A stretch of 64,000 nucleotides of DNA from Clostridia bacterium (GTDB lineage: Bacteria; Bacillota; Clostridia; Oscillospirales; CAG-272): NCBI GenBank assembly GCA_017622085.1, contig JAGARU010000049.1, forward strand, positions 1 to 64,000, in the 5' to 3' direction. A program made the translations under genes and the position numbers. The notes beneath the pieces were generated by a model that searched no databases, had not been told where the DNA came from, and saw only the letters and a program-made list of their open reading frames with translations. This document shows positions 1 to 64,000 of this stretch, piece by piece. Positions within the stretch are counted from its first letter, which is position 1, and each line of letters starts with the position of its first letter.

Positions 1-75
1 ACCATCAAAGAAGATGATTGCATCGCGCTACATGGCAGATGCAAAGGCAAAAAGATAGCTGTATGAATAGCAAAA

Positions 76-104
76 GGCAGTGTGACCTTTTTGGTCACAC
101 CGCC
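76..104 (-). terminator. Rho-independent terminator after the zinc-ribbon gene
   Basis: A 12-bp stem with one mismatch (GGCAGTGTGACC paired with GGTCACACCGCC) and a 5-nt loop. On the minus strand it is followed by TTTT. It lies just downstream of the minus-strand gene that ends at 158. Bases 1-75 hold no supported feature. Confidence 0.75.
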
Positions 105-157
105 TCTTACATAAATACTTCGTTATGGGGCTTGCGCTAATCTCCCGTTCCTTTTGT

Positions 158-445
158 TCAATATTCAAATTTGCATTTTGGGCATCTCGGATAGTCAAAA
201 TCGTGCACGGTTCCGCAAGCGGGGCAAACCTTGGTAGGAACGTCGCCGTCTGTAGCGTCCTCGCCGGAAGCTGCATAAAACTCCAGCTTGTGGCAGGAGG
301 GACACACAAAAATATCCACCTCCAGCGCTCCGGCCAACAAGTTGGGAATATCTCCCAATAGCCAACCGGTCTTACCTAATTGAATGCTTTCTTTCACCAA
401 AAACTGCATGGCTTCGCCGCACCGCAGACATTGCATTTCTTTCAT
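158..445 (-). CDS. Small zinc-ribbon protein, function unknown
   Basis: A 95-residue soluble protein with four CxxC pairs: C6/C9, C48/C51, C74/C77 and C88/C91. The pairs should bind two structural zinc ions in rubredoxin-like or zinc-ribbon knuckles. The start at 445 is preferred over an upstream ATG at 478 because a strong GGAGGAG lies 5-8 bases ahead of it; the N-terminus then begins directly with the first ribbon. The gene is monocistronic with its own terminator. Small proteins like this are common in Clostridia and may bind nucleic acid or act as accessory factors. No catalytic motif is visible, so no function is assigned. Confidence 0.8.
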   Translation of the reverse strand: MKEMQCLRCGEAMQFLVKESIQLGKTGWLLGDIPNLLAGALEVDIFVCPSCHKLEFYAASGEDATDGDVPTKVCPACGTVHDFDYPRCPKCKFEY

Positions 446-558
446 AGGATATACTCCTCCGTAAACCGTTTTTTTCACTATATCATAAAAAACATCTTAA
501 TGCAACATCAAGTAAACGATCCGTTTAATTTCCGCGCCTGAATTCAAATCAGCGGTTC

Positions 559-587
559 TTGTATGACCAAATTATCCATGGTATAAT
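559..587 (+). promoter_or_regulatory. Promoter of the first XRE gene
   Basis: TTGTAT (559-564), a 17-bp spacer and TATAAT (582-587), with an extended -10 TGG just before it. It lies about 33 bp ahead of the start codon at 620. Confidence 0.7.
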
Positions 588-619
588 TAAATCACAAATC
601 AAGCATTATGGAGGAACAA

Positions 620-1441
620 ATGGAGCTACACCTGTCCGAAAAATTACGGTCTCTACGTCAAAGCAGGGGCAACACCCAAGAGGAACTCGCTAATTTTCTT
701 GGCATTTCCAGCCAATCAGTATCAAAGTGGGAACGGAACGAGGGTTATCCCGATATCACTCTTTTGCCGCGCATTGCAGGCTATTACCGCGTAACGATCG
801 ACACACTACTAGGCGTAGATGAACGAACCAAAGCAACTCGCGTAAAGGAAATAACCGATCAGTACAACACACTCCGGCGGCATATTCCTTTGGACAAAAA
901 CTACCGCCTTGACGAAGGAATCGCTCTCATCCGCGAAGCTCTCAACGAAATTCCCGGCGATTTTTTCCTCGAACAGCTTTTGGCCGCCGACCTGTCCTGG
1001 AAGGGAAAAAGCACCAATTCTCCCGCGGAGAAGGCCGCCTTGTTTGAAGAGGCAACCTGCCTTTGCCACGATATTTTAGTGCGTAGTACCGAGGATCGCT
1101 GGCGCAATTGCGCCCGGGAAATTCTATTAGTCATATATGCTGAACAGGGAAAAACGGAAGAAGCCTGTATGTTAGCCTACCAGCAGCCGGGCCCGTTTAC
1201 CACCTGTGAATATATGCTTACTTACGTTTTAAAGGGTAAAGCCTTAACAAATCAGTATAAGATCAATGCCGCGCTCTACTACGCTATTTTCCGTGAATCC
1301 ATCCTCAAAATGCAAGAGTGTCAAATCCCCCTTACGGATATGATATCTTCCCATGAGTTATCGGTTCACGGCATTCCTCAGAACGAATTTACAGAAGCGA
1401 TTGCTCAAATTAACAGCACCGACCGTTCAACCCGTGGTTGA
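620..1441 (+). CDS. HTH_XRE transcriptional regulator with helical C-terminal region
   Basis: A 273-residue protein. Residues about 7-62 form a lambda-repressor-like HTH (Cro/C1/XRE) with the usual TQEELANFLGISSQSVSKWE core, followed by an alpha-helical region of about 200 residues resembling degenerate TPRs. The start at 620 is preferred over ATG 608 because GGAGG (610-614) sits 5 bases ahead of it and the protein then begins like its three paralogues. A second XRE gene follows 93 bp downstream with its own promoter. Proteins of this shape are DNA-binding regulators that sense an unknown ligand, peptide or partner through the helical domain. The target is not visible here. Confidence 0.88.
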   Translation: MELHLSEKLRSLRQSRGNTQEELANFLGISSQSVSKWERNEGYPDITLLPRIAGYYRVTIDTLLGVDERTKATRVKEITDQYNTLRRHIPLDKNYRLDEGIALIREALNEIPGDFFLEQLLAADLSWKGKSTNSPAEKAALFEEATCLCHDILVRSTEDRWRNCAREILLVIYAEQGKTEEACMLAYQQPGPFTTCEYMLTYVLKGKALTNQYKINAALYYAIFRESILKMQECQIPLTDMISSHELSVHGIPQNEFTEAIAQINSTDRSTRG

Positions 1442-1462
1442 GGGGAATCGTTCAAGCGGTTA

Positions 1463-1491
1463 TTGTCCTGCCGGCCAAACTGTGTTATAGT
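1463..1491 (+). promoter_or_regulatory. Promoter of the second XRE gene
   Basis: TTGTCC (1463-1468), a 17-bp spacer and TATAGT (1486-1491). It resembles the promoter of the third XRE gene at 4263-4291 (TTGTCA-17-TATACT). Confidence 0.7.
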
Positions 1492-1534
1492 AAGGTCACA
1501 GGGCTGACCCGTTTTGAATTTCAGGAGGTGCAAC

Positions 1535-2311
1535 ATGAAAATTGGCAGCAAAATCAAAGAATTACGCAAGCGTCGCGGTATCACACAAGAGCAGCTTGCA
1601 AACAGCATCGGTATCTCGTTTCAAGCGGTGAGCAAGTGGGAAAACGGCATCGCTCTCCCGGATATCACTCTCGCCCCCATGCTGGCCAATTACTTTGGCG
1701 TCTCCATGGATGAGCTTTTCGACTATAATCGGAGTGACATCGAGCGGGAAATTGAAGAAATTACAGAAGAGTCGTGGAAGTATCGAGAAACAGACCCGGA
1801 TGAAGGTCGCCGCATTCTGGAAGCTGGCCTGCTGAAATATCCGGATAACGATATTCTGCTGAACAATCTGCTCTACGTGCTGAATTATACGGAAAATCCC
1901 GACGAGACCATTGCCATCGCTTCCGCCTTGATCGAAAAAACCGATCAGGCCGACGTAAAATACGATGCGCTCCGCTTTCTGGCTTATGCGTTTAAGGCAA
2001 AAGGAGATATCATCAGCGCCGAAGCCGCCATCGAACAAATTCCGGAGATCTATTTTACCAAATTAAGCGAACTGGCCTTTCTTCTGGACGGCCCAAGAAA
2101 GCGTGAAGCCGCAGAAAAGCAAAAATGGATCTCCTTTGAGGATCTTCTGCAAATGATGGAAAAGCTGGCCGAATGCTATGAGGCGGAAGGGGATAAAGAA
2201 AAAGCAATGGAGGAGCTGCAAAAAGCATTACAGCTGATTCCCATCCTTGAGAACAGCTCGTTTGACGAATACGCCGACTACTTCAAGAGTCGGATCGAAA
2301 AGCTGAAATGA
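1535..2311 (+). CDS. HTH_XRE regulator with TPR-like C-terminus
   Basis: A 258-residue protein. The N-terminal HTH_XRE (residues about 5-60, core TQEQLANSIGISFQAVSKWE) is followed by helical repeats with TPR-like spacing, for example CYEAEGDKEKAMEELQKAL near the C-terminus. Start 1535 has AGGAGGTG (1523-1530) ahead of it; an in-frame ATG at 1514 has no Shine-Dalgarno site. It lies in tandem after a similar regulator, suggesting duplication. The HTH-plus-TPR layout recalls peptide-responsive RRNPP regulators, but no signal-peptide gene is visible beside it, so peptide control is only a possibility. The gene ends at a strong bidirectional hairpin. Confidence 0.88.
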   Translation: MKIGSKIKELRKRRGITQEQLANSIGISFQAVSKWENGIALPDITLAPMLANYFGVSMDELFDYNRSDIEREIEEITEESWKYRETDPDEGRRILEAGLLKYPDNDILLNNLLYVLNYTENPDETIAIASALIEKTDQADVKYDALRFLAYAFKAKGDIISAEAAIEQIPEIYFTKLSELAFLLDGPRKREAAEKQKWISFEDLLQMMEKLAECYEAEGDKEKAMEELQKALQLIPILENSSFDEYADYFKSRIEKLK

Positions 2312-2382
2312 GGAAAGCAGCACAGGTAGTACGCTTACGAAAATGGCGTGTATCGACATTTAAAATCAGTAGTTATCAGAAA

Positions 2383-2415
2383 ACAGGACAGAGAATTCTA
2401 CATTCTCTGTCCTGT
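2383..2415. terminator. Bidirectional terminator hairpin
   Basis: A perfect 14-bp stem (ACAGGACAGAGAAT with its complement) and a 5-nt loop, between convergent genes. T-rich sequence flanks it on the minus strand (CTGTTTTCTG); on the plus strand the tail is the weaker CTTTA. Confidence 0.75.
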
Positions 2416-2485
2416 CTTTATTCGTGTATGTATGATATTCTATCATGGTCAAAACCATGCGATTCGTGTTTTAGGTATACAAGCA

Positions 2486-2971
2486 TCAATCGGAAAGCTT
2501 AATGCTTCCAATATATGTACCGTCATTTTTTACCTCATCATACTTTACAATGAGAGTTTGATCGCTTTCAAAAGCATTGACAATATCTTTGGAAAACACA
2601 TTGGAGGGAGAAATTCTTTGCTCACCCACTTCAATCACCACATTATATCCTAAAAAGCGACCGCGGTAATATTTTTCTTCCAACGAAATGATCTCAACAT
2701 CGCCCTCCAAAAAAGACGCATTATCCTTGCTCATGTTATAGTCAAACGTCGCATATTTTGCAAAAAGACCACCAAACAAAATGGAAAATATCAGCGGGAT
2801 TATTATAAACGGCATAAAGACAAAAGCCCGCTTTAGCCGTGACTTTGATTCTTTTCGTACTTGTTGAATCACTAATTTAATCACAAAAGCGGTAACCACT
2901 GCCATTCCAATTGCCATCAAGGCATAAATAATATTTATAAATATTCCGAATTCAAAGCTATAAATTTCCAT
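2486..2971 (-). CDS. Small membrane protein of unknown family
   Basis: A 161-residue protein with two predicted membrane helices (residues about 10-36 and 48-72), separated by a basic KESKSRLKR stretch that should face the cytoplasm. A soluble C-terminal half of about 90 residues is beta-rich (DVEIISLEEKYYRGRF and onwards) and should lie outside if the topology holds. I do not recognise the family. No strong Shine-Dalgarno site precedes the ATG; an AAAGGCGG sits about 12 bases upstream. It is flanked by a terminator downstream and by the DUF1622/hydrolase pair upstream, also on the minus strand. Confidence 0.65.
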   Translation of the reverse strand: MEIYSFEFGIFINIIYALMAIGMAVVTAFVIKLVIQQVRKESKSRLKRAFVFMPFIIIPLIFSILFGGLFAKYATFDYNMSKDNASFLEGDVEIISLEEKYYRGRFLGYNVVIEVGEQRISPSNVFSKDIVNAFESDQTLIVKYDEVKNDGTYIGSIKLSD

Positions 2972-3052
2972 GCGCCTATGATTACCGCCTTTCTGATTTT
3001 ATTTTTTATTGTAAGTTAAAAACCTTCACCAACAAAGGTGTAAGACGTTCTC

Positions 3053-3379
3053 TTATTTTTCAGAATGCTTCATTTCAAAATGGATCAACAAGCTGAGGAT
3101 CGCACGAAGCAAGATAACAGCACCCAAGATTAAAAGCTCGCTCATGTCCTGCACGATAACCGTCTTCAGAATCTCCGCCGCCATTTTAAACTCCAGACCG
3201 GCCGCCAGACCGCGCGCGAAGTGGAACTGGAGATTGATGTCCTTTTTCATAAAGGAATTTTGGATGTACTCCCAAAACGCATGAATGGCACTCCAGGCTA
3301 CCACCAAAATGCCCATGATTTCAAGGATAGAAATAATGTATGGCAAGACGATCTCAACCAAATGCTCTAAAACGTTCAT
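3053..3379 (-). CDS. DUF1622 family membrane protein
   Basis: A 108-residue protein with three hydrophobic helices: about 10-32, a weaker one near 55-65, and 78-98. The FHFARGLAAGLEFKMAAEILKT segment between them is the signature region of DUF1622 integral membrane proteins. AGGAGG precedes the ATG with normal spacing. The gene lies 9 bp after the alpha/beta hydrolase gene on the same strand, so the two are probably co-transcribed. The molecular function of DUF1622 is not established; the conserved basic and acidic residues inside helices suggest a small channel or transporter, which is inference. Confidence 0.82.
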   Translation of the reverse strand: MNVLEHLVEIVLPYIISILEIMGILVVAWSAIHAFWEYIQNSFMKKDINLQFHFARGLAAGLEFKMAAEILKTVIVQDMSELLILGAVILLRAILSLLIHFEMKHSEK

Positions 3380-3388
3380 TTCGACCTC

Positions 3389-4144
3389 CTATAGTTTGTA
3401 AAAATCTAAAATACTTTTCATTGCAAGCTCCATTTTCAAGGGATCCTTGAACCGATGATCTGCCCGCTCGACGGGCACGAACTCGATCAGCTGTTCATCG
3501 GCGAAATGCTGTACCTCGTCAAAGGATACCAGCTCATCCGCCGTTCCGTGCAGGATTCGAATGTCCTCCGCATAATCAAGAAAATCCCACGCCCGAACAT
3601 CGTTTTCTTGAAGCTCCAGAAGGAAGGGAAGATCCACCGGAATCTTTCGGTCAAAGCCAATCATCCGTTCCTTACCCTTGCGCAGGGGAACCATATCATC
3701 CTCATTCATAATTGCCGTGGTCAGCACGTCGTACATATTGACTGCCGGGCAACGCAATGCAATTTTCATAAAAGGATTTCCATGCTCCTTTACGTATTTC
3801 AGCGCAAGATATCCACCAAAGCTGGTGGCATAGCAGTAAATCGATTCGGCGCCTAAGCTCTCCCGAACGTGAGCAATTACCAATCGAAGGTATGTATCGC
3901 AATCGGCCAGCCGGAGCTTTTTCTTAACGTCATCTCCGTGACACGGCCAGTTGAAGGTTACCGTGGCCACGTTCTTGTATTTTGTAAGCACACGCTCCGC
4001 AAATTTTTCTGCCGCACTGTTATCCTTGTGTCCGCCAAATCCGTGACAAAAAATAACTGCACGCCGAATCGAGCGCAAATCGTTATAATACAGCTTACAA
4101 CGAACGTTGTGTCCCTCTGCATTGATCTCAAAATACCGTTGCAT
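3389..4144 (-). CDS. Alpha/beta hydrolase (serine hydrolase)
   Basis: A 251-residue cytoplasmic enzyme of the alpha/beta-hydrolase fold with no signal peptide. The oxyanion-hole motif HGFGG is at residues 34-38. The nucleophile elbow reads ATSFGG with Ser108, a variant of GxSxG in which the first Gly is Ala. The acid is Asp203 (HGTADELV) and the base is His230 (RADHRF), completing the triad. The size fits small esterases, acyltransferases or monoacylglycerol-lipase-like enzymes; substrate specificity cannot be read from the sequence. It is the first gene of a probable operon with the DUF1622 gene. GAGGTGAT precedes the start. Confidence 0.85.
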   Translation of the reverse strand: MQRYFEINAEGHNVRCKLYYNDLRSIRRAVIFCHGFGGHKDNSAAEKFAERVLTKYKNVATVTFNWPCHGDDVKKKLRLADCDTYLRLVIAHVRESLGAESIYCYATSFGGYLALKYVKEHGNPFMKIALRCPAVNMYDVLTTAIMNEDDMVPLRKGKERMIGFDRKIPVDLPFLLELQENDVRAWDFLDYAEDIRILHGTADELVSFDEVQHFADEQLIEFVPVERADHRFKDPLKMELAMKSILDFYKL

Positions 4145-4262
4145 CGTATCACCTCAAGCCCATTGTAACATAAAACGACACAAAATGATAGTGGAAAATA
4201 TAAATTCCGCAGGAGATTTAAGTATCACAACCATAAGTTGAATTTTCGAAAAAATCGCGCCA

Positions 4263-4291
4263 TTGTCAAGCAAGACGTGGTGTGCTATACT
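4263..4291 (+). promoter_or_regulatory. Promoter of the third XRE gene
   Basis: TTGTCA (4263-4268), a 17-bp spacer and TATACT (4286-4291). The region after it to the start codon is about 50 nt. Confidence 0.7.
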
Positions 4292-4341
4292 AAAGCCGTA
4301 AGATCTTACACGACAAATTCCAAACGGAAAGGATGATCGAA

Positions 4342-5355
4342 TTGAACATCAATCTCGGCACAAAGATCCGCGAGCTCCGCAAGAAAAATGGACTCACACA
4401 GGAGGACATGGCCGCCAAGCTGAATATTACCGCACAAGCCATCTCCAAATGGGAAAACGATACCTGCTATCCCGACATGGCACAAATCCCCGTTCTTGCC
4501 AACTTTTTCGGCGTCAGCCTCGACGAGCTGTTCTGCTATGACGTGGCGCAGTTAAATAAAAGAATCGACGGTATTATTGCAGAAGCAAGAAACTATTTTT
4601 GGAGCGCTCCCGAAACGTGCAAGGAAATTTATACCGATGCACTGAAGGAATATCCCGCAAACGAGCGTCTCCTGTCTGAGCTTCTTGACGTTTATATGAC
4701 CCACGGTTCAAGTGAAGAGGCGCTCCCTGTCGCGGAACTGCTGGTGCGAGAAGCAAAGGATGTATTTTCTGTTTGCCGCGCAAAATCCAATCTCGTCAGC
4801 CTCTACCTCAGGGAAGATCGCTATAACGATGCCAAAATGGTAATCGACACCTTACCGGAAATGTATCCCTACATGCTCTGCGACAAAATGCGCCAATCCT
4901 CCTACTCTCTGAAGGGTGAGGATCGCCTCGCTTGGGCAAGGGACTGGAAGATCATTGAGATCCAGGAGCTTTACATCGCCTGTGAGCTGGAGGGACGAGG
5001 CTATTGGGAAACAGGGAAGTATGAAGAAGCCCTTGCTTCTCTTGGCCAGTATCGCCGCGTCATTGAAATGTTTATGCAGTCCGAGGAGATATGCGTCAAT
5101 AGCTACCTGTGGAGCGGCATGCAGACCCACCATTGGTGCGCTTATCTTGAAGAGGCCGCCTGCCTTGCCAAGCTGGGCCGCACCGATAAGGCCCGGGAAA
5201 AAATTGATCGCGCCCACTATATTCTCACAAATTGCTGGAAGGAAAAGGACGGCTCCGCCGACTATCTCGCCGAAAATCCGGAAAAGTTCCTCGAGCCCTT
5301 CCGTCAGCACTACCGCGAATGGGAGCTCCACAAGCTCATCCCATGCCCGGTATAA
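4342..5355 (+). CDS. HTH_XRE regulator with long helical sensor region
   Basis: A 337-residue protein. An HTH_XRE domain (residues about 5-60) is followed by about 270 residues of TPR-like helices (for example YWETGKYEEALASLGQYRRV). The TTG at 4342 is chosen because AAAGGA (4328-4333) lies 8 bases ahead of it and the product then aligns with its paralogues. An ATG at 4333 overlaps that Shine-Dalgarno sequence and would add only three residues. It is monocistronic, with a promoter at 4263 and a strong terminator at 5401. Like the other XRE genes here it is probably a one-component regulator with an unknown ligand or partner. Confidence 0.87.
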   Translation: MNINLGTKIRELRKKNGLTQEDMAAKLNITAQAISKWENDTCYPDMAQIPVLANFFGVSLDELFCYDVAQLNKRIDGIIAEARNYFWSAPETCKEIYTDALKEYPANERLLSELLDVYMTHGSSEEALPVAELLVREAKDVFSVCRAKSNLVSLYLREDRYNDAKMVIDTLPEMYPYMLCDKMRQSSYSLKGEDRLAWARDWKIIEIQELYIACELEGRGYWETGKYEEALASLGQYRRVIEMFMQSEEICVNSYLWSGMQTHHWCAYLEEAACLAKLGRTDKAREKIDRAHYILTNCWKEKDGSADYLAENPEKFLEPFRQHYREWELHKLIPCPV

Positions 5356-5400
5356 TAGAAAAAAGCCAGGAGAAAGGCTAGTTCTCATAAGAAATGTTAA

Positions 5401-5425
5401 AACCCCGACAGAAAATCTGTCGGGG
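5401..5425. terminator. Terminator between convergent genes
   Basis: AACCCCGACAG and its complement form an 11-bp stem around a 3-base AAA loop, followed by AATTGTTATTT. It ends the XRE gene and abuts the end of the minus-strand SF0329 gene. Confidence 0.75.
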
Positions 5426-5432
5426 TTAATTG

Positions 5433-5930
5433 TTATTTCAATACAATACCTTCTGCGTTTATTCGGATCGAGTAAAACAAATTGAAAACTTCCTCTTGCG
5501 GATTTATCGTGCGATACAGGTTTATCAAACGTCTTTTCCCAACTCTTCGGTCAAGTATAGCAAAAATACGGACGATCCTATCTTCACTTTTCAAACTATC
5601 CTCTATGCTTTGGTTGTCAAATTCTTCAAAAGCCCGATAAAAAGAATGCTCACTAAATATGCCTAATTTTAGTGCCGTATCATCCATGTATGCATAATTT
5701 TCAGTCATGCGTTTTTCATATGTTTCGTCGTGAGGAAACAAGTGTGCTTTGCTCCAGTTGTTCCAATAGCAACCGCTGATCAACTCTTTACCATCTAACC
5801 GTATCGAGGCTCTGCCGTGATGGTCAGGGCTTTTGCTATAAGAAGTGCAATAATATTGAATGTGCCCTCGTAATGATTCTGCAAGATACTCGTTTTCAAG
5901 TTTATGCCTAATACCACTCCAAGTTGACAT
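5433..5930 (-). CDS. SF0329 family protein
   Basis: A 165-residue soluble protein. The N-terminus (MSTWSGIRHKLENEYLAESL, then GHIQYYCTSYSKSPDHHGR and RLDGKELISG) matches my memory of the SF0329 family, small conserved proteins of unknown function scattered through bacterial accessory regions. The C-terminal part has a charged helical stretch ending in an RIFAILDRRVGKRRL motif. AGGAGGATAACTT precedes the ATG, so the start is firm. It has no obvious partner: a terminator on one side, the palindrome block on the other. No function should be assigned. Confidence 0.75.
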   Translation of the reverse strand: MSTWSGIRHKLENEYLAESLRGHIQYYCTSYSKSPDHHGRASIRLDGKELISGCYWNNWSKAHLFPHDETYEKRMTENYAYMDDTALKLGIFSEHSFYRAFEEFDNQSIEDSLKSEDRIVRIFAILDRRVGKRRLINLYRTINPQEEVFNLFYSIRINAEGIVLK

Positions 5931-6020
5931 AAGTTATCCTCCTGTTTTATTTATCGCCAGTTTCGCATGTGTTAAACAAATGCATCGGGCATAGCCCATA
6001 TCCCTAAGATGGCACGTATC

Positions 6021-6053
6021 CAAAGGCTCCCTTGTGTAAAGGGAGGCTTTTCA
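6021..6053 (+). repeat. Short hairpin element of a clostridial repeat type
   Basis: The sequence around CTCCCTT-GTGT-AAAGGGAG folds into a hairpin with a TTTTC tail on the plus strand. No plus-strand gene precedes it, so it is unlikely to be a normal terminator. Similar AAGGGAGGC/GCTCCCTT hairpins recur in gut clostridial genomes as far as I recall. I treat it as an intergenic repeat unit beside the palindrome block that follows. Confidence 0.5.
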
Positions 6054-6092
6054 TTATCCTAATTATAGCACAAAATCGGCAGAGAAGACAAG

Positions 6093-6247
6093 AGTTATAT
6101 TCCGACTTCGTCGGAGTGATATGATACGGCTACGCCGTGTAGTGATATTGTTTGGCTTCGCCTCGCAGTGATATTTTATTCGCCTCTTAACTTGCGAAGC
6201 AAATATCACTCAGCGTGAGCCGAATATCACTGCGTAGCAATAACACT
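6093..6247. repeat. Array of spaced AGTGATAT units and mini-palindromes, folded back on itself
   Basis: AGTGATAT occurs at 6115, 6141 and 6167, exactly 26 bp apart, with a degenerate AGTTATAT at 6093. Between the copies lie small palindromes (CGACTTCGTCG, CGGCTACGCCG, GGCTTCGCC). From 6202 the same signal returns inverted as AATATCACT (6202, 6223) and AATAACACT (6239), again separated by palindromes. The block is therefore a large imperfect inverted repeat built from repeated units. It contains no gene. Together with the hairpin at 6021 it fills the non-coding stretch between the SF0329 gene and the broken exporter gene. Confidence 0.75.
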
Positions 6248-6266
6248 CGTCAAAGGCGAATAAAAC

Positions 6267-6294
6267 TGCCCAACTTCCTTATGAGAAGTTGGGC
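6267..6294 (-). terminator. Terminator of the broken exporter gene
   Basis: TGCCCAACTTC/GAAGTTGGGCA stem with a short loop, followed on the minus strand by GTTTTATT. It lies 18 bp beyond the ancestral stop codon. Confidence 0.75.
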
Positions 6295-6311
6295 ATACCT
6301 TGGTTTTTTAT

Positions 6312-7149
6312 TTACATCAAGCCCATGCCCCAAATTACCGCCAACGCCGTAAGTGTTACCAGCGTATCAATGGTAATTCCGTAAAGCATTGGCGCAAAAC
6401 CGGCCTTCTTGAAGTCCGTAATGCTGGTTCCCAGTCCAATGGCGGCCAATGTAGGCAAACACCAATACGATCGGAATAATCGCAACGGTTCGAGTCAGCT
6501 TAACCATCGTTGCAAAGTCACCTGCGGCCTCCGAAAAAGCGTATCCGGAAGCAACTACGCTGGCCGTATCGTTCACCGAAGTTCCCGCCCATATGCCAAA
6601 GGCAATGTCAGACATTCCCAAAAGACGTCCCATAATAGGATACAGAGCGATCATCACCATATCAAACAGGAAGGTAGAGGACATAGCAAATGCAATATCC
6701 TTATCGTCCGCATCAATAACGGGCGCAATGGCCGCCACAGCAGAACCACCGCAAATGCCGGTGCCTGCCGAAATCAGATTGCTCAGCTTCCAGTTCAGTC
6801 CAAAAAGCTTCCGAATAAAGAAACCGCCGCCTAAGCACATCGCAAAGGTAAAGATCATTACAAAAAAGGTCATTTTACCGACGGACATGATTACGTTAAA
6901 CGACAGGGAAGCCCCTAAAAGAATAATAACCAGCTTCAAAATTTTCTTGGAAGTAAATTTAAGCGCCGGCTTGATCCACTTGGGGTGGAAAAAGCTGTTA
7001 ATAATCGTGCCCATAAACAGTGCAATGATCGATGCACCCAAAAGATCTCCGGGTACCAGCTTCTCGATCAGCACGGACAAGCCTGCCACAGCAAAGCAAA
7101 TGCCCAAGCCAGAAACAAATAAAATACGATCCTGTGCCTTAGATGTCAT
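6312..7149 (-). pseudogene. YeiH-family putative sulfate exporter, internally deleted and frameshifted
   Basis: The intact frame from 7149 gives about 230 residues typical of the YeiH/Cons_hypoth698 family: hydrophobic helices, GTGICGGSAVAAIAPVI, then GTSVNDTASVVASGYAFS. After IVLVFAY it runs into unrelated sequence and stops at 6367. The family's C-terminus (LAAIGLGTSITDFKKAGF to LAVIWGMGLM) continues in another frame from about 6450 to a TAA at 6312-6314. The join near 6447-6455 removes roughly 50 residues of a protein normally about 330-350 long and shifts the frame. The product, if made, lacks the last membrane helices. This could be a real decayed gene or an assembly error at a local repeat. 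Confidence 0.82.
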
Positions 7150-7242
7150 ATCATTTCTCCTTTATTTAAGTCATGACTATATAGCACAAAAAAATCAAAT
7201 GTATAGCCTCATTTTAATTTTTTTATCCTAAAGAAAAAAGAA

Positions 7243-7262
7243 GCCGAGGCATACGCCCCGGC
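7243..7262 (-). terminator. Terminator of spoIVB
   Basis: GCCGGGGC-GTAT-GCCTCGGC hairpin on the minus strand (one G-T pair), followed by TTCTTTTTTCTTT. It lies just past the spoIVB stop codon at 7269. Confidence 0.85.
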
Positions 7263-7268
7263 TCTTCC

Positions 7269-8402
7269 TTAGGTCATTGTATTCAGCATATTTTCAATGA
7301 AGATTCCGTACCCGGTCGTCGGGTCGTTGATCATCACGTGCGTCACCGCTCCCACGATCTTGCCGTTTTGAATGATAGGAGAGCCCGACATGCCCTGCAC
7401 AATTCCACCGGTGGCGGCCATTAAGGTTTCATCCGTTACCCGAACGGAGAAGCATTTTCCGTCCGTGCATCCTCGGTTGATGTTGTAAATCTCAATTTCA
7501 AACCTCTGCGGTCCGTCCTCGTTGATGGTAGACCAGATGTAGGCCGATCCCTCTGTGACCTCGTTTTTATCGGCCACTGCCAAAAGTCCCTCCGGCAAAC
7601 GTCCGGGAAGGGAAGTCATCACACCGAAGATTCCATGACCTGTATTTTTTACCACTGCTCCGTTTTTTACAGAGCTGAAATACCCCTTCAGCTCCCCGGG
7701 AGAACCGGGCAAGCCCTTAGCCGCGCCGGTAATCGTGGCATCCGTCAGGATTCCGCGGGTCATTTTCACAAGATCGCCTGTATCACCGTCACAAATTCCG
7801 TGCCCCAGTCCCCCAAATTCGTTGGTTTCCGGTATTACGTAGGTTACCGTTCCAATACCGGACGTGCTGTCCTTTACCCACATTCCCGTCTTGTATTTAC
7901 ACTCCGATTCCGAACGTGCCGGAAGAAAGGAAACCGTATGCATCTTTCCGCCTCGCTCATAGTCCAAAACGATTTCTTTTCCGTCACAGGCCTCAACCGT
8001 ATCGGTAAGATCCAATACTGCAATAATCGGCTTCGAATTGATACTTTTTAAAATATCTCCCGTGCGGAGACCCGCATCGTAGGCCGGCGATTTTGTTCCG
8101 CTCATCGTATCCACGTCCGAAAAGCCGGAGACGATCAGACCGTCCGTATATATTTTCACTCCAAACGGAATTCCTCCCGGATATACATAAAGCACCTTGC
8201 TTTTGCCTTTTTCAAAGATGGTGCTTATAACGGGCGCATCCGCATCCGATATTTGTCCGTTTTCCGTTGCGAGCATTGCCAAGCAGTCATTCGTAGGCTG
8301 AGCTATGCAGAAAAGAATCCCAATACATCCGGCGGATAATATCAGGCATAACAGCATCGTCGCCAAACGCCGTTTTATTAAAAATAAACTGTTCATTTTC
8401 AT
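7269..8402 (-). CDS. spoIVB: SpoIVB sporulation serine peptidase
   Basis: A 377-residue protein of the S55 peptidase family. The N-terminus has basic residues and a membrane segment (about 12-34) that anchors it to the forespore-facing membrane. A PDZ domain (about 75-170, with the SPAYDAGLRTGDIL core) precedes the peptidase domain, where GLGHGICDGD carries the His/Asp region and GMSGSP holds catalytic Ser341. In Bacillus subtilis SpoIVB is made in the forespore and cleaves SpoIVFA, releasing pro-sigma-K processing. There spo0A follows directly; here the next gene is a broken exporter. The Shine-Dalgarno site is weak, and an alternative ATG lies two codons in. Confidence 0.93.
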   Translation of the reverse strand: MKMNSLFLIKRRLATMLLCLILSAGCIGILFCIAQPTNDCLAMLATENGQISDADAPVISTIFEKGKSKVLYVYPGGIPFGVKIYTDGLIVSGFSDVDTMSGTKSPAYDAGLRTGDILKSINSKPIIAVLDLTDTVEACDGKEIVLDYERGGKMHTVSFLPARSESECKYKTGMWVKDSTSGIGTVTYVIPETNEFGGLGHGICDGDTGDLVKMTRGILTDATITGAAKGLPGSPGELKGYFSSVKNGAVVKNTGHGIFGVMTSLPGRLPEGLLAVADKNEVTEGSAYIWSTINEDGPQRFEIEIYNINRGCTDGKCFSVRVTDETLMAATGGIVQGMSGSPIIQNGKIVGAVTHVMINDPTTGYGIFIENMLNTMT

Positions 8403-8566
8403 AATATTGCCGATTATGTCTTACGACCCTTTCTGAGAATTCGCTCCTTGGAGCGGAGAGAGAAGTGAGCTTCTCGCCCATGTTTAATTTGCTCCCAAGC
8501 CATGCTTTTATGTGTAACAAAATTATATGCAAAAAACAAAATTGTACGCAAATTGAGAAAAAGTTC

Positions 8567-8595
8567 TTGACAGTCAAAACGGCACAAAATATAAT
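8567..8595 (+). promoter_or_regulatory. Consensus promoter of the marR-ABC exporter operon
   Basis: TTGACA (8567-8572), a 17-bp spacer and TATAAT (8590-8595), a perfect sigma-A consensus. The -10 box runs into the 20-bp palindrome at 8593-8612, so bound repressor would block polymerase. Confidence 0.9.
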
Positions 8596-8612
8596 TAGTT
8601 TATAAACTAATT
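8593..8612. promoter_or_regulatory. Palindromic operator, probably for the MarR protein
   Basis: AATTAGTTTA followed by its exact reverse complement gives a perfect 20-bp palindrome overlapping the -10 box and the likely transcription start. Its size and symmetry fit a MarR dimer site, and the next gene encodes a MarR regulator. Autorepression is inferred. Confidence 0.82.
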
Positions 8613-8628
8613 AAATTGGAGCGTATTT

Positions 8629-9114
8629 ATGCCTCGAAAAATGCAAGAAAAAGCCCCTCCACCCCTGCCAAAGGACCCTCAACCCATGATGATCATTCAC
8701 GAGCTTTCCCATATCATGCGAAAAGCTATGACAGAAAAAAGCCGTGAACTGTTCGGAACAGAGGTCAGCCGCGATATTATGCGTGAGCTGGCACGCAAAG
8801 ACGGCGTCACTCAGTTGGACTTGGTAAAAATCACCCACTATGCCGCTCCCTCCATCAGCGTATCCCTGCAGAAGCTTGAGGAATGTGGATACGTACACCG
8901 TGAGCCCGACACCGTTGACCGAAGAGCCGTTCGCGTATTTATCACAGAAAAGGGAAGAGCCGCCGACCGTGAAATGTTCCATGCCATCAAGGAATTTGAC
9001 CGCACGACCATGATCGGTATTTCAGAGGAGACCCGCGCCCTTTTGATCAAGACACTCCTCACCATGCGTGAAAACGTTCTCCCCAAGGGCGAAAATGAAA
9101 CGGAGCACTCGTAA
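8629..9114 (+). CDS. MarR family transcriptional regulator
   Basis: A 161-residue winged-helix protein. After a Pro-rich start, the MarR core runs from about residue 20: dimerisation helix, recognition helix TQLDLVKITHYAAPSISVSL, and the wing EPDTVDRRAVRVFITEKG with the usual DxRxxxVxLT-like pattern. It is the first gene of an operon with two ABC exporter genes; its TAA overlaps the next ATG (TAATG). The operon has a perfect sigma-A promoter with a palindromic operator on the -10, so this protein most likely represses its own operon and is released by a toxic or signalling ligand. Confidence 0.92.
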   Translation: MPRKMQEKAPPPLPKDPQPMMIIHELSHIMRKAMTEKSRELFGTEVSRDIMRELARKDGVTQLDLVKITHYAAPSISVSLQKLEECGYVHREPDTVDRRAVRVFITEKGRAADREMFHAIKEFDRTTMIGISEETRALLIKTLLTMRENVLPKGENETEHS

Positions 9115-10853
9115 TGCGAAAGCTGATCAAATATCTGAAACCGTATTGGCTCTTTGCCGTTTTATCCCCGCTTCTCATGATTGGCGAGGTGCTGATTGAC
9201 CTTTTTCAGCCCAAGCTCATGTCTAAAATCGTAGACGAGGGCATTTTGGGCGACGGCGGTCTTCCGTTGGTAATCAAAACCGGCGTCCTGATGCTTGGCC
9301 TCGTCATCATTGGCGGCCTTTGCGGCACTCTCTGTACGTATACCTCAGCCATTGCGTCTCAGGGCTTCGGAGACGATCTTCGGTGTGTCGCCTTCCGTCG
9401 CGTCATGAGCCTATCCATTGAACAAACGGATAAATTCACTACCGGATCTCTGGTTACCCGCATGACAAACGACATCTCCATGCTACAGGACATGGTGCAA
9501 ATGTTCCTGCGTATGTTTGTCCGCGCACCCATGTTCTTGGTGATAGGTGCCGTCTTTATGATCACCTTGGCACCCAGCTTTGGCGTGGTGGTGCTATGCT
9601 CCTTGCCAATTCTGATTCTTGCCTTGCTCCTTATTCTTTCAAAAGCCACACCTCTTTATTCCAAGGTGCAAACCAAACTGGATAAGGTAAATTCTGTGGT
9701 GCAGGAAAACGTAAGCGGCGCAAGAATGGTAAAAGCATACGTCAGAGAAGGCTATGAAAATACCCGTTTTAGCAACGCAAATAATGACCTCCGCACCGTC
9801 AATTATAAAGCCCTTCGCCTGATGGCATTCCTCTCGCCTGTATTGAATATCGTCATGAATCTTTCCGTCGTTGCTGTCATTTACATCGGCGGCTGGCAGG
9901 CTGAGGCGGGCAACATGGCTATGAAGCCCGGAAATATCATGGCTGCCATCACTTACGTCACCCAGATTCTTATGTCGATTATGATGGTAAATATGATTTT
10001 CCAATCCATCACCCGCGCCGCCGCCTCTGCCAAGCGCGTAAATGAGGTATTGGACACCGATCCCACCATCGTCAGCGGTGATCAACAGGGCAAGGCCAAC
10101 AACGTGCACGTTTCCTTTGAAAACGTCAGCTTCCGTTATCCCGGCACCAAGGGCGCTCCCGTCCTCCACAATATCAATCTTGAAATTCGTCGCGGAGAAA
10201 CCTTCGCCATCATCGGCGCCACTGGATGCGGAAAGTCCTCTCTCGTCAATCTGATTCCTCGCTTTTACGACGCGACGGAAGGCAACGTCGCGGTGGATGG
10301 CGTCAACGTTAAAGAAATGGATCTGAAGATTTTGCGCCAAAAAATCGGCTTTGTCATGCAAAAAAGCGAGCTCTTCTCCGACACCGTCGCCAATAACATC
10401 CGTTGGGGTAATCCGGACGCAACCGACGAAGAGGTTCGCGCCGCCGCACTGGTGGCTCAGGCCGACGAGTATATTTCCGGTTTCTCCGAGGGATATGAGA
10501 CCTTCATTGCCGAAAAGGGTGCATCGCTCTCCGGCGGACAAAAGCAACGCCTCTCCATTGCCCGTGCCGTTGCTAAAAACCCGGAAATTCTGATCCTCGA
10601 TGACTCCACCTCTGCCCTTGACCTTGCAACGGAAGCTAAGCTTCGCCGCTCTCTTCGCGAAAAAATGAGCGGAGCAACCGTCATTATGATTGCCCAGCGC
10701 ATTGCCAGCGTTATGGAAGCCGATCGCATCGCCGTTATTGAAAACGGAACTGTCTGTGATTGCGGTTCCCACGCATATCTCATGGAAAACAGCGCAACCT
10801 ACCGCGATATTTATGAATCCCAATCGAAGAACGGAGGTGTTGTCCGTGAATAG
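9114..10853 (+). CDS. ABC exporter half-transporter, degenerate-site subunit
   Basis: A 579-residue type IV (B-type) ABC exporter: six membrane helices (about 1-310) fused to a nucleotide-binding domain. Walker A is GATGCGKSS (about 368), the signature is LSGGQKQR (about 472), and Walker B ends LILDDSTSALD. The residue after the Walker B Asp is Asp instead of the catalytic Glu, the mark of the non-catalytic partner in heterodimeric exporters such as BmrC/BmrD or TM287/288. The gene overlaps marR by one base and the next exporter gene by 8 bp, so the two halves should be translated together and pair in the membrane. Substrate unknown; drug or peptide efflux is likely. Confidence 0.93.
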   Translation: MRKLIKYLKPYWLFAVLSPLLMIGEVLIDLFQPKLMSKIVDEGILGDGGLPLVIKTGVLMLGLVIIGGLCGTLCTYTSAIASQGFGDDLRCVAFRRVMSLSIEQTDKFTTGSLVTRMTNDISMLQDMVQMFLRMFVRAPMFLVIGAVFMITLAPSFGVVVLCSLPILILALLLILSKATPLYSKVQTKLDKVNSVVQENVSGARMVKAYVREGYENTRFSNANNDLRTVNYKALRLMAFLSPVLNIVMNLSVVAVIYIGGWQAEAGNMAMKPGNIMAAITYVTQILMSIMMVNMIFQSITRAAASAKRVNEVLDTDPTIVSGDQQGKANNVHVSFENVSFRYPGTKGAPVLHNINLEIRRGETFAIIGATGCGKSSLVNLIPRFYDATEGNVAVDGVNVKEMDLKILRQKIGFVMQKSELFSDTVANNIRWGNPDATDEEVRAAALVAQADEYISGFSEGYETFIAEKGASLSGGQKQRLSIARAVAKNPEILILDDSTSALDLATEAKLRRSLREKMSGATVIMIAQRIASVMEADRIAVIENGTVCDCGSHAYLMENSATYRDIYESQSKNGGVVRE

Positions 10854-12765
10854 GAACGTAAAAGCACCGGAGAACCGTCCGAACATGCCCCCGTTAGGCC
10901 CCGGCGGCCGTCCCGGAGGCGGCAGAGGCCCCAACGCCGCCCGTGTCAATATGGAAAAGCCAAAAAACACGGGAAAAACCTTGAAGCGCCTCCTGAAATA
11001 CATCGGCAAAAGTAAGCATCTTCTCATTATGATGCTGATGATCACCCTGTTTCTTACCGTCCTCGATCTCGCCAATCCTGCCCTCCAGGGCTCTGCCATT
11101 AACTCCATCGAGTTTACGGAGGAGACCGGCCTTGTGGTTCATTGGACCGCCTCCACCCTCAAAGACGGCAGGGAAACCGCCGGACTGGCCGCTTATCTCA
11201 CCATGATGGTCATTGTTTTTGCCATCAGCGCCCTGTTTTCCTATTTCCAGAGCATTATTTCTGCAAAGTTGTCGCAAAATACGGTTTACAATCTTCGCAA
11301 CGACCTCTTTGCAAAAATTTCGAGGCTTCCCATCCGCTATACTGACTCGCATAAGCACGGCGATATCATGAGCCGAATGACAAATGATGTGGAAAACGTA
11401 TCAAACACCATTTCCATGTCCATCTCCTCGCTGTTTTCTGCCGCTTTGACCTTGACCGGCGCGATCTTTATGATGCTCCACTATAGCTGGGTCATGACGC
11501 TGATCGCCATGGTAACCATCCCCTTGACCATATTTGTTTCCAATTTTCTCTCCAAATATATGCGCAAATACTTCGTCCGACGCCAGCAGCTTCTGGGCGC
11601 CATGAACGCGCAGGTGGAAGAAATGGTCACGGGTTACAAGACCGTCGTAGCCTACGGCAAGGAGGATGAAGCCTGCCAAAAGTTTACCGACGTCAGCCAC
11701 CAGTACCGCAAATGCGGCATCAAAGCCGCTGTCTTTGGCGGAATCATGGGACCTTGCATGAATCTGATCGGTAACCTGCAGTATCTTCTCATTGCCACCT
11801 TTGGCGGTTTCTTTATTGTAAATCCCGTAAAACTCGTACATATTACCGTGGGCAACATCCAGTCCATTCTCGGTTATTCCAAAAAGATCTCGCGTCCTAT
11901 CAACGAAATCGCTAACCAGTACGCCAGTATTCTCACCGCTTTAGCGGGTGCAGAACGAATTTTTGAGATCATGGACACCCCGGACGAGGTCGACGAAGGC
12001 GACGTAGCTCTTTCTCCGAAAGATATCCAAGGCAACATCCGCTTTGAGAACATTGATTTCTCCTATGTGGAAGGGGAACCCGTCCTTAAAAACTTCAATC
12101 TGGAGATCAAATCCGGCCAAAAGGTGGCCATTGTCGGCAAAACCGGTTCCGGAAAAACCACGCTGATCAATCTCCTGACCCGCTTCTACGATGTGGATAA
12201 CGGCAGAATCCTTCTTGACGGAACCGATATCCGCGACATCAAAAAGGATAGCCTACGCAGTAGCATTGCCATCGTATTGCAGGATACCGTGCTGTTCTCC
12301 GACACAATCGGCAACAACATCCGCTATGGCCGCTTGGACGCAACGGAGGAGGAAATTCGTCGCGCCGCCGATACCTCCCACGCCACCCGCTTTATCGATC
12401 GGATGCCGGAGGGCTACGAAACCGAGCTGACGGAATCCGGCAGTAACATCAGCCAGGGCCAGCGCCAGCTTTTGTCCATCTCCCGAGCCGTGCTGGCCGA
12501 CCCTAAAATTCTGATCTTGGATGAAGCAACCTCCAGCGTAGACACCCGCACGGAGATGCACATTCAGCAGGCCATGGTCGCTTTAATGAAAAACCGAACC
12601 AGTCTCATCATCGCTCACCGCCTCTCCACTATCCGTGATGCAGATGTGATCGTGGTGATCAAGGACGGATGCGTTGCTGCGGCCGGCAACCACGAGGAGC
12701 TGATCGCACTCGGTGGCGAATATGCAGATCTCTATCGCAATCAGTTCGCCGGTATTGCAACCTGA
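10846..12765 (+). CDS. ABC exporter half-transporter, catalytic subunit
   Basis: A 639-residue ABC exporter. It starts with a Pro/Gly-rich cytoplasmic tail (residues about 1-40, PPLGPGGRPGGGRGP), then six membrane helices and a nucleotide-binding domain with Walker A GKTGSGKTT, signature ISQGQRQ and Walker B LILDEATSSVD with the catalytic Glu. It therefore complements the degenerate site of the upstream subunit. The GTG start at 10846 is chosen because GGAGGTG (10833-10839) lies 6 bases ahead; an open frame extends further upstream but lies inside the previous gene. The 8-bp overlap suggests translational coupling. It ends at a strong terminator. Confidence 0.93.
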   Translation: MNRNVKAPENRPNMPPLGPGGRPGGGRGPNAARVNMEKPKNTGKTLKRLLKYIGKSKHLLIMMLMITLFLTVLDLANPALQGSAINSIEFTEETGLVVHWTASTLKDGRETAGLAAYLTMMVIVFAISALFSYFQSIISAKLSQNTVYNLRNDLFAKISRLPIRYTDSHKHGDIMSRMTNDVENVSNTISMSISSLFSAALTLTGAIFMMLHYSWVMTLIAMVTIPLTIFVSNFLSKYMRKYFVRRQQLLGAMNAQVEEMVTGYKTVVAYGKEDEACQKFTDVSHQYRKCGIKAAVFGGIMGPCMNLIGNLQYLLIATFGGFFIVNPVKLVHITVGNIQSILGYSKKISRPINEIANQYASILTALAGAERIFEIMDTPDEVDEGDVALSPKDIQGNIRFENIDFSYVEGEPVLKNFNLEIKSGQKVAIVGKTGSGKTTLINLLTRFYDVDNGRILLDGTDIRDIKKDSLRSSIAIVLQDTVLFSDTIGNNIRYGRLDATEEEIRRAADTSHATRFIDRMPEGYETELTESGSNISQGQRQLLSISRAVLADPKILILDEATSSVDTRTEMHIQQAMVALMKNRTSLIIAHRLSTIRDADVIVVIKDGCVAAAGNHEELIALGGEYADLYRNQFAGIAT

Positions 12766-12770
12766 CCTCA

Positions 12771-12810
12771 TTACACAGAGCTGATTTTCTCGGCTCTGTG
12801 TAATTTTTTT
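12771..12810 (+). terminator. Terminator of the MarR/ABC operon
   Basis: TTACACAGAGC and its complement make an 11-bp stem, followed by a run of T residues. Confidence 0.88.
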
Positions 12811-12820
12811 GTCAAAGCAG

Positions 12821-12849
12821 TTGAAATTTATACCGAAATGATGTAAAAT
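12821..12849 (+). promoter_or_regulatory. Promoter of the DUF1275 gene
   Basis: TTGAAA (12821-12826), a 17-bp spacer and TAAAAT (12844-12849), about 30 bp ahead of the GTG start. Confidence 0.65.
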
Positions 12850-12878
12850 AGGGGCGATTTAAAAAGGAGGTGGAAACC

Positions 12879-13523
12879 GTGGATCATCGACGCAAGCATT
12901 GGATCTTTGTCCTGTCCGCATTCGGCATGGGACTGTTTAATTCCTATTCCTACGTGTTCCGAGGACAATCCTTCGCCACCATGGAAACAGGGAACATGAT
13001 GATGTTCTCCTATTATCTGATCAATGGCAATTACGCGGTTCTTTACCGCTACGTAATCTCCATACTGTCCTTCACGGTCAGCTGTATCCTTTTGGAGGTT
13101 TTGCGGCGGAAAAAGGTACGTAACTATCATACGGCTCTGTTGGCCGTCGAGCTTACCCTCACTTCGGTCATCCTCTTTTTGCCGGATGGCGACCTGTTTA
13201 CCGCTCTTGCTAACGCCATGGGTGGCTTTGTCGGAGCCTCCCACCTTCAGCTCTTCCGCACCCTGGATGGATATTCCGTCACGACGACCATGTGTACCGG
13301 CAACCTTCGTTCCCTTACCAATTGTATTGGTGACTGGATCGTCAATAAAGACAAAAAGCCGCTCCACGGAGTCCGCATCTACGCAACTCTGATCCTCACG
13401 TTCATCCTCGGCGCACTCTCCGGCTACTATCTCGGCACCGTAATCGGACCCTACTGTCTTACCGTATCTCTTGCAACGCTTCTTTTTGCCCTCATCGCCA
13501 CCAAAGAATCGGATGCTACATAA
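12879..13523 (+). CDS. DUF1275 (YoaK family) membrane protein
   Basis: A 214-residue protein with about six hydrophobic helices. The conserved DUF1275 features are present: SFATMETGNMM near the first helix, the central FVGASHLQLFRTLDGYSVTT stretch, and TTMCTGNLRSL. The GTG at 12879 is preferred because AAGGAGG (12864-12870) lies 8 bases ahead; another GTG at 12870 overlaps the Shine-Dalgarno site. The gene stands alone between two terminators with its own promoter. The family's function is not established; it is widespread and often annotated as a putative transporter. Nothing here ties it to the ABC operon except position. Confidence 0.87.
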   Translation: MDHRRKHWIFVLSAFGMGLFNSYSYVFRGQSFATMETGNMMMFSYYLINGNYAVLYRYVISILSFTVSCILLEVLRRKKVRNYHTALLAVELTLTSVILFLPDGDLFTALANAMGGFVGASHLQLFRTLDGYSVTTTMCTGNLRSLTNCIGDWIVNKDKKPLHGVRIYATLILTFILGALSGYYLGTVIGPYCLTVSLATLLFALIATKESDAT

Positions 13524-13525
13524 TG

Positions 13526-13565
13526 AAATGCATACAGCTCGAACGAGTTGTATGCATTTTTATTT
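13526..13565 (+). terminator. Terminator of the DUF1275 gene
   Basis: AAATGCATACA...TGTATGCATTT long hairpin with small internal mismatches, then TTTATTT. Confidence 0.82.
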
Positions 13566-13621
13566 CAAGTGAACGGAAAATAACTCAAACCACGCTTGAG
13601 AGCTTATCCCTCACGCCGTTA

Positions 13622-13650
13622 TTGACGAAAAGAGAAAAATCACCGATAAT
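13622..13650 (+). promoter_or_regulatory. Promoter of the fourth XRE gene
   Basis: TTGACG (13622-13627), a 17-bp spacer and GATAAT (13645-13650), 45 bp ahead of the start codon. Confidence 0.68.
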
Positions 13651-13695
13651 ATAGACAGGACGTGCGCACGCTCACATAAATAAGGAGACAAAACC

Positions 13696-14823
13696 ATGAA
13701 TGAATTGACCTTCTCACAAAAAATATTATCCGAACGGCGAAAGCGAGGGCTCACCCAAGAAGCATTGGCAAGTGAGCTCGGCGTATCCGCCCAAGCCGTC
13801 TCCAACTGGGAGCGCGGTGGATACCCGGATATCACCATGCTCCCCGGCATTGCAAATTTTTTTAAAATTACCATCGACGAGCTTTTAGGTAACGATACCA
13901 CCGGCCGAGAAGAGGATATCCGCCAATTTTTCAACCGATATTTTGATATGAAATACAACATGGATCGGGAGGGAGCCCTTCAGCTTAGTCTGGAATATGC
14001 AAGAAAATACCCGCAAAAATATGGAATTGCTACTTTGGCAGCCGACGCCATCGCACAGCTTCCACCAGAAAGACGTAAGGAATATCTCCCCACCCTCCGC
14101 ACACTCTGTAACCGCGTGATAGACGAAGCAACCAATCAAGGCGTCCGCAATCTTGCGATCCGTGTCATGTGTAGCGTCTGTGCGGATGATGAGGTAGACA
14201 AATGGTACGATATGTGCCCGCCTATTTATAATGCATGCCTGTGCGAAGTAAAAGAAGAACGTCTCTGGATCCAGGAAAAATATGAAGAGTGTCGCCAGCA
14301 ATTTGATATCAACAATTTAGTAATTTTGAACCATCTTCTTTTCCGTCCTCACCGAAATTACGATACCCCCGCACGTGCGATTGGACTTTCCAGATTCCGT
14401 ATCCGCATTCTTGAGCTGCTGGCTCTGAACGGAGAAATTCCGCCCGCCTGGATCGGCCATTATGCCGAGCTTCATTTCCGCCTGGCCTGCGCTTTGTTTG
14501 GGTGTGATCAGACGGAGGAAGGGTACGAAGCATTGGAAAAATCCTTTATTTTCATGGAAAAATGGTTCGCCATTCCGGATAACACTCCTCTCACTCTGGG
14601 CTCAGGGGACATATTTGGAAAGGTTCGCGGCGTAAAAGGGAAAACCCTTCTTGTGCATCCGGACGGTACTCTCTGTCATGAGCGGCTGGAGCGAGGCTTC
14701 CATATTATATCCTTTTACGATGCGCTAACCAAATCGGACGGATGGAGCTGGTTCGATTCCGTGCGCAACGAATCGCGCTTCCAAGAATACGTTGCAAAGG
14801 CAAAAGCCATGGAAAACAAATAA
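13696..14823 (+). CDS. HTH_XRE regulator sharing its C-terminal domain with the adjacent ECF sigma factor
   Basis: A 375-residue protein. An HTH_XRE domain (residues about 6-60) is followed by a short helical linker (about 70-170). A C-terminal domain of about 200 residues (178-375) is clearly homologous to the end of the ECF sigma protein encoded next door: both have ACALFGC, an RIRI(L/I)E...NG(E/K)IP.AW motif, and a GW.WF..VR..ERF-like end. The ATG has AAGGAGACAAAACC ahead of it. The gene has its own promoter and a hairpin after it. The shared domain may bind the same ligand or mediate contact between the two regulators. I know no name for it. Confidence 0.87.
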   Translation: MNELTFSQKILSERRKRGLTQEALASELGVSAQAVSNWERGGYPDITMLPGIANFFKITIDELLGNDTTGREEDIRQFFNRYFDMKYNMDREGALQLSLEYARKYPQKYGIATLAADAIAQLPPERRKEYLPTLRTLCNRVIDEATNQGVRNLAIRVMCSVCADDEVDKWYDMCPPIYNACLCEVKEERLWIQEKYEECRQQFDINNLVILNHLLFRPHRNYDTPARAIGLSRFRIRILELLALNGEIPPAWIGHYAELHFRLACALFGCDQTEEGYEALEKSFIFMEKWFAIPDNTPLTLGSGDIFGKVRGVKGKTLLVHPDGTLCHERLERGFHIISFYDALTKSDGWSWFDSVRNESRFQEYVAKAKAMENK

Positions 14824-14827
14824 GGCA

Positions 14828-14858
14828 AGGCCAAGGATGCACAACGCATCCTTGGCCT
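14828..14858 (+). terminator. Hairpin after the fourth XRE gene, probable weak terminator
   Basis: A perfect 13-bp stem (AGGCCAAGGATGC and its complement, 5-nt loop) right after the stop codon. The T-tract is poor (CACTTGTAT), so some readthrough into the ECF gene is possible. Confidence 0.6.
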
Positions 14859-14871
14859 CACTTGTATACCC

Positions 14872-14900
14872 TTGAAAATATCCCCTCGCTTCGGTATAAT
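14872..14900 (+). promoter_or_regulatory. Promoter of the ECF sigma gene
   Basis: TTGAAA (14872-14877), a 17-bp spacer and TATAAT (14895-14900). This is a housekeeping-type promoter. The leader to the start codon is about 105 nt and carries a small GTCTTAAAGAC hairpin. Confidence 0.75.
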
Positions 14901-15010
14901 AAATTTATAAAAAATTTTTACATTCCACCCAACCCTTTCTATGCTCCCGTGTCTTAAAGACGAGCGCTTAAAAATGAAAATTTTCACTTATAAAGAAAGG
15001 AGAATGCATA

Positions 15011-18000
15011 ATGCAGTATCTCAACCATACCGACGAGACCTTGGTGCTATTAACGTTGGCCGGAGAGCAAAAAGCATACGAAGCGCTGGTCACACGGCAT
15101 CAAAAGGGCGTTGTCGCCGCCGCATGGCGCATTACCCGCAATCAGTTTATGGCAGAGGATGCCGCCCAGGACGCCTTTGTCACCGCGTGGATGAAGCTGA
15201 ATACCCTGCGCGAGCCGGAAAAGTACGGCGCGTGGGTCTGCCGTATCGCAAAAAACTGTGCTCTCAATATGATCACCCGCTATCGCGGATATATCGATTT
15301 GGATCTGGTTGGAAATCTGGATCTATCCGAGGATCCACGGCAAAATCCCGCCGAGCTCTATGCCTTCTCCGAGGAAAAGGAAGAGCTTTACAAAAGCCTC
15401 AATAAGTTGCCCGAGCGCGTCGGTCAGATCATCTATCTGCATTATTTTGAGGGTCTGTCCGTCTCTGAGATCGCCGATCGGATGCGAATCTCCGAGGGAA
15501 CCGTCAAATGGCAGCTTCACGATGGCAGAAAGCGGATCAGAAAGGATCTTTGTGCAATGAACGAGCACTATAGCGACACTCTCGTGCAGAGAGTTATGAA
15601 AAAGGTGGAAGAATTAAAGCTTTGGCAACTGAAAACCGACAAAACCGGCTTCGAAGCCGTATACGAGGGCGTCCTGCGCGAAGTCGAGGACTTACCTGAA
15701 AGCGACAACAAATATCATGCATTAGCCGACGTACTCATGCGCGGTTGGTGGTGGCTACCCGGAGATAAAAACGATGCCCTCTTTGCCCGCATCCGGGAAG
15801 CTGCGATCAAGGGCAAAAACGATGAAGTCATGGAGTTTATCGTTTCCCGTGAGGATTCGCAGGTATATGGCGGCACCCGAATCGATTTTATGCTGAATAA
15901 GCAGATCCCCATGCTGGAAAAAGCAGGATTCACCCGCGCACTTGGCAGAGAATGGTTCTGGCTGGCCTACGAATATTATCGCAACGGCCAACCGGATAAG
16001 GGCAAGGAAGCCTATGCCACCGCACACCGCATAATGGAACCCTCCCACGCGTACCGCGCTATGATACCCGGTGCACTGAAAATGGAAGAAGCGATCGCCG
16101 CAAACTATAAGTCAAAAAATTTGCACAAATACCGCATTGGTGGCAGTGCGGACGAATTCCGTTACTTCAATGGCCAGCTACGGTATTGGAACACCAAGTT
16201 TTACGGGGAAGGATACCTCTACTCCTTCGACGATGAGATTACAGAAATATTTCGTCGCTCCGCTCACTGCGATAGCCGGCTGTTCGATTTAAGCCTTAAA
16301 CCGGGCGAATTTATTACCGGAACGGACGGCACGACTCTTACGTTTGTCTCCGCCGCTGAGTCAGTTGAAACTCCCGCCGGCGTGTTTGAGGGATGCCAGC
16401 TCTGGGTTACAAACTACGCGCAAAAGTTTGCGCAGATCACGGTCAAAAGCTACTACAAATCCGGCGTAGGTATCGTAAAGCATGAAGCCTTGAGCGATGG
16501 CGTCAGTGATGTCCGCCTCCTTTGCTCGTACCACGTTGAGGGTGGGGAAGGCTTGTTGCCCCTGAGCACCGGCAATACTTGGGAATACAGCGACACCTAC
16601 CGTACCGATTGCATTCGTTCCAAGCTCTCAGTCACCGTAGCCCATGCAGACCGGGAATCGGTTATTCTTGCAACACAGTACGATGTGGAACGGCTGAACT
16701 ACGATGAGAACCGCTGGATCGAGATGATTGAAGCCATAAGAAATGAATATCTTGTTTCCGACAAAGAAGCTTCTCGTGTAAACGACGTTTCCTATGCAAT
16801 CGACCGCGCCAAAATTCTGGCTGCAACTCCGATGGAAAAGGCCCATACGCAGGCGGCCACCGACGTCGTTCGCCGCATTATGGAAACCGACACTACCTTT
16901 AACCCCAACCATACCGCGACCGGTCATTGGAATTTCTTCCGCAAGCTGTACGTAAATCGGGAAAACGATGCCGTCACCACCACAAGCAATTACCGGTATT
17001 CCTTTGAGTGGAAAAACATGTCCGGCACCGGAGACGCGGGAACACCTCTCCTTTATAATGACGTTTACGGAATTTTGGAGGATGCAACGCAATACCTATG
17101 GTCGGACGAATGGCGAATTGGTGCCATGCCGATGGTAGAGTATGCGCTCTGGGGAGACGCGATCAAAACAAAAATCGTTTGCACCGATGGCGGAACCGTA
17201 CAAACCTTGGCCGGAACCTTTGATAATTGTCTTAAGCTCTCCCTCGACATCAGCGGCCTGAGAAGGGGCCTTGCCTACCGCGGTGGACATAAAGAATACA
17301 TCTTTGCGCCCGGCGTTGGCATCGTCCGTACCGTCAACGAGTTCTCTGAAGGCACAAAAAAGGCGGTTTACGAGTTGACCGATTATCAAGGCTCCGGGGA
17401 AGGATATATGCCGATGGGCGACGGCATGATGCGTCGCTACGAGGCTATCGGCTTAACCGACGGCTACGTTGGCGCGGTAGAATACACGTATGTGGCCGAA
17501 GAAACCGGACGTATTGCTATTTTTGTAAACCAGACCGGAATCCGCAATCTGCCTCCCCCTATCACACAGTACCGCGCAATTTGCTATGAGGTAGAGGAGG
17601 ACAAGCTTTGGGAAGCGGGTAAGCACGAGGAAAGTCGCTTGGCGCACGCCGTCAACAATTTCCGCCTGTTGCTCCACTTCTTGGGTCGTGTAAACCGCAA
17701 TCTGGGTGCCCCGGAAAGCGCCGTCGAATGGGGTAAATACCAAATTCGCATCATCGAGTCGCTCTCAGAAAACGGCAAGATTCCTCGCGCATGGCTTGCC
17801 CGCTATTGGCGCATTCATTTTGCTACTGCATGTGCGCTTTTCGGGTGCAATACGCCGGAGAAAAAGGAAGAGGGCTATCGCTACCTGGATCGCGCTTTCG
17901 CGCTCTATCCCGAGTGGGCGTGCATACCCGACGGGGAGGCTCTTGAGGTAGGAAATCCGCTGATTTACGGAGACATTAAGCTCTTCAAGAGCAAGGAATT

Positions 18001-18187
18001 CTTTGCCTTGCCGGATGGAACCCTTGAGTCTTTTGGAGAATATGTCCACCTCTTTAATCCCTCCCCGGACATAATCTACTACGGAATGACCGCCACCCAT
18101 GGCTGGGAATGGTTCAACCCCGTGCGGGAGGAAGAACGCTTTAAAGCATATGTAGAACGCGCAAGGGCGCTCCTTGAAGCGAAATAA
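15011..18187 (+). CDS. Giant ECF sigma factor with about 870-residue C-terminal extension
   Basis: A 1058-residue soluble protein. Residues about 8-185 are an ECF sigma-70 factor: region 2 (YEALVTRHQKGVVAAAWR, then AEDAAQDAFVTAW) and region 4 (LPERVGQIIYLHYF, SVSEIADRMRISEGTVKW). Next comes a helical part with TPR-like character (about 190-380). Two related beta-rich modules follow near residues 440-540 and 718-815; both carry a T.AG.F..C motif, a GVGIV motif and a G.GEG..P end. The last 205 residues (about 854-1058) match the C-terminus of the neighbouring XRE protein. No membrane segment or anti-sigma gene is visible. AAAGGAG lies 8 bases ahead of the ATG. Typical ECF factors have about 170-200 residues. 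The extension probably senses something in the cytoplasm and controls the sigma part. Confidence 0.9.
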   Translation: MQYLNHTDETLVLLTLAGEQKAYEALVTRHQKGVVAAAWRITRNQFMAEDAAQDAFVTAWMKLNTLREPEKYGAWVCRIAKNCALNMITRYRGYIDLDLVGNLDLSEDPRQNPAELYAFSEEKEELYKSLNKLPERVGQIIYLHYFEGLSVSEIADRMRISEGTVKWQLHDGRKRIRKDLCAMNEHYSDTLVQRVMKKVEELKLWQLKTDKTGFEAVYEGVLREVEDLPESDNKYHALADVLMRGWWWLPGDKNDALFARIREAAIKGKNDEVMEFIVSREDSQVYGGTRIDFMLNKQIPMLEKAGFTRALGREWFWLAYEYYRNGQPDKGKEAYATAHRIMEPSHAYRAMIPGALKMEEAIAANYKSKNLHKYRIGGSADEFRYFNGQLRYWNTKFYGEGYLYSFDDEITEIFRRSAHCDSRLFDLSLKPGEFITGTDGTTLTFVSAAESVETPAGVFEGCQLWVTNYAQKFAQITVKSYYKSGVGIVKHEALSDGVSDVRLLCSYHVEGGEGLLPLSTGNTWEYSDTYRTDCIRSKLSVTVAHADRESVILATQYDVERLNYDENRWIEMIEAIRNEYLVSDKEASRVNDVSYAIDRAKILAATPMEKAHTQAATDVVRRIMETDTTFNPNHTATGHWNFFRKLYVNRENDAVTTTSNYRYSFEWKNMSGTGDAGTPLLYNDVYGILEDATQYLWSDEWRIGAMPMVEYALWGDAIKTKIVCTDGGTVQTLAGTFDNCLKLSLDISGLRRGLAYRGGHKEYIFAPGVGIVRTVNEFSEGTKKAVYELTDYQGSGEGYMPMGDGMMRRYEAIGLTDGYVGAVEYTYVAEETGRIAIFVNQTGIRNLPPPITQYRAICYEVEEDKLWEAGKHEESRLAHAVNNFRLLLHFLGRVNRNLGAPESAVEWGKYQIRIIESLSENGKIPRAWLARYWRIHFATACALFGCNTPEKKEEGYRYLDRAFALYPEWACIPDGEALEVGNPLIYGDIKLFKSKEFFALPDGTLESFGEYVHLFNPSPDIIYYGMTATHGWEWFNPVREEERFKAYVERARALLEAK

Positions 18188-18192
18188 CAAAA

Positions 18193-18225
18193 AATGAGCC
18201 TCCAGAACGGAGGCTCATTCCTTTT
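18193..18225. terminator. Bidirectional terminator between the ECF gene and galT
   Basis: A perfect 11-bp stem (AATGAGCCTCC and its complement) with a 5-nt loop. T-rich tails lie on both strands (CCTTTTT on plus; TTTTTTGTT on minus). Confidence 0.9.
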
Positions 18226-19217
18226 TACTTATTCTGTTGTGCTCTGTACTTTTCAACAGCCGCACGGAGCTCGACTGCCTTTTCCTCAGGTGCGGTAGGA
18301 TTGCAATGTGCCCAAACACCGGTCTCGGAGGAAGCCATAAACTGTTGCTTGTCCGCCGAGCGCATGGGGGGATAAAGCTCAATATGGAAGTGGAAGTAAG
18401 CATCGTGTCCTGCATGCTCGGTCTCCTCCATATTCACGGGACCGTTATGCATACACATCATATAGGGGAAACGGAAATCAAAGAGACAGTCGTAAGCGCC
18501 GGTAACCTCCTTGAGAATGATACCGAGATTTCTCTTTTCTCTCTCGTTAAACTGTGCAATGTTGTTCTTATGAGACTTTGCCGCAATGTATACGCCGTAA
18601 GCATAGTCCGCAAAGAAGGGAATATAGGCAATAAAGTCCTCGTTCTCGCAAACAATACGCTTGCCGCACGCAACCTCTTCTTTATTGATCCGGCAGAACA
18701 GGCACTCACCCTTTTCATCGTAGTGCTCCTTAGCGGCGTTCAGCTCCAATTCAATCTTCTGAGGAATTACGGAATAACCGTACATCTGGCCGTGAGGATG
18801 AGGCATGGAAACGCCAACCATTTCACCGCGATTCTCGAAAATAAAAACGTACTTGATATTCTTGTCCGACGCCATTGCGTTAAAGCGCTCGGTCCAAAGC
18901 TCCACAAGCTTCATGGCATGGTCATCCGAAAGCTGGGAAAGCGCGCCATGATGATCCGGAGAGAACAAAATTACCTCACACTTACCGTAAGAAGGACGCG
19001 TCTTATAAAGCTCGGTTGCCACATCATCCATGGGCGGAGGATTCTGAGAGAGTGCAGGGAAGTCGTTGTCGTATTTGTACACCTCATAACTGTCCGGTAC
19101 CTTGCCGGAGCCGGGGCAGAAAGGACACCAGTCCTTGGGCATGTTCGGGCGATTCTGACGGTTGGAAGCAACCATCACCCAGTCTTTAATCATAGGGTTC
19201 CATCTTAATTCAGCCAT
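18225..19217 (-). CDS. galT: Galactose-1-phosphate uridylyltransferase
   Basis: A 330-residue enzyme of the Leloir pathway that swaps UMP between UDP-glucose and galactose-1-phosphate. The active-site HPHGQ motif with the uridylylated His is present, as are CPFCPG near residue 31 and a second CLFC pair for metal binding, and the C-terminal HFHIELYPP motif. Length and domain order match class I GalT. It is monocistronic here, with a TTGAAA-17-TATAAT promoter upstream, while galE and galM lie 40 kb away. Enzymes of this type also act on other hexose-1-phosphates, but the galactose role is most likely. Confidence 0.95.
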   Translation of the reverse strand: MAELRWNPMIKDWVMVASNRQNRPNMPKDWCPFCPGSGKVPDSYEVYKYDNDFPALSQNPPPMDDVATELYKTRPSYGKCEVILFSPDHHGALSQLSDDHAMKLVELWTERFNAMASDKNIKYVFIFENRGEMVGVSMPHPHGQMYGYSVIPQKIELELNAAKEHYDEKGECLFCRINKEEVACGKRIVCENEDFIAYIPFFADYAYGVYIAAKSHKNNIAQFNEREKRNLGIILKEVTGAYDCLFDFRFPYMMCMHNGPVNMEETEHAGHDAYFHFHIELYPPMRSADKQQFMASSETGVWAHCNPTAPEEKAVELRAAVEKYRAQQNK

Positions 19218-19252
19218 GTTGATATACCTTCTCTCAAAAATTTATCAATTCT

Positions 19253-19281
19253 ATTATAGCAACTTATCCGCAATTTTTCAA
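19253..19281 (-). promoter_or_regulatory. Promoter of galT
   Basis: Minus-strand TTGAAA (19276-19281), a 17-bp spacer and TATAAT (19253-19258), about 35 bp ahead of the galT start. Confidence 0.72.
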
Positions 19282-19330
19282 GAAAGAAACACACTTTTTT
19301 GAAAAAAAGTATAAACCCTTCGATTGCGGA

Positions 19331-19359
19331 TTGAAAAAGTGCCCATATTATGCTATACT
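19331..19359 (+). promoter_or_regulatory. Promoter of ispD-ispF
   Basis: TTGAAA (19331-19336), a 17-bp spacer and TATACT (19354-19359) with a TGC extended -10. Confidence 0.72.
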
Positions 19360-19384
19360 GAACCTATGAAAGAGGTGATGCATC

Positions 19385-20095
19385 CTGTTTAACCGACATA
19401 AATACACATCCGCCGTGATCCTGGCTGCCGGCAGCGGAACCCGTTTTTCCTCGTCAGAAACCAAGCAAATGGCAAAAATATGCGATCTGCCCGTGTTTAT
19501 TCGCACGGTCATGGCCTTTGAAGCCTGTAAGCGTATTGATGAAATCGTGCTTGTGGCAAAGGCGGACGAGCTCGATACCGTAAAGGATATGTGTAGCAGT
19601 CAGGGCTTCGTAAAGCTGAAGACCTTCATCGCCGGAGGTGCTACCCGTCAGGAGTCCAGCTTGATCGGCGTAGAGGCAGCCTCCAAGAAAGCCAAATTTG
19701 TAGCGATCCATGATGCTGCCCGTTGCCTTATCACCCCTGAAATGATCGATTCCGTGCTGGATGCAGCGTATCAGTACCGTTGTGCCGCTGCTGCGTGCCG
19801 TTGTGTAGACACGATGAAGCTGACCGATGCCGATGGTTTCATCGTGCAAACCGTCGACCGGGATCGTACCTGGCGCGTGTTTACGCCCCAGATATTTGAA
19901 AAGAATCTCTACGTTGCCGCCGCCTATATGGCCAAGCAGGATAAAGCCTCCGTCACGGACGATTGCTCCTTGATCGAGCGGATCCGAGGCAGGGTAAAGC
20001 TGGTAGACGTAGGCGATGAGAATATCAAGTTGACCAATCCCTCCGACCGCGCTCTGGCGGAGTTTATTTTGAAAAAGCGAGGTGGAATGCTATGA
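19385..20095 (+). CDS. ispD: 2-C-methyl-D-erythritol 4-phosphate cytidylyltransferase, probable CTG start
   Basis: IspD transfers CMP from CTP to MEP in the non-mevalonate isoprenoid pathway. The CTP-binding loop is ILAAGSGTRF, followed by GGATRQESS, HDAARCL and the TDDCSLIE region typical of the family. The first ordinary start codon is GTG at 19415, but that would cut away most of the first beta strand. The frame upstream reads FNRHKYTSAVILAAG, as in other clostridial IspD proteins, and is closed by a TGA at 19376. The only plausible start there is CTG at 19385, with AGAGGTGAT just upstream. ispF overlaps the end by 4 bp. The start choice is inference. Confidence 0.9.
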   Translation: MFNRHKYTSAVILAAGSGTRFSSSETKQMAKICDLPVFIRTVMAFEACKRIDEIVLVAKADELDTVKDMCSSQGFVKLKTFIAGGATRQESSLIGVEAASKKAKFVAIHDAARCLITPEMIDSVLDAAYQYRCAAAACRCVDTMKLTDADGFIVQTVDRDRTWRVFTPQIFEKNLYVAAAYMAKQDKASVTDDCSLIERIRGRVKLVDVGDENIKLTNPSDRALAEFILKKRGGML

Positions 20096-20559
20096 GAATC
20101 GGCCACGGATATGACGTTCACCGCTTGGCGGAGGGCTTGCCCTTCACCCTTGGCGGCGTAGTCATTCCCTATACCAAAGGCTTTGTCGCCCATTCGGACG
20201 GAGACGTGCTGATCCATGCTATCATTGACGCTCTCTTCGGTGCCGCCGGCCTTCCGGATATCGGCGCACATTTCCCGGATAGCGATGCACGCTACAAAGG
20301 CGTGTCCAGCCTCGCACTTTTGACGGAATGCGTACATAAGATTCGCGCTGCTGGCTATGAAATCGGAAACATCGATGCTACCGTCATTGCACAGGCTCCG
20401 AAAATTGGCCCCCATATTACGGCCATGCGTAACCAGCTCGCACACGCCCTTGGAATTCCCGTATCCGACATCAATGTAAAAGCAACCACCGAGGAGCATC
20501 TCGGCTTTACCGGAACAGGGGAGGGCGTTTCCGCTCATGCGGTTTGCCTGTTGAAATAA
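20092..20559 (+). CDS. ispF: 2-C-methyl-D-erythritol 2,4-cyclodiphosphate synthase
   Basis: A 155-residue enzyme, the standard length for IspF. It closes CDP-ME 2-phosphate to the cyclodiphosphate in the MEP pathway. Zinc and substrate motifs are present: GYDVHRL at the N-terminus, HSDGDVLIHAIIDAL, DIGAHFPDSD and the C-terminal KATTEEHLGFTGTGEG. The ATG overlaps the ispD stop codon (ATGA), so the pair is translationally coupled. A GGCGGC/GCCGCC hairpin follows the stop codon but lacks a good T-tract. The 185-bp gap to rpe also holds an ATGGAGC...GCTCCAT inverted repeat of unknown meaning. Confidence 0.96.
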   Translation: MRIGHGYDVHRLAEGLPFTLGGVVIPYTKGFVAHSDGDVLIHAIIDALFGAAGLPDIGAHFPDSDARYKGVSSLALLTECVHKIRAAGYEIGNIDATVIAQAPKIGPHITAMRNQLAHALGIPVSDINVKATTEEHLGFTGTGEGVSAHAVCLLK

Positions 20560-20744
20560 ATGCAGGCGGCAATCGCCGCCCGCTATTTATAAAGCTCCCA
20601 CTCTCTGCCGATGCTCTCTTACTTCCTCATTCTTCCACTTCCGACAGCAGAAAATGGAGCGTGGAGCTCTACTGACAGAATATGCTCCATCTCATTCTTT
20701 GACAAAAGGTCATAAATTCTGACACCAACTGAAAGGAACTCCGT

Positions 20745-21404
20745 ATGGAAAAACATATCTCCCCCTCCATCCTGGCCTGCGATATTCTTCACCTGGAAGA
20801 AGCCATCCGCAAGGTTGAGCGCTCCGGCGCCGATTACGTCCATATTGACATTATGGACGGCGTTTTCGTACCCAACATCAGCTTCGGCATGCCCATCGTC
20901 AGCGCAGTCCGAAAAATTACGGAGCTTACCTTGGACGTTCACCTGATGATTGTTGAGCCTTGGAAATACATTGAAACCTTTGCTAAGTGCGGTGCAGATA
21001 TTCTCACCCTCCATTATGAGGCACTCCCGGAGAAGCAGATCCCGGATATTCTTCGTGCCATCCGTCAAAACGGCATGAAAGTTGCCCTTTCTGTAAAGCC
21101 CAAAACAGAAGTATCCGTGCTGTTCCCATATCTGGAGCTTTTGGATATGATCCTTATTATGACCGTTGAGCCCGGATTCGGCGGACAAAAATATATTCCC
21201 GAATCAGCGGACAAAATTGCCACCCTCCATCGGGAAATCCAGCGCCAAGGCCTCCCGATCCACATTCAGGTGGACGGCGGCATCAACGCCTCCACCATCC
21301 GCGATGCATCCGACGCAGGCGCCAACGTCTTTGTGCTGGGAACCGCCTTCTTTACCGATCCTTCCTTTGACGCAAATCAAACGATCAAGGAATTAAATGC
21401 GTAA
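20745..21404 (+). CDS. rpe: Ribulose-phosphate 3-epimerase
   Basis: A 219-residue TIM-barrel enzyme that interconverts ribulose-5-phosphate and xylulose-5-phosphate in the pentose phosphate pathway. Family motifs are clear: SPSILACDI at the start, HIDIMDGVFVPNISFG with the metal-binding His and Asp, DVHLMI, the MTVEPGFGGQ phosphate loop, and IQVDGGI. AAAGGAAC precedes the ATG. It is monocistronic and ends at a perfect palindromic terminator. Here it links pentose metabolism to the uronate and rhamnose genes of the window only loosely. Confidence 0.95.
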   Translation: MEKHISPSILACDILHLEEAIRKVERSGADYVHIDIMDGVFVPNISFGMPIVSAVRKITELTLDVHLMIVEPWKYIETFAKCGADILTLHYEALPEKQIPDILRAIRQNGMKVALSVKPKTEVSVLFPYLELLDMILIMTVEPGFGGQKYIPESADKIATLHREIQRQGLPIHIQVDGGINASTIRDASDAGANVFVLGTAFFTDPSFDANQTIKELNA

Positions 21405-21405
21405 G

Positions 21406-21437
21406 AAAATCGACCGAGAGATCTCTCGGTCGATTTT
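21406..21437. terminator. Palindromic bidirectional terminator
   Basis: AAAATCGACCGAGAGA followed by its exact reverse complement: a perfect 32-bp palindrome with TTTT at both ends, between convergent genes. Confidence 0.9.
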
Positions 21438-21438
21438 T

Positions 21439-22581
21439 CTATTCCTGTGAAATTCGTTCTACCGCATCTGTCAGTGCCTCCACGTCTGCCGTCGTGTTAA
21501 ACGCACCAAAGCTGACCCGCACCGCACCGTGCTCTCCGGTTCCGACCGTCTGGTGCGCCAGCGGCGAGCAATGGAAGCCGGTGCGAACGCAAATCCCACG
21601 CGCATCCAGCAGTTCTCCTACCTCTTGCGGTAGCTTGTCGCGGACGTTAAAGCAAAAAGTGCTTGTGATCGCCGTGCTCATCGGATACAATTGTACCTTC
21701 TTATTCTCGCCAAGCCACCGCTGAGCGAGAAACGACAATCTTCGTTCCCCAGCGGCCACATTCTCAACGCCACGTTCCTTCAGCCATTTTAAGCCGGTAT
21801 TCAGCCCAACAATACAGGGAGTAGCAAGCGTTCCAACCTCATATCTCTCCGGCAAAAAATCCGGCATCTCACGTTCAAGGGAACGGATTCCATTCCCGCC
21901 CTCAAGCAGGGTGCGTCCGTAGTACTCCCCACCGGATATCATTATGCCCACACCCTGCGGGCCGTACAATCCCTTGTGTCCGGGTGCACATAAAATATCA
22001 ATTTTCATACGCGCAAGGGACAGTTCCTCCGTTCCGGCACTTTGCGCACCGTCCACTACAAAGAGGATTCCACGCTCCCGGCAAAGCGCTCCTATTTTTT
22101 CAAGTGGCAAAATGCGCCCACCAATATTGGATACGTGGTTACAAATCAGCATTCGGGTATTGAAACGGAGCTTCCTTCGGATTTCCTCCACTATCGCATC
22201 TGAATCGCCCGCCGTTGAAAATAAATCATAGGTGCAGTATCCTCCTTTGGCCATGGCATCCACAGGACGAAGTACGGAGTTATGCTCTATATCGCTGATC
22301 AACACGTGCGAGCCATAAACCAGATGTGTCTTAATCGCCAAGTTGAGTGCATAAGTGGTATTGTAAGTGAATACCACGGATTCCGGCGATGGCGCATCAA
22401 AAAAGTCTGCCACCGTCTCACGGCACTCGTATATTTTTTCTGCCGCAAGCACAGAGAGCCTGTGGGAGCTTCGTCCGGGGTTTCCCCCGTACTCCTCCAT
22501 GCAACGCATCATAGCTTTCAAGACCACGGGCGGCTTTGGAAAGGTAGTAGCAGCATTATCCAGATAAATTCTATTTTTCAT
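21439..22581 (-). CDS. Cysteine-desulfurase-like aminotransferase class V
   Basis: A 380-residue PLP enzyme of the NifS/SufS/selenocysteine-lyase group. Visible features are YLDNAATTFPKPP at the N-terminus, the DGAQSAG cofactor region, the Schiff-base Lys in APGHKGLYGPQG, and a catalytic-Cys loop RTGFHCSPLAHQ near the C-terminus. The NNAATTFPKP-type start and RTGFHC loop match the subfamily I know as TIGR01977. It should release sulfur, or selenium, from cysteine derivatives as a persulfide. Its ATG overlaps the stop codon of the upstream DUF3343 gene by 4 bp, tying it to a putative sulfur/selenium carrier. Confidence 0.9.
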   Translation of the reverse strand: MKNRIYLDNAATTFPKPPVVLKAMMRCMEEYGGNPGRSSHRLSVLAAEKIYECRETVADFFDAPSPESVVFTYNTTYALNLAIKTHLVYGSHVLISDIEHNSVLRPVDAMAKGGYCTYDLFSTAGDSDAIVEEIRRKLRFNTRMLICNHVSNIGGRILPLEKIGALCRERGILFVVDGAQSAGTEELSLARMKIDILCAPGHKGLYGPQGVGIMISGGEYYGRTLLEGGNGIRSLEREMPDFLPERYEVGTLATPCIVGLNTGLKWLKERGVENVAAGERRLSFLAQRWLGENKKVQLYPMSTAITSTFCFNVRDKLPQEVGELLDARGICVRTGFHCSPLAHQTVGTGEHGAVRVSFGAFNTTADVEALTDAVERISQE

Positions 22582-22802
22582 CGCGGCAAAGCAATCAGTT
22601 CAGAGGATCGGAGGCCAATGGAATTCAGAAGAGCCCTCACCGCACTTTCATAGCGACAGTCAAACTTCACACCGTATGCACATCCGTGCCGCGTCAGATC
22701 GGGGGAGAGGGAAGTAATCTCACAGTTGATCCCCTTTTCCCAAAATGCACGCTTAGCTTTCATTGCATAGGTCATGGAACGCATAGAAGCAACACAATTC
22801 AT
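22578..22802 (-). CDS. DUF3343 (putative Se/S carrier-like) protein
   Basis: A 74-residue protein with the DUF3343 pattern: Cys3 in MNCVASMRSMTYAMKAKRA, then LTRHGCAYGVKFDC with Cys41 and Cys49. The family has been described as a putative selenium/sulfur carrier. Start 22802 is chosen because AAAGGAG lies 8 bases ahead; an upstream ATG at 22886 lacks a Shine-Dalgarno site. It overlaps the following desulfurase-like gene by 4 bp (ATGA), so the two are surely co-translated. A desulfurase handing a persulfide to one of these cysteines is the natural reading, but it is inferred from context. Confidence 0.85.
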   Translation of the reverse strand: MNCVASMRSMTYAMKAKRAFWEKGINCEITSLSPDLTRHGCAYGVKFDCRYESAVRALLNSIGLRSSELIALPR

Positions 22803-22864
22803 TCTTTTTCCTCCTTTGCTTTTCAATACGTCCACTACCATTATATGCGTAGCTACAAAAAAAG

Positions 22865-22894
22865 ACAGACGGATACTCCCTTGCATCCGTCTGT
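22865..22894 (-). terminator. Terminator of the AAA ATPase gene
   Basis: A 10-bp stem ACAGACGGAT/ATCCGTCTGT with a 10-nt loop. On the minus strand it is followed by CTTTTTTTG. Confidence 0.85.
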
Positions 22895-22901
22895 GAAACG
22901 T

Positions 22902-23639
22902 TCATTTTAGTAGATAGTGAATCATCCGATCCGGATCAGTGTAGAAATCTTTGGAGCAACGAAAATGCTCCGTTTCTCTATAATCTACCTGTCGGATGCC
23001 GTCTTCGGACAGTTCAAGAACACGCGCTCCCGGATAAGCCATCAAGATCGGCGAGTGCGTCGCAATAATAAACTGAGAATCTGCCTTGACAAGCTGATCA
23101 ATTTCTGCAAGAAGTGTCAGTAGCCGCATAGGAGAAAGCGCTGCCTCCGGCTCATCCAAGATATAAAGCCCTCCGCCACTAAACCGATATTGTACCAGCC
23201 GCAAAAAACTCTCACCGTGGGATTGCTGATGCAAGGAAACTCCGCCGTAGCTCTTGATCAGAAGCGGAGAAGCAGCCGGCTGACGGTCAAGCTGATCCAG
23301 ATTGCTTGCAAAATTATAAAAGCTCTCCGCGCGTAAAAAGAATCCGTCCCGCGCACGCTTGCCCTTTACAAGTGTCAGGTGCTTCCAAAGCTCTGAATGG
23401 GATTGCTCCGTTGAAAAATTGGAATTCTTTGTTCCACCTTCCGGATTGAATCCATAGGCAACCGCAATTGCCTCAATCAGTGTGGATTTGCCCGTACCGT
23501 TCTCGCCTACGAAAACAGTCACCGGTGCATCCAAGGGAATCCGCTCCCCACGCATCAGCGCCGTAACAGCCGGTATTTTCGCAAGATACGACCGGGAATC
23601 CAATTCCTCACTTAAAAATACAGAACGAACGTACGACAT
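22902..23639 (-). CDS. ABC-type AAA ATPase, stand-alone
   Basis: A 245-residue soluble ATPase. Walker A GENGTGKST is at residues 45-53, the signature-like SHGES lies mid-protein, Walker B is LYILDEPEAALSP, and the switch His is in IIATHSPILMAYP. This is the layout of the small AAA_21/AAA_15-like ABC ATPases, with no membrane domain. The N-terminal RSYLAKIPAV region is typical of this set. Such proteins occur in phage-defence and DNA-repair contexts but also alone as housekeeping-like genes; no nuclease or partner is adjacent here, so no defence role is claimed. It has a TTGACA-17-TAAAAT promoter and its own terminator. Confidence 0.87.
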   Translation of the reverse strand: MSYVRSVFLSEELDSRSYLAKIPAVTALMRGERIPLDAPVTVFVGENGTGKSTLIEAIAVAYGFNPEGGTKNSNFSTEQSHSELWKHLTLVKGKRARDGFFLRAESFYNFASNLDQLDRQPAASPLLIKSYGGVSLHQQSHGESFLRLVQYRFSGGGLYILDEPEAALSPMRLLTLLAEIDQLVKADSQFIIATHSPILMAYPGARVLELSEDGIRQVDYRETEHFRCSKDFYTDPDRMIHYLLK

Positions 23640-23668
23640 ACGATCCTCCCACCCTTATTTTCTTTATT

Positions 23669-23697
23669 ATTTTATCAGAATCCTAAAGCAGTGTCAA
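23669..23697 (-). promoter_or_regulatory. Promoter of the AAA ATPase gene
   Basis: Minus-strand TTGACA (23692-23697), a 17-bp spacer and TAAAAT (23669-23674). Confidence 0.75.
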
Positions 23698-23710
23698 CGC
23701 TTCGTATCCT

Positions 23711-23739
23711 TTGACAAGTAAAAAAGAATGTGATATACT
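23711..23739 (+). promoter_or_regulatory. Promoter of the hydroxyacid dehydrogenase-HIT operon
   Basis: TTGACA (23711-23716), a 17-bp spacer and TATACT (23734-23739). It stands back to back with the ATPase promoter. Confidence 0.8.
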
Positions 23740-23761
23740 GAGAAAAAAACAGGAGGTACCG

Positions 23762-24718
23762 ATGAAACCCTTAAAGCTTGCAATCCTGGACGCCGCTACC
23801 CTTGGTAGTGACATTGATCTGTCCATTTTTTCTGATTTTGGCACCGCAACCGTCTACTGGACAACCGCGCCCTCGGAAATTGTCCTCCGTCTTTCCGGCG
23901 TGGATGTGTGCATCATAAATAAAGTAAAGCTAACCAAAGAGGTACTGAGCCAAGCTCCCGATCTTAAGCTAATCTGTGTGACCGCTACCGGCTATGATAA
24001 CGTGGATATAACGTATTGCCAGACAAACGGCATTGCCGTGTGCAACGTTGCCGGATACTCTGCGAATTCCGTTTCTCAGTTGACTTTAGCCATGGTTCTC
24101 TCCGCCTCCGTTCATCTCCCCACCTACCGGCAAGCCGTCGCTGACGGAACGTACACGAGGGGTGGCGTTCAAAATATCCTCACCCCCGTTTATCATGAGC
24201 TGGCAGGAAAAACCTGGGGCATTATTGGCTACGGAGGCATCGGACAAAAGGTAGGCGCTGCCGCCAAGGCTCTTGGATGCCATGTAATCGTTCATAAACG
24301 GACTCCCGTCGTCGGGGAAGAATGTGTTTCTCTTGAAGAGCTACTTTCCCGCGCCGATATCATAACCGTGCACCTTCCGCTTACCGATGCGACCCGTCAT
24401 TTGATTGGCGAAAAGGAACTTGCCCGTATGAAGGACGGCGCATTTCTCGTAAACGTAGCTCGCGGCGCAGTTCTTGACGAGGAGGCTGTTGCCTCTGCCG
24501 TTGAAAACGGAAAGTTAGGATTTTTCGGATGTGACGTCTATTCCACTGAGCCCATGCCGGAGACGCATCCGCTCTACCGCATCCGGCAACGAGAAAACGT
24601 GTGTCTTACCCCCCACATAGCATGGGGCGCCTACGAATCCAGAGAGCGTTGCATGAAGGAAATTGCAGAGAACATCCGATCCTATCAAGCAAACGGTAAA
24701 CGAAATCGCATTGTTTAA
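23762..24718 (+). CDS. D-2-hydroxyacid dehydrogenase (glycerate dehydrogenase-like)
   Basis: A 318-residue NAD-dependent dehydrogenase of the D-isomer-specific 2-hydroxyacid family. The Rossmann motif GYGGIGQKV is near residue 155, the substrate Arg is in VNVARGAVLDEEA, and the catalytic His is in LTPHIAWGAYESR; the CVTATGYDNVD catalytic-domain motif is also present. The HIAWGAYESR end resembles hydroxypyruvate reductases/glycerate dehydrogenases, so reduction of hydroxypyruvate or glyoxylate is most likely; a lactate or other 2-ketoacid substrate is possible. Start 23762 follows AGGAGG. A HIT gene follows after 23 bp. Confidence 0.9.
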   Translation: MKPLKLAILDAATLGSDIDLSIFSDFGTATVYWTTAPSEIVLRLSGVDVCIINKVKLTKEVLSQAPDLKLICVTATGYDNVDITYCQTNGIAVCNVAGYSANSVSQLTLAMVLSASVHLPTYRQAVADGTYTRGGVQNILTPVYHELAGKTWGIIGYGGIGQKVGAAAKALGCHVIVHKRTPVVGEECVSLEELLSRADIITVHLPLTDATRHLIGEKELARMKDGAFLVNVARGAVLDEEAVASAVENGKLGFFGCDVYSTEPMPETHPLYRIRQRENVCLTPHIAWGAYESRERCMKEIAENIRSYQANGKRNRIV

Positions 24719-24741
24719 TCACTGTCAGGAGGAAATCCATT

Positions 24742-25194
24742 ATGTGTCTGATCTGTGATCGCATTCAGCAAATCAAGGTCCACACCAACTCTTACTTTGT
24801 AAAGGAGCTGGAAACCGGCTACGTGGTTCTCGGTGATCATCAACATTTTAAAGGATACACGCTCTTTCTCTGCAAGGAACACAAAACCGAGCTTTTCCAT
24901 CTTGAACCCGCTAAAAAGCTCAAGTTTTTAGAAGAAATGTCCCTGGTGGCAGAAGCCGTTGCAAAAGCATTCGGTGCAGAAAAAATGAATTACGAGCTCC
25001 TGGGAAACGGAGATACCCATCTGCATTGGCATCTGTTTCCACGCAGAGCAGGGGATCTTGATGCCCACGGCCACAACGGAAAAGGTCCCGTTTGGTGGTA
25101 TCCCGCAGACAAAATGTACGATGACAGCACACGCCCCACAGAGGAGGAGCTGGAAGCCATGAAAGCAGCTCTTCTTAAGGCACTCAATCAATAA
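24742..25194 (+). CDS. HIT family nucleotide-binding protein
   Basis: A 150-residue protein. The histidine-triad motif HLHWHLFPR starts at about residue 93, and the N-terminal CLICDRI is a possible metal-binding Cys pair. GNGDTHLHWH fits Fhit/GalT-like HIT hydrolases that cleave dinucleoside polyphosphates or nucleoside phosphoramidates. The C-terminus (GHNGKGPVWWYP and onwards) is a family-specific tail. CAGGAGG precedes the start. It is probably co-transcribed with the upstream dehydrogenase; I see no metabolic reason for the pairing. Confidence 0.9.
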   Translation: MCLICDRIQQIKVHTNSYFVKELETGYVVLGDHQHFKGYTLFLCKEHKTELFHLEPAKKLKFLEEMSLVAEAVAKAFGAEKMNYELLGNGDTHLHWHLFPRRAGDLDAHGHNGKGPVWWYPADKMYDDSTRPTEEELEAMKAALLKALNQ

Positions 25195-25198
25195 AACA

Positions 25199-25229
25199 AA
25201 CGCCTCACGGAAACATTCCGAGAGGCGTT
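25199..25229. terminator. Terminator between HIT and the mannonate oxidoreductase
   Basis: AACGCCTC...GAGGCGTT stem with an inner GGAA/TTCC stem, followed by CTCTTTT on the plus strand. It lies between convergent genes. Confidence 0.82.
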
Positions 25230-25244
25230 CTCTTTTGTCTGAAA

Positions 25245-26090
25245 TTATACGCCAGAGTAAGCAGCAAATCCACAGTCAATGGGAAGAACCACACCGGTGA
25301 TTGCAGAAGCGGAGCGATCATCGCAAAGGAACAGAGTAGCACCCAAAAGCTCATCGGCATCCACAAAGCGATCCATGGGAGTTCCGGCCAGAATCTTGGC
25401 ACTGCGTGCGGTGGGAGTTCCATCCGCATTGAAGAGAAGTGCTTTGTTCTGAGCAGAAACCAAGAAGCCGGGAGCAATTGCGTTACAACGAATTCCCGTA
25501 CCAGCAAAGTGAGTTGCCAGCCACTGAGTAAAGTTGGAAATACCTGCCTTTGCCGCAGAATAAGCAGGAATCTTGGTCAAAGGAATATAGGAGTTCATCG
25601 AAGAAATGTTCAAAATGCATCCTTTTTTCTTGTCAACCATATCGCGGGCAAACACCTGGGTGGGAAGAAGCGTTCCCTGGAAGTTCAGCTTAAACACAAA
25701 GTCAACACCGGCCGCATCCAGATCAAAGAAGGACTTTCCGCCTTCCTTTGCTTCGTGCTGATACTCGTTGTCCGTGGTTGCTCTGGGATTGTTTCCACCG
25801 GCACCGTTCACCAGGATATCGCAGGGGCCAAGATCGGCAAGCACCGCGCGGTGCACCTCCTCCAGTGCCTCCGTATCCAAAACGTTTGCTTTGTATCCGT
25901 TGCAAATATAACCTTCTGCGCGAAGCTCCGCGGCCAGCGCCTTAACGGCATCCTCATTTAAGTCAAGAGCCGCTACTTTAGCACCGGACTGGGCGAAAGC
26001 ACGTGCCATCGCGCCGCAAATCAGCCCGCCTGCGCCGGTTACAATAACCACCTTGCCGGTGTAATCTACGTTAAGAGGAAGATTGCTCAT
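25245..26090 (-). CDS. SDR-type D-mannonate oxidoreductase (fructuronate reductase)
   Basis: A 281-residue short-chain dehydrogenase. The cofactor motif is VTGAGGLICGAMA near residue 18, NGAGG lies after the fourth strand, the catalytic Ser is in NISSMNS, and YSAAKAG holds the Tyr/Lys pair. The gene lies 20 bp after uxuA in the same operon, so it probably interconverts D-mannonate and D-fructuronate in the glucuronate pathway. In Escherichia coli that step uses UxuB of a different family; SDR replacements are known in Thermotoga and Firmicutes. An insert after NGAGG (residues about 100-125, NPRATTDNEYQHEAKEGG) is typical of this group. AGGAGG precedes the ATG. Confidence 0.87.
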   Translation of the reverse strand: MSNLPLNVDYTGKVVIVTGAGGLICGAMARAFAQSGAKVAALDLNEDAVKALAAELRAEGYICNGYKANVLDTEALEEVHRAVLADLGPCDILVNGAGGNNPRATTDNEYQHEAKEGGKSFFDLDAAGVDFVFKLNFQGTLLPTQVFARDMVDKKKGCILNISSMNSYIPLTKIPAYSAAKAGISNFTQWLATHFAGTGIRCNAIAPGFLVSAQNKALLFNADGTPTARSAKILAGTPMDRFVDADELLGATLFLCDDRSASAITGVVLPIDCGFAAYSGV

Positions 26091-26110
26091 TTAAAAATAC
26101 CTCCTGAATA

Positions 26111-27199
26111 TCAGTGTTTATCAAATTTTTCGAGAGAATCCCAAACGCCAAGCATGTACATAATACCAAGCGCACGGTCATAAAGTCCGTATCCGGGGCG
26201 CACGTTGCCGGGACCCTCATCCCAAAGATGACGTCCGTGGTCAGGGCGGATGTAGCCCTCAAAGCCGCCGTCGTGGTATGCCTTCAGAATTTCAAGAATG
26301 CCCGTATCACCATCGCAGTCTCTGTGGCTGGCCTCGGAGAAATCACCGTTCTCAAAATGCTTTACGTTACGAATGTGAGCAAACGCAATGCGATCACAGT
26401 GCTTTCGTACAATTGCCGCCACATTATTCTCGGGATTTGCATTCAAGCTGCCGGAACAAAGAGTCAGGCAGTTGTACTCATCGTCAACCATAGAAAGGAA
26501 GCGGTCAATGGAAGCCTCGTCCACCAGCAAGCGGGGAAGGCCGAAAATATCCCACGGCGGATCGTCCATGTGGATTGCCATCTTTACATCGCACTCGCGG
26601 CAGGTAGGCATAATCGCCTCAAGGAAATACTTCAGATTTGCCCAAAGCTTTTCGTGATCGATACCCTCATAGGCCTTGAACAGCTCGTCCAGCTTTGCCA
26701 TGCGCTCCGGCTCCCAGCCGGGGAAGGACATATTGTACTTCTCGGTAAAATCGAGAATATACTTTGCCATTGCATTGTAGTCGTCCTGAATCATGTTCTT
26801 CTCATAGAACAAAGCGGTAGAGCCATCACCAACCGGATGGAACAGATAGCTTCTGGTCCAGTCGAAAATGGGCATGAAGTTATAGCAAATGACCTTGACC
26901 CCATATTTGGACAAGTTACGGATGCATTGCTTATAGTTTTCGATATACTTGTCACGCGTGGGCAGACCAATCTTGATGTCGTCATGAACGTTGACCGATT
27001 CGACCACATCCATGTTGAAGCCATACGCGTCCAACTGACGCTTTATCTCAGCAATCTCCTCTTCTTCCCAAATTTCGCCGGGCATTTTGTGGTGCAGTGC
27101 CCACACAATCCCGTCCACACCGGGGATTTGCTTGATATCCGAGAGCTTGATCCTGTCATTGCCCTCGCCATACCATCGGAAACACATTTTCATTGGCAT
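26111..27199 (-). CDS. uxuA: Mannonate dehydratase
   Basis: A 362-residue TIM-barrel lyase that dehydrates D-mannonate to 2-keto-3-deoxygluconate. UxuA features are present: FRWYGEGND at the N-terminus, the metal-binding IHMDDPPWDIFGLPR region, CSGSLNANPENN, HIRNVKH and RPDHGRHLW near the end. GGAGG (27206-27210) lies 6 bases ahead of the start. The operon order is araC-type regulator, uxuA, SDR oxidoreductase, all on the minus strand with short gaps. kdgK and kdgA for the following steps are not in the window. Confidence 0.96.
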   Translation of the reverse strand: MPMKMCFRWYGEGNDRIKLSDIKQIPGVDGIVWALHHKMPGEIWEEEEIAEIKRQLDAYGFNMDVVESVNVHDDIKIGLPTRDKYIENYKQCIRNLSKYGVKVICYNFMPIFDWTRSYLFHPVGDGSTALFYEKNMIQDDYNAMAKYILDFTEKYNMSFPGWEPERMAKLDELFKAYEGIDHEKLWANLKYFLEAIMPTCRECDVKMAIHMDDPPWDIFGLPRLLVDEASIDRFLSMVDDEYNCLTLCSGSLNANPENNVAAIVRKHCDRIAFAHIRNVKHFENGDFSEASHRDCDGDTGILEILKAYHDGGFEGYIRPDHGRHLWDEGPGNVRPGYGLYDRALGIMYMLGVWDSLEKFDKH

Positions 27200-27233
27200 A
27201 AGAGTCCTCCTTAGTTTATCTTAAACATAAAAA

Positions 27234-28475
27234 TTACCGTATATTTTTTGCACCGGAGCGAACCGCCTCGCGGTATTCCTTCGGTGTCATTCCGGAATGC
27301 TTTTTAAAGGTTTTGGAAAAATACTGCACGTCCATGATACCACAATGCAAAGCTATCGTCTGAACCTGCAAATGGGTCGTTCCCAACAGATGCGCCGCAT
27401 GCTTCATCCGCTTGTCCCGAATATATTCGGAAACCGTCTTTCCCGTTTCCCGTCGGAAGAGAGTGGAGAGATATCCCGAACTAATCCCTTGGCTGTTTGC
27501 AAGAGTGGTCAGGGAAAGGTTGGCAGAGAGATCCGAATCGATCAACAAAATCGTTTTTTGCACCACCGGTGAAAAATCCTTCATCGTGTGCTTGCGCACC
27601 AGTCGACAGTAAGCACGGAACATCTCGCGCATCAAAGCTGCATTTTCCGACAGCATCGGTAGCTGTTCGATCTTGTAAGCAAAGGCCGAGGAAACACGAT
27701 CCAGATAAACGGGATGCACACCGCCTTGCTCTGCCGCCTTGCGGAGAAGGGTGTTCATAATAATGCAGTAGTTTTTTGCATTTCTCAACGGATCTGTGGT
27801 ACGACGCTCAAAAAAGTCGTTCGAAAGCGCAGAAAGCAACTGCCCCTCCTTGTGAATCTGGCCAAGAGAAACCGCACGGATCAGCTCATTTTCAAAATCA
27901 TACCGCTTTTCCATAATATTCATACTGACCAACATATCCTCAAAGCTATCATCGCTGACGGAATCGTTGATAGGAGATGCCGGGAGCAGGGAATCGTGAT
28001 TTACGTCAACCACGGCAAAAGCACGTCCATTCCACATACGCTCGCAAAAAGCGCTGATCATCATGAAAAGATGGCTGTCCGGAGGTAGCACGGGTACTGA
28101 GGAATAGTATTTGCCAAAAAGCTGCTGCCTCTTGCGGGAAAGTCCACATTCCTCGCCGATCTCTAAAATCTCGTGAGAAGACAGCGGGGTCGAGAGATAA
28201 GGGCCAATAAACAAAACCGTTCGTTTGATCCCGTCTGCCAGCAGAAAATACAGGTAACTCAGTTTAAAAACACCGGTTGATTTATAAACGGTGAAGGGAA
28301 TAACCTCACCGATAAAATCCTTTACCTTCAATTCCTGAGTTTTAAAATCGAACATTGAATTGATCTCCGCCTCCACAATTGTGGAAAGCGGCTCATCAGG
28401 GGTCGTCAATACGAACGGCACACGAAGCTTTTTGAGCGTATCCGACAAAAAAGCCAGCTCATTTTCGTACAACAT
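27234..28475 (-). CDS. AraC family transcriptional regulator
   Basis: A 413-residue protein. The C-terminal 100 residues carry two HTH motifs of AraC/XylS type: LSLTTLANSQGISSGYLSTLF and VQTIALHCGIMDVQYFSKTFKKHSGMTPKEYR. The N-terminal 300 residues are a sensor region without a recognised cupin; the first part (about 20-170) looks like a globular ligand-binding domain. Start 28475 has CAGGAGGGTGAAGTC ahead; an in-frame ATG at 28523 lacks a Shine-Dalgarno site. It heads the uxuA operon and lies back to back with the GPH transporter gene. It most likely activates both from sites in the 258-bp divergent region when uronides are present. Confidence 0.9.
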   Translation of the reverse strand: MLYENELAFLSDTLKKLRVPFVLTTPDEPLSTIVEAEINSMFDFKTQELKVKDFIGEVIPFTVYKSTGVFKLSYLYFLLADGIKRTVLFIGPYLSTPLSSHEILEIGEECGLSRKRQQLFGKYYSSVPVLPPDSHLFMMISAFCERMWNGRAFAVVDVNHDSLLPASPINDSVSDDSFEDMLVSMNIMEKRYDFENELIRAVSLGQIHKEGQLLSALSNDFFERRTTDPLRNAKNYCIIMNTLLRKAAEQGGVHPVYLDRVSSAFAYKIEQLPMLSENAALMREMFRAYCRLVRKHTMKDFSPVVQKTILLIDSDLSANLSLTTLANSQGISSGYLSTLFRRETGKTVSEYIRDKRMKHAAHLLGTTHLQVQTIALHCGIMDVQYFSKTFKKHSGMTPKEYREAVRSGAKNIR

Positions 28476-28534
28476 GACTTCACCCTCCTGAAAAAGAAGA
28501 AAAATGTGTGCGATTTTCTCCAATCTATGGAAGT

Positions 28535-28563
28535 ATTATACCATGTTTTTTGTCTAATTACAA
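28535..28563 (-). promoter_or_regulatory. Promoter of the araC-uxuA operon
   Basis: Minus-strand TTGTAA (28558-28563), a 17-bp spacer and TATAAT (28535-28540) with an extended -10 TGG. Confidence 0.72.
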
Positions 28564-28584
28564 CAAGGATTTTACGCGAGATAT

Positions 28585-28616
28585 GAAAATAATACAAAAA
28601 AATGCGAAAATAATAC
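28585..28616 (+). promoter_or_regulatory. Two direct-repeat half-sites, candidate AraC operator
   Basis: GAAAATAATAC occurs at 28585-28595 and again at 28606-28616, exactly 21 bp apart, or two turns of the helix. AraC-type dimers bind such tandem half-sites. The second copy abuts the weak -35 of the transporter promoter, the position of a class II activator. Assignment to the neighbouring regulator is inferred. Confidence 0.72.
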
Positions 28617-28645
28617 TCACGATGTTTTCCAAAATCCTTTATACT
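28617..28645 (+). promoter_or_regulatory. Activator-dependent promoter of the GPH transporter
   Basis: A good -10 TATACT (28640-28645) with a poor -35 (TCACGA at 28617-28622), directly behind the repeated half-sites. A weak -35 next to an AraC-type site suggests dependence on the activator. Confidence 0.55.
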
Positions 28646-28733
28646 AAAGGTGATGTCACTTTTACTAAATTGCCGTCGTTTGCCGACATATTTTTGGCAA
28701 AAGTGCTTACAAAAAGAAAAGAGGACAATTTTT

Positions 28734-30221
28734 ATGAAGAAACCCCCTCAGCTCGACGCAAACGGAAAGCGTAAATTCAGCATACGGGACAGCTTCGCTT
28801 ATGCGGCTGGTGACCTTGGATGCAACATGTCCTTCGCTCTCAAGGGAACGATGGCTCTATTCTGGTCTCAGTTCATGGGCATGCGCCTGTGGTACCCGAT
28901 CCTTTTGATCATCGTCCAGGTTTGGGACGCGATCAATGACCCGCTGATCGGCTCCATTATCGACGCCGACAAGCACAAGTATAAGAGAAACAAGTTCCTT
29001 CAGTACATCTGGTTCGGTTCCATCGGCCTTATCATCGGCGGTGCTTGTTGCTTCCTGCCCATTACCGGCGCTCAGCCCATTGCCAAGGCAATCATCTTCA
29101 TTGCCGGCTATGTTGTATGGGATGCCTTCTACACCATCGCAAACGTTCCTTACGGCTCTCTGCTTTCGCTGATTTCCAGCGATCCTGCTGACCGTGCTTC
29201 TCTCTCCGCTTGGAGATCCATCGGTTCCATGCTCGGTAACATGGTTCCCATGGTTATCCTCCCCTTCATCATTTACGATGATAACAAAAACCTCATTGGT
29301 GAAAACGTATTCCTTGCCGCCCTTATCATGGGTGTTCTTGGCTTCATCTGCTTCCAGTTCATGATTCGCAACACCGAAATCCGTGTGGATGCTGAAATCA
29401 AGGTAAATGATGATCAGCCCAAGTTCAACGTATTCGAGGCACTCAAGAACTTCGTTCACAACCGTCCCGCTGTTGGCGCAACTCTCGCCGCTATGGGTAT
29501 GTTCATCGGTATGCAGGGTGCTTCCACCGCTGTTCAGGTTGTATTCCAGGTTTACTATCAGAACACCGACATTTCCGGTATCGTTCAGCTCTTCTCCATG
29601 ATCCCGATCCTTCTCTTCACACCTCTTGCACGTAAGATGGTAGTTAAGTACGGCAAGAAAGAGCTTGCAATCTTCGGTTCGATCTGCTCCATCATCGGTG
29701 CACTCGGCCTGTTTATCGTAACTCCCAACAATCCTGGCCTTGACCTTGTTATCTACATTCTTTGCCAGCTCGTATACTCCCTCGGCCTTGGTATCTACTC
29801 CACCGTATCTTGGGCTATGATGGGCGACGCAATCGACTACAACGAATGGAAAACCGGCAAGCGTGAAGAGGGCGTTGTTTACGCTATGCACTCCTTCTTC
29901 CGTAAGCTGGCTCAGGGCCTTGGCCCGGCACTTGCCATCTTCATCATGGGCTTCTACGGCTACGTTGAAAACGACGTAAACGAATTCGGCGAACCCATCA
30001 TTAACATCGAGCTTCTCAGCTTCGACGTTGGTGTTAACATGCGTTGGCTTGTTGCCATCCTTTTCCTTGTTGCCGCTGTAATGCAGTTCATTGGCTTGGC
30101 ACTTATCTACAATCTGGATAAGAAGACCCTCGCAAAGATGAGCGCAGAGCTTCATCGCAATGTAGAAGCAGACGACGATCTGACCTACACCACCGCGGAA
30201 GATAGCGACAATTTGGCGTAA
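28734..30221 (+). CDS. GPH-family glycoside/hexuronide:cation symporter
   Basis: A 495-residue membrane protein with about 12 helices of the MFS-like glycoside-pentoside-hexuronide (MelB/GusB) family. Typical features are FAYAAGDLGCNMSFAL at the N-terminus, the WDAINDPLIGSIID motif, NVPYGSLLSLISSDPADRAS, and GDAIDYNEWKTGKREEG in the second half. The start at 28734 follows AGAGGA with a 9-base gap; the frame is open further upstream without a better site. It faces the araC-uxuA operon and precedes a GH2 glycosidase, so the likely cargo is a beta-glucuronide or galactoside taken up with sodium or protons. Confidence 0.93.
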   Translation: MKKPPQLDANGKRKFSIRDSFAYAAGDLGCNMSFALKGTMALFWSQFMGMRLWYPILLIIVQVWDAINDPLIGSIIDADKHKYKRNKFLQYIWFGSIGLIIGGACCFLPITGAQPIAKAIIFIAGYVVWDAFYTIANVPYGSLLSLISSDPADRASLSAWRSIGSMLGNMVPMVILPFIIYDDNKNLIGENVFLAALIMGVLGFICFQFMIRNTEIRVDAEIKVNDDQPKFNVFEALKNFVHNRPAVGATLAAMGMFIGMQGASTAVQVVFQVYYQNTDISGIVQLFSMIPILLFTPLARKMVVKYGKKELAIFGSICSIIGALGLFIVTPNNPGLDLVIYILCQLVYSLGLGIYSTVSWAMMGDAIDYNEWKTGKREEGVVYAMHSFFRKLAQGLGPALAIFIMGFYGYVENDVNEFGEPIINIELLSFDVGVNMRWLVAILFLVAAVMQFIGLALIYNLDKKTLAKMSAELHRNVEADDDLTYTTAEDSDNLA

Positions 30222-30241
30222 TTTAATACAGCCCCAAAAAC

Positions 30242-30267
30242 GGCGTCCGCTCTAAAGGGCGGACGCC
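30242..30267 (+). terminator. Terminator after the GPH transporter
   Basis: GGCGTCCGC/GCGGACGCC, a 9-bp GC-rich stem, followed by ATTTC. The T-tract is short, so partial readthrough into the GH2 gene is possible. Confidence 0.7.
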
Positions 30268-30311
30268 ATTTCAAATTGTTCGCTTTTATTAACATACCGT
30301 TAAAATATGTG

Positions 30312-30320
30312 TGTTATAAT
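30312..30320 (+). promoter_or_regulatory. Extended -10 promoter of the GH2 gene
   Basis: TGTTATAAT, an extended -10 element, 32 bp ahead of the start codon. No convincing -35 box lies 17 bp upstream. Confidence 0.55.
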
Positions 30321-30352
30321 ACCCCTATCAAATCCGAAACGGAGATCGATTT

Positions 30353-32617
30353 ATGAGAAAAATTACAAACCTTAACGCAAAATGGGCCTTCACCAAGCAG
30401 GCCACCGAGATCCCTTCCTCCATTGACAGCAAATGGGACTTTGTAAATCTTCCTCACTCCTGGAACGCCATCGACGGCCAGGACGGTGACAACGATTATT
30501 ATCGCGGCACCGCATACTATGCAAAATCCATCAACAAAACGAACCTTCCTGAGGCCGACCGCCATTATTTAGAAATTCGCGGTGCCAATTCCTCTGCGGA
30601 CGTTTATCTGAACGGCAAGCATCTGGCACACCATGACGGCGGTTATTCCACTTGGCGCGTAGACCTTACCGACGCCCTTGAGCTTACCAATCTCTTGGTT
30701 ATTACCGTTGATAACGCAGCGAACGAGATCGTTTATCCTCAGGTTGCGGACTTCACCTTCTACGGCGGTCTCTACCGTGACGTAAATCTGATTTCTGTAA
30801 ACGATTCCCACTTTGATCTTGATTATCACGGTGGCCCCGGTATTAAGGTTACTCCCGAAATTGCCGACAAGGATGCTAAGGTTAATGTTGAGGTCTATCT
30901 GACCAACGCCAAAGAAGGTCAAAAAATCGTATACACGATATACGATCGCGACGAAAATGCAATCGCTACCACCACCTCAACTGACAAAAACGTAACACTG
31001 GACATTCCCAACGTTCACCTTTGGCACGGCCGCAAGGATCCTTACCTCTACTGCTGTGAAGCAGAGCTGGTAGAAGGCGACTCCGTAATTGACAGCGTAT
31101 GCACCCGCTTCGGTTGCCGCACCTTCAAGATCGATCCCGACAACGGCTTCATTCTGAACGGGGAAGAGTACCCCCTCCGCGGTGTATCCCGCCATCAGGA
31201 CCGCTGGGGCAAGGGCAACGCACTTTCTCCCGCCGACCACGAAGAGGATATTGATCTCATCTGCGAAATGGGCGCCACCACCATTCGTCTGGCGCACTAT
31301 CAGCACGATCAGTACTTCTATGACCTCTGCGATGAACGCGGTCTGGTCATCTGGGCTGAGATCCCTTACATCTCCCGCCATATGCCCACCGGACGCGAAA
31401 ACACCATCTCCCAGATGAAGGAACTGATCACCCAGAACTACAACCATCCCTCCATCGTTGTATGGGGCCTTTCCAACGAGATTGGTATCGGCGGAGCCAG
31501 TGATGACCTGCTGGAAAATCATCGGATTTTGAACGATCTGTGCCACGAGATGGACAAGACCCGTCTCACCACCATCGCTGCCGTTTCCATGTGTAAGATC
31601 GATGACCCCTACCTCCAGATCCCGGACGTAGTTTCCTACAACCACTACTTCGGCTGGTACGGCGGCGAAACCGATATGAACGGTCCTTGGTTTGATAAGT
31701 TCCACAAGACCCATCCGAACATTCCCATCGGCTGCTCTGAGTACGGCTGTGAGGCTCTTAACTGGCATACCTCCAACCCCATGCAGGGTGACTACACCGA
31801 GGAATATCAGGCTTACTACCATGAAGAGCTGATCAAACAGTTCTTCTCCCGCAAGTATATGTGGGCAACCCATGTATGGAACATGTTCGACTTCGGCGCC
31901 GATGCCCGCAATGAGGGCGGCGAGAACGGACAGAACCACAAGGGTCTGATCACCTTCGACCGCAAGTACAAAAAGGATTCCTTCTATGCTTACAAGGCAT
32001 GGCTCTCCGACGATCCCTTCGTTCACCTTTGTGGCAAACGCTACGTTGATCGCGTAGAAGACACTACTAAGATCACCGTATACTCCAACCAGCCCGAGGT
32101 AGAGCTCTTCGCCAACGGAGTATCTCTTGGAAAGAAGACTGCACCCGATCACTTCTTCTACTTCGACGTTCCCAATGTAGGCGAACAGACCTTGGTTGCC
32201 GTAGCCGGCGAATACCGCGACGAAAGCAAGCTCCGCAAGGTTGAAACCTTCAATGAGGACTATCGTCTCAAGGAAAAGGGCGCAATTCTCAACTGGTTCG
32301 ATATCGACGCACCCGAAGGCTACCTGTCCCTGAACGACAAAATGAGCGACGTTATCGCAACCCTCCAGGGCAAAATGCTCTTTATGGGTCTAGTCGGAAA
32401 GTTCCTTGGCGGAAAGAAAAAGGACGGCGAAGAAGGCGGCAAGATCAAAGCTGCTGGATTTGAGGTCGGTCCTGAAATGATGTCTATGATGGGCGGCTTC
32501 ACCGTTCTTCGCCTCTTCACCCTTATGGGCGGCATGGCGGATATCAAATTCACCAAAGAACAGCTTTTGGATCTTAACGCCAAGCTGAATAAAATCAAGA
32601 GACCCAAGAAGAAATAA
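30353..32617 (+). CDS. Glycoside hydrolase family 2 enzyme with unusual C-terminal tail
   Basis: A 754-residue cytoplasmic enzyme. Sugar-binding and immunoglobulin-like domains (about 1-260) precede a TIM barrel (about 260-560). The acid/base is Glu376 in GLSNEIG and the nucleophile is Glu463 in CSEYGCE. An NxKG motif (QNHKGL) and NHYFGWY occur as in GH2 beta-glucuronidases and some beta-galactosidases, so sequence alone does not settle the substrate. The uxuA and GPH neighbours favour beta-glucuronide, but beta-galactosidase remains possible. Residues 655-754 form an extra Met- and Lys-rich tail (MMSMMGGFTVLRLFTLMGG, ending KIKRPKKK) outside the standard GH2 fold. ACGGAG precedes the ATG. 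Confidence 0.92.
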   Translation: MRKITNLNAKWAFTKQATEIPSSIDSKWDFVNLPHSWNAIDGQDGDNDYYRGTAYYAKSINKTNLPEADRHYLEIRGANSSADVYLNGKHLAHHDGGYSTWRVDLTDALELTNLLVITVDNAANEIVYPQVADFTFYGGLYRDVNLISVNDSHFDLDYHGGPGIKVTPEIADKDAKVNVEVYLTNAKEGQKIVYTIYDRDENAIATTTSTDKNVTLDIPNVHLWHGRKDPYLYCCEAELVEGDSVIDSVCTRFGCRTFKIDPDNGFILNGEEYPLRGVSRHQDRWGKGNALSPADHEEDIDLICEMGATTIRLAHYQHDQYFYDLCDERGLVIWAEIPYISRHMPTGRENTISQMKELITQNYNHPSIVVWGLSNEIGIGGASDDLLENHRILNDLCHEMDKTRLTTIAAVSMCKIDDPYLQIPDVVSYNHYFGWYGGETDMNGPWFDKFHKTHPNIPIGCSEYGCEALNWHTSNPMQGDYTEEYQAYYHEELIKQFFSRKYMWATHVWNMFDFGADARNEGGENGQNHKGLITFDRKYKKDSFYAYKAWLSDDPFVHLCGKRYVDRVEDTTKITVYSNQPEVELFANGVSLGKKTAPDHFFYFDVPNVGEQTLVAVAGEYRDESKLRKVETFNEDYRLKEKGAILNWFDIDAPEGYLSLNDKMSDVIATLQGKMLFMGLVGKFLGGKKKDGEEGGKIKAAGFEVGPEMMSMMGGFTVLRLFTLMGGMADIKFTKEQLLDLNAKLNKIKRPKKK

Positions 32618-32627
32618 ATCCTATATA

Positions 32628-32661
32628 CAAAAGAGAGGATTCCGCAAGGAATCCTCTTTTG
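32628..32661 (+). terminator. Terminator of the GH2 gene
   Basis: CAAAAGAG...GGATTCC-GCAA-GGAATCC...CTCTTTTG hairpin with a 2-nt bulge. It is T-rich on its descending arm and may act on both strands. Confidence 0.82.
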
Positions 32662-32664
32662 TAT

Positions 32665-32879
32665 TAGAGCTGCGTTTTGGGATCAACGGTTTCTAAGGGG
32701 GTAAACATCAAAGCTCGATCCATTTGGTTTTCCTTAAGGACTCGATACATCCTCTGGGAGATTAGATAAGAAATACCCGCATCATAGAATAAATGATCAC
32801 ACTTATATAGGTTGTTGGAGAAAAGCTGATGGAGTATCTTCGAATATAATACATTCCGCCCCTCCTCAAACCGGGTCAG
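32665..32879 (-). other. Open stretch in frame with and directly after the mgtE stop codon
   Basis: After the TAG at 32880-32882 the mgtE frame stays open for 71 further sense codons (LTRFEEGRNVLYSKILHQLF to LETVDPKTQL) before a TAA. The composition looks protein-like, but there is no good start codon. A GAGGAGGGG with an ATG in a different frame would give only a 30-residue peptide. It may be a gene remnant, a lost mgtE extension or chance. It fills the 263-bp gap between the GH2 gene and mgtE together with the terminator. Confidence 0.4.
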
Positions 32880-34256
32880 CTAAAAGGTCAAAATAGAGCT
32901 TGCAATATCAAAGTATACCAGCAAAGCCAGCGCGTCTACAATGGTCGTAATAAAGGGACTCGCCATAACTGCCGGATCAAAGCCGACTTTTTTTGCTAAA
33001 ATGGGCAGGGAACAACCAATCACCTTAGCAATAAAGACAGTAACAAACATAGTTACACAAACCACAAACGCTACTGCCATAGTAACCTCTTCGTTGCCAA
33101 AAAGATACCGATCCACTGCGATCATTTTTATAAAGTTAATGGCTGCCAAAGCGCCTCCGCAAAGCACCGAAACGCGGATTTCCTTCCAGATCACACGGAA
33201 GATATCACGAAAAGCAACGTCTCCAAGAGAAAGCGCACGAATAATCGTAACCGATGCCTGTCCGCCCGCATTTCCACCCGTATCCATCAGCATGGGAATG
33301 TAGGAGGTGAGAATCAGCATCGCACCAAGTCGAGACTCAAAGGAGGAAATGATAGCACCGGTAAACGTAGCCGAAATCATCAAAAGCAGTAACCACGGAA
33401 TTCGATTCTTCCACGTGGCAAAAATTCCGGTCTTAAAATAGGAGTGCTCCGACGGAACGATCGCCGCCATAAGCTCCATATCCTCAGTAGCCTCTTCTTG
33501 AATGACGTCAATCGCGTCGTCAAAGGTAATAATACCCACCAATCGCTTCTCATTATCCACAACAGGAATCGCCAAGAAATCATAGCGTCCGAATAGCTCC
33601 GCCGTTGCTTCTTGGTCCTCTGTGGTAGAAACCCAAATCACGTTTTCATCCATTACGTCACCAATCAAGGCATCATAGGGAGAGAGTAGCAGGGAACGCA
33701 CACTCACAACGCCAACTAAATGCTTGGCATCGTCCGTCACGTAGCAGGTGTATACCGTCTCTTTGTCAAATCCGGTTTTGCGGATATGCGCAAATGCCAT
33801 CTCCACCGTCATAGACCGCCGCAAGCTGACGTATTCCACCGTCATAATGCTACCGGCACTGTCCTTGGGATATCGCATCAATTGGTTAATCGTCGAGCGT
33901 GTTTCCGCATCGGTGTTCGCCAAAACTCGACGCACAACGTTAGCAGGCATCTCCTCAATAATATCCACGGTATCGTCCAGATACAGTTCATCCAGCATCT
34001 CGCTCAACTCACGGTCAGAAAAAGAGTTCAACAAGCTTTCCTGCACGTCAGAATCCATTTCCACAAACACCTCGGCCGCAAGACTCTTCGGCAAAATCCG
34101 AAAGAGCAGAGCAAGGTGCTCCTTTGCTCCGCCTTCCAAAAGGGAAGCTATGTCCGCCGGCTCAAGCGTACCAAACAATGTTTTCAGCTCGGCATACTTT
34201 TTTCCTTCGATTCGATCAGCCACAATCTCACGAAGCTCGTCAAAAGAAAAATCCAT
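32880..34256 (-). CDS. mgtE: Magnesium transporter MgtE
   Basis: A 458-residue protein with the MgtE layout: a cytoplasmic N domain (about 10-130) of helical repeats, a CBS pair (about 135-255, MTVEYVSLRRSMTVEMAFAH and FDFLAIPVVDNEKR-type motifs), a connecting helix, and five membrane helices from about 285. The pore motif TGGNAGGQAS is present. In this family the N and CBS domains bind magnesium and close the channel when the ion is plentiful. A GGAGAGCGA Shine-Dalgarno site precedes the start. No M-box riboswitch was recognised in the 150-bp upstream region, which otherwise holds nothing clear. Confidence 0.95.
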   Translation of the reverse strand: MDFSFDELREIVADRIEGKKYAELKTLFGTLEPADIASLLEGGAKEHLALLFRILPKSLAAEVFVEMDSDVQESLLNSFSDRELSEMLDELYLDDTVDIIEEMPANVVRRVLANTDAETRSTINQLMRYPKDSAGSIMTVEYVSLRRSMTVEMAFAHIRKTGFDKETVYTCYVTDDAKHLVGVVSVRSLLLSPYDALIGDVMDENVIWVSTTEDQEATAELFGRYDFLAIPVVDNEKRLVGIITFDDAIDVIQEEATEDMELMAAIVPSEHSYFKTGIFATWKNRIPWLLLLMISATFTGAIISSFESRLGAMLILTSYIPMLMDTGGNAGGQASVTIIRALSLGDVAFRDIFRVIWKEIRVSVLCGGALAAINFIKMIAVDRYLFGNEEVTMAVAFVVCVTMFVTVFIAKVIGCSLPILAKKVGFDPAVMASPFITTIVDALALLVYFDIASSILTF

Positions 34257-34405
34257 TCGCTCTCCAATCCCAGCACGTCAGACGAATGGTTGCGCACACC
34301 CGAACAGCCGTGCCATATTTGAATTTAGTAATACGGTCCTATCACTGCAACAACTGCCCGCGTCCACGCGCTCACATCCTTTCGACAAATAATATATGTA
34401 TTCCG

Positions 34406-34630
34406 TCAAGTTAAGTCGGAAATCTCATCAATCGTTTCCATATCAGGTAACATAACACCCGGGATCTTTCCGGGGTCACGCTTCAAGGGGTCATAAACGA
34501 ACTTTCGGCAATAATGTCCTCCGGGTACAACGCCCTTTTTTTTGCAAAGAACGTAAAAATCGTCGCAAATCCCAACGGAAAATTCGCATTTTTCGCAAAT
34601 CCGGTCAATATCCAAATCCTTTCGCTTCAA
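34406..34630 (-). CDS. Small Cys-containing protein of unknown function
   Basis: A 74-residue soluble protein with four cysteines arranged ICEKC, then GIC and VLC, plus GGHYC (residues about 12-41), which could bind a metal. The start is TTG with AAAGGCGGTGA ahead. It lies 44 bp downstream of ylbJ on the same strand and may be co-transcribed with it. I recall similar short proteins beside sporulation genes in Clostridia, but no function is known to me. The C-terminus (VYDPLKRDPGKIP, DEISDL) is acidic. Confidence 0.7.
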   Translation of the reverse strand: MKRKDLDIDRICEKCEFSVGICDDFYVLCKKKGVVPGGHYCRKFVYDPLKRDPGKIPGVMLPDMETIDEISDLT

Positions 34631-34674
34631 GAGATCACCGCCTTTCTTAAAAATTCTTAAGCTTCTTTAAATTA

Positions 34675-35658
34675 TTATACCACTTCAAAGGTCGCGCGTC
34701 TACAATTTTTTGCACTTTTTCTTTGCATTAAAACAAGATTTTTCACACACCACCCTATAGCAAGGCAAATTATCATTAAGAGAAAAGCGTAGATACGAAA
34801 ATATGCATAGAGAGCGGAAAAAGCACCGCAAAGCACCCCAACCCCAAGTTTAAGTAGAATAACCCGCCGATAAGAGCTTATACATTTCTCAACAAAGCAA
34901 AAAATTTGTGCATGAACCGATAGACCTCCGAACCCAACCGAAAAGCCAAGTAAAAACAGGCCAACCGCTCCGGGAAACGTCTCAAAAGCCATGATTCCTC
35001 CGGTTGAAAACTCAAACACAACACGGTACAGAGCCTTTGCAAAGGGAATCGGCACCAGCACCGCAAGCACATCCGAAATCACAGAAAAAACAACCGTAAA
35101 AGCACAAATGTATAGCATGGTTAGCGCTGACTCCCGAATTGCCGACACAAAATTCGAAATAAATTTCATTTGTGTCGCAGCCGAACCCTGCATTTGCCTG
35201 ATGTGATCTTTTGCATTTGTCTTTTTGCTGTAAAAAACCAGCGAAACGACAACTTGAAACAAATATAGACATATGCCAAACTCCAAATTGTTGCAAACGG
35301 AAGCCCCGACAACTCCCACAATATACCCAAGGCTTCCACAAGACGACAAACAAACCAAGCCTGTAACGTCCTCGCTTTCATAAGACGCTTGTCGAATAAG
35401 AGTGGCACCCAAAGGATATCCGCCAACCCAACCCATAATTACGCAAGGCAAATATCTGTTTTTCCTTTTTGAATCCACAGCCAACACGCCACAAAATACT
35501 CGCGACAGCACCGAAAAAGGGAAGAGCGACGGCACAAGAGAGCGAACACACACCATAAGCGCCTCTAACACACTCGTTTTTATTATACCAAGCGTAAACA
35601 CTGCAGTTAAAAGCATCACCGCAAGCATCAGCCACACCTTCCAACCCCATCGATTCAT
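34675..35658 (-). CDS. ylbJ: YlbJ-like sporulation integral membrane protein
   Basis: A 327-residue membrane protein with about eight helices and nucleoside-transporter-gate-like features: VRSLVPSLFPFSVLS near the N-terminus, MGWVGGYPLGA, and the highly typical GFSVGFGGLSVHAQ motif. In Bacillus subtilis ylbJ is made in the mother cell under sigma-E and is needed for heat-resistant spores. The ATG at 35658 is preferred; AAGGAG lies 11 bases ahead, whereas a GTG at 35670 overlaps that site. It is divergent from yqfC-yqfD across a 68-bp gap, so the sporulation genes share one control region. It is shorter than the roughly 400-residue Bacillus protein. Confidence 0.85.
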   Translation of the reverse strand: MNRWGWKVWLMLAVMLLTAVFTLGIIKTSVLEALMVCVRSLVPSLFPFSVLSRVFCGVLAVDSKRKNRYLPCVIMGWVGGYPLGATLIRQASYESEDVTGLVCLSSCGSLGYIVGVVGASVCNNLEFGICLYLFQVVVSLVFYSKKTNAKDHIRQMQGSAATQMKFISNFVSAIRESALTMLYICAFTVVFSVISDVLAVLVPIPFAKALYRVVFEFSTGGIMAFETFPGAVGLFLLGFSVGFGGLSVHAQIFCFVEKCISSYRRVILLKLGVGVLCGAFSALYAYFRIYAFLLMIICLAIGWCVKNLVLMQRKSAKNCRRATFEVV

Positions 35659-35679
35659 GTTATTTTTCACTCCTTATTT

Positions 35680-35707
35680 GCATAATGTTCAACAGTAATT
35701 TATACGC
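35680..35707 (+). promoter_or_regulatory. Candidate sporulation-sigma promoter for yqfC-yqfD
   Basis: GCATAAT (35680-35686), 14 bp, then TATACGC (35701-35707). Spacing and boxes loosely fit the sigma-E/sigma-G class (about CATA...14...ATACA), and no sigma-A pair is visible in the short divergent region. Confidence 0.4.
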
Positions 35708-35726
35708 GTGTCCAAGGGAGGAAAAT

Positions 35727-36035
35727 ATGTCCAAGGCAAAAAAACTCAAGCAAAAAATTCATAGCTTTTTTTATGATACTCTCCGTTTTTCCGCCTCCGC
35801 CGTCGGCGCACCTCGTATAGAAATTATAGAACAAGAAAAAATGACTGTTTTTCAATGTTCTACAATTGACAAATATTCTGAACGCGAAATAATTCTTATC
35901 ACACCGAACGGCAAGATTTCAATTATTGGCACACGCCTATCATTGACCACCTTTGTTGACCAGACAGTTGAAATCACAGGGGTTCTCCATTCCCTTCAAT
36001 TCTATCCCGAGGAGGAATCTCATCTATGCATCTGA
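35727..36035 (+). CDS. yqfC: Sporulation protein YqfC
   Basis: A 102-residue protein matching the YqfC family: a basic N-terminus (KAKKLKQKIHSFFYDTL), a PRIEIIEQEKMTVF strand, and IILITPNGKISIIGTRLSL near the middle. Start 35727 follows GGGAGG; an in-frame ATG at 35685 is not used. It overlaps yqfD by 10 bp. In Bacillus subtilis yqfC and yqfD are sigma-E-dependent and needed for efficient sporulation; their mechanism is unclear. The order yqfC-yqfD-phoH-ybeY-era-recO is the standard clostridial arrangement. Confidence 0.9.
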   Translation: MSKAKKLKQKIHSFFYDTLRFSASAVGAPRIEIIEQEKMTVFQCSTIDKYSEREIILITPNGKISIIGTRLSLTTFVDQTVEITGVLHSLQFYPEEESHLCI

Positions 36036-37201
36036 TTCATTGGATTATCGGCTATTACACCGTCACGCTCCCCACCCAAGCGTATAATCAGGCACGCAAA
36101 ATTTTATTATCCAACAGTATTCATTTTTTTGATTTTCGCCTTTCACCTAACGGATCAACTTTCTGTATTTCCACCCGCCAATACCGACAAACGCAAAGAC
36201 TTTTATCTTCCATTCGTCCTACTTATAGCTCCATTAGAGGACTTCCCGCACTCTTTCTTTCCCATCGATCACGCTGGGGTATTCCGGTAGGGGTCTTCAT
36301 TGCAGCATTTTTATTTTTCTCTACCCAAAATATCGTTTGGAAAATCAACATCTCCGGCAATGATTCCATTTCCTGCGAGTCAATCCTAACCGAATTGTCA
36401 AACGCTGGCTTTCACGTAGGTAGCAAAATTGACCCCGATGATCTGGATCAGCTCCACAATCAAATTCTCGCCACCTCAAGTGACATCGCATGGATCTCCA
36501 TCAATCTTTCCGGAGTTGTGGCAAACGTCGAAGTACGTGAACATCAAAAAGCCACCCCCTCCACCCCTCCCGAATCCGCATTGTCTAATATTGTCGCCTC
36601 CGCCGATGGACTCATTCACCAAATAAACGTAAAATCCGGAAAACGTGTCGTGGAAATCGGACAAGTGGTTAAAAAAGGGGAACTGCTTATCAGCGGAATC
36701 TCGGATAGTCAAACGCTCGGCGCACGTTACGAGCAAGCAGAGGGCGAGGTATATGCATACATAAACAAGGAAATCATCGTAACAACCCCCACACAAAGTT
36801 TGGAAAAAGTTTACACGGGCAAAGAGTTTCGAAAAATCCGACTCAATTTTTTCGGAAAATCCATAAATATTTTCTCAAACTGTGGAAATCTGCCCGCAAC
36901 TTGTGATAGAATAGAAGAAGAAATTCCGATTCTGTTGTTTGGACGCTTTTCCGTTCCCATAACCGTGTCCAAGGAAACCTACCGCGAATACGCCGAACAG
37001 CCCACAACTCTTTCTGTACAAGAAGCCGTTGATCTGACCATGGCCAGACTCACCCGAGAAATCACAAACAAACTTAAAAGCGCCGAGTTGATCTCTAAAA
37101 CCGTGTCTCTCCACTACTCCAACGGCGCCGTTACCGCCACTTGCACACTCTATTGCATCGAAGACATTGCAACCCCTCTAACCTTTCAAATCTCTCAGTA
37201 A
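36026..37201 (+). CDS. yqfD: Sporulation protein YqfD
   Basis: A 391-residue protein with one membrane helix (about 92-108, GVFIAAFLFFSTQ) after a cytoplasmic N-terminal part. A POTRA-like start of the outer domain follows (VWKINISGNDSISCESILTELSNAG), then a long beta-rich region with IAWISINLSGVVANVEVRE, as in YqfD/SpoIV-type proteins. The domain probably lies between the mother-cell and forespore membranes. GAGGAGGAATC precedes the start, which lies inside the end of yqfC. It is more AT-rich and Ser/Thr-rich than the following housekeeping genes. phoH begins 10 bp downstream. Confidence 0.92.
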   Translation: MHLIHWIIGYYTVTLPTQAYNQARKILLSNSIHFFDFRLSPNGSTFCISTRQYRQTQRLLSSIRPTYSSIRGLPALFLSHRSRWGIPVGVFIAAFLFFSTQNIVWKINISGNDSISCESILTELSNAGFHVGSKIDPDDLDQLHNQILATSSDIAWISINLSGVVANVEVREHQKATPSTPPESALSNIVASADGLIHQINVKSGKRVVEIGQVVKKGELLISGISDSQTLGARYEQAEGEVYAYINKEIIVTTPTQSLEKVYTGKEFRKIRLNFFGKSINIFSNCGNLPATCDRIEEEIPILLFGRFSVPITVSKETYREYAEQPTTLSVQEAVDLTMARLTREITNKLKSAELISKTVSLHYSNGAVTATCTLYCIEDIATPLTFQISQ

Positions 37202-37211
37202 GGAAGCATAT

Positions 37212-38237
37212 ATGGCAGAAAAAACTCTACTCACACACTCTCCCGACGAAACCTCAGCGCTCTTTGGCAATTTCGACTCTAACACTAAATTGATCGAAGA
37301 GGAATTCGCCGTAAAAATCTATAACCGGCCCTCCGTCACCGATATTGGAGATTGCATTGTTATCAGCGGAGAAAATGCCGATTCTGTTCATAAAGCACAT
37401 AGTGCAATGCAGTATCTGCTTAAGATGGTACAGATGAATAATGCAATCACAGATCAGACCGTGTCCTACGTAATCAGCATGGTCAACGCCGGAGAGAGCG
37501 AAACTCTCTCCATGTTAGACGACGATTGTGTCTGCGTCACCATGAAAGGGAAGCCCATCAAAGCAAAAACAGTCGGCCAGAAGAAGTATGTAGACTCTAT
37601 CCGTAAAAGCACCATCGTGCTCGGCGTCGGTCCTGCCGGAACCGGAAAAACCTTCCTTGCCGTAGCAATGGCAGTAAAAGCCCTGCGCAACAAGGAAGTC
37701 AGCCGCATTATCTTGACGCGCCCGGCCGTGGAGGCCGGCGAAAGCTTAGGCTTTTTGCCTGGTGATCTCCAAAGCAAAATAGACCCCTATCTTCGCCCGC
37801 TCTACGATGCGCTATATGAAATGCTTGGCCCCGAAAATTGTGCACGCTACATGGAAAAGGCAACCATTGAAATTGCTCCGCTCGCATATATGCGCGGACG
37901 CACGCTAGATGACTCCTTTATTATTCTGGACGAGGCACAGAACACCACACCGGAGCAAATGAAAATGTTCTTAACGCGCCTGGGCTTCAACTCTAAAGCT
38001 GTAGTTACCGGTGACCTCACCCAGACCGACTTACCTATGGGTAAAAAAAGTGGTCTTGCAGAAGCTGTTAAAATTCTACGCGGAATTGATGATATCACCA
38101 TTCATGAATTTTCCGATCGCGATGTGGTACGTCACAAGCTGGTGCAAAAGATCATCCTTGCGTACGATCGATACGACAGGGAAAAGGCCATCCGAAAGGC
38201 TGAAAAAACGCCGTCCAAAACTGCCAAAAGAATATAA
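37212..38237 (+). CDS. phoH: PhoH family ATPase
   Basis: A 341-residue cytoplasmic protein. A KH-like N-terminal part (about 30-110) precedes the PhoH ATPase domain: Walker A GPAGTGKTF at about residue 140, the TRPAVEAGESLGFLPGD motif, and Walker B FIILDEAQNTTPEQMK. It resembles B. subtilis PhoL, thought to help in RNA or ribosome maturation together with YbeY, which follows after 18 bp. AAGGAAGC lies ahead of the start. pgpH (yqfF), often found between phoH and ybeY in Firmicutes, is absent here. Confidence 0.95.
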   Translation: MAEKTLLTHSPDETSALFGNFDSNTKLIEEEFAVKIYNRPSVTDIGDCIVISGENADSVHKAHSAMQYLLKMVQMNNAITDQTVSYVISMVNAGESETLSMLDDDCVCVTMKGKPIKAKTVGQKKYVDSIRKSTIVLGVGPAGTGKTFLAVAMAVKALRNKEVSRIILTRPAVEAGESLGFLPGDLQSKIDPYLRPLYDALYEMLGPENCARYMEKATIEIAPLAYMRGRTLDDSFIILDEAQNTTPEQMKMFLTRLGFNSKAVVTGDLTQTDLPMGKKSGLAEAVKILRGIDDITIHEFSDRDVVRHKLVQKIILAYDRYDREKAIRKAEKTPSKTAKRI

Positions 38238-38255
38238 AATCACCAAGGAGACATC

Positions 38256-38732
38256 ATGGAACTTAACGTATTGTTTGAGGACAAGCAAGATAAAATTGTT
38301 GTACGAACCGCCATGCGCTCTGCCATCCGCAAGGCAGTTTTCAACACCTTAATTTACGAAGGTGTCGAGGGAAAGATCGAGGTTTCTGTTACGTTTACCG
38401 ATAATGACGGAATCCGCGAGCTGAATCGTGACTACCGGAACAAGGATACAGCAACCGACGTGTTATCATTCCCAATGTTTGATTTTTCCGCTGGAGAAAC
38501 GCCGATCACTCCCGAAGGTGAAGCGCTCCCCTTAGGAGATATCATTCTCTCTCTTGAGCGTGCAAGGACACAAGCAGCCGAAATTGGTCATAGTACCATG
38601 CGTGAAGTGATCTTTTTGTGTATCCACTCCACACTACATCTGCTCGGATACGATCACGAGCTTTCACCCGAAGATGATGAGGACATGCAAAGAAGACAGA
38701 ATGAAATCATGCGTGTTCTCGGCCTATCATGA
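38256..38732 (+). CDS. ybeY: Endoribonuclease YbeY (rRNA maturation)
   Basis: A 158-residue metalloprotein. The family's zinc motif HSTLHLLGYDH (HxxxHxxGxDH) lies near residue 128. The ELNRDYRNKDTATDVLSFP motif in the middle is typical. It takes part in 16S rRNA 3'-end processing and ribosome quality control. CAAGGAGACATC precedes the start. It lies between phoH and era, the usual order, although dgkA and cdd that often separate ybeY from era are missing. Confidence 0.96.
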   Translation: MELNVLFEDKQDKIVVRTAMRSAIRKAVFNTLIYEGVEGKIEVSVTFTDNDGIRELNRDYRNKDTATDVLSFPMFDFSAGETPITPEGEALPLGDIILSLERARTQAAEIGHSTMREVIFLCIHSTLHLLGYDHELSPEDDEDMQRRQNEIMRVLGLS

Positions 38733-38767
38733 TTTGAGACAATCGCCTAAACAGAAAGGATATTGAA

Positions 38768-39658
38768 ATGACCAAAACTGCTTTCATCGCCATCGTAGGC
38801 CGTCCAAACGTAGGCAAATCTACGTTGCTTAACGCCATGCTGGGTGAAAAAATCTCTATTGTTTCCAACAAACCGCAGACTACACGCAATCGTATTACCG
38901 GAATTTTGACAAAAGACGAAAATCAATTTGTCTTTCTGGACACGCCCGGCATCCATAAACCCCACACCAAGCTTGGCGACTACATGGTAAAGGCCGCCGA
39001 TAGTGCAATCTCTTCCTCCTCGGTAATCATCCTGATTACCGAGGTAAACCGTGCCCCCACAGAGGTTGAACTGTCAGTTATTGAAGCTATCAAAAAAAGT
39101 GCGCTTCCGTCCATCCTGGTGCTCAATAAAATCGATATCGCCGATCCCACAACAGTTGCCAAAGCCATCGAAACCTACGCTAAGCTGCACGACTTTGACT
39201 CCATCATTCCCGTCTCCGCCGAAAACAACGACGGCACCGACATCGTGCTTGACGAATGTGCAAAGTTCATGAACGAAAGTGCCTGGTTCTTCCCGGACGA
39301 TATTGCAACCGATCAGCCGGAGCGCCAGATCGTAGCAGAGGTGATCCGCGAAAAGCTTCTCCGCCTCCTGGATGACGAGGTACCCCACGGAACCGCAGTA
39401 ACCATCGAATCCTTTGAGGATACAGAAGACATCATCCGCGTTCGCGCTGAGATCTTTTGTGAGAAAGAATCTCATAAAGGCATTATCATCGGCAAAAACG
39501 GTGCCACTCTCAAAAAAATCGGCACCTACGCACGTCAGGACCTGGAGAAATTCTTTGGCGTGAAGGTGTACTTGAATCTTTGGGTCAAGGTCAAGGAAAA
39601 ATGGCGCGACAGCACCTTTAACCTGAACAATTTCGGCTACAATCCAAAGGACTTCTAA
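38768..39658 (+). CDS. era: GTPase Era
   Basis: A 296-residue GTPase for 30S subunit assembly that binds the 3' end of 16S rRNA. G1 GRPNVGKST, the switch region KPQTTRNRITGI, G3 DTPGIHKP and G4 NKID are all present. A C-terminal KH domain follows, with GIIIGKNGATLKKIG. Length is standard. AAAGGATATTGAA precedes the ATG. It is followed after 3 bp by recO, so the two are coupled. It belongs to the ybeY-era-recO operon. Confidence 0.97.
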   Translation: MTKTAFIAIVGRPNVGKSTLLNAMLGEKISIVSNKPQTTRNRITGILTKDENQFVFLDTPGIHKPHTKLGDYMVKAADSAISSSSVIILITEVNRAPTEVELSVIEAIKKSALPSILVLNKIDIADPTTVAKAIETYAKLHDFDSIIPVSAENNDGTDIVLDECAKFMNESAWFFPDDIATDQPERQIVAEVIREKLLRLLDDEVPHGTAVTIESFEDTEDIIRVRAEIFCEKESHKGIIIGKNGATLKKIGTYARQDLEKFFGVKVYLNLWVKVKEKWRDSTFNLNNFGYNPKDF

Positions 39659-39661
39659 GCT

Positions 39662-40441
39662 ATGGAAGAACTGTCTACAAGAGGCCTAGTTATTCACGAA
39701 ACACAAATCGGTGAATACGATAAAATCCTCACCGTTCTCACCCCCGATGCCGGAAAAATCTCGATATCCGGGAAGGGAATCAAAAGTCTCCGCAGCCGTC
39801 ACATGGCAGCCACCCAGCTCTTCTCCTACAGTCACTTTCAACTACGAAAAAGAGGCAACTATTACTACATTGACGACAGTGATCTGATCGAAAATTTTTA
39901 TGCAATTCGAAGTGACCTGCTCAAATTTTCACTCGCCTCTTACATCTGCGATGTGGCAAACGACGTAACCGTAGAAAACGAAGACGAATCCGAGCTTTTG
40001 CGATTGATTCTTAATACTTTATACGCAATAGACAAAAGCCTAAAAGACTTGGAGCTCATTCGCGGCGCGTTCCAACTGCGCGTTGCCTGTATTTGCGGAT
40101 TCATGCCAGACTTGAGCGGTTGTCGTGATTGTCACGATCCAAACCCCACCCACGCAACCCTTGATATTTTAGACGGCAATCTGATTTGCGACAAATGCCG
40201 AAAACGCATTGACAGCGACTTCATCGACGAACGCGGGGATTTTTTGCGCCCTGTGGTATATCTCGATCCCGCCCTTCGGTCCGCCATGCAATACGTCACT
40301 CTGGCAAGGCTGGAACGTTTTCTTTCCTTTGCCATTGATGACGACGTAATCGATCCCTTCGCCACTTGTTGCGAAAAATATCTGTTGAACCACATCGAGC
40401 GAGGCTTCTACTCTCTCGACTTCTACAAATCCATACTGTAA
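39662..40441 (+). CDS. recO: DNA repair protein RecO
   Basis: A 259-residue protein. The N-terminal OB fold (residues about 1-80: STRGLVIHETQIGEYDKILTV) precedes a helical region and a C-terminal zinc site with four cysteines (CICGFMPDLSGCRDC and CDKC). RecO helps load RecA onto SSB-coated DNA with RecF and RecR. It begins 3 bp after era, with the Shine-Dalgarno-like sequence lying inside the era end. mutS2 follows after 15 bp, so a run of DNA and RNA maintenance genes is probably co-transcribed. Confidence 0.94.
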   Translation: MEELSTRGLVIHETQIGEYDKILTVLTPDAGKISISGKGIKSLRSRHMAATQLFSYSHFQLRKRGNYYYIDDSDLIENFYAIRSDLLKFSLASYICDVANDVTVENEDESELLRLILNTLYAIDKSLKDLELIRGAFQLRVACICGFMPDLSGCRDCHDPNPTHATLDILDGNLICDKCRKRIDSDFIDERGDFLRPVVYLDPALRSAMQYVTLARLERFLSFAIDDDVIDPFATCCEKYLLNHIERGFYSLDFYKSIL

Positions 40442-40456
40442 CACAACGGAGAATCC

Positions 40457-42835
40457 ATGTATAATATTGAAAAAGCAATTAAGACCCTGGAATTTGATAA
40501 GATCCGGGAACTGCTTGCTTCTCTCGCCCCAATCGAGAGTGCAAAAAGCCTTGCGCTCAACTTGACGCCTTCCAATGACATTGATGTCGTTTTGCGCCGC
40601 CAGCGTTATACAACGGACGCAAAGCGTCTCGCATCCCTGAAAGGCGCGCCCGCCTTTTTAGGTGTTACCGACATCTTCGATATTTTAGAAAAGGCGGACA
40701 AGTCCGCCGTCCTCTCCTGCAAGGAAATTCTGCAGGTGTTGACTGTTTTGAAATGCACCCGCGCGTTGTTGGATTATAACTTGGGGGAAAGAAACTTTAC
40801 CACATCTCTTGATGAAATTTTTGCTCGCTTAATTCCCAACAAGCCAACGGAATCCCTCATCAGCCGTTCTATTCTGTCCGAGGACATGATTGCTGACGAA
40901 GCCAGCCCGGAGCTTGCTGAAATACGACGCAAATCCAGAGCACAAGCAAATAAAATCCGCGACATTCTACAGCGTTATACTGCCGGCGCCTACTCCAAAT
41001 GCCTGCAAGAAAACATCGTTACGATCCGTAACGGACGGTATGTACTCCCCGTAAAGGCCGAGCACCGCTCTGAGATCAGCGGACTTGTTCATGATACATC
41101 CTCCTCCGGCGCCACTCTCTTCATTGAACCTATGGCCGTGGTGGAAGCCAACAATGAGCTACGAACGCTGGAGAGCAGGGAGCAGCACGAGATCGATCGC
41201 ATCCTTTCCGACCTTTCCGCACGAATCTCGGACATTTCCGCGTCACTGCGCTTGAATTTCCGCAATATCACCGAGCTCGCCTTCTACTTCACCTGTGCGC
41301 AGTTATCTTATAAAATGGATGCAACTCCACCCGAGATCAACGGAAAACGAACGGTCAATCTTGTAAAAGCGCGCCACCCGCTCCTGGATCCAAAAAAGGT
41401 AGTTCCTATCAGCCTTTCTTTGGGTGAAGATTATCGGATGCTCGTTATCACCGGACCCAACACGGGCGGTAAGACGGTAACGTTGAAAACCCTCGGTCTG
41501 TTCTCAATTATGGCACAGTGCGGACTCCATGTCCCCGCCGACGAGGCTTCAATCTGCATATTTGACCGTATTTTACCTGACATCGGAGATGAACAGAGCA
41601 TTGAACAGTCCCTGTCAACCTTCTCCTCGCACCTGGTTACAATTGTATCTGTCGTAAATAATATTACACCCAAAACTCTCGTTTTGTTCGACGAGTTAGG
41701 CGCCGGAACTGACCCTGTTGAAGGTGCCGCCTTAGCAGAAGCCATTCTGGAGCACGTACTCACCTCCGGTTGTCTGTGTGCTGCCACAACCCACTATGCA
41801 GAATTAAAGGCTTTTGCCTTAGAAACAGAACACGTGGAAAATGCTTCCTGTGAATTTGATATTGATACGCTGAAGCCCACGTACAAATTGGTTATTGGCA
41901 CACCCGGAAAATCTAACGCGTTCTCGATTTCAAAAAAGCTCGGTCTATCGGATGAAATTGTCACCCGAGCAACGGAACTCGTGGGCGATAACAACCGCAG
42001 CTTCGAAGCGGTTATCGAAAAGCTTGAATCCACAAGAATTGTCTTAGAGCGAGAGAGGGAAGAAGCCGCCCAGCTCAAAGCAGACTACGAAAGCTTCAAA
42101 AAGCGCTCAGAAGCTGAGCTCAGTCGTCGTTTGGCGGATGCCGAAAAAGAAGCGGAACGCGCCAAAGCAAAAGCCCAGCAAATGATTACGGGTGCAAAAG
42201 CGGCCAGCGATTTTGTTTTTGCCCAGCTTGACGAAATCAAAAAGAAAAAGGATTCCGAGCACTTCGGTGAAGATCTATCTGCCGCCAAAAAGGCTCTGCG
42301 TGCACATCTTAGAAATTCCGCCGATATTTACGATCCTATCGAGGAAGCTGAAGACGACAATCAACCTCTACCTCGTCCTTTGAAGGTCGGCGACGAGGTC
42401 ATGTTACGGAACATTGGAACAAAGGCAGTTGTCTTGGATGTTCCGGACAAGGACGGAAACCTCACCGTACAAGCCGGAATCATCAAAACAAAGACAAATG
42501 TAAAAAACATTTCTCTTCTCTCTGCAAAGTCTCCCGCAAAGAGTGACGCACAAACTTACAAAAAGAACTACCGTGCGCAAGTAAGCAAGGACTTCAAGCC
42601 CTCGCTGGATCTGCGTGGTATGACGGGAGACGATGGGTGGTTTATGACGGATAAGTACATTGACGAAGCTAATATTGCCGGTGTAAAATCCGTAACCATC
42701 ATCCATGGCAAGGGAACCGGAGCCCTGCGCAATGCGCTTTGGGAAAGATTCCGTTCCGATAAACGCATTCGTTCCTTCCGCCCCGGCCAGTACGGAGAAG
42801 GCGACTATGGCGTTACCGTTTTGGAATTGAAATAA
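40457..42835 (+). CDS. mutS2: Endonuclease MutS2
   Basis: A 792-residue protein. It has the MutS core without the mismatch-recognition domain: a helical lever region (about 1-300), an ATPase with Walker A TGPNTGGKT near residue 333, and Walker B LVLFDELGAGTDP. A coiled-coil clamp (about 510-610, EREREEAAQLKADYESF) follows, and a C-terminal Smr nuclease domain (about 715-792) has LDLRGMTGDD and HGKGTGALR. MutS2 suppresses homologous recombination and, in Bacillus, also splits collided ribosomes. ACGGAG precedes the start. No clear terminator follows; rhaB has its own promoter. Confidence 0.96.
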   Translation: MYNIEKAIKTLEFDKIRELLASLAPIESAKSLALNLTPSNDIDVVLRRQRYTTDAKRLASLKGAPAFLGVTDIFDILEKADKSAVLSCKEILQVLTVLKCTRALLDYNLGERNFTTSLDEIFARLIPNKPTESLISRSILSEDMIADEASPELAEIRRKSRAQANKIRDILQRYTAGAYSKCLQENIVTIRNGRYVLPVKAEHRSEISGLVHDTSSSGATLFIEPMAVVEANNELRTLESREQHEIDRILSDLSARISDISASLRLNFRNITELAFYFTCAQLSYKMDATPPEINGKRTVNLVKARHPLLDPKKVVPISLSLGEDYRMLVITGPNTGGKTVTLKTLGLFSIMAQCGLHVPADEASICIFDRILPDIGDEQSIEQSLSTFSSHLVTIVSVVNNITPKTLVLFDELGAGTDPVEGAALAEAILEHVLTSGCLCAATTHYAELKAFALETEHVENASCEFDIDTLKPTYKLVIGTPGKSNAFSISKKLGLSDEIVTRATELVGDNNRSFEAVIEKLESTRIVLEREREEAAQLKADYESFKKRSEAELSRRLADAEKEAERAKAKAQQMITGAKAASDFVFAQLDEIKKKKDSEHFGEDLSAAKKALRAHLRNSADIYDPIEEAEDDNQPLPRPLKVGDEVMLRNIGTKAVVLDVPDKDGNLTVQAGIIKTKTNVKNISLLSAKSPAKSDAQTYKKNYRAQVSKDFKPSLDLRGMTGDDGWFMTDKYIDEANIAGVKSVTIIHGKGTGALRNALWERFRSDKRIRSFRPGQYGEGDYGVTVLELK

Positions 42836-42866
42836 ACACTTTTTCTTCAATATTTCCTTTTCTTTA

Positions 42867-42895
42867 TTGAAAATCTCATAAGTATCTGTTATAAT
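42867..42895 (+). promoter_or_regulatory. Promoter of the rhamnose operon
   Basis: TTGAAA (42867-42872), a 17-bp spacer and TATAAT (42890-42895) with TGT ahead of the -10. No regulator gene or clear operator lies beside it. Confidence 0.8.
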
Positions 42896-42963
42896 GTTAT
42901 TTAACGAACATTTCCGCTGTCGAGCACAGCACAGAAAAATCTTATACGAAACGGAGATAAGCA

Positions 42964-44445
42964 ATGAAAACACTGAAAATGTTAGCGATTGATCTGGGTG
43001 CATCCAGCGGTCGCGGTATTGTAGGCCAGTTTGACGGCAAAAAGCTGACCTTGGCGGAAAACCATCGTTTTCCCAACGAGCCCGTCAACACAGCCGGCCA
43101 TTTCTGCTGGGATATTCTCAGAATCTTCCACGAAATCAAATCCTCCATCCTTAAGTGTTCCTTGTCCGACGACCGGGATATCCGTAGCATCGGCATTGAC
43201 ACATGGGGCGTTGACTACGCTTACCTCGACAAAAACGGCGCTTTGCTTGCCAATCCGTACCATTACCGTGATAGCCGCACCGATAATATTCAGGAATACA
43301 CCTTCGCTCGTGTTCCTTTCAGCGAAATCTACGGCGTAACCGGCATCCAGACTGCGAATTTCAACACGATCTATCAGATGATTGCGGATCTCCGCGACCG
43401 TCCCGAGGTTGTCGCAGCCGCTGACAAAATGCTTTTCACTCCCGACCTTTTGAACTATTTCCTTACCGGAGAAAAGTTTACCGAGTACACCATCGCGTCT
43501 ACCGGTGCTGTGCTTGACGCGGCGAAGTTTGATATCGCCCACGACCTCCTCGGAAAATTCGGCATTAACACCAATCTCTTCAGCCCTGTAGTTATGCCCG
43601 GACACCACGTGGGTAAGCTCACCCCCGCTCTTCGTGAGGAACTTGGTGACATCGGAGCCGAGGTTGTTAACATTGCAGCACACGATACCGCCAGTGCCGT
43701 TATCGCCGTTCCTGCAACCGGCAAGGACTTTGTTTACATCAGTAGCGGAACATGGTCTCTGATGGGAACTGAGCTTGATGCCCCCATTATCAACGAAGCA
43801 TCCATCAAGTACAACTTTACAAACGAGGGTGGTGCCGGAAAGACTATTCGTTTCCTCAAAAACATCATGGGTCTTTGGCTCGAGCAGGAATCCAGACGCC
43901 AGTGGAGAAGAGAAGGTAAGGAGGTTTCCTTTGACGAGCTTTCCCGTGCAGCCGCGGCCTCCACACCTCTCGCTTGTATTATCAATCCCGACGACAGCTC
44001 CTTCAGCGCCCCCGGCAATATGCCCCGTCGCATCGCAGAATACTGCAGAAAGACCGGCCAGCACGTTCCTGAAACCATGGGCGAAATCGTACGGTGTATC
44101 TTCGATAGCTTGGCACTCCGCTATCGCTGGACCATCGAAAAGATGGAAGAAATCACCGGAAAGAAGTATCAGTTCATCAACATCGTTGGCGGCGGTACGC
44201 AGGAAAAAATGCTCTGCCAGTTTGCCGCGGATGCTTGCGGTATTCCCGTATACGCAGGTCCCGTTGAAGCAACCGCCATCGGTAATATCTCTATGCAGGC
44301 CATTGCGGCCGGCGAACTCGCAAATATCAGCGAGGCTAGAGAGTTGATTCGCAATTCTTTTGAAATCAAGTATTACGAGCCCCACAGATCCGAAGCGTGG
44401 GATCTCGCTTATGAAAAGTTTAAAGCCCTTTGCGGTGATCAATAA
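42964..44445 (+). CDS. rhaB: Rhamnulokinase
   Basis: A 493-residue FGGY-type sugar kinase that phosphorylates L-rhamnulose. The N-terminal ATP-binding start AIDLGASSGRGIVGQF matches RhaB closely (the ASSGR signature distinguishes it from xylulokinase). Other motifs are IDTWGVDYAYLD, HYRDSRTD, the catalytic AHDTASAV Asp, SSGTWSLMG, and VGGGTQEKMLCQF. ACGGAGATAAGCA precedes the ATG. It is the first gene of a three-gene operon with rhaA and a SIS protein. An L-fuculose role is less likely given the next gene. Confidence 0.95.
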   Translation: MKTLKMLAIDLGASSGRGIVGQFDGKKLTLAENHRFPNEPVNTAGHFCWDILRIFHEIKSSILKCSLSDDRDIRSIGIDTWGVDYAYLDKNGALLANPYHYRDSRTDNIQEYTFARVPFSEIYGVTGIQTANFNTIYQMIADLRDRPEVVAAADKMLFTPDLLNYFLTGEKFTEYTIASTGAVLDAAKFDIAHDLLGKFGINTNLFSPVVMPGHHVGKLTPALREELGDIGAEVVNIAAHDTASAVIAVPATGKDFVYISSGTWSLMGTELDAPIINEASIKYNFTNEGGAGKTIRFLKNIMGLWLEQESRRQWRREGKEVSFDELSRAAAASTPLACIINPDDSSFSAPGNMPRRIAEYCRKTGQHVPETMGEIVRCIFDSLALRYRWTIEKMEEITGKKYQFINIVGGGTQEKMLCQFAADACGIPVYAGPVEATAIGNISMQAIAAGELANISEARELIRNSFEIKYYEPHRSEAWDLAYEKFKALCGDQ

Positions 44446-44461
44446 AAGGAGTTAACTACAT

Positions 44462-45709
44462 ATGTCTAAAATTTACGAAAACGCAAAAGAAATTTATGCT
44501 TCCTTCGGTATTGACACCGACAAGGTGATCGAAGAAGTACGCAAGATTCCCGTTTCCATGCATTGCTGGCAGGGCGATGACGTTAAGGGCTTTGAGAACC
44601 CCAACGGCACTCTGACCGGCGGCATTCAGACCACCGGTAACTATCCCGGAGCTGCCACCAACATCGAGCAGCTTCGTGCCGACTTTGAAAAGGCCTGCAG
44701 CCTGATCCCCGGATCCAAGCGCATCAACCTCCATGCTATCTATCTGGATGCACAGGGAGAAAAGGTAGAGCGCAACGAGATTCAGCCCAAGCACTTCGAC
44801 TCTTGGATCGACTGGGCAAAGAAATTGAACCTCGGTATCGACTTCAACCCCACTTGCTTCTCTCACCCTCTCAGCGGTGATGGCTTTACTCTCAGCCATC
44901 CCAATGAGGAAATCCGCAAATTCTGGATCGAGCACTGCATCGCCTCCAGAAAGATCGCCGCTTATATCGGCGAAAAGCTGGGCAACACCGTTGCTACCAA
45001 CTACTGGATTCCCGACGGATTCAAGGATATTCCCGTAGACCGTATGGGCGCGAGAGAGCGACTGATCGACTCCTACGACCAGATCTTTGCTGAATACATC
45101 GATCCCAAGTACAACCTTGACGCAATGGAAGGAAAAGTATTTGGCATTGGCGCAGAAAGCTGCACCATCGGCTCCAACGATTTCTATCTTGCCTACGCAA
45201 TCAAGTATAACAAGCTAATCACCCTTGACGCCGGCCACTTCCATCCCACGGAAATGATCTCCGACAAGATCAGTACCGCGCTTCTGTTCGCCCCCGGCCT
45301 TCTTCTTCACGTATCCCGCCCCGTAAGATGGGACAGTGACCACGTTGTTATCTTCGATGATGAGCTTCGTGCAATCGCAGAAGAAATTATCCGTAGCGGC
45401 ATGGTAGATAAGGTTCATATCGGGCTCGACTTCTTCGATGCGAGCATCAACCGTATTGCGGCTTGGGTCATCGGTACCAGAAACATGCAGAAGGCGCTCC
45501 TTTATGCAAAGCTTCAGCCTGCAGACAAGCTTAAGGAATTTGAGATCACCGGCGACTACACCTCCAGACTTGCTTATCTGGAAGCCTTCAAAACTCTTCC
45601 TTTCGCCGCTGTATGGGATCGCTACTGCGAGCTTGAAAACGTTCCCACCGGCCTCGCTTGGCTCAACGAAGTCAAGAAATACGAAGCAGACGTGCTTTCC
45701 AAGAGATAA
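44462..45709 (+). CDS. rhaA: L-rhamnose isomerase
   Basis: A 415-residue TIM-barrel isomerase that turns L-rhamnose into L-rhamnulose. Motifs include [13 protein letters not shown] at about residue 30, the metal ligands in [26 protein letters not shown], and [16 protein letters not shown] near residue 283. Length equals that of known RhaA proteins. It lies 16 bp after rhaB, with AAAGGAG just ahead. The usual third enzyme, rhamnulose-1-phosphate aldolase (rhaD), is not in the window; a SIS-domain protein follows instead. Confidence 0.96.
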
Positions 45710-45724
45710 GGAGCCAATCGCAGT

Positions 45725-46765
45725 ATGATGATCAACTTAGAGAAAGAAATCTTTGAACAGCCCGCTGTCCTCAGCGCTGTTTACGACGCAAATAAAGATG
45801 CCCTCTCCGCGCTGGCCAGCGCGATCAAGGAGCAGGGAATCGATAACATTTATTTCGTAGCCAGAGGAACCTCCGACCACGCCTGCATCTATGCCCAGTA
45901 TCTCTTCCAGATCGTGGCCGGCATCCCTTGTACCCTTGGCACTCCTTCCGTATTCACCAAGTATAAGTCCAACGTTAAGTTTAACCGCACCTTGGTTTTG
46001 GGCGTATCTCAGTCCGGTCGCGCAGAGGACGTTATGAGCGTTCTTCGTTATGCAAATGAGAACGGCGTGCTGACCGCCGCCATCACCAACAACCTGGAAT
46101 CGCCCATGGCAACCGCCGCCAAGTTCCACCTGTATTGCAACGCCGGAGAAGAGAAGAGCATCGCTGCAACCAAGACCTTCACCTCTCAGGTATACCTTTT
46201 GGCGCTCCTTTGCGGTTTGGTGGCAGACGATCAGGAATTCCTTGACGAGCTGTCGCAGGTTCCTGCCGGAATCTCCCGTCTCTTTGAGGAATCCATTCCT
46301 CAGATCAAGAACATTGCAAACGACACCCAGGACATTACCGGTGCCGTTGTATTGGGACGCGGTATGGTTTATCCCATCGCGCTTGAAGGTGCTCTCAAGA
46401 TTCTTGAAACCAACAAATACAAGATGCGCGGTTACCCCGTATCTGACTTTTACCACGGTCCCGTTGCTCAGCTTTCCAAGGATGACGTCGCTTTTGTGTT
46501 GGCTGCTTCCGGTCCTGTATTCGATGATGCCTTGGCTATGCTTGACAAGCTGGATTCCGTAGGCGCACGTAGCATCGTAATTACCGACGACAAGGAGCTT
46601 AGTGAAAAGCGTGCTTCCATCTTGATCCCCAAACTGAAGTCCGACCTCACCTCACCCTTCCTGTTTGCTGTAGTTATGCAGTTGCTTGCAGCCAACCTTA
46701 CCATCGTTCGTAACATCGATCCTGATCGTTCGGATGTTATCCGCAAGGTTACCATCACCAAATAA
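45725..46765 (+). CDS. SIS-domain sugar-phosphate isomerase/deaminase-like protein
   Basis: A 346-residue protein with two SIS domains, like the isomerase half of GlmS. The first has ARGTSDHACIYAQY and GVSQSGRAEDVMSVL with the sugar-phosphate-binding Ser loop; the second has LGRGMVYPIALEGALKILE and FYHGPVAQL. A family-typical start (LEKEIFEQPAVL) and the VRNIDPDRSDVIRKVTITK tail fit the NagB-II/FrlB/AgaS group, so it may deaminate or isomerise an amino-sugar phosphate or deglycate a sugar-amine. It lies 15 bp after rhaA. A role in rhamnose catabolism is not obvious, so the link is positional only. Confidence 0.85.
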   Translation: MMINLEKEIFEQPAVLSAVYDANKDALSALASAIKEQGIDNIYFVARGTSDHACIYAQYLFQIVAGIPCTLGTPSVFTKYKSNVKFNRTLVLGVSQSGRAEDVMSVLRYANENGVLTAAITNNLESPMATAAKFHLYCNAGEEKSIAATKTFTSQVYLLALLCGLVADDQEFLDELSQVPAGISRLFEESIPQIKNIANDTQDITGAVVLGRGMVYPIALEGALKILETNKYKMRGYPVSDFYHGPVAQLSKDDVAFVLAASGPVFDDALAMLDKLDSVGARSIVITDDKELSEKRASILIPKLKSDLTSPFLFAVVMQLLAANLTIVRNIDPDRSDVIRKVTITK

Positions 46766-46768
46766 CAA

Positions 46769-46807
46769 AAAAAGCCGCTGTATTGCAAGCCAATACGGCG
46801 GCTTTTA
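46769..46807 (+). terminator. Terminator of the rhamnose operon
   Basis: AAAAGCCGCTGTATTG and its near-complement (one G-T pair) around CAAG, with a TTTT tail. It is strong and AT-flanked. Confidence 0.88.
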
Positions 46808-46903
46808 GCAGTTTGCCCCTTTCTTTACCGTAAACCGTCGAAAAAAATGGGCAAATTTATTAGAGTTTTTTTGTCAAAAGATATACCAAAATGGAGGAAA
46901 CTA

Positions 46904-46912
46904 TGGTATAAT
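46904..46912 (+). promoter_or_regulatory. Extended -10 promoter of prs
   Basis: TGGTATAAT, a complete extended -10 element, 59 bp ahead of the prs start codon. No good -35 lies at 17 bp. The same TGGTATAAT occurs ahead of three other genes in this window. Confidence 0.6.
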
Positions 46913-46971
46913 GAAGTGTGTATGCTCATATAAGCATCTTGAACGATTATTATTTTATTCGGGGGAAAAGA

Positions 46972-48087
46972 ATGATGAAAGACAGTTTACACGGCGAGCT
47001 CAGTGTTATCGGCATGCGCGGATGCGAAAATTTCGTTGAGCAGGTAGACAACTATCTGAAGGAATGGCGCAACCACGACGATGACAGCACCTTTGTTGCG
47101 AAGGCAGATTGTCCCAGATTTGGCTCCGGAGAGGCTAAGGCTCTGATCCATGAGACGATGCGCGGAAAGGACCTTTATATCATCTCTGACTGCTTCAACT
47201 ACGGTGTTACCTATAAAATGTATGGCATGCAGGTACCCATGAGTCCCGACGATCACTTCCAGGATTTGAAACGCGTAATCGCGGCTACCGGCGGTAAGCC
47301 TCGCCGTATTTCCGTAATTATGCCCATGCTCTACGAGGGCAGACAGCACAAGAGAACCGCAAGAGAATCTCTCGACTGCGCACTTGCACTGAAAGAGCTG
47401 ACCAGCATGGGTGTTTCCAACATCATCACCTTTGATGCACACGACCCCAGAGTTCAGAATGCAATTCCTCTGAACGGCTTTGACAATGTAAGACCTACCT
47501 ACCAGATGCTGAAAGCACTTTTGAAGAATGTGGATGACATTACCATCGATCCCGACAATCTGATGGTCATTTCTCCTGATGAAGGTGCTATGGGGCGCTC
47601 CATGTACTATTCCTCCGTGCTTGGTATCGACCTCGGTATGTTCTATAAGCGCCGCAACTATTCCATTATCATCGACGGCAAGAACCCCATCGAGGCTCAC
47701 GAGTATCTCGGCCGTGACCTTCACGGCAAGGATGTTATCGTCGTTGACGATATGATCTCCTCCGGCGAGTCCATTATCGATGTTTCCGTACAGCTGAAGG
47801 AAAAGGGTGCCAAGAGAGTATTCATCTTTGTAACCTTCGGTCTCTTCTGCAACAGTCTGGACAAGTTTGATAAGGCACACAAGGAAGGCGTATTTGACCG
47901 CATCTTCTGCACCAACCTCACTTATCACCGTCCTGAGATTCTGTCCAGAGAGTGGTTCGCCGAGGTTAATATGTGCAAGTACATCGCTTATATCATCGAT
48001 ACCCTTAACCGCGACAAGTCCATCAGCGATCTTTTGAATCCTGTCAAGAGAATTCATAAGCTGGTTGATAAATACAACGAAAAATAA
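46972..48087 (+). CDS. prs: Ribose-phosphate pyrophosphokinase, long divergent form
   Basis: A 371-residue enzyme making PRPP from ribose-5-phosphate and ATP. The PRPP loop DVIVVDDMISSGESIIDV is clear, with ANECP-like and flexible-loop regions in altered form (SDCFNYGVTY, PMLYEGRQHKRTARESLD). The usual bacterial Prs has about 315 residues; this longer clostridial type has an N-terminal addition and shifted spacing. It is related to the prs-like proteins found in Oscillospiraceae-type genomes. Start 46972 follows GGGGGAAAAG; an adjacent ATG at 46975 is equally possible. argS follows after 20 bp. Confidence 0.92.
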   Translation: MMKDSLHGELSVIGMRGCENFVEQVDNYLKEWRNHDDDSTFVAKADCPRFGSGEAKALIHETMRGKDLYIISDCFNYGVTYKMYGMQVPMSPDDHFQDLKRVIAATGGKPRRISVIMPMLYEGRQHKRTARESLDCALALKELTSMGVSNIITFDAHDPRVQNAIPLNGFDNVRPTYQMLKALLKNVDDITIDPDNLMVISPDEGAMGRSMYYSSVLGIDLGMFYKRRNYSIIIDGKNPIEAHEYLGRDLHGKDVIVVDDMISSGESIIDVSVQLKEKGAKRVFIFVTFGLFCNSLDKFDKAHKEGVFDRIFCTNLTYHRPEILSREWFAEVNMCKYIAYIIDTLNRDKSISDLLNPVKRIHKLVDKYNEK

Positions 48088-48107
48088 TTCTTTTTAAGGA
48101 AATTTCT

Positions 48108-49817
48108 ATGATTCACTTCAAACAAACTGTATCCGAGAATATTCTCGCATTTTTGGATCAGGCCTGCCCGAACCACGGGTTGGATACCGATCAGCTTTGC
48201 GCTATGTTCGAGTATCCGCCGGATAATTCCTTGGGTGACATTGCTTTCCCTTGCTTCAAGCTTAGCCGGATCATGCGTAAGGGTCCTCCCCAGATCGCTG
48301 CTGCTATTGCAGAAAGCCTTCACTCCGAGGTAATTAAAAAGGCCGAGCCTGTAAACGGATACCTCAACATCTTTATGTCCGATGATTATCTTACCTCGGG
48401 CGTTCTTGCCCGCATCGAAGAGCAGGGTGAAAAATACGGATCTCACCGCTTTGGCGAGGGAAAAACCGTCGTTCTCGACTACGCATCCCCCAACGTAGCC
48501 AAGCCCTTCCATATCGGCCATTTGGGCACCACCGTTATCGGTCACTCTCTCAAGATGCTCCATCAATTTGCCGGCTATTCCTGTGTTGGTATCAACCACC
48601 TGGGTGACTGGGGAACTCAGTTTGGTAAGCTTATCGTAGCTTACCGCAGATGGGGCTCCGAGGAAGCCGTGGTTAACGGCGGAATCGATGAGCTGGTTGC
48701 ACTTTACGTTAAGTTCCACGCCGAGGCGGAAAAGGACGAATCCCTCAACCAGGAGGCTCGTAACGAGTTCACCAAGCTGGAACAGCACGACGAAGAAAAT
48801 ATTCGCCTTTGGAAATGGTTTATTGACATCAGTCTGAACGAATATAACGTTACCTTCGGACAGCTTGGTATCGATTTCGACAGCTATAACGGCGAAAGCT
48901 TCTACACCGACAAAATGCCGGAACAGATCCAGAAGATGCGCGATATGAACCTGCTCAAGCTGGATGACGGCGCTTCCATCGTTGATCTGTCTGAGTACAA
49001 TATGCCTCCTTGCCTTATTCTTAAGCGCGACGGCTCCACGCTCTATCCCACCCGTGATATTGCCGCTGCCGTATACCGCAAGCGCACCTATGACTTCGAC
49101 AAATGCATCTACGTAACCTCTGCCGGACAGAGTCTGCACTTTGCCCAGTGGTTCAAGGTTGTCGAACTGATGGGCTACGATTGGGCCGATAAGCTGGTTC
49201 ACGTTCCTTACGGCACTGTCAGCATCAACGGCGAAAAGCTGGCTACCAGAACCGGTAACGTAATTCTTTTGAAGGATCTCTTCGCTAATGCAATCAAGAA
49301 GGTTGAAGAGATCATGGAAGAGAAAAACCCCGATCTTGAAAACAAGGCCGAGGTTGCTGAGGCTGTTGGCGTTGGCGCAATCGTCTTCTATTATCTTTAT
49401 AACAACCGTATCAAGGACATCAACTTCATGATGGAGGATGCCCTCAGCTTCGCAGGTAATACCGGCCCCTACGCCCAGTACACCTACGCAAGAACCTGCA
49501 GTGTGCTCGAAAAAGCACCCGAAATCGAACATGGCGCTCTTCAGATCACCACCCCCGAAGAAGCTGAGCTTTTGAAGGTTCTGGCTCGCTTCCCGGAAAA
49601 GGTTCTGGATGCGATCCACGATTACGAGCCCTCGGTTATCACCCGATACATCATTGACGTTTGTACCGCATATAACCGCTTCTATCACAACTGCCACATT
49701 CTCACCGCGGAAGATGCGACCGTGAAGAACACTCGCGTTCGCGTCACCGCCGCCACCAAGACCACTCTCGGCAACGCCTTTGGACTTGTTTGTCTGAAGA
49801 AAACCGAAAAAATCTAA
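48108..49817 (+). CDS. argS: Arginyl-tRNA synthetase
   Basis: A 569-residue class I synthetase. The N-terminal additional domain (about 1-110) is followed by the HIGH motif in ASPNVAKPFHIGHLG, the catalytic core with YPTRDIAAAVYRK, and GEKLATRTGN in place of KMSKS, as usual for ArgRS. The DALR anticodon-binding domain (about 455-569, GPYAQYTYARTCSVL and ALGLVCL-like end) is complete. AAGGAAATTTCT precedes the ATG. It lies between prs and yebC and is probably co-transcribed with them. Confidence 0.96.
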   Translation: MIHFKQTVSENILAFLDQACPNHGLDTDQLCAMFEYPPDNSLGDIAFPCFKLSRIMRKGPPQIAAAIAESLHSEVIKKAEPVNGYLNIFMSDDYLTSGVLARIEEQGEKYGSHRFGEGKTVVLDYASPNVAKPFHIGHLGTTVIGHSLKMLHQFAGYSCVGINHLGDWGTQFGKLIVAYRRWGSEEAVVNGGIDELVALYVKFHAEAEKDESLNQEARNEFTKLEQHDEENIRLWKWFIDISLNEYNVTFGQLGIDFDSYNGESFYTDKMPEQIQKMRDMNLLKLDDGASIVDLSEYNMPPCLILKRDGSTLYPTRDIAAAVYRKRTYDFDKCIYVTSAGQSLHFAQWFKVVELMGYDWADKLVHVPYGTVSINGEKLATRTGNVILLKDLFANAIKKVEEIMEEKNPDLENKAEVAEAVGVGAIVFYYLYNNRIKDINFMMEDALSFAGNTGPYAQYTYARTCSVLEKAPEIEHGALQITTPEEAELLKVLARFPEKVLDAIHDYEPSVITRYIIDVCTAYNRFYHNCHILTAEDATVKNTRVRVTAATKTTLGNAFGLVCLKKTEKI

Positions 49818-49843
49818 TTTGCACCGCATTTTTTGGAGGGTAT

Positions 49844-50572
49844 ATGTCCGGACATTCTAAATGGAAAAATATTATGCACAAGAAGGAGAAGACCGACGCA
49901 CAAAGAGCGAGTGTCTTCACCAAAATCGGCAAGGAAATCTCCGTTGCTGTAAAGGAAGGCGGTCCTGATCCCGTATCCAACAGCAAGCTGGCCGCGCTGA
50001 TCGCAAAAGCAAAATCCAACAACATCCCCAACGACAACATTGAGCGTGCTATTAAAAAAGCAAGCAGCTCGGATGCCGCTCAGCTCAGCGTAATGCGTTA
50101 CGAGGGATACGGCCCCAGCGGCGTCGCCGTTATTGTTGAAGCCGCTACCGATAACCCCAACCGTACCACCCCCGAGGTTCGCTCCTACTTCAGCAAGTAC
50201 AAGGGCAATCTTGGCACTACCGGTTGCGTTAGTTATCTCTTTGAGGACAAGGGTCTGATCCTTGTTTCCGCGGAGGACGTTGACGAAGATAAGCTGATGG
50301 AGGACGCACTGGAAGCCGGTGCATCCGACTTTGTTGCCGATGACGGTATCTTTGAGATCTACACCGAGGTAGACGATCTGGAGGCCGTCCGCTCCGATCT
50401 TGATAGTAAGGGCTATCCCATTGAGTCTGCCGAGCTTGATAAGATCCCGTCCACCTACGTTACCTTGACCGATGCCGATGACATCAAGTACATGAATCTT
50501 CTGATCGATCATCTGGAAGACAACGACGACGTTACCGGCGTATTCCACAACTGGGAAAACTGCGACGACTAA
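49844..50572 (+). CDS. yebC: YebC/PmpR family regulator/translation factor
   Basis: A 242-residue protein of the YebC family. The hallmark start MSGHSKWKNIMHKKEKTDAQR is present, and the three-domain length is standard. It was described as a transcriptional regulator, and newer work on the family points to relief of ribosome stalling at proline-rich stretches. Start 49844 has GGAGGG ahead; the frame is open upstream inside argS. An acidic C-terminal end (LEDNDDVTGVFHNWENCDD) is typical. A strong bidirectional terminator follows. Confidence 0.95.
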   Translation: MSGHSKWKNIMHKKEKTDAQRASVFTKIGKEISVAVKEGGPDPVSNSKLAALIAKAKSNNIPNDNIERAIKKASSSDAAQLSVMRYEGYGPSGVAVIVEAATDNPNRTTPEVRSYFSKYKGNLGTTGCVSYLFEDKGLILVSAEDVDEDKLMEDALEAGASDFVADDGIFEIYTEVDDLEAVRSDLDSKGYPIESAELDKIPSTYVTLTDADDIKYMNLLIDHLEDNDDVTGVFHNWENCDD

Positions 50573-50575
50573 CGA

Positions 50576-50616
50576 ATAAAAAACGCCACTGCATTTTAAT
50601 TGCAGTGGCATTTTTT
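50576..50616. terminator. Bidirectional terminator between yebC and manA
   Basis: A 9-bp stem GCCACTGCA/TGCAGTGGC with a TTTTTT tail on the plus strand and an AAAAAAC run ahead (T-run on the minus strand). Confidence 0.88.
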
Positions 50617-50618
50617 AT

Positions 50619-51572
50619 TTAAATTCTTGAAACGATCACCGTGCCGGTACCGCGAATTTCATAATCACCCGTTCCGGCAGGAACAAAGTAGCTATCACCC
50701 TTCACAAGCGCATATTGCTCGCCGCCCTGAGTCAGATATCCCTCTCCGTCTACGCAAAGAACGGAATGGAAGGAAGAAGCATCTGCACAAAGAGATACGC
50801 AAGAATCCGTCAGCTCATATCGGTTTACGGTAAAGTACTCACAAGCCGCCAGCAGGGAAGCGTCCTCAGCGCCCCGAGAAAACCGAATTTTGTCGATTTC
50901 CTCCTCGCTTCTCGTAAGGATTACGTTCAAAGCATCCTCTACGTGGAGCTCACGGAGAGAACCGTCCTTCTGTCTGCGATTGTAATCATATACCCGGTAA
51001 GTAATATTGGAATTCTGTTGAATCTCTGCCAAAAGGATACCGGCACCGATCGCATGAACCAGCCCGTGAGGAATAAAGTAGGTTTCTCCCTTCTTCACCT
51101 CAACATAGTTTAACTGCTCTTCAACCGTGCCGTTTTCAAGTGCGGCCTTCAGCGTCTCAGTAGAGCAACCATCCTTCAAACCGTACACCAGCTTGGCACC
51201 GGGCTTGGCATCGAGAATATACCACATTTCCGTCTTACCAAGATCATTTTTATGCGTCAGACCGTAAGCATCGTCGGGATGAACCTGAATGGAAAGATCG
51301 GCCTCCGCATCAATAAATTTGATCAAAAGAGGAAAACGTTCGTAAGGCATATCTGTAACCAAGGTAGAATCTTTGGCCAGATAGTCCTCCATCGTCCATC
51401 CATCGTACTCCCCACCGGAAATTGTATTCATTCCGTCTCCCCGAACCGTAAGCTCCCAGGACTCGGCAATGTTTTCTCCGTCGGATTTTTTGTTATACTC
51501 CTCGCGCAAACGATTTCCACCCCAAATAATTTGCTTGGAAATCGCGCTAAGCTTGATAGGAACACGTTTCAT
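50619..51572 (-). CDS. manA: Mannose-6-phosphate isomerase, class I
   Basis: A 317-residue cupin enzyme that interconverts mannose-6-phosphate and fructose-6-phosphate. The zinc ligands lie in LSIQVHPDDAYGL, GKTEMWYIL and YFIPHGLVHAIGAG. The length fits the short Firmicutes form. Start 51572 follows AAGGAG with an 8-base gap; an in-frame ATG at 51602 has no such site and lies inside the previous gene. It is the last gene of the four-gene ABC/DUF1854 operon, 19 bp after the second ABC gene. It may supply sugar phosphate for polysaccharide made or exported by that operon, which is speculative. Confidence 0.94.
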   Translation of the reverse strand: MKRVPIKLSAISKQIIWGGNRLREEYNKKSDGENIAESWELTVRGDGMNTISGGEYDGWTMEDYLAKDSTLVTDMPYERFPLLIKFIDAEADLSIQVHPDDAYGLTHKNDLGKTEMWYILDAKPGAKLVYGLKDGCSTETLKAALENGTVEEQLNYVEVKKGETYFIPHGLVHAIGAGILLAEIQQNSNITYRVYDYNRRQKDGSLRELHVEDALNVILTRSEEEIDKIRFSRGAEDASLLAACEYFTVNRYELTDSCVSLCADASSFHSVLCVDGEGYLTQGGEQYALVKGDSYFVPAGTGDYEIRGTGTVIVSRI

Positions 51573-51591
51573 TCTAATTACTCCTTCTTTC

Positions 51592-53802
51592 TCAATCATC
51601 ATCAGTTTGCATCTGGGACATCACGCGCTGTGCCATAACAAGACCATGGTAAATACCCTCCTTGGCCATCAGCTCATCATGTGTTCCGGATTCTACCAAC
51701 TTTCCATGATCGAGAACGATCAGCTTTGTTGCATTCCGGAGCGTAGACAGACGATGGGCAATGGCTATGGTCGTACGCTGAGAGGCCAATCGCTGAATCG
51801 CCTCCTGAATCTGCTTTTCCGTCTCGGTGTCAAGTGCCGCCGTCGCTTCATCCAAAATTAGAATTTTGGGGTCATGCAGCAACGCACGAGCAATGGCTAT
51901 ACGCTGACGTTCACCACCGGAGAGGGTACTACCGCGTTCACCAACCTTGGTGTTATAACCGTCCGGCAGGCTCATAATAAACTTATGAGCGCCGGCCGTC
52001 TTAGCCGCTTCCACAACCTCTTCCATGGTTGCATTTTGCTTGGCATAGGCAATGTTCTGGAAAACAGAACCCGAGAACAGGAACGTTTCTTGCAGTACGA
52101 TGCCCATTTGCGAGCGCAAGGACTCCTGCGCAATCTCACGAATATCAACGCCATCAATCAAAATCTGGCCTTCGTCAACATCATACATACGCATAATCAG
52201 ATTGATCAGTGTAGATTTTCCCGCGCCGGAATGCCCGACAATTCCAATAAAGTCACCGGGTTCAATAGAAAAGTTGATATTCCGGAGAACTTCAGTCGCC
52301 TCATCGTATCCAAAGGAAATATCCTTTAACTCAATTTTGCCCTGAATCTTAAGCTCCTTGGAGTCCACTGCATCTGCAACGTCCTCTTTCTCATCAATAA
52401 TCTCAAAGACTTTGGAGGCCGACGTGGTGGTGCGGAGTAGCTGACGGGGAAGGCTGGCAAAATTACGGAGAGGGCCGTAAATCAAAGCAACGTATGATGA
52501 GAACATTGCCATGTCGCCAAACGACATATCTGCATTTAAAATTTGGTTTCCTACGTAGTACAAAAGCACAAATTCGCCTATGCCCATAAAGAATTCCAAA
52601 ACAGGCATGATGTAGGCCCAACGGAACTCAACGTCCAGCTGTGCCTTTTTCTCCTCACTGGTGGCCTTTTCATAGCGATCAGCCTCGCGTTTTTCCGTGC
52701 CGTAGGACTTTACCACACGAATACCGGAAAAGATATCGTGCAAGGTAGCGCTGGATTCCGATTCACGGCGCCAACGCTTGCGGAATCTCCGATGCATGGA
52801 GGTCCAGAACAGGCGGAAGGACAAGATGACAAAGGGAGCAGGGAAGATAACCAAAATTGCCAACTCCCATTTATAAATAAACAAAGCTATACAGGCAACA
52901 ACAAAAACAATAATCTGCTCCGCCAAACCAGGAAGCTGGTTCGTGATAAAGTTACGAATCACCGCCGTATCGGAGGTTACACGCTGCATGAGCTCACCGG
53001 ACGTTCTTTGGGATATGCTGGAGATTGACATGGCTTGAATCTTATCAAATACCATTTGTCTGAGTCGCAAAATAACCTTGTTTCCGGCCACAATAAGAAA
53101 CCAGCCGCGCAGCATGGAAAATGCGTTAACAAGCAGATTGGTTATCGCTATGGCTAAAATAACAACCAGGAAATCCGGAAGCTTTACTGCCGCCTCCGAA
53201 TTGATGTAATCATCAACCAAGATTTTGTCAAGCAACGGCAAAAGCAGGCGGATTGCAGAAATTGCAAAGTACATCAAAACGGAAAAAATAATATAGTTTT
53301 TATAGGGCTTTGCTACGTTCCACAATTTGCCAAGCAGCTTGCTCTTGCTTGCGCACCGAGGACAGGTAGAGCTACCGCGCAGAGGACGGCCACATTTAGG
53401 GCACGTCTTACTTTTGTAATTACTCTTTCCAAGCGCCGAATCGCCATAGGAAAAGTAGTGATTCAACATCTTCAGATTTACGCCGATGCTTGCCTCATGC
53501 TTGTTATCCGCCCGACAGAACAAAACGTGTTCGCCTGTTTTGGCTTCATACTCTGCCATGACGCAACCCACGCCCTGTATCAGGCGAAATTCTTTGATAT
53601 CATCAAGAGCAAGCTCCCTTACGCACGTTTTATCTTCATACTGATAAAAGCGCTCACGAGTGACGAGAACGATACCATCCAACACCTTTTCGGCGCTATC
53701 GGTGGGTAAGTTATAGGCGAAGATCGAGATCACCGTGGACTCTTCATGAGAAAAGCCCCAGCTTACTACACGATCAAATAACCGTTTTTCATTCACTTTC
53801 AC
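51592..53802 (-). CDS. ABC exporter with N-terminal sensor region and zinc ribbon
   Basis: A 736-residue protein. A beta-rich N-terminal region (about 1-125) is followed by a zinc ribbon (C134/C137 and C147/C150). A six-helix exporter domain (from about 165) and a nucleotide-binding domain with Walker A GHSGAGKST, LSGGERQR and LILDEATAALD complete it. Standard exporters lack the first 160 residues. The GTG start has GGGGGG 8 bases ahead. It follows the DUF1854 gene after 15 bp and resembles the other ABC protein of this operon, so the two probably form a heterodimer with both ATP sites intact. Substrate unknown. Confidence 0.92.
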   Translation of the reverse strand: MKVNEKRLFDRVVSWGFSHEESTVISIFAYNLPTDSAEKVLDGIVLVTRERFYQYEDKTCVRELALDDIKEFRLIQGVGCVMAEYEAKTGEHVLFCRADNKHEASIGVNLKMLNHYFSYGDSALGKSNYKSKTCPKCGRPLRGSSTCPRCASKSKLLGKLWNVAKPYKNYIIFSVLMYFAISAIRLLLPLLDKILVDDYINSEAAVKLPDFLVVILAIAITNLLVNAFSMLRGWFLIVAGNKVILRLRQMVFDKIQAMSISSISQRTSGELMQRVTSDTAVIRNFITNQLPGLAEQIIVFVVACIALFIYKWELAILVIFPAPFVILSFRLFWTSMHRRFRKRWRRESESSATLHDIFSGIRVVKSYGTEKREADRYEKATSEEKKAQLDVEFRWAYIMPVLEFFMGIGEFVLLYYVGNQILNADMSFGDMAMFSSYVALIYGPLRNFASLPRQLLRTTTSASKVFEIIDEKEDVADAVDSKELKIQGKIELKDISFGYDEATEVLRNINFSIEPGDFIGIVGHSGAGKSTLINLIMRMYDVDEGQILIDGVDIREIAQESLRSQMGIVLQETFLFSGSVFQNIAYAKQNATMEEVVEAAKTAGAHKFIMSLPDGYNTKVGERGSTLSGGERQRIAIARALLHDPKILILDEATAALDTETEKQIQEAIQRLASQRTTIAIAHRLSTLRNATKLIVLDHGKLVESGTHDELMAKEGIYHGLVMAQRVMSQMQTDDD

Positions 53803-53817
53803 GGCAAAATCCCCCCA

Positions 53818-54324
53818 TCACAGATAAAGCTCAATCTTGCGAAGGCTCTTTCTGTCAAGCGCGTGGATATCCTCGATAATAAAGCGATTTCCATCCACGT
53901 CCATAAAGATTTTTTTCGTATCACTTACGTGAACAATATTGCGGAAGGTATCCTGCATGGTAAAGGAAGTCTCTCCCTCATCGGTCATCACTTTCCAGTA
54001 TGAGAAGCCGAACTGATCCTTAACGGAAATGATCTTTCGAATCATAGGAGAATAATATTTGCGCTGAAGCTCTGTTTTTAACAATTCCTCCTGAGCGCCG
54101 GAAAAATCAGCGGTAGAAAGAATCATTCCAAGCTCATTGCTGTCAATATCCAGAACGGAAATGAACTCCCAAAGCTTATCAAAGGGGAACGCACGATGCA
54201 AAAAAACGCGGTCGTAGGTCTTATCCTCGGAGGTCATGGTAAGAAATCCGTTTTTCGTACCAAAGGATGCATTTTCTGCCGTCAAACGATGAATTTTTGC
54301 GGCCTCAATAATCGAATTTTCCAT
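53818..54324 (-). CDS. DUF1854 domain protein
   Basis: A 168-residue soluble protein matching DUF1854: VFLHRAFPFDKLWEFISVLD at about residues 40-60, then a LKTELQRKYYSPMIRKIISV core and the YWKVMTDEGETSFTMQD region. The family is best known beside a cyanophycin-metabolism-associated ABC transporter. Here it lies between two ABC exporter genes, with gaps of 14 and 15 bp. No cyanophycin synthetase or cyanophycinase is in the window. It probably acts as a cytoplasmic partner of the transporter. AAGGAGGATT precedes the ATG. Confidence 0.85.
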   Translation of the reverse strand: MENSIIEAAKIHRLTAENASFGTKNGFLTMTSEDKTYDRVFLHRAFPFDKLWEFISVLDIDSNELGMILSTADFSGAQEELLKTELQRKYYSPMIRKIISVKDQFGFSYWKVMTDEGETSFTMQDTFRNIVHVSDTKKIFMDVDGNRFIIEDIHALDRKSLRKIELYL

Positions 54325-54338
54325 AATAATCCTCCTTC

Positions 54339-56630
54339 TTACTCGGTAATTCCTGCATTTTTCAGCGCTTCAAGTTGCAGGGAATACAGCTTGTGATATA
54401 CGCCCTCCTGAGCCATAAGCTCCTTGTGGGTGCCGCGCTCACAAACCTTACCCTTGTCAATTACGATCAGCTTTGTTGCGTCCTTCAAGGTAGAAAGACG
54501 GTGTGCAATCATAATCGTTGTCTTTCCCTGAGTCAGGATCGACAGAGCCTCCTGAATTTTTTGCTCGGTTTTCGTATCCATTGCCGCCGTCGCTTCATCC
54601 AGTATGAGAATCTTCGGATTGCGCAGGATCGCCCGTGCAATCGACAGTCTCTGCCGCTCACCGCCGGAAAGGTCCTTATAACCAAAACCGATCTTGGTGT
54701 AATACGCATCCGGAAGCTTCATGATAAAGTCATGTGCACCTGCACACTTGGATGCCGCAACTACCTCTTCAAAGGTAGCATCCGGGCACGCATATTTAAT
54801 GTTATCCAAGATCGTACCAACAAAAAGATAGGTTTCCTGAGAAACGATCGCAATGTTGCTGTACAGATCTTTAAATGCCATGTCCTTGACGTTAATACCG
54901 TCAATCGTAATGGTACCGTCCTCGGCGTCGTACAAACGCATCAGCAAATTGGCAAGCGTGCTTTTTCCGGCACCGGTATGACCGACAATGCCCAGAATTT
55001 CACCTGCATCCACGCGGAAGGACACGTCATCAATCACCTTGTGATTTTTTGTGTAGGAGAAGTTCACGTGATCAAAGCAAACGTCACCCTGAAGATTGTC
55101 CACCGGAACAGGATCTGCCTTTTCCGTAACCTCCGGGCGGGAATCCATAATTTCAAACAATCTCTGCATCGCGTTAGAGCAATCGGCCGAGAAGTTAATC
55201 ATGTAGTTGAAGAAGTACATCGGTGAGTAGATCATATTCATGTAGGCAATAAAGGTCATTAGCTCGCCATAGGAAAGCTGATCCTGAATCACCATCCATC
55301 CACCGAGCGCCCACGCAATCAGATTTCCGGAATAAAGAATAAATCCGCTGATCGGCCACGCATAGTTATTAAATACAGACAGCTTTTTATCGGCCGTAGC
55401 CAAGCGGTCACTACGCCCCTCAAAGCGCTTTTTTTCTTCCTTTTCTTTCGAGAAGGCCTTAACCACGCGAATACCGGTCAAAACGTCTGACAGCATAGAA
55501 TTGAGGGAACGGGAGGCAACGTAACGCTGTGCATGATATTTGGAATTCATGCGATACTGGCGGCGAATAATTACGAAGAAAATAGGAATCGTAATTAACG
55601 TACACAAGGCCAACACAGGCTTGATGATAAAAATCAAAATTGCCAGCACAACAACCTGAACTACATTGATGATCAGATAGGGAAAGCCGTCACAGAAAAA
55701 TTCATAAATGGTGTTACCGTCGCTGTTAACCTGGGTCATCAGTCCACCGGTCTGACGGGAGGTAAAGAAGCCCAAAGACAGGCGCTGAATCGCCGAGAAA
55801 ATCGTATTTTTCAGTTTGAAGGACACCTCGGCGGCAACCTTGGACGTAGTGAAATTATTGACAATACGAGCCAAAAGTGACAGGATTTTCGTGGCAATGA
55901 TCATACCGAGCACGAGGAGAATCTGACCGTAAAAGCTTCCATCCTCGCCTAAAACCTCATCATAGAAGAAGCCCGAGGAAAGATAGGGCGCCAAAATACC
56001 CATAGCGGTCAAAACTACAAGGGAGGCAAGTACCATAGAAAGCATTCCGCCGTATCCCTTGAAGAAGTGCAAAATACGAACCAAAAGCTTTCCTTTTTTC
56101 ATGCACTTAGGGCAAACCTTTCGGTTCTTGTCGGGATAGCGCATGCCGCACTTCGGGCAACAGGCATTTTTAGGATCATCATCCGGATCAATTTCCACCG
56201 TCTCGCCATTTTTGATTTTTCTCAAGTACTTATTGAATACTAAAGTAGACGCCCGGCAAAAATTCGTCATCATCGCAAGCAAGGCAAAGGAACCATCTGT
56301 TTTCTTTGCAACAAAACGCGCTCCGGAAATTAACTCCTCAACGGAAAAAGTCTCTATATCTTGTAATGCATATTCCGAAAAATCGATCTCATTCCAAACG
56401 GAAACCGTCCGAATTGCCTTGGCGGAGAGGGAAGTGGTAGCCTTTTTTTCTGCGCCGGTACATCCGCACAAAACGTACAGCGTAGCAGCGGTAGCAAACA
56501 AATACGTTTCACAAGGGGTATTGTCCGGCGTCCGATCGCAACGGGAGGCAATCAGAATGTCGTCAAGATTCACACCGTGACCGACAAGAGCTTCCAACGC
56601 AATTTGCGGAATTTTGTCAAATTCAAACAT
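54339..56630 (-). CDS. ABC exporter with N-terminal region and zinc ribbon
   Basis: A 763-residue protein. The N-terminal 150 residues (MFEFDKIPQIALEALVG onwards) form a region of unknown fold with several cysteines. A zinc ribbon follows (C158/C161 and C173/C176), then six membrane helices (from about 190), and a nucleotide-binding domain with GHTGAGKST, LSGGERQR and LILDEATAAMD. The start at 56630 follows AAGGAGGAG; an ATG at 56648 overlaps it. It is the first gene of the operon, with a TTGACA-17-TACCTT promoter. Its layout repeats that of the third gene, indicating an old duplication. Confidence 0.92.
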   Translation of the reverse strand: MFEFDKIPQIALEALVGHGVNLDDILIASRCDRTPDNTPCETYLFATAATLYVLCGCTGAEKKATTSLSAKAIRTVSVWNEIDFSEYALQDIETFSVEELISGARFVAKKTDGSFALLAMMTNFCRASTLVFNKYLRKIKNGETVEIDPDDDPKNACCPKCGMRYPDKNRKVCPKCMKKGKLLVRILHFFKGYGGMLSMVLASLVVLTAMGILAPYLSSGFFYDEVLGEDGSFYGQILLVLGMIIATKILSLLARIVNNFTTSKVAAEVSFKLKNTIFSAIQRLSLGFFTSRQTGGLMTQVNSDGNTIYEFFCDGFPYLIINVVQVVVLAILIFIIKPVLALCTLITIPIFFVIIRRQYRMNSKYHAQRYVASRSLNSMLSDVLTGIRVVKAFSKEKEEKKRFEGRSDRLATADKKLSVFNNYAWPISGFILYSGNLIAWALGGWMVIQDQLSYGELMTFIAYMNMIYSPMYFFNYMINFSADCSNAMQRLFEIMDSRPEVTEKADPVPVDNLQGDVCFDHVNFSYTKNHKVIDDVSFRVDAGEILGIVGHTGAGKSTLANLLMRLYDAEDGTITIDGINVKDMAFKDLYSNIAIVSQETYLFVGTILDNIKYACPDATFEEVVAASKCAGAHDFIMKLPDAYYTKIGFGYKDLSGGERQRLSIARAILRNPKILILDEATAAMDTKTEQKIQEALSILTQGKTTIMIAHRLSTLKDATKLIVIDKGKVCERGTHKELMAQEGVYHKLYSLQLEALKNAGITE

Positions 56631-56668
56631 AAAAACTCCTCCTTCCAAGGGTAGACAAACTCAGGTTA

Positions 56669-56697
56669 AAGGTATCACATTGTGGATAATTTGTCAA
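56669..56697 (-). promoter_or_regulatory. Promoter of the ABC/DUF1854/manA operon
   Basis: Minus-strand TTGACA (56692-56697), a 17-bp spacer and TACCTT (56669-56674). Confidence 0.6.
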
Positions 56698-56736
56698 GGG
56701 AAACGGGAGATTTTTGGGTGAACAATTCACAAAAAA

Positions 56737-56780
56737 ACGGCAGGCCCTCTTGCTTTACCGCAATCAGGAAACCTGCCGTT
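56737..56780 (-). terminator. Terminator of the ylxM-ffh-rpsP-ylqC operon
   Basis: AACGGCAGG/CCTGCCGTT stem with a long structured loop. On the minus strand the descending arm runs straight into TTTTTTTG. Confidence 0.85.
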
Positions 56781-56818
56781 ATTTTAGTCGATATTACGTG
56801 CGCACCGAAGTGTAGAAA

Positions 56819-57058
56819 TTACTTGATCTCTACAACAACTTTACGATCGTCATTCTTGGCAATCGCTTTCATCACAACACGAATTGCTCTTGCAATTTTT
56901 CCGTGCTTTCCGATAATCATTCCCATATCGTCTTCCGCCACGCTTAAAACGAGAAGAACCTCATCGTTCTCCTGCGCTGTTTCGGTAACGGAAACTTGAT
57001 CCGGGTTATCTACGATCGCCTTTGCAATATTGCAAAGAACTTTGCTCAGATCAATCAT
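56819..57058 (-). CDS. khpA: KH-domain RNA-binding protein (YlqC/KhpA)
   Basis: A 79-residue protein consisting of a single KH domain. The GxxG loop is IIGKHGKIARAIR. It matches the YlqC/KhpA family, which in Firmicutes pairs with KhpB (Jag) and binds RNA to tune cell-wall and division genes. It follows rpsP, the usual neighbour, after 57 bp. In most Firmicutes rimM, trmD and rplS come next; here the operon ends at a terminator instead. A Shine-Dalgarno-like AAAGGTATGG lies ahead of the ATG. Confidence 0.93.
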   Translation of the reverse strand: MIDLSKVLCNIAKAIVDNPDQVSVTETAQENDEVLLVLSVAEDDMGMIIGKHGKIARAIRVVMKAIAKNDDRKVVVEIK

Positions 57059-57115
57059 GGGTTATTCCATACCTTTCCTAATGACCGAACCCGTATGAAC
57101 GAATTCTGAAAATGA

Positions 57116-57361
57116 TTATTTTACGATGCCGCTCTTCTTGAGAATGGAACGAACGGTCTCAGTGGGCTGAGCACCGTTTGCAAGCCACTGGTTAGCCTTT
57201 TCAGCGTCGATCTCGATGGTTGCAGGGTTGGTAAGGGGGTTGTACTTACCGATCTCCTCGATGAATCTACCATCGCGAGAGAATCTGGAATCTGCAACAA
57301 CTACATGATAGTAGGGAGCCTTCTTTGCGCCAAGTCTTCTAAGTCTGATTTTTACTGCCAT
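57116..57361 (-). CDS. rpsP: 30S ribosomal protein S16
   Basis: An 81-residue ribosomal protein. The conserved start [26 protein letters not shown] and the [12 protein letters not shown] motif identify S16. Start 57361 is chosen because GGAGGAAAAGAAA lies ahead and the product matches the family N-terminus; an upstream ATG at 57376 would add five residues containing the Shine-Dalgarno region. It lies between ffh and the KH-domain gene. Confidence 0.97.
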
Positions 57362-57420
57362 TTTCTTTTCCTCCAAAATAATAAATATATGTGTATTTAA
57401 ATTATATAAAAATCCGTGGA

Positions 57421-58752
57421 TCAGAACCGAAACGGAATTTTCATCTTTTTACCTTTTCCGGTTCCACCGGAGAACTGCTTCATCATCTTTTTCATCTGGT
57501 CAAACTGCTTCAAGAGCTTATTCAGTTCTTCCACCGTCGTACCGCTTCCTGCCGCAATTCTTCTCTTGCGGGAAGAGCCGAGGATATCGGGGTTTTCACG
57601 CTCAGCAGGAGTCATGGACAGGATCATCGCCTCCGTACGCGCCATAGCCTTTTCGTCCACCTTCGCGTCCTTCAGCATATTGGGCTTCATGCCGGGAATC
57701 ATGCCTACCAGCTGATCAAGAGAACCCATATTTTTAAGCTGAGCCATCTGCTCCAAGTAATCGGTCAGTGTAAACCGATTCTCGCGCATCTTACGCTCCA
57801 TTTCAATGGCCTTCTTTTCATCAAACGCTTCCTGCGCCTTCTCAATCAGGGAGAGAACGTCGCCCATGCCGAGAATGCGAGAAGCCATTCGATCGGGATA
57901 GAAGGGCTCGATGGTGTCCAGCTTTTCACCGGTTCCGACAAATTTAATGGGCTTTCCGGAAACGTACCGTACCGAAAGAGCCGCACCGCCTCGGGTGTCG
58001 CCATCCAGCTTGGTTAAAACCACGCCGGTGATATCCAGAAGCTCGTTAAAGGACTGCGCCACATTTACGGCATCCTGACCGGTCATCGCATCGATAACCA
58101 GCAAGATCTCGGTAGGAGAAACCTCTTTTTTGATGTTTTTCAATTCGTCCATCAGAACCTCATCAATGTGAAGCCGTCCGGCTGTATCGATAAACACCAT
58201 ATCGTGGCCATTTTTGATTGCGTAATTCACACCGGCCTTTGCAATTTTAACCGGATCCTTGCAATCCTCCATTGCAAAAACAGGAATGTCCAGCTGCGCA
58301 CCCACTACCTGAAGCTGCTTGATTGCGGCAGGACGGTAAACGTCACAGGCAACCAAAAGAGGGCGCTTGCCTTGTTTTTTATAGAGCTCGGCCAGCTTAC
58401 CGCTATGAGTGGTCTTACCGGCACCCTGTAAGCCGGTCATCATAACGACCGTAGGGGGCTTGGAGCTGATCTCGAGCTTTGCCTGGGTGGAACCCATAAG
58501 CGCAATCAACTCTTCGTTAACAATCTTTACAACCTGCTGGGCAGGGAGGAGGCTTTCCAAAACCTCAGCACCGACAGCACGTTCGGACACCTTTTTGATA
58601 AAGTCTTTTACAACTTTGAAGCTTACGTCTGCCTCAAGCAGGGCAAGCTTAATTTCGCGCATGCCTTCCTTTACATCGGCTTCGGTAAGTTTTCCTTTAT
58701 TTCTGAATTTCTTAAATGCATTGGCAAGCTTGTCTGATAAACTTTGGAACAT
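57421..58752 (-). CDS. ffh: Signal recognition particle protein Ffh
   Basis: A 443-residue GTPase that binds signal peptides on nascent chains and carries ribosomes to the membrane. The N and G domains have [37 protein letters not shown] and VGTGEKLD. The Met-rich M domain (about 300-443) carries the RNA-binding [17 protein letters not shown] region and ends in a basic [12 protein letters not shown] tail. AAGGAGGATATTTA precedes the start. It follows ylxM after 15 bp, the standard arrangement. Confidence 0.97.
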
Positions 58753-58767
58753 TAAATATCCTCCTTA

Positions 58768-59124
58768 TCAGATTTCGTTCAATTGATTCAACTGAACAAT
58801 GATATGATCAACCTTGTTAACAGCATCCGCATCCGAAAGGGTCGCTTTAAGCGCAGTCAGTTCACCGGAAATATCGGTCACCAGCTTTTGAATCTCACCA
58901 AATCGACTGGCCAAACCGAGCTTTTCTTCCATATCCGTCAAAATATCGGTTGCTTTTTTTACGGAGGATCGGACACCTTGCCTGGAAATGCCTACAGAAT
59001 CGGATATTTCAGACAAAGACATATCATTGTTGTAATAGCATTCCAGCATCTCACGCTGACGTTCTGTTAATATGTCGCCATAAAAGTCAAGAAGAATGCC
59101 AAAATGCATGTCCTTTTCAAACAT
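58768..59124 (-). CDS. ylxM: YlxM family DNA-binding/SRP-associated protein
   Basis: A 118-residue protein with a sigma-70 region-4-like HTH (residues about 20-65: LTERQREMLECYYNNDMSLSEISDSVGISRQGVRSSV). It matches YlxM (UPF0122), encoded before ffh in many Firmicutes and shown in streptococci to modulate the signal recognition particle. The C-terminal half is helical and unconserved. CAGGAGCTCGGT precedes the start. A very good sigma-A promoter lies upstream, so it heads the ffh operon. Confidence 0.93.
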   Translation of the reverse strand: MFEKDMHFGILLDFYGDILTERQREMLECYYNNDMSLSEISDSVGISRQGVRSSVKKATDILTDMEEKLGLASRFGEIQKLVTDISGELTALKATLSDADAVNKVDHIIVQLNQLNEI

Positions 59125-59156
59125 ACCGAGCTCCTGTAAATCAAATCACTTTACAG

Positions 59157-59185
59157 AGTATACCATGAGGAATTGTGTTTGTCAA
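59157..59185 (-). promoter_or_regulatory. Promoter of the ylxM-ffh operon
   Basis: Minus-strand TTGACA (59180-59185), a 17-bp spacer and TATACT (59157-59162), with TGG ahead of the -10. Confidence 0.85.
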
Positions 59186-59278
59186 CAGTTTTTATTAAAT
59201 TTTTTTAGTATTTTTGCTGTATTATTAAATGCTATTTAATAAATTCACTTCAAAACACTGTCTTTTCTCGTAAAAACA

Positions 59279-59287
59279 TGGTATAAT
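59279..59287 (+). promoter_or_regulatory. Extended -10 promoter of the GrpB gene
   Basis: TGGTATAAT, 39 bp ahead of the start codon, without a convincing -35. Confidence 0.55.
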
Positions 59288-59325
59288 GGAATATATAGTA
59301 TAAATTTTGACATTTTGGAGGGAAA

Positions 59326-59841
59326 ATGAGAAGCAAATCGGTAGAAGTTGTACCGTACAGCTATACATGGGCAGAAAGCTACGAGCTTATAAAAGCAGAG
59401 CTTCTCGCGGCTGTTGGCGATTTTATTCTTGGAATTGAGCACGTGGGTAGCACCGCCGTTGAAGGACTCTCAGCCAAGCCTTGCATTGATATTGACATAA
59501 TAATTGAAGATTATTCGATGCTTGATACCGTCATTAACCAATTAGCTACCATTGGATATGTGCACGAAGGTGATTTAGGAATTAAAGACAGAGAAGCATT
59601 CAAATACACCAACAAACCGCATTTGGAAAATCACCATCTGTACGTCTGTCCAAAGAGCTCAAACGAATTGCACCGGCATATCACGTTTCGCAATTATCTG
59701 AAAACACATCCTGAGGCTGTTGTAAAGTACAGCAAAATAAAAGAGGAAGCTGCTAAATTATTTCCAAACGATATTGACCAATATATTGCTTATAAAACAC
59801 CATGTATTGAAGAACTATATGCCGCATGCGGATTACTTTAA
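59326..59841 (+). CDS. GrpB family protein (nucleotidyltransferase-like)
   Basis: A 171-residue protein of the GrpB/UPF0157 family. It has the typical YSYTWAESYELIKAEL start, then IEHVGSTAVEGLSAKPCIDIDI (the nucleotidyltransferase-like HxGSTxVxG..AKPxxD core), and HHLYVCPKSS near residue 105. The family resembles nucleotidyltransferases and is fused to dephospho-CoA kinase in some actinobacteria, but its own reaction is unclear. GGAGGGAAA precedes the ATG. It is monocistronic, lower in GC than its neighbours, and ends in its own terminator, which fits a mobile accessory gene. Confidence 0.9.
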   Translation: MRSKSVEVVPYSYTWAESYELIKAELLAAVGDFILGIEHVGSTAVEGLSAKPCIDIDIIIEDYSMLDTVINQLATIGYVHEGDLGIKDREAFKYTNKPHLENHHLYVCPKSSNELHRHITFRNYLKTHPEAVVKYSKIKEEAAKLFPNDIDQYIAYKTPCIEELYAACGLL

Positions 59842-59863
59842 TAACTTTAACAAAAAGAAGCGA

Positions 59864-59905
59864 AAAAAGCCTCAATCACTCAAAAGAGTAAAATCAAGGC
59901 TTTTT
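59864..59905 (+). terminator. Terminator of the GrpB gene
   Basis: AAAAAGCC/GGCTTTTT outer stem with an inner ACTC-AAAA-GAGT stem, followed by T residues. Confidence 0.78.
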
Positions 59906-59969
59906 CCGCCATTTTCGCTTCCCCTAATTATATAAAATTTGCATTTTATATAATTACGTTACTAAAATC

Positions 59970-60260
59970 TTATAGGGAAGAATGTCTCTTTTTTACACCT
60001 CGGCCCTTGAATTTTTTCCGCGTAGCCTCTCCTCCCCGCAAATGACGCTCCGCTTTGTTTTTTTGTAAAATGGATTCTGCCTGCAAAAATAACGCATGGT
60101 TTATATTTTTTAGCTGCTGCGTCAGGTCTTTATGTACGGTTGATTTACTGATGCCAAAATGGAGCGCCGTGCTACGAACCGTTGCGCGATTCTCAATCAG
60201 ATAATTCGCCAGTAGCTCAGCACGTTGTGCGGAATCGTAATACGTTAGCTTTTTTTTCAT
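59970..60260 (-). CDS. spoIIID: Sporulation transcriptional regulator SpoIIID
   Basis: A 96-residue DNA-binding protein. The HTH (residues about 25-50: ENRATVRSTALHFGISKSTVHKDL) matches SpoIIID closely, and the C-terminal part is strongly basic (KNKAERHLRGGEATRKKFKG), as required for minor-groove contact. SpoIIID switches mother-cell genes during sporulation, acting after sigma-E. The start is followed by KKKLTYYDSAQRAEL, slightly different from the Bacillus start. AGGGAAGTGCTAT precedes the ATG. It is monocistronic. Confidence 0.92.
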   Translation of the reverse strand: MKKKLTYYDSAQRAELLANYLIENRATVRSTALHFGISKSTVHKDLTQQLKNINHALFLQAESILQKNKAERHLRGGEATRKKFKGRGVKKRHSSL

Positions 60261-60326
60261 ATAGCACTTCCCTTATTGGATTTGCTATATTTTATGCTTA
60301 TCGGTACACTTTTATACCAGCAAAAA

Positions 60327-60350
60327 GAGCCAATGCTGAGGCATTGGCTC
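60327..60350. terminator. Bidirectional terminator of galE-galM
   Basis: A perfect 10-bp stem GAGCCAATGC/GCATTGGCTC with a 4-nt loop. T-rich on the minus strand (TTTTTGC), with TTTGGTTTTA on the plus strand. Confidence 0.85.
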
Positions 60351-60357
60351 TTTGGTT

Positions 60358-61416
60358 TTATTTTGCGGAAAAAGCAAAAATTGTGGTATAGTGGTAAATT
60401 TCACCGGGATGAAGCACAGCGGAGGCAAATTCCGGGTGATTTACTGCATCCGGTGCGTGCTGAGTCTCAAAGCATACGGCACAGCGCTTCTTCTGCGGAA
60501 CGTTGCCCTTGAAGGGCGCGTCGCTCTCTTCAATTGCATTTGCCGTATAAATCTGCATGCAAGGCTGATCGGTATAAACCTCCATGGAACGGCCACTGAC
60601 AGGATCCGTCAAGGTAGCCGCATGGATCACTGCACCGACCCCGTTGTTCAAAACAAAGTTATGGTCGTATCCCATACCAAGTTCAAGCGCTTCCTCCTTT
60701 GCGTTAATATCCTGCCCGATGGTCTTTTCCTTGCGGAAATCAAAGGGCGTTCCCTTAACGGCAACGCATGCTCCCGTGGGGATCAAACCTGCACCGACCT
60801 CGGTAATCGAATCCGCATTCACGTATAAAAGCTGATCCTCAATGCATCCGCCATTGTATCCGGCCATGTTGAAGTATGCGTGGTTGGTCAGATTCAGCAC
60901 CGTCGTTTTATCGGTAGCCGCATGATAATCAATGGTCAATGTGTTATTGGCTGTAAAAGAATATACAACCTTAACGGAAAGTGCTCCGGGATATCCCTCT
61001 TCCCCGTCCGGGCTAAGATACGTAAGAGCAAGATAGGAGGTGTCCCCAATCTCCCAAGCGGTTGCTTCCCAAATTTTCTTGTCAAAGCCTTCTTTTCCGC
61101 CGTGAAGATGGTTATCTCCGTCGTTTTTATAGAGAACGTATTCCTTGCCCTCCAAAGTAAATTTAGCCTGTCCAATGCGGTTTCCGTACCGGCCGATCAA
61201 AGCGCCTTGATAACCGCCTGCCGTCAGATATCCGGAGATTGTATCGTAACCGCAAATAACGTCAGCCAGCTTACCTTCGCGATCCGGCACGCAGATCTCA
61301 TTTAAAATTCCACCGTAGTTCAAAATCTTTACGTACGCACCGGATGCATTTTTGAGAGTATAAGCCACCACTTCTCTGCCGTCCGGCAGAACGTCAAATT
61401 TGTCCTTCAAAATCAT
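60358..61416 (-). CDS. galM: Aldose 1-epimerase
   Basis: A 352-residue galactose mutarotase. The start is MILKDKFDVLPDG. GRYGNRIGQAKFTLEGKEY, then NDGDNHLHGG with the first active-site His, LTNHAYFNMAG with the second, and the MGYDHNFVLN region follow the family pattern; the catalytic Glu lies near the C-terminus in CFETQHAPDAVNH. Start 61416 has AGGAG ahead; an in-frame ATG at 61434 would overlap galE's end. It lies 14 bp after galE in the same operon and feeds alpha-galactose into the Leloir pathway. Confidence 0.95.
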   Translation of the reverse strand: MILKDKFDVLPDGREVVAYTLKNASGAYVKILNYGGILNEICVPDREGKLADVICGYDTISGYLTAGGYQGALIGRYGNRIGQAKFTLEGKEYVLYKNDGDNHLHGGKEGFDKKIWEATAWEIGDTSYLALTYLSPDGEEGYPGALSVKVVYSFTANNTLTIDYHAATDKTTVLNLTNHAYFNMAGYNGGCIEDQLLYVNADSITEVGAGLIPTGACVAVKGTPFDFRKEKTIGQDINAKEEALELGMGYDHNFVLNNGVGAVIHAATLTDPVSGRSMEVYTDQPCMQIYTANAIEESDAPFKGNVPQKKRCAVCFETQHAPDAVNHPEFASAVLHPGEIYHYTTIFAFSAK

Positions 61417-61430
61417 GAAAGCTCTCCTAA

Positions 61431-62447
61431 TCAATCATCGTATCCGTTCGGATTCATAGCCTGCCATCTTGCCGCATCCTTGCACATCTGCTCAATGCCG
61501 CGCTCCGCCTTCCAGCCAAGAAGCTCATAGGCCTTGGTGGGATCTGCGTAGCATTCGTCGATATCGCCGGGGCGACGGGCAACGATCTTGTAGTTTACAG
61601 GGAGACCGGTCGCCTTCTCATAGGCCTTAACAATATCAAGCACGGAATAACCCACACCGGTGCCAACATTAAAGCGCTCAATGCCGTTTTTGATCGCATT
61701 TGCACGGTCAAGAGCCTTAAGATGTGCCAAGGAGAGGTCCACTACGTGAATATAGTCACGTACGCCGGTGCCGTCGTGCGTGTTATAGTCGTCACCAAAG
61801 ACGGAAAGCTCCTTGTACTGTCCGCCGGCTACACGCATAATGTAAGGCAGGAGGTTGTTGGGAATGCCCTTGGGGTCTTCACCAATCAGACCGCTCTCAT
61901 GAGCGCCGATGGGGTTGAAATAACGAAGAATGGAGATGCTCCAGGTGTTATCAGAAACGTAAATATCCGAAAGAATCTTTTCGATATCCAGCTTGGTCTG
62001 ACCGTAGGGATTGGTGGTAGAAAGCGGAAAATCTTCACGGATCGGAACACTCTCGGGCTTGCCGTAAACAGTAGCGGAAGAACTGAACACGATGGTTTTT
62101 ACGCCATGATTCTGCATTGCCTGGCAAAGATTTAAAGTGCCGGTGATGTTATTGTGATAGTAGCGAATGGGCTGTGCAACCGACTCACCCACCGCCTTCA
62201 AGCCGGCAAAGTGAATAACAGAATCGATTTCATTTTCATCAAAAACGCGAGAGGTTGCTTCAAAGTCAAGGAGATCCACATGATAGAACTTCGGACGAAT
62301 ACCCGTAATCTTTTCAATGCGATCAAGCACGCAGATTTTACTATTGCAAAGATTGTCGAGTATAACGACTTCCCTGCCATCCTTTAAAAGTTCTACAACA
62401 GTATGAGAACCGATAAAACCGGTTCCGCCGGTAACAAGAATTGCCAT
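61431..62447 (-). CDS. galE: UDP-glucose 4-epimerase
   Basis: A 338-residue extended SDR that interconverts UDP-galactose and UDP-glucose. The cofactor motif GGTGFIGSHTVVELL is at the N-terminus, the catalytic region is SSSATVYG, and YxxxK is in NPYGQTKLDIE. The RYFNPIGAHESGLIGEDP and RRPGDIDECYADP motifs mark GalE. AAGGAAGGG precedes the ATG, and a TTGAAA-17-TAAAAT promoter lies upstream. With galM it forms a two-gene operon; galT is 42 kb away in the window. Confidence 0.97.
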   Translation of the reverse strand: MAILVTGGTGFIGSHTVVELLKDGREVVILDNLCNSKICVLDRIEKITGIRPKFYHVDLLDFEATSRVFDENEIDSVIHFAGLKAVGESVAQPIRYYHNNITGTLNLCQAMQNHGVKTIVFSSSATVYGKPESVPIREDFPLSTTNPYGQTKLDIEKILSDIYVSDNTWSISILRYFNPIGAHESGLIGEDPKGIPNNLLPYIMRVAGGQYKELSVFGDDYNTHDGTGVRDYIHVVDLSLAHLKALDRANAIKNGIERFNVGTGVGYSVLDIVKAYEKATGLPVNYKIVARRPGDIDECYADPTKAYELLGWKAERGIEQMCKDAARWQAMNPNGYDD

Positions 62448-62486
62448 TTTGTATCCCTTCCTTAATATTTAATTATTGTCATAAGT

Positions 62487-62515
62487 ATTTTATAACATTT
62501 TCCCCCACATTTCAA
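62487..62515 (-). promoter_or_regulatory. Promoter of galE-galM
   Basis: Minus-strand TTGAAA (62510-62515), a 17-bp spacer and TAAAAT (62487-62492). Confidence 0.65.
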
Positions 62516-62585
62516 CCGCTCTTCGGCAATTCACATTTTGTTTACAATTACCCACTAAAGATTTTTTCAAATTAAATGAAATCCA

Positions 62586-62614
62586 TTGACAAAAGCCAAA
62601 TACTGTGGTAAACT
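62586..62614 (+). promoter_or_regulatory. Promoter of the dap operon
   Basis: TTGACA (62586-62591), a 17-bp spacer and TAAACT (62609-62614). The lysine riboswitch starts right after it. Confidence 0.8.
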
Positions 62615-62619
62615 TATCA

Positions 62620-62790
62620 AAAATGATAGAGGCGCACGCGAAAAACAGTACCTCACACGGAATAATCCGTGCAGATGTTGTGTGAGAGAAAGGTTTCCGT
62701 GCCGAAGAGCTGGCGCAGCACACGTTATCTCTGGCAGACCGGATAAGATCCCTTTTGCTGTCGCAGAAATGCGGAGAGCTATCTACCCTA
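62620..62790 (+). ncRNA. Lysine riboswitch (L box)
   Basis: The conserved L-box blocks occur in order: AGAGGCGCA (from 62628), ACAGTA (62645), AAAGGTTTCCGTGCCGAAGA (62689 on), GCTGGC, GGCAGACCGGATAAGATC (62733 on), CTGTCGCAGAAATGCGGAGAGCTATC (near 62758-62783). TGATAG at the start pairs with CTATC at the end to close P1. The aptamer binds lysine; bound lysine should favour the downstream terminator and stop transcription of dapA-dapB. Boundaries are approximate. Confidence 0.9.
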
Positions 62791-62844
62791 AACCGATTTT
62801 TCGCTATGCTGTCGGCTTTTTCGACAGTTTAATAACGTCAAATC

Positions 62845-62886
62845 GAGCAGAGTACGCTTTTCGCTATGCGGCTCTGCTCTTTTTCT
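62845..62886 (+). terminator. Riboswitch-controlled terminator
   Basis: GAGCAGAG/CTCTGCTC stem with an inner CGC/GCG stem, followed by TTTTTCTTT. It lies between the lysine aptamer and dapA. A second, weaker hairpin with the same TTTTCGCTATGC segment lies just upstream (62792-62826). Confidence 0.85.
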
Positions 62887-62927
62887 TTGATGTTACGTAA
62901 ATTTTCCGCGGATGAAAGGATACAATT

Positions 62928-63812
62928 ATGAAAAACACTGTTTTCAAGGGCGCTGCAACCGCCATTATTACACCCTTTAAAAATAACGAAATTGATTATG
63001 AGAAATTTGCCAGCCTGATTGAGTGGCAGATCTCGGAGGGCATTCATGCTATCGTTGTTTGTGGAACTACCGGCGAAAGCTCTACCTTAACCGATGAAGA
63101 GCACCGCGACGCCATCGCATTTGCCGTAAAGCAGGTCAACCACCGCGTTCCCGTCATTGCCGGAACCGGCTCCAACGACACCGCTTACGCCATTGATTTG
63201 ACCAAATTCGCCTGTGAAGCAGGTGCCGATGCTGTTCTTGTCGTTACTCCTTACTATAACAAGGCAACGCAGAAGGGCCTTATTCAGTCCTTTACTGCTA
63301 TTGCTGATGCCAGCACAAAGCCCGTTATTCTTTATAACGTACCCTCCCGTACCGGATGCAACATTTTACCCGAAACCGCACTGGCCCTGGCCGAGCATCC
63401 CAACATTGTAGCCATCAAGGAAGCCAGCGGAAACATTTCTCAGATCGCCTCTCTTGCCGCACTTACCCGCGGTAAGCTGGATATCTATTCCGGAAACGAC
63501 GATCAGATCGTTCCTGTTCTTGCTCTGGGTGGCAAGGGTGTTATTTCCGTACTCTCCAATCCCATGCCTCGCGCAACAGCAGATATCTGTAATAAGTTCT
63601 TCGCCGGTGATATTGAAGGAAGTACAAAGCTTCAGCTTGATCTCCTTCCCTTGATCGATGCACTCTTCTGCGAGGTCAACCCTATCCCCGTAAAAGCCGC
63701 TATGGCCGCTATGGGCTTCACAGAGAACAGCCTTCGCATGCCTCTCACTCCCATGGAAGAGGCCCATGAAGAAAAAATGCTTGCCATTATGAAAAATCTT
63801 GGCCTGCTGTAA
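62928..63812 (+). CDS. dapA: 4-hydroxy-tetrahydrodipicolinate synthase
   Basis: A 294-residue TIM-barrel aldolase that condenses pyruvate with aspartate semialdehyde, the first committed step to diaminopimelate, lysine and dipicolinate. Motifs are GAATAIITPFKN, VCGTTGESSTL, VTPYYNKATQKGL, YNVPSRTGCN with the catalytic Tyr, and AIKEASGN with the Schiff-base Lys. AAAGGATACAATT precedes the ATG. It follows the lysine riboswitch, so it is shut off when lysine is plentiful. dapB follows after 14 bp. Confidence 0.97.
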   Translation: MKNTVFKGAATAIITPFKNNEIDYEKFASLIEWQISEGIHAIVVCGTTGESSTLTDEEHRDAIAFAVKQVNHRVPVIAGTGSNDTAYAIDLTKFACEAGADAVLVVTPYYNKATQKGLIQSFTAIADASTKPVILYNVPSRTGCNILPETALALAEHPNIVAIKEASGNISQIASLAALTRGKLDIYSGNDDQIVPVLALGGKGVISVLSNPMPRATADICNKFFAGDIEGSTKLQLDLLPLIDALFCEVNPIPVKAAMAAMGFTENSLRMPLTPMEEAHEEKMLAIMKNLGLL

Positions 63813-63826
63813 GAAGGAGCCGACAC

Positions 63827-64000
63827 ATGAAAATAATTGTTAGCGGCATCGGTGGCCGTATGGGAAAGGCCATCTGTGAGCTGGCCTCCACCGGATTTCG
63901 CGGCGCCCAGATCGTGGCAGGATGTGACCTGATTCCCCTGGAAAGCCCCGACTTCCCTATTTATCCTTCCCCGCTGTCTCAGCCAATTGAGGCAGACTGC
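63827..64000 (+). CDS. dapB: 4-hydroxy-tetrahydrodipicolinate reductase, cut by window end
   Basis: The first 58 codons are present. MKIIVSGIGGRMGKAICEL is the NAD(P)H-binding GxxGRMG start of DapB, followed by IVAGCDL. It reduces the DapA product to tetrahydrodipicolinate. AAGGAG lies 7 bases ahead of the ATG. The gene is open at the window edge, so the rest is not visible. It shares the dapA transcript and the lysine riboswitch. Confidence 0.93.
   Translation, partial: MKIIVSGIGGRMGKAICELASTGFRGAQIVAGCDLIPLESPDFPIYPSPLSQPIEADC

Follow-up and report, generated by a model that had tools for sequence, protein, structure and literature searches.

A lineage-specific C-terminal tail shared by an XRE-family regulator and a neighbouring ECF sigma factor in a Clostridia bacterium

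Several groups of ECF sigma factors carry a fused sensor, but the signal has been identified for only a minority of them. In ECF41, ECF42 and ECF56 a soluble C-terminal part is fused to a sigma2-sigma4 head, and there is no conserved anti-sigma gene. In ECF42 the C-terminal extension is about 200 residues long and rich in TPRs (PMC8999054). RRNPP quorum-sensing receptors (250-500 residues; PMC10075063) combine an XRE-type HTH with a TPR-like helical solenoid. Here we describe two neighbouring genes, for an XRE-family regulator and an ECF sigma factor, whose products end in the same tail. Both lie on the plus strand of a 64,000-nucleotide stretch of contig JAGARU010000049.1, referred to as the window. 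The host is a gut-dwelling member of the class Clostridia.

The XRE-family regulator (13696..14823; 375 aa; HTH_3 E 1.5e-13) falls within the size range of RRNPP receptors. Its AlphaFold2 model has a mean pLDDT of 92.5. The HTH head (residues 1-65; 13696..13890) contains the Pfam HTH_3 match at residues 13-63 and superposes on the P22 c2 repressor (3jxb) with Z 12.0 and rmsd 1.4 over 66 residues; PADLOC matches this part of the protein only. The middle (residues 66-177; 13891..14226) is helical and TPR-like, with helices at 68-171 in the model. It matches TPR-type structures with Z 10-12.6 over about 100 residues, values which helical repeats often reach; no TPR HMM matches the protein. In a Foldseek search of the PDB, PlcR, PrgX, Rgg2 and ComR top the list (E 2.7e-4 and weaker). 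TM-scores to these RRNPP receptors are low, about 0.2-0.3; the relative placement of domains therefore differs. The tail occupies residues 178-375 (14227..14820). In RRNPP systems the TPRs of the receptor bind a peptide, and a neighbouring gene encodes a small secreted propeptide. A simple scan for such genes gives a candidate at one of 43 tailed XRE loci, compared with 5% in shuffled flanks, and none at the XRE gene of the window.

The second gene (15011..18187; 1058 aa) encodes an ECF sigma factor with a long C-terminal extension. Sigma70_r2 (E 3e-12) and Sigma70_r4_2 (E 1.1e-14) are found by Pfam, and TIGR02937 scores 88 bits against a cut-off of 42.9; regions 2 and 4 are joined by a short linker and region 3 is absent, as defines ECF proteins. 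The AlphaFold2 model has a mean pLDDT of 88.2. Foldseek matches the head (residues 1-185; 15011..15565) to SigW, sigmaE and AlgU (E about 5e-5 to 1e-4), and VIA-align of the model covers mainly residues 3-183. A helical repeat domain follows (residues 186-366; 15566..16108; helices in the model), with a weak TPR_2 match at 314-341 and weak fold matches to RapF and NprR (Z 9.3-9.7). PF21347 (DUF3108_like) scores 34 bits, above its cut-off of 27, in two stretches of which the best is 446-493. This best stretch lies in a DUF3108-like beta domain with modelled strands (residues 374-546; 16130..16648); modelled strands also mark a second beta domain which is probably DUF3108-like (residues 636-846; 16916..17548). 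The protein ends with the tail (residues 854-1058; 17570..18184). Reading frames and tail coordinates of both genes had been given correctly in the first-pass annotation.

The similarity between the two tails is far beyond chance. BLASTP aligns the final 198 residues of the XRE protein with the final 205 of the ECF protein at 80/203 identical residues (39%; 57% positive; E 2e-51), and searching the genome of the window gives E 1.5e-43 for the same pair. The motifs noticed on first reading are present in this alignment: ACALFGC is identical, and RIRI/IRII...NG.IP.AW (first read as RIRI.E...NG.IP.AW) and GW.WF..VR...RF occur in both. When the full-length proteins are compared, XRE 172-372 aligns to ECF 846-1054 and nothing significant aligns elsewhere, which bears out the description of one tail on two unrelated DNA-binding heads. 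In AlphaFold2 models of the full-length proteins, built separately, element order is the same: five helices lead into a short insert (strand/helix/strand), and three or four further helices follow. The modelled tails span XRE residues 182-374 (pLDDT mostly 87-98) and ECF residues 858-1057 (mostly 84-97).

Tail-bearing open reading frames in the fetched loci are of two kinds only: HTH-TPR regulators of 355-515 residues (51 HTH-tail) and one ECF family of about 1050 residues (82 sigma-mid-tail). Others are cut or split genes. The heads tabulated in these loci are HTH and sigma, and no third head. Occurrence is patchy; in the samples examined the tail is confined to the class of the host, and within this scope it is a lineage-specific domain. 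Run against 298 other genomes from across the phylum, a tail profile finds no match. The XRE tail has no match in plasmids, nor the ECF tail in phages. A protein-pattern scan of genome contigs with the XRE tail alone finds no relative; relatives in these contigs came from the ECF alignment as query.

The intergenic region is 187 bases long. A sigma-70-type site, TTGACG-17-GATAAT (13622..13650, plus strand; 10/12 matches), precedes the XRE gene and a sigma-A-type site, TTGAAA-17-TATAAT (14872..14900, plus strand; 11/12), precedes the ECF gene; both are promoter-like by consensus match, which is not a functional test. Between the genes is a strong hairpin (14825..14861; -29.1 kcal/mol and z -7.8 for the fold of 14815-14880). 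It is terminator-like on the minus strand only, and the plus-strand T run is weak.

Closer to the ECF gene is an ECF-type promoter-like site, AACCCTTT followed by GTGTCT (14931..14954, plus strand). A strict pattern for this element is found in 48 of 78 tailed-ECF leaders and never in shuffles; looser variants occur in most of the remaining leaders, and the element is also present in tail-less ECF relatives. Sequence conservation thus predicts a conserved ECF promoter, AACCTTTT / GTGTCT. In the genome of the window the strict pattern has one site, upstream of the ECF gene itself. A looser pattern has four, against three for a reversed control, so no further regulon targets can be named. Over the proposed -10 lies the inverted repeat TGTCT-taa-AGACG (14950..14962), which is kept in the leader alignment with nearly invariant pairs. 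The palindrome TGAAAATTTTCA (14975..14986) precedes the ribosome-binding site. Of 45 ECF leaders, 25 have a palindrome of at least 10 bases in this position, compared with about 4% of shuffles; the palindrome's sequence differs among loci while palindromy is kept. We also considered whether the leader forms a structured RNA. RNAalifold yields a single hairpin of five pairs, none of them changed on both sides, and for this reason a promoter with a DNA inverted repeat is preferred; an RNA hairpin may form at the second palindrome. Rfam finds nothing in 14500-15200.

Three other explanations of the shared tail or of the gene pair can be weighed against these data. It is very improbable that the tails are merely look-alike TPR repeats belonging to a ubiquitous known domain. 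TPR_2 and TPR_8 match weakly in a few members, and NF047558 (TPR end-of-group) weakly matches 13 of 32 tails, resembling the tail's end (W.WF..VR...RF). However, these NF047558 scores are below cut-off and span the last residues of the tail only; the best E is 0.0014, and the XRE tail of the window scores 14.3 bits where the TPR_END_plus cut-off is 32. The alignment of the two tails, by contrast, runs over their full length with specific conserved residues, and the failure of the tail profile across the phylum does not fit a ubiquitous domain; the specificity of the profile already contradicts that identity. No Pfam or NCBIfam model scores above its cut-off on the tail, which agrees with the initial view that it has no named domain, and the profile has no significant match among PDB sequences. 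It is also improbable that local recombination or gene conversion gave the XRE protein of the window a tail taken from an ECF gene. This tail is closer to ECF tails of other genomes (up to 46%) than to most XRE tails, and ECF tails are the rows nearest to it in one tree. In a larger tree, however, the nearest row is the tail of L204, the XRE gene most similar to that of the window, which is 48% identical over the entire protein, head included. The tail is found on the whole XRE family, and 39% identity between the two tails of the window is too low for recent conversion to be likely.

A paired circuit reading one signal was suggested as possible when the locus was first read. In such a circuit the two tails would bind a common signal, and the XRE protein would control the ECF gene by repression or activation. 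The shared strand, close spacing and homologous tails favour this, and the inverted repeat and palindrome of the ECF leader could be operators. Yet the idea is unlikely. Among 98 distinct tailed-ECF loci, only the window has an adjacent XRE gene (1/58 of the loci flanked by 3 kb or more on each side); at one other locus a distant XRE paralog lies 5.2 kb away, and no tailed ECF gene lies within the 13-kb locus of L204. Conservation of the inverted repeat and palindromes extends to loci without an XRE neighbour. Each gene has its own promoter-like site with the hairpin between, the ECF-type element precedes none of 50 tailed XRE genes, and the tails are only 39% identical. The adjacency looks incidental rather than a conserved circuit.

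The suggestion of domain capture fares better. In a tail tree, 22 of 23 ECF tails fall in one starred set (95/88); in a wider tree all 25 lie on one side of a branch (support 67/78, not starred). ECF paralogs that lack the tail, among them G000:C22 from the genome of the window, are basal in the sigma-plus-mid tree, and constraining tailed ECFs to one clade gives a likelihood 12.4 higher. In the unconstrained tree, one pair of tail-less proteins, L190 and L197, nests within the tailed group; this may be due to loss. Because ECF tails form one group and tail-less paralogs are basal, the best reading is that the ECF family captured the tail once, long ago, by fusion. The tail trees are unrooted; XRE tails are deeper and more diverse in them, and since tail-less ECF paralogs exist, the donor was probably an HTH-TPR regulator.

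Taken together, we consider it rather likely that a lineage-specific tail native to HTH-TPR regulators was fused once to an ECF protein and senses a cytoplasmic ligand or partner, the adjacency being incidental. The native home of the tail would be diverse one-component regulators built like PlcR, PrgX and Rgg. The ancestral ECF protein would already have carried helical repeats and two beta domains. The helical first half of the tail would extend a TPR-type solenoid and the second half would form a small strand/helix cap. The tail is probably a sensing domain; in both proteins, it would act with the neighbouring helical repeats to bind a ligand or partner protein in the cytoplasm, causing a conformational change that frees or blocks the DNA-binding or sigma head.

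No recurrent neighbours are found within 2.5 kb of the ECF gene at 80 loci apart from scattered ABC transporter ATPases. No conserved anti-sigma gene is found near tailed ECF genes; the ECF protein therefore probably senses by itself. Judging from its leader, it probably also amplifies its own expression from the GTGTCT promoter. A bolder, tentative possibility is that the tail is a portable ligand-sensing module, able to act on a repressor-type HTH and on a sigma factor alike. A small cytoplasmic ligand or peptide would then switch this ECF family directly, with no anti-sigma factor involved. The simpler HTH regulator provides a direct handle: a ligand found there can then be tried on the sigma factor. 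Tailed and tail-less ECF paralogs, sometimes in one genome, are a natural control for the tail's contribution.

In domain order, the XRE protein resembles the RRNPP receptors PlcR, PrgX, Rgg, ComR and NprR. It differs from them in the low TM-scores, the absence of a TPR HMM match and of an adjacent propeptide gene (by simple scan), and the extra C-terminal strand/helix cap. The ECF protein shares its general plan with ECF41, ECF42 and ECF56; with its fused extension and no conserved anti-sigma neighbour, it fits the class of ECF proteins with a regulatory C-terminal extension. ECF41 and ECF56 extensions, in contrast, are SnoaL-like domains. The TPRs of ECF42 are thought to bind a partner protein. 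Membership of ECF42 was rejected: in place of about 200 TPR-rich residues, the extension of the ECF protein here runs to about 870 and includes two beta domains and the new tail. It is a variant of the ECF sigma factor with a C-terminal sensory extension, in which the tail is new.

The window corresponds to C7:1-64000 of a 2.9 Mb genome. The XRE protein (375 aa, gene at 13696-14823) and the ECF protein (1058 aa, gene at 15011-18187) share a C-terminal tail, as the first-pass annotation had claimed; the homology of the two tails is a real finding. They are 39% identical across a 203-residue alignment (E 2e-51), and full-length comparison of the two proteins gives no significant alignment outside the tails. 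AlphaFold2 models made separately for XRE (mean pLDDT 92.5) and ECF (88.2) have equal element order in the tails. Three more XRE-type HTH genes lie upstream of the two genes (608-5355).

The same annotation knew no named domain of this kind, and this is borne out: no Pfam or NCBIfam model scores above its own cut-off over the tail. There are weak matches to TPR families, and a TPR end-of-group model weakly matches the extreme C-terminal end; these fit a helical repeat region capped at its C terminus. In the XRE model, the tail helices continue straight on from the TPR-like middle. When the whole XRE model is searched with Foldseek, PlcR, PrgX, Rgg2 and ComR lead the hits, with ElrR further down; TM-scores are about 0.2-0.3 and the best E is 2.7e-4. 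VIA-align matches residues 2-66 to HTH domains (Z 10-12) and residues 70-176 to TPR structures (Z 10-12.6). These searches barely probe residues 292-375, the end that contains the strands.

At the thresholds used, a profile built from 32 tails hits 123 of 295 genomes from the window's family (with as many as seven matches in one genome), 28 of 245 from its order, 8 of 291 from its class and 1 of 299 from its phylum, this last being the window's own. Relatives found by sequence are mainly MAGs from gut and rumen, with labels such as Clostridia and Oscillospiraceae. When ORFs of the fetched loci were sorted by models of five parts, the tail was found on 82 distinct sigma-mid-tail proteins and on 51 distinct HTH proteins, in nearly all of which a TPR-like middle was recognised. 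Other tail-bearing ORFs are split genes or genes cut at contig or locus ends; no third head type was seen among the classified ORFs. In two loci (L055, 4802-7972; L183, 7995-11158) the ECF gene is in two pieces, with the sigma region in one and the middle and tail in the other; this may reflect a frameshift, an assembly error or a true split. XRE regulator genes, part of them tailed, occur in tandem runs at L214 2-5045 and L213 4041-9921; in L213 the run is followed by a 517-aa ECF gene.

Tails are more diverse among XRE than among ECF proteins. In a 49-tail tree, 22 of the 23 ECF tails form a starred set (support 95/88), and the AU test does not reject a single ECF clade (p 0.44); in a 65-tail tree, an unstarred branch (support 67/78) has all 25 ECF tails on the same side. 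Tail-less sigma-plus-middle proteins of about 850-890 residues also exist. In the sigma-plus-middle tree, distant tail-less paralogs are basal and tailed proteins are a derived group, within which one tail-less pair sits; constraining all tailed proteins together improves the likelihood by 12.4 units over the quick search's result (p-AU 0.73). The simplest reading is that the ECF family gained the tail once, probably from an HTH-TPR regulator, in line with the domain capture proposed earlier; later loss in a few lineages is possible. The window's own genome holds an 894-aa tail-less ECF paralog (G000:C22; L284 481-3165). In a 1141-aa ECF protein (L299 1878-5303), part of the middle region is repeated at the end, where the tail would be: another C-terminal addition.

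A paired circuit had also been suggested; the two genes as a conserved pair are not supported. Comparison covered 98 distinct tailed-ECF loci, 58 of them flanked by 3 kb or more on each side, and a tailed XRE gene lies within 3 kb in the window's locus alone. L153 has a distantly related tailed XRE gene (34% identity to the window's XRE) 5.2 kb from the ECF gene, with oppositely directed genes between. No tailed ECF gene occurs in the 13-kb locus of the closest relative of the window's XRE (L204; 48% identity over full length). Promoter-like sites precede both the XRE gene (13622-13650) and the ECF gene (14872-14900), and a hairpin lies between the genes (-29.1 kcal/mol, z -7.8); its plus-strand T run is weak, so read-through is possible.

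ECF promoters have AAC at -35 and GTC at -10. A strongly conserved element upstream of ECF genes, AACCTTTT then GTGTCT (14931-14954 in the window), resembles this arrangement; autoregulation of the ECF gene through it is therefore likely, judging from sequence. The strict pattern occurs in 48 of 78 tailed ECF loci, at identical spacing in 44 and one base shorter in four, including the window's; it occurs in none of the shuffled sequences and before none of 50 tailed XRE genes. Looser forms were found by reading in most remaining tailed loci and in tail-less relatives. The element was seen in the window and in 52 ECF leaders of L055-L243, before tailed and tail-less long ECF genes, and the leader alignment has 11 invariant columns. 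An inverted repeat, TGTCT-n3-AGACR, overlaps the proposed -10. Many leaders also have a palindrome ahead of the ribosome-binding site (14975-14986 in the window), which keeps its symmetry and differs in sequence by locus (TGAAAATTTTCA, CGGGAATTCCCG, GGAATATTCC and others); it may be an operator or a small RNA hairpin. The strict pattern has a single site in the window's genome; among the further sites in 25 ECF-bearing genomes, several lie upstream of a second ECF gene type. This type (L250, L251, L254, L255, L260, L262, L268) has identical -35 and -10 words at a shorter spacing, and its palindrome is another one (GAAAGCTTTC). A related complete gene of 548 aa is found in L129, where the long ECF gene stands between two other ECF genes, one of 548 aa and one of 540 aa.

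In the ECF protein the sigma head is followed by a helical repeat domain, then by two beta domains, of which one is clearly DUF3108-like (PF21347), and finally by the tail; no conserved anti-sigma gene was found near ECF genes in the neighbourhoods examined. For known ECF groups that carry a fused C-terminal part, the proposed means of control is a conformational change driven by a ligand or a partner, or else proteolysis (PMC8999054); by analogy, the extension, tail included, is proposed as a sensor that would govern the sigma head. The XRE protein is alike in general plan to the RRNPP receptors PlcR, PrgX, Rgg, ComR and NprR, and would work along similar lines. A simple scan found no propeptide gene next to it, a defining feature of the RRNPP system (PMC10075063), and for this reason the protein is not classed with them. 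A sensor fused to an ECF factor and an HTH-TPR regulator are both known in kind; an unnamed domain common to the two is new in detail.
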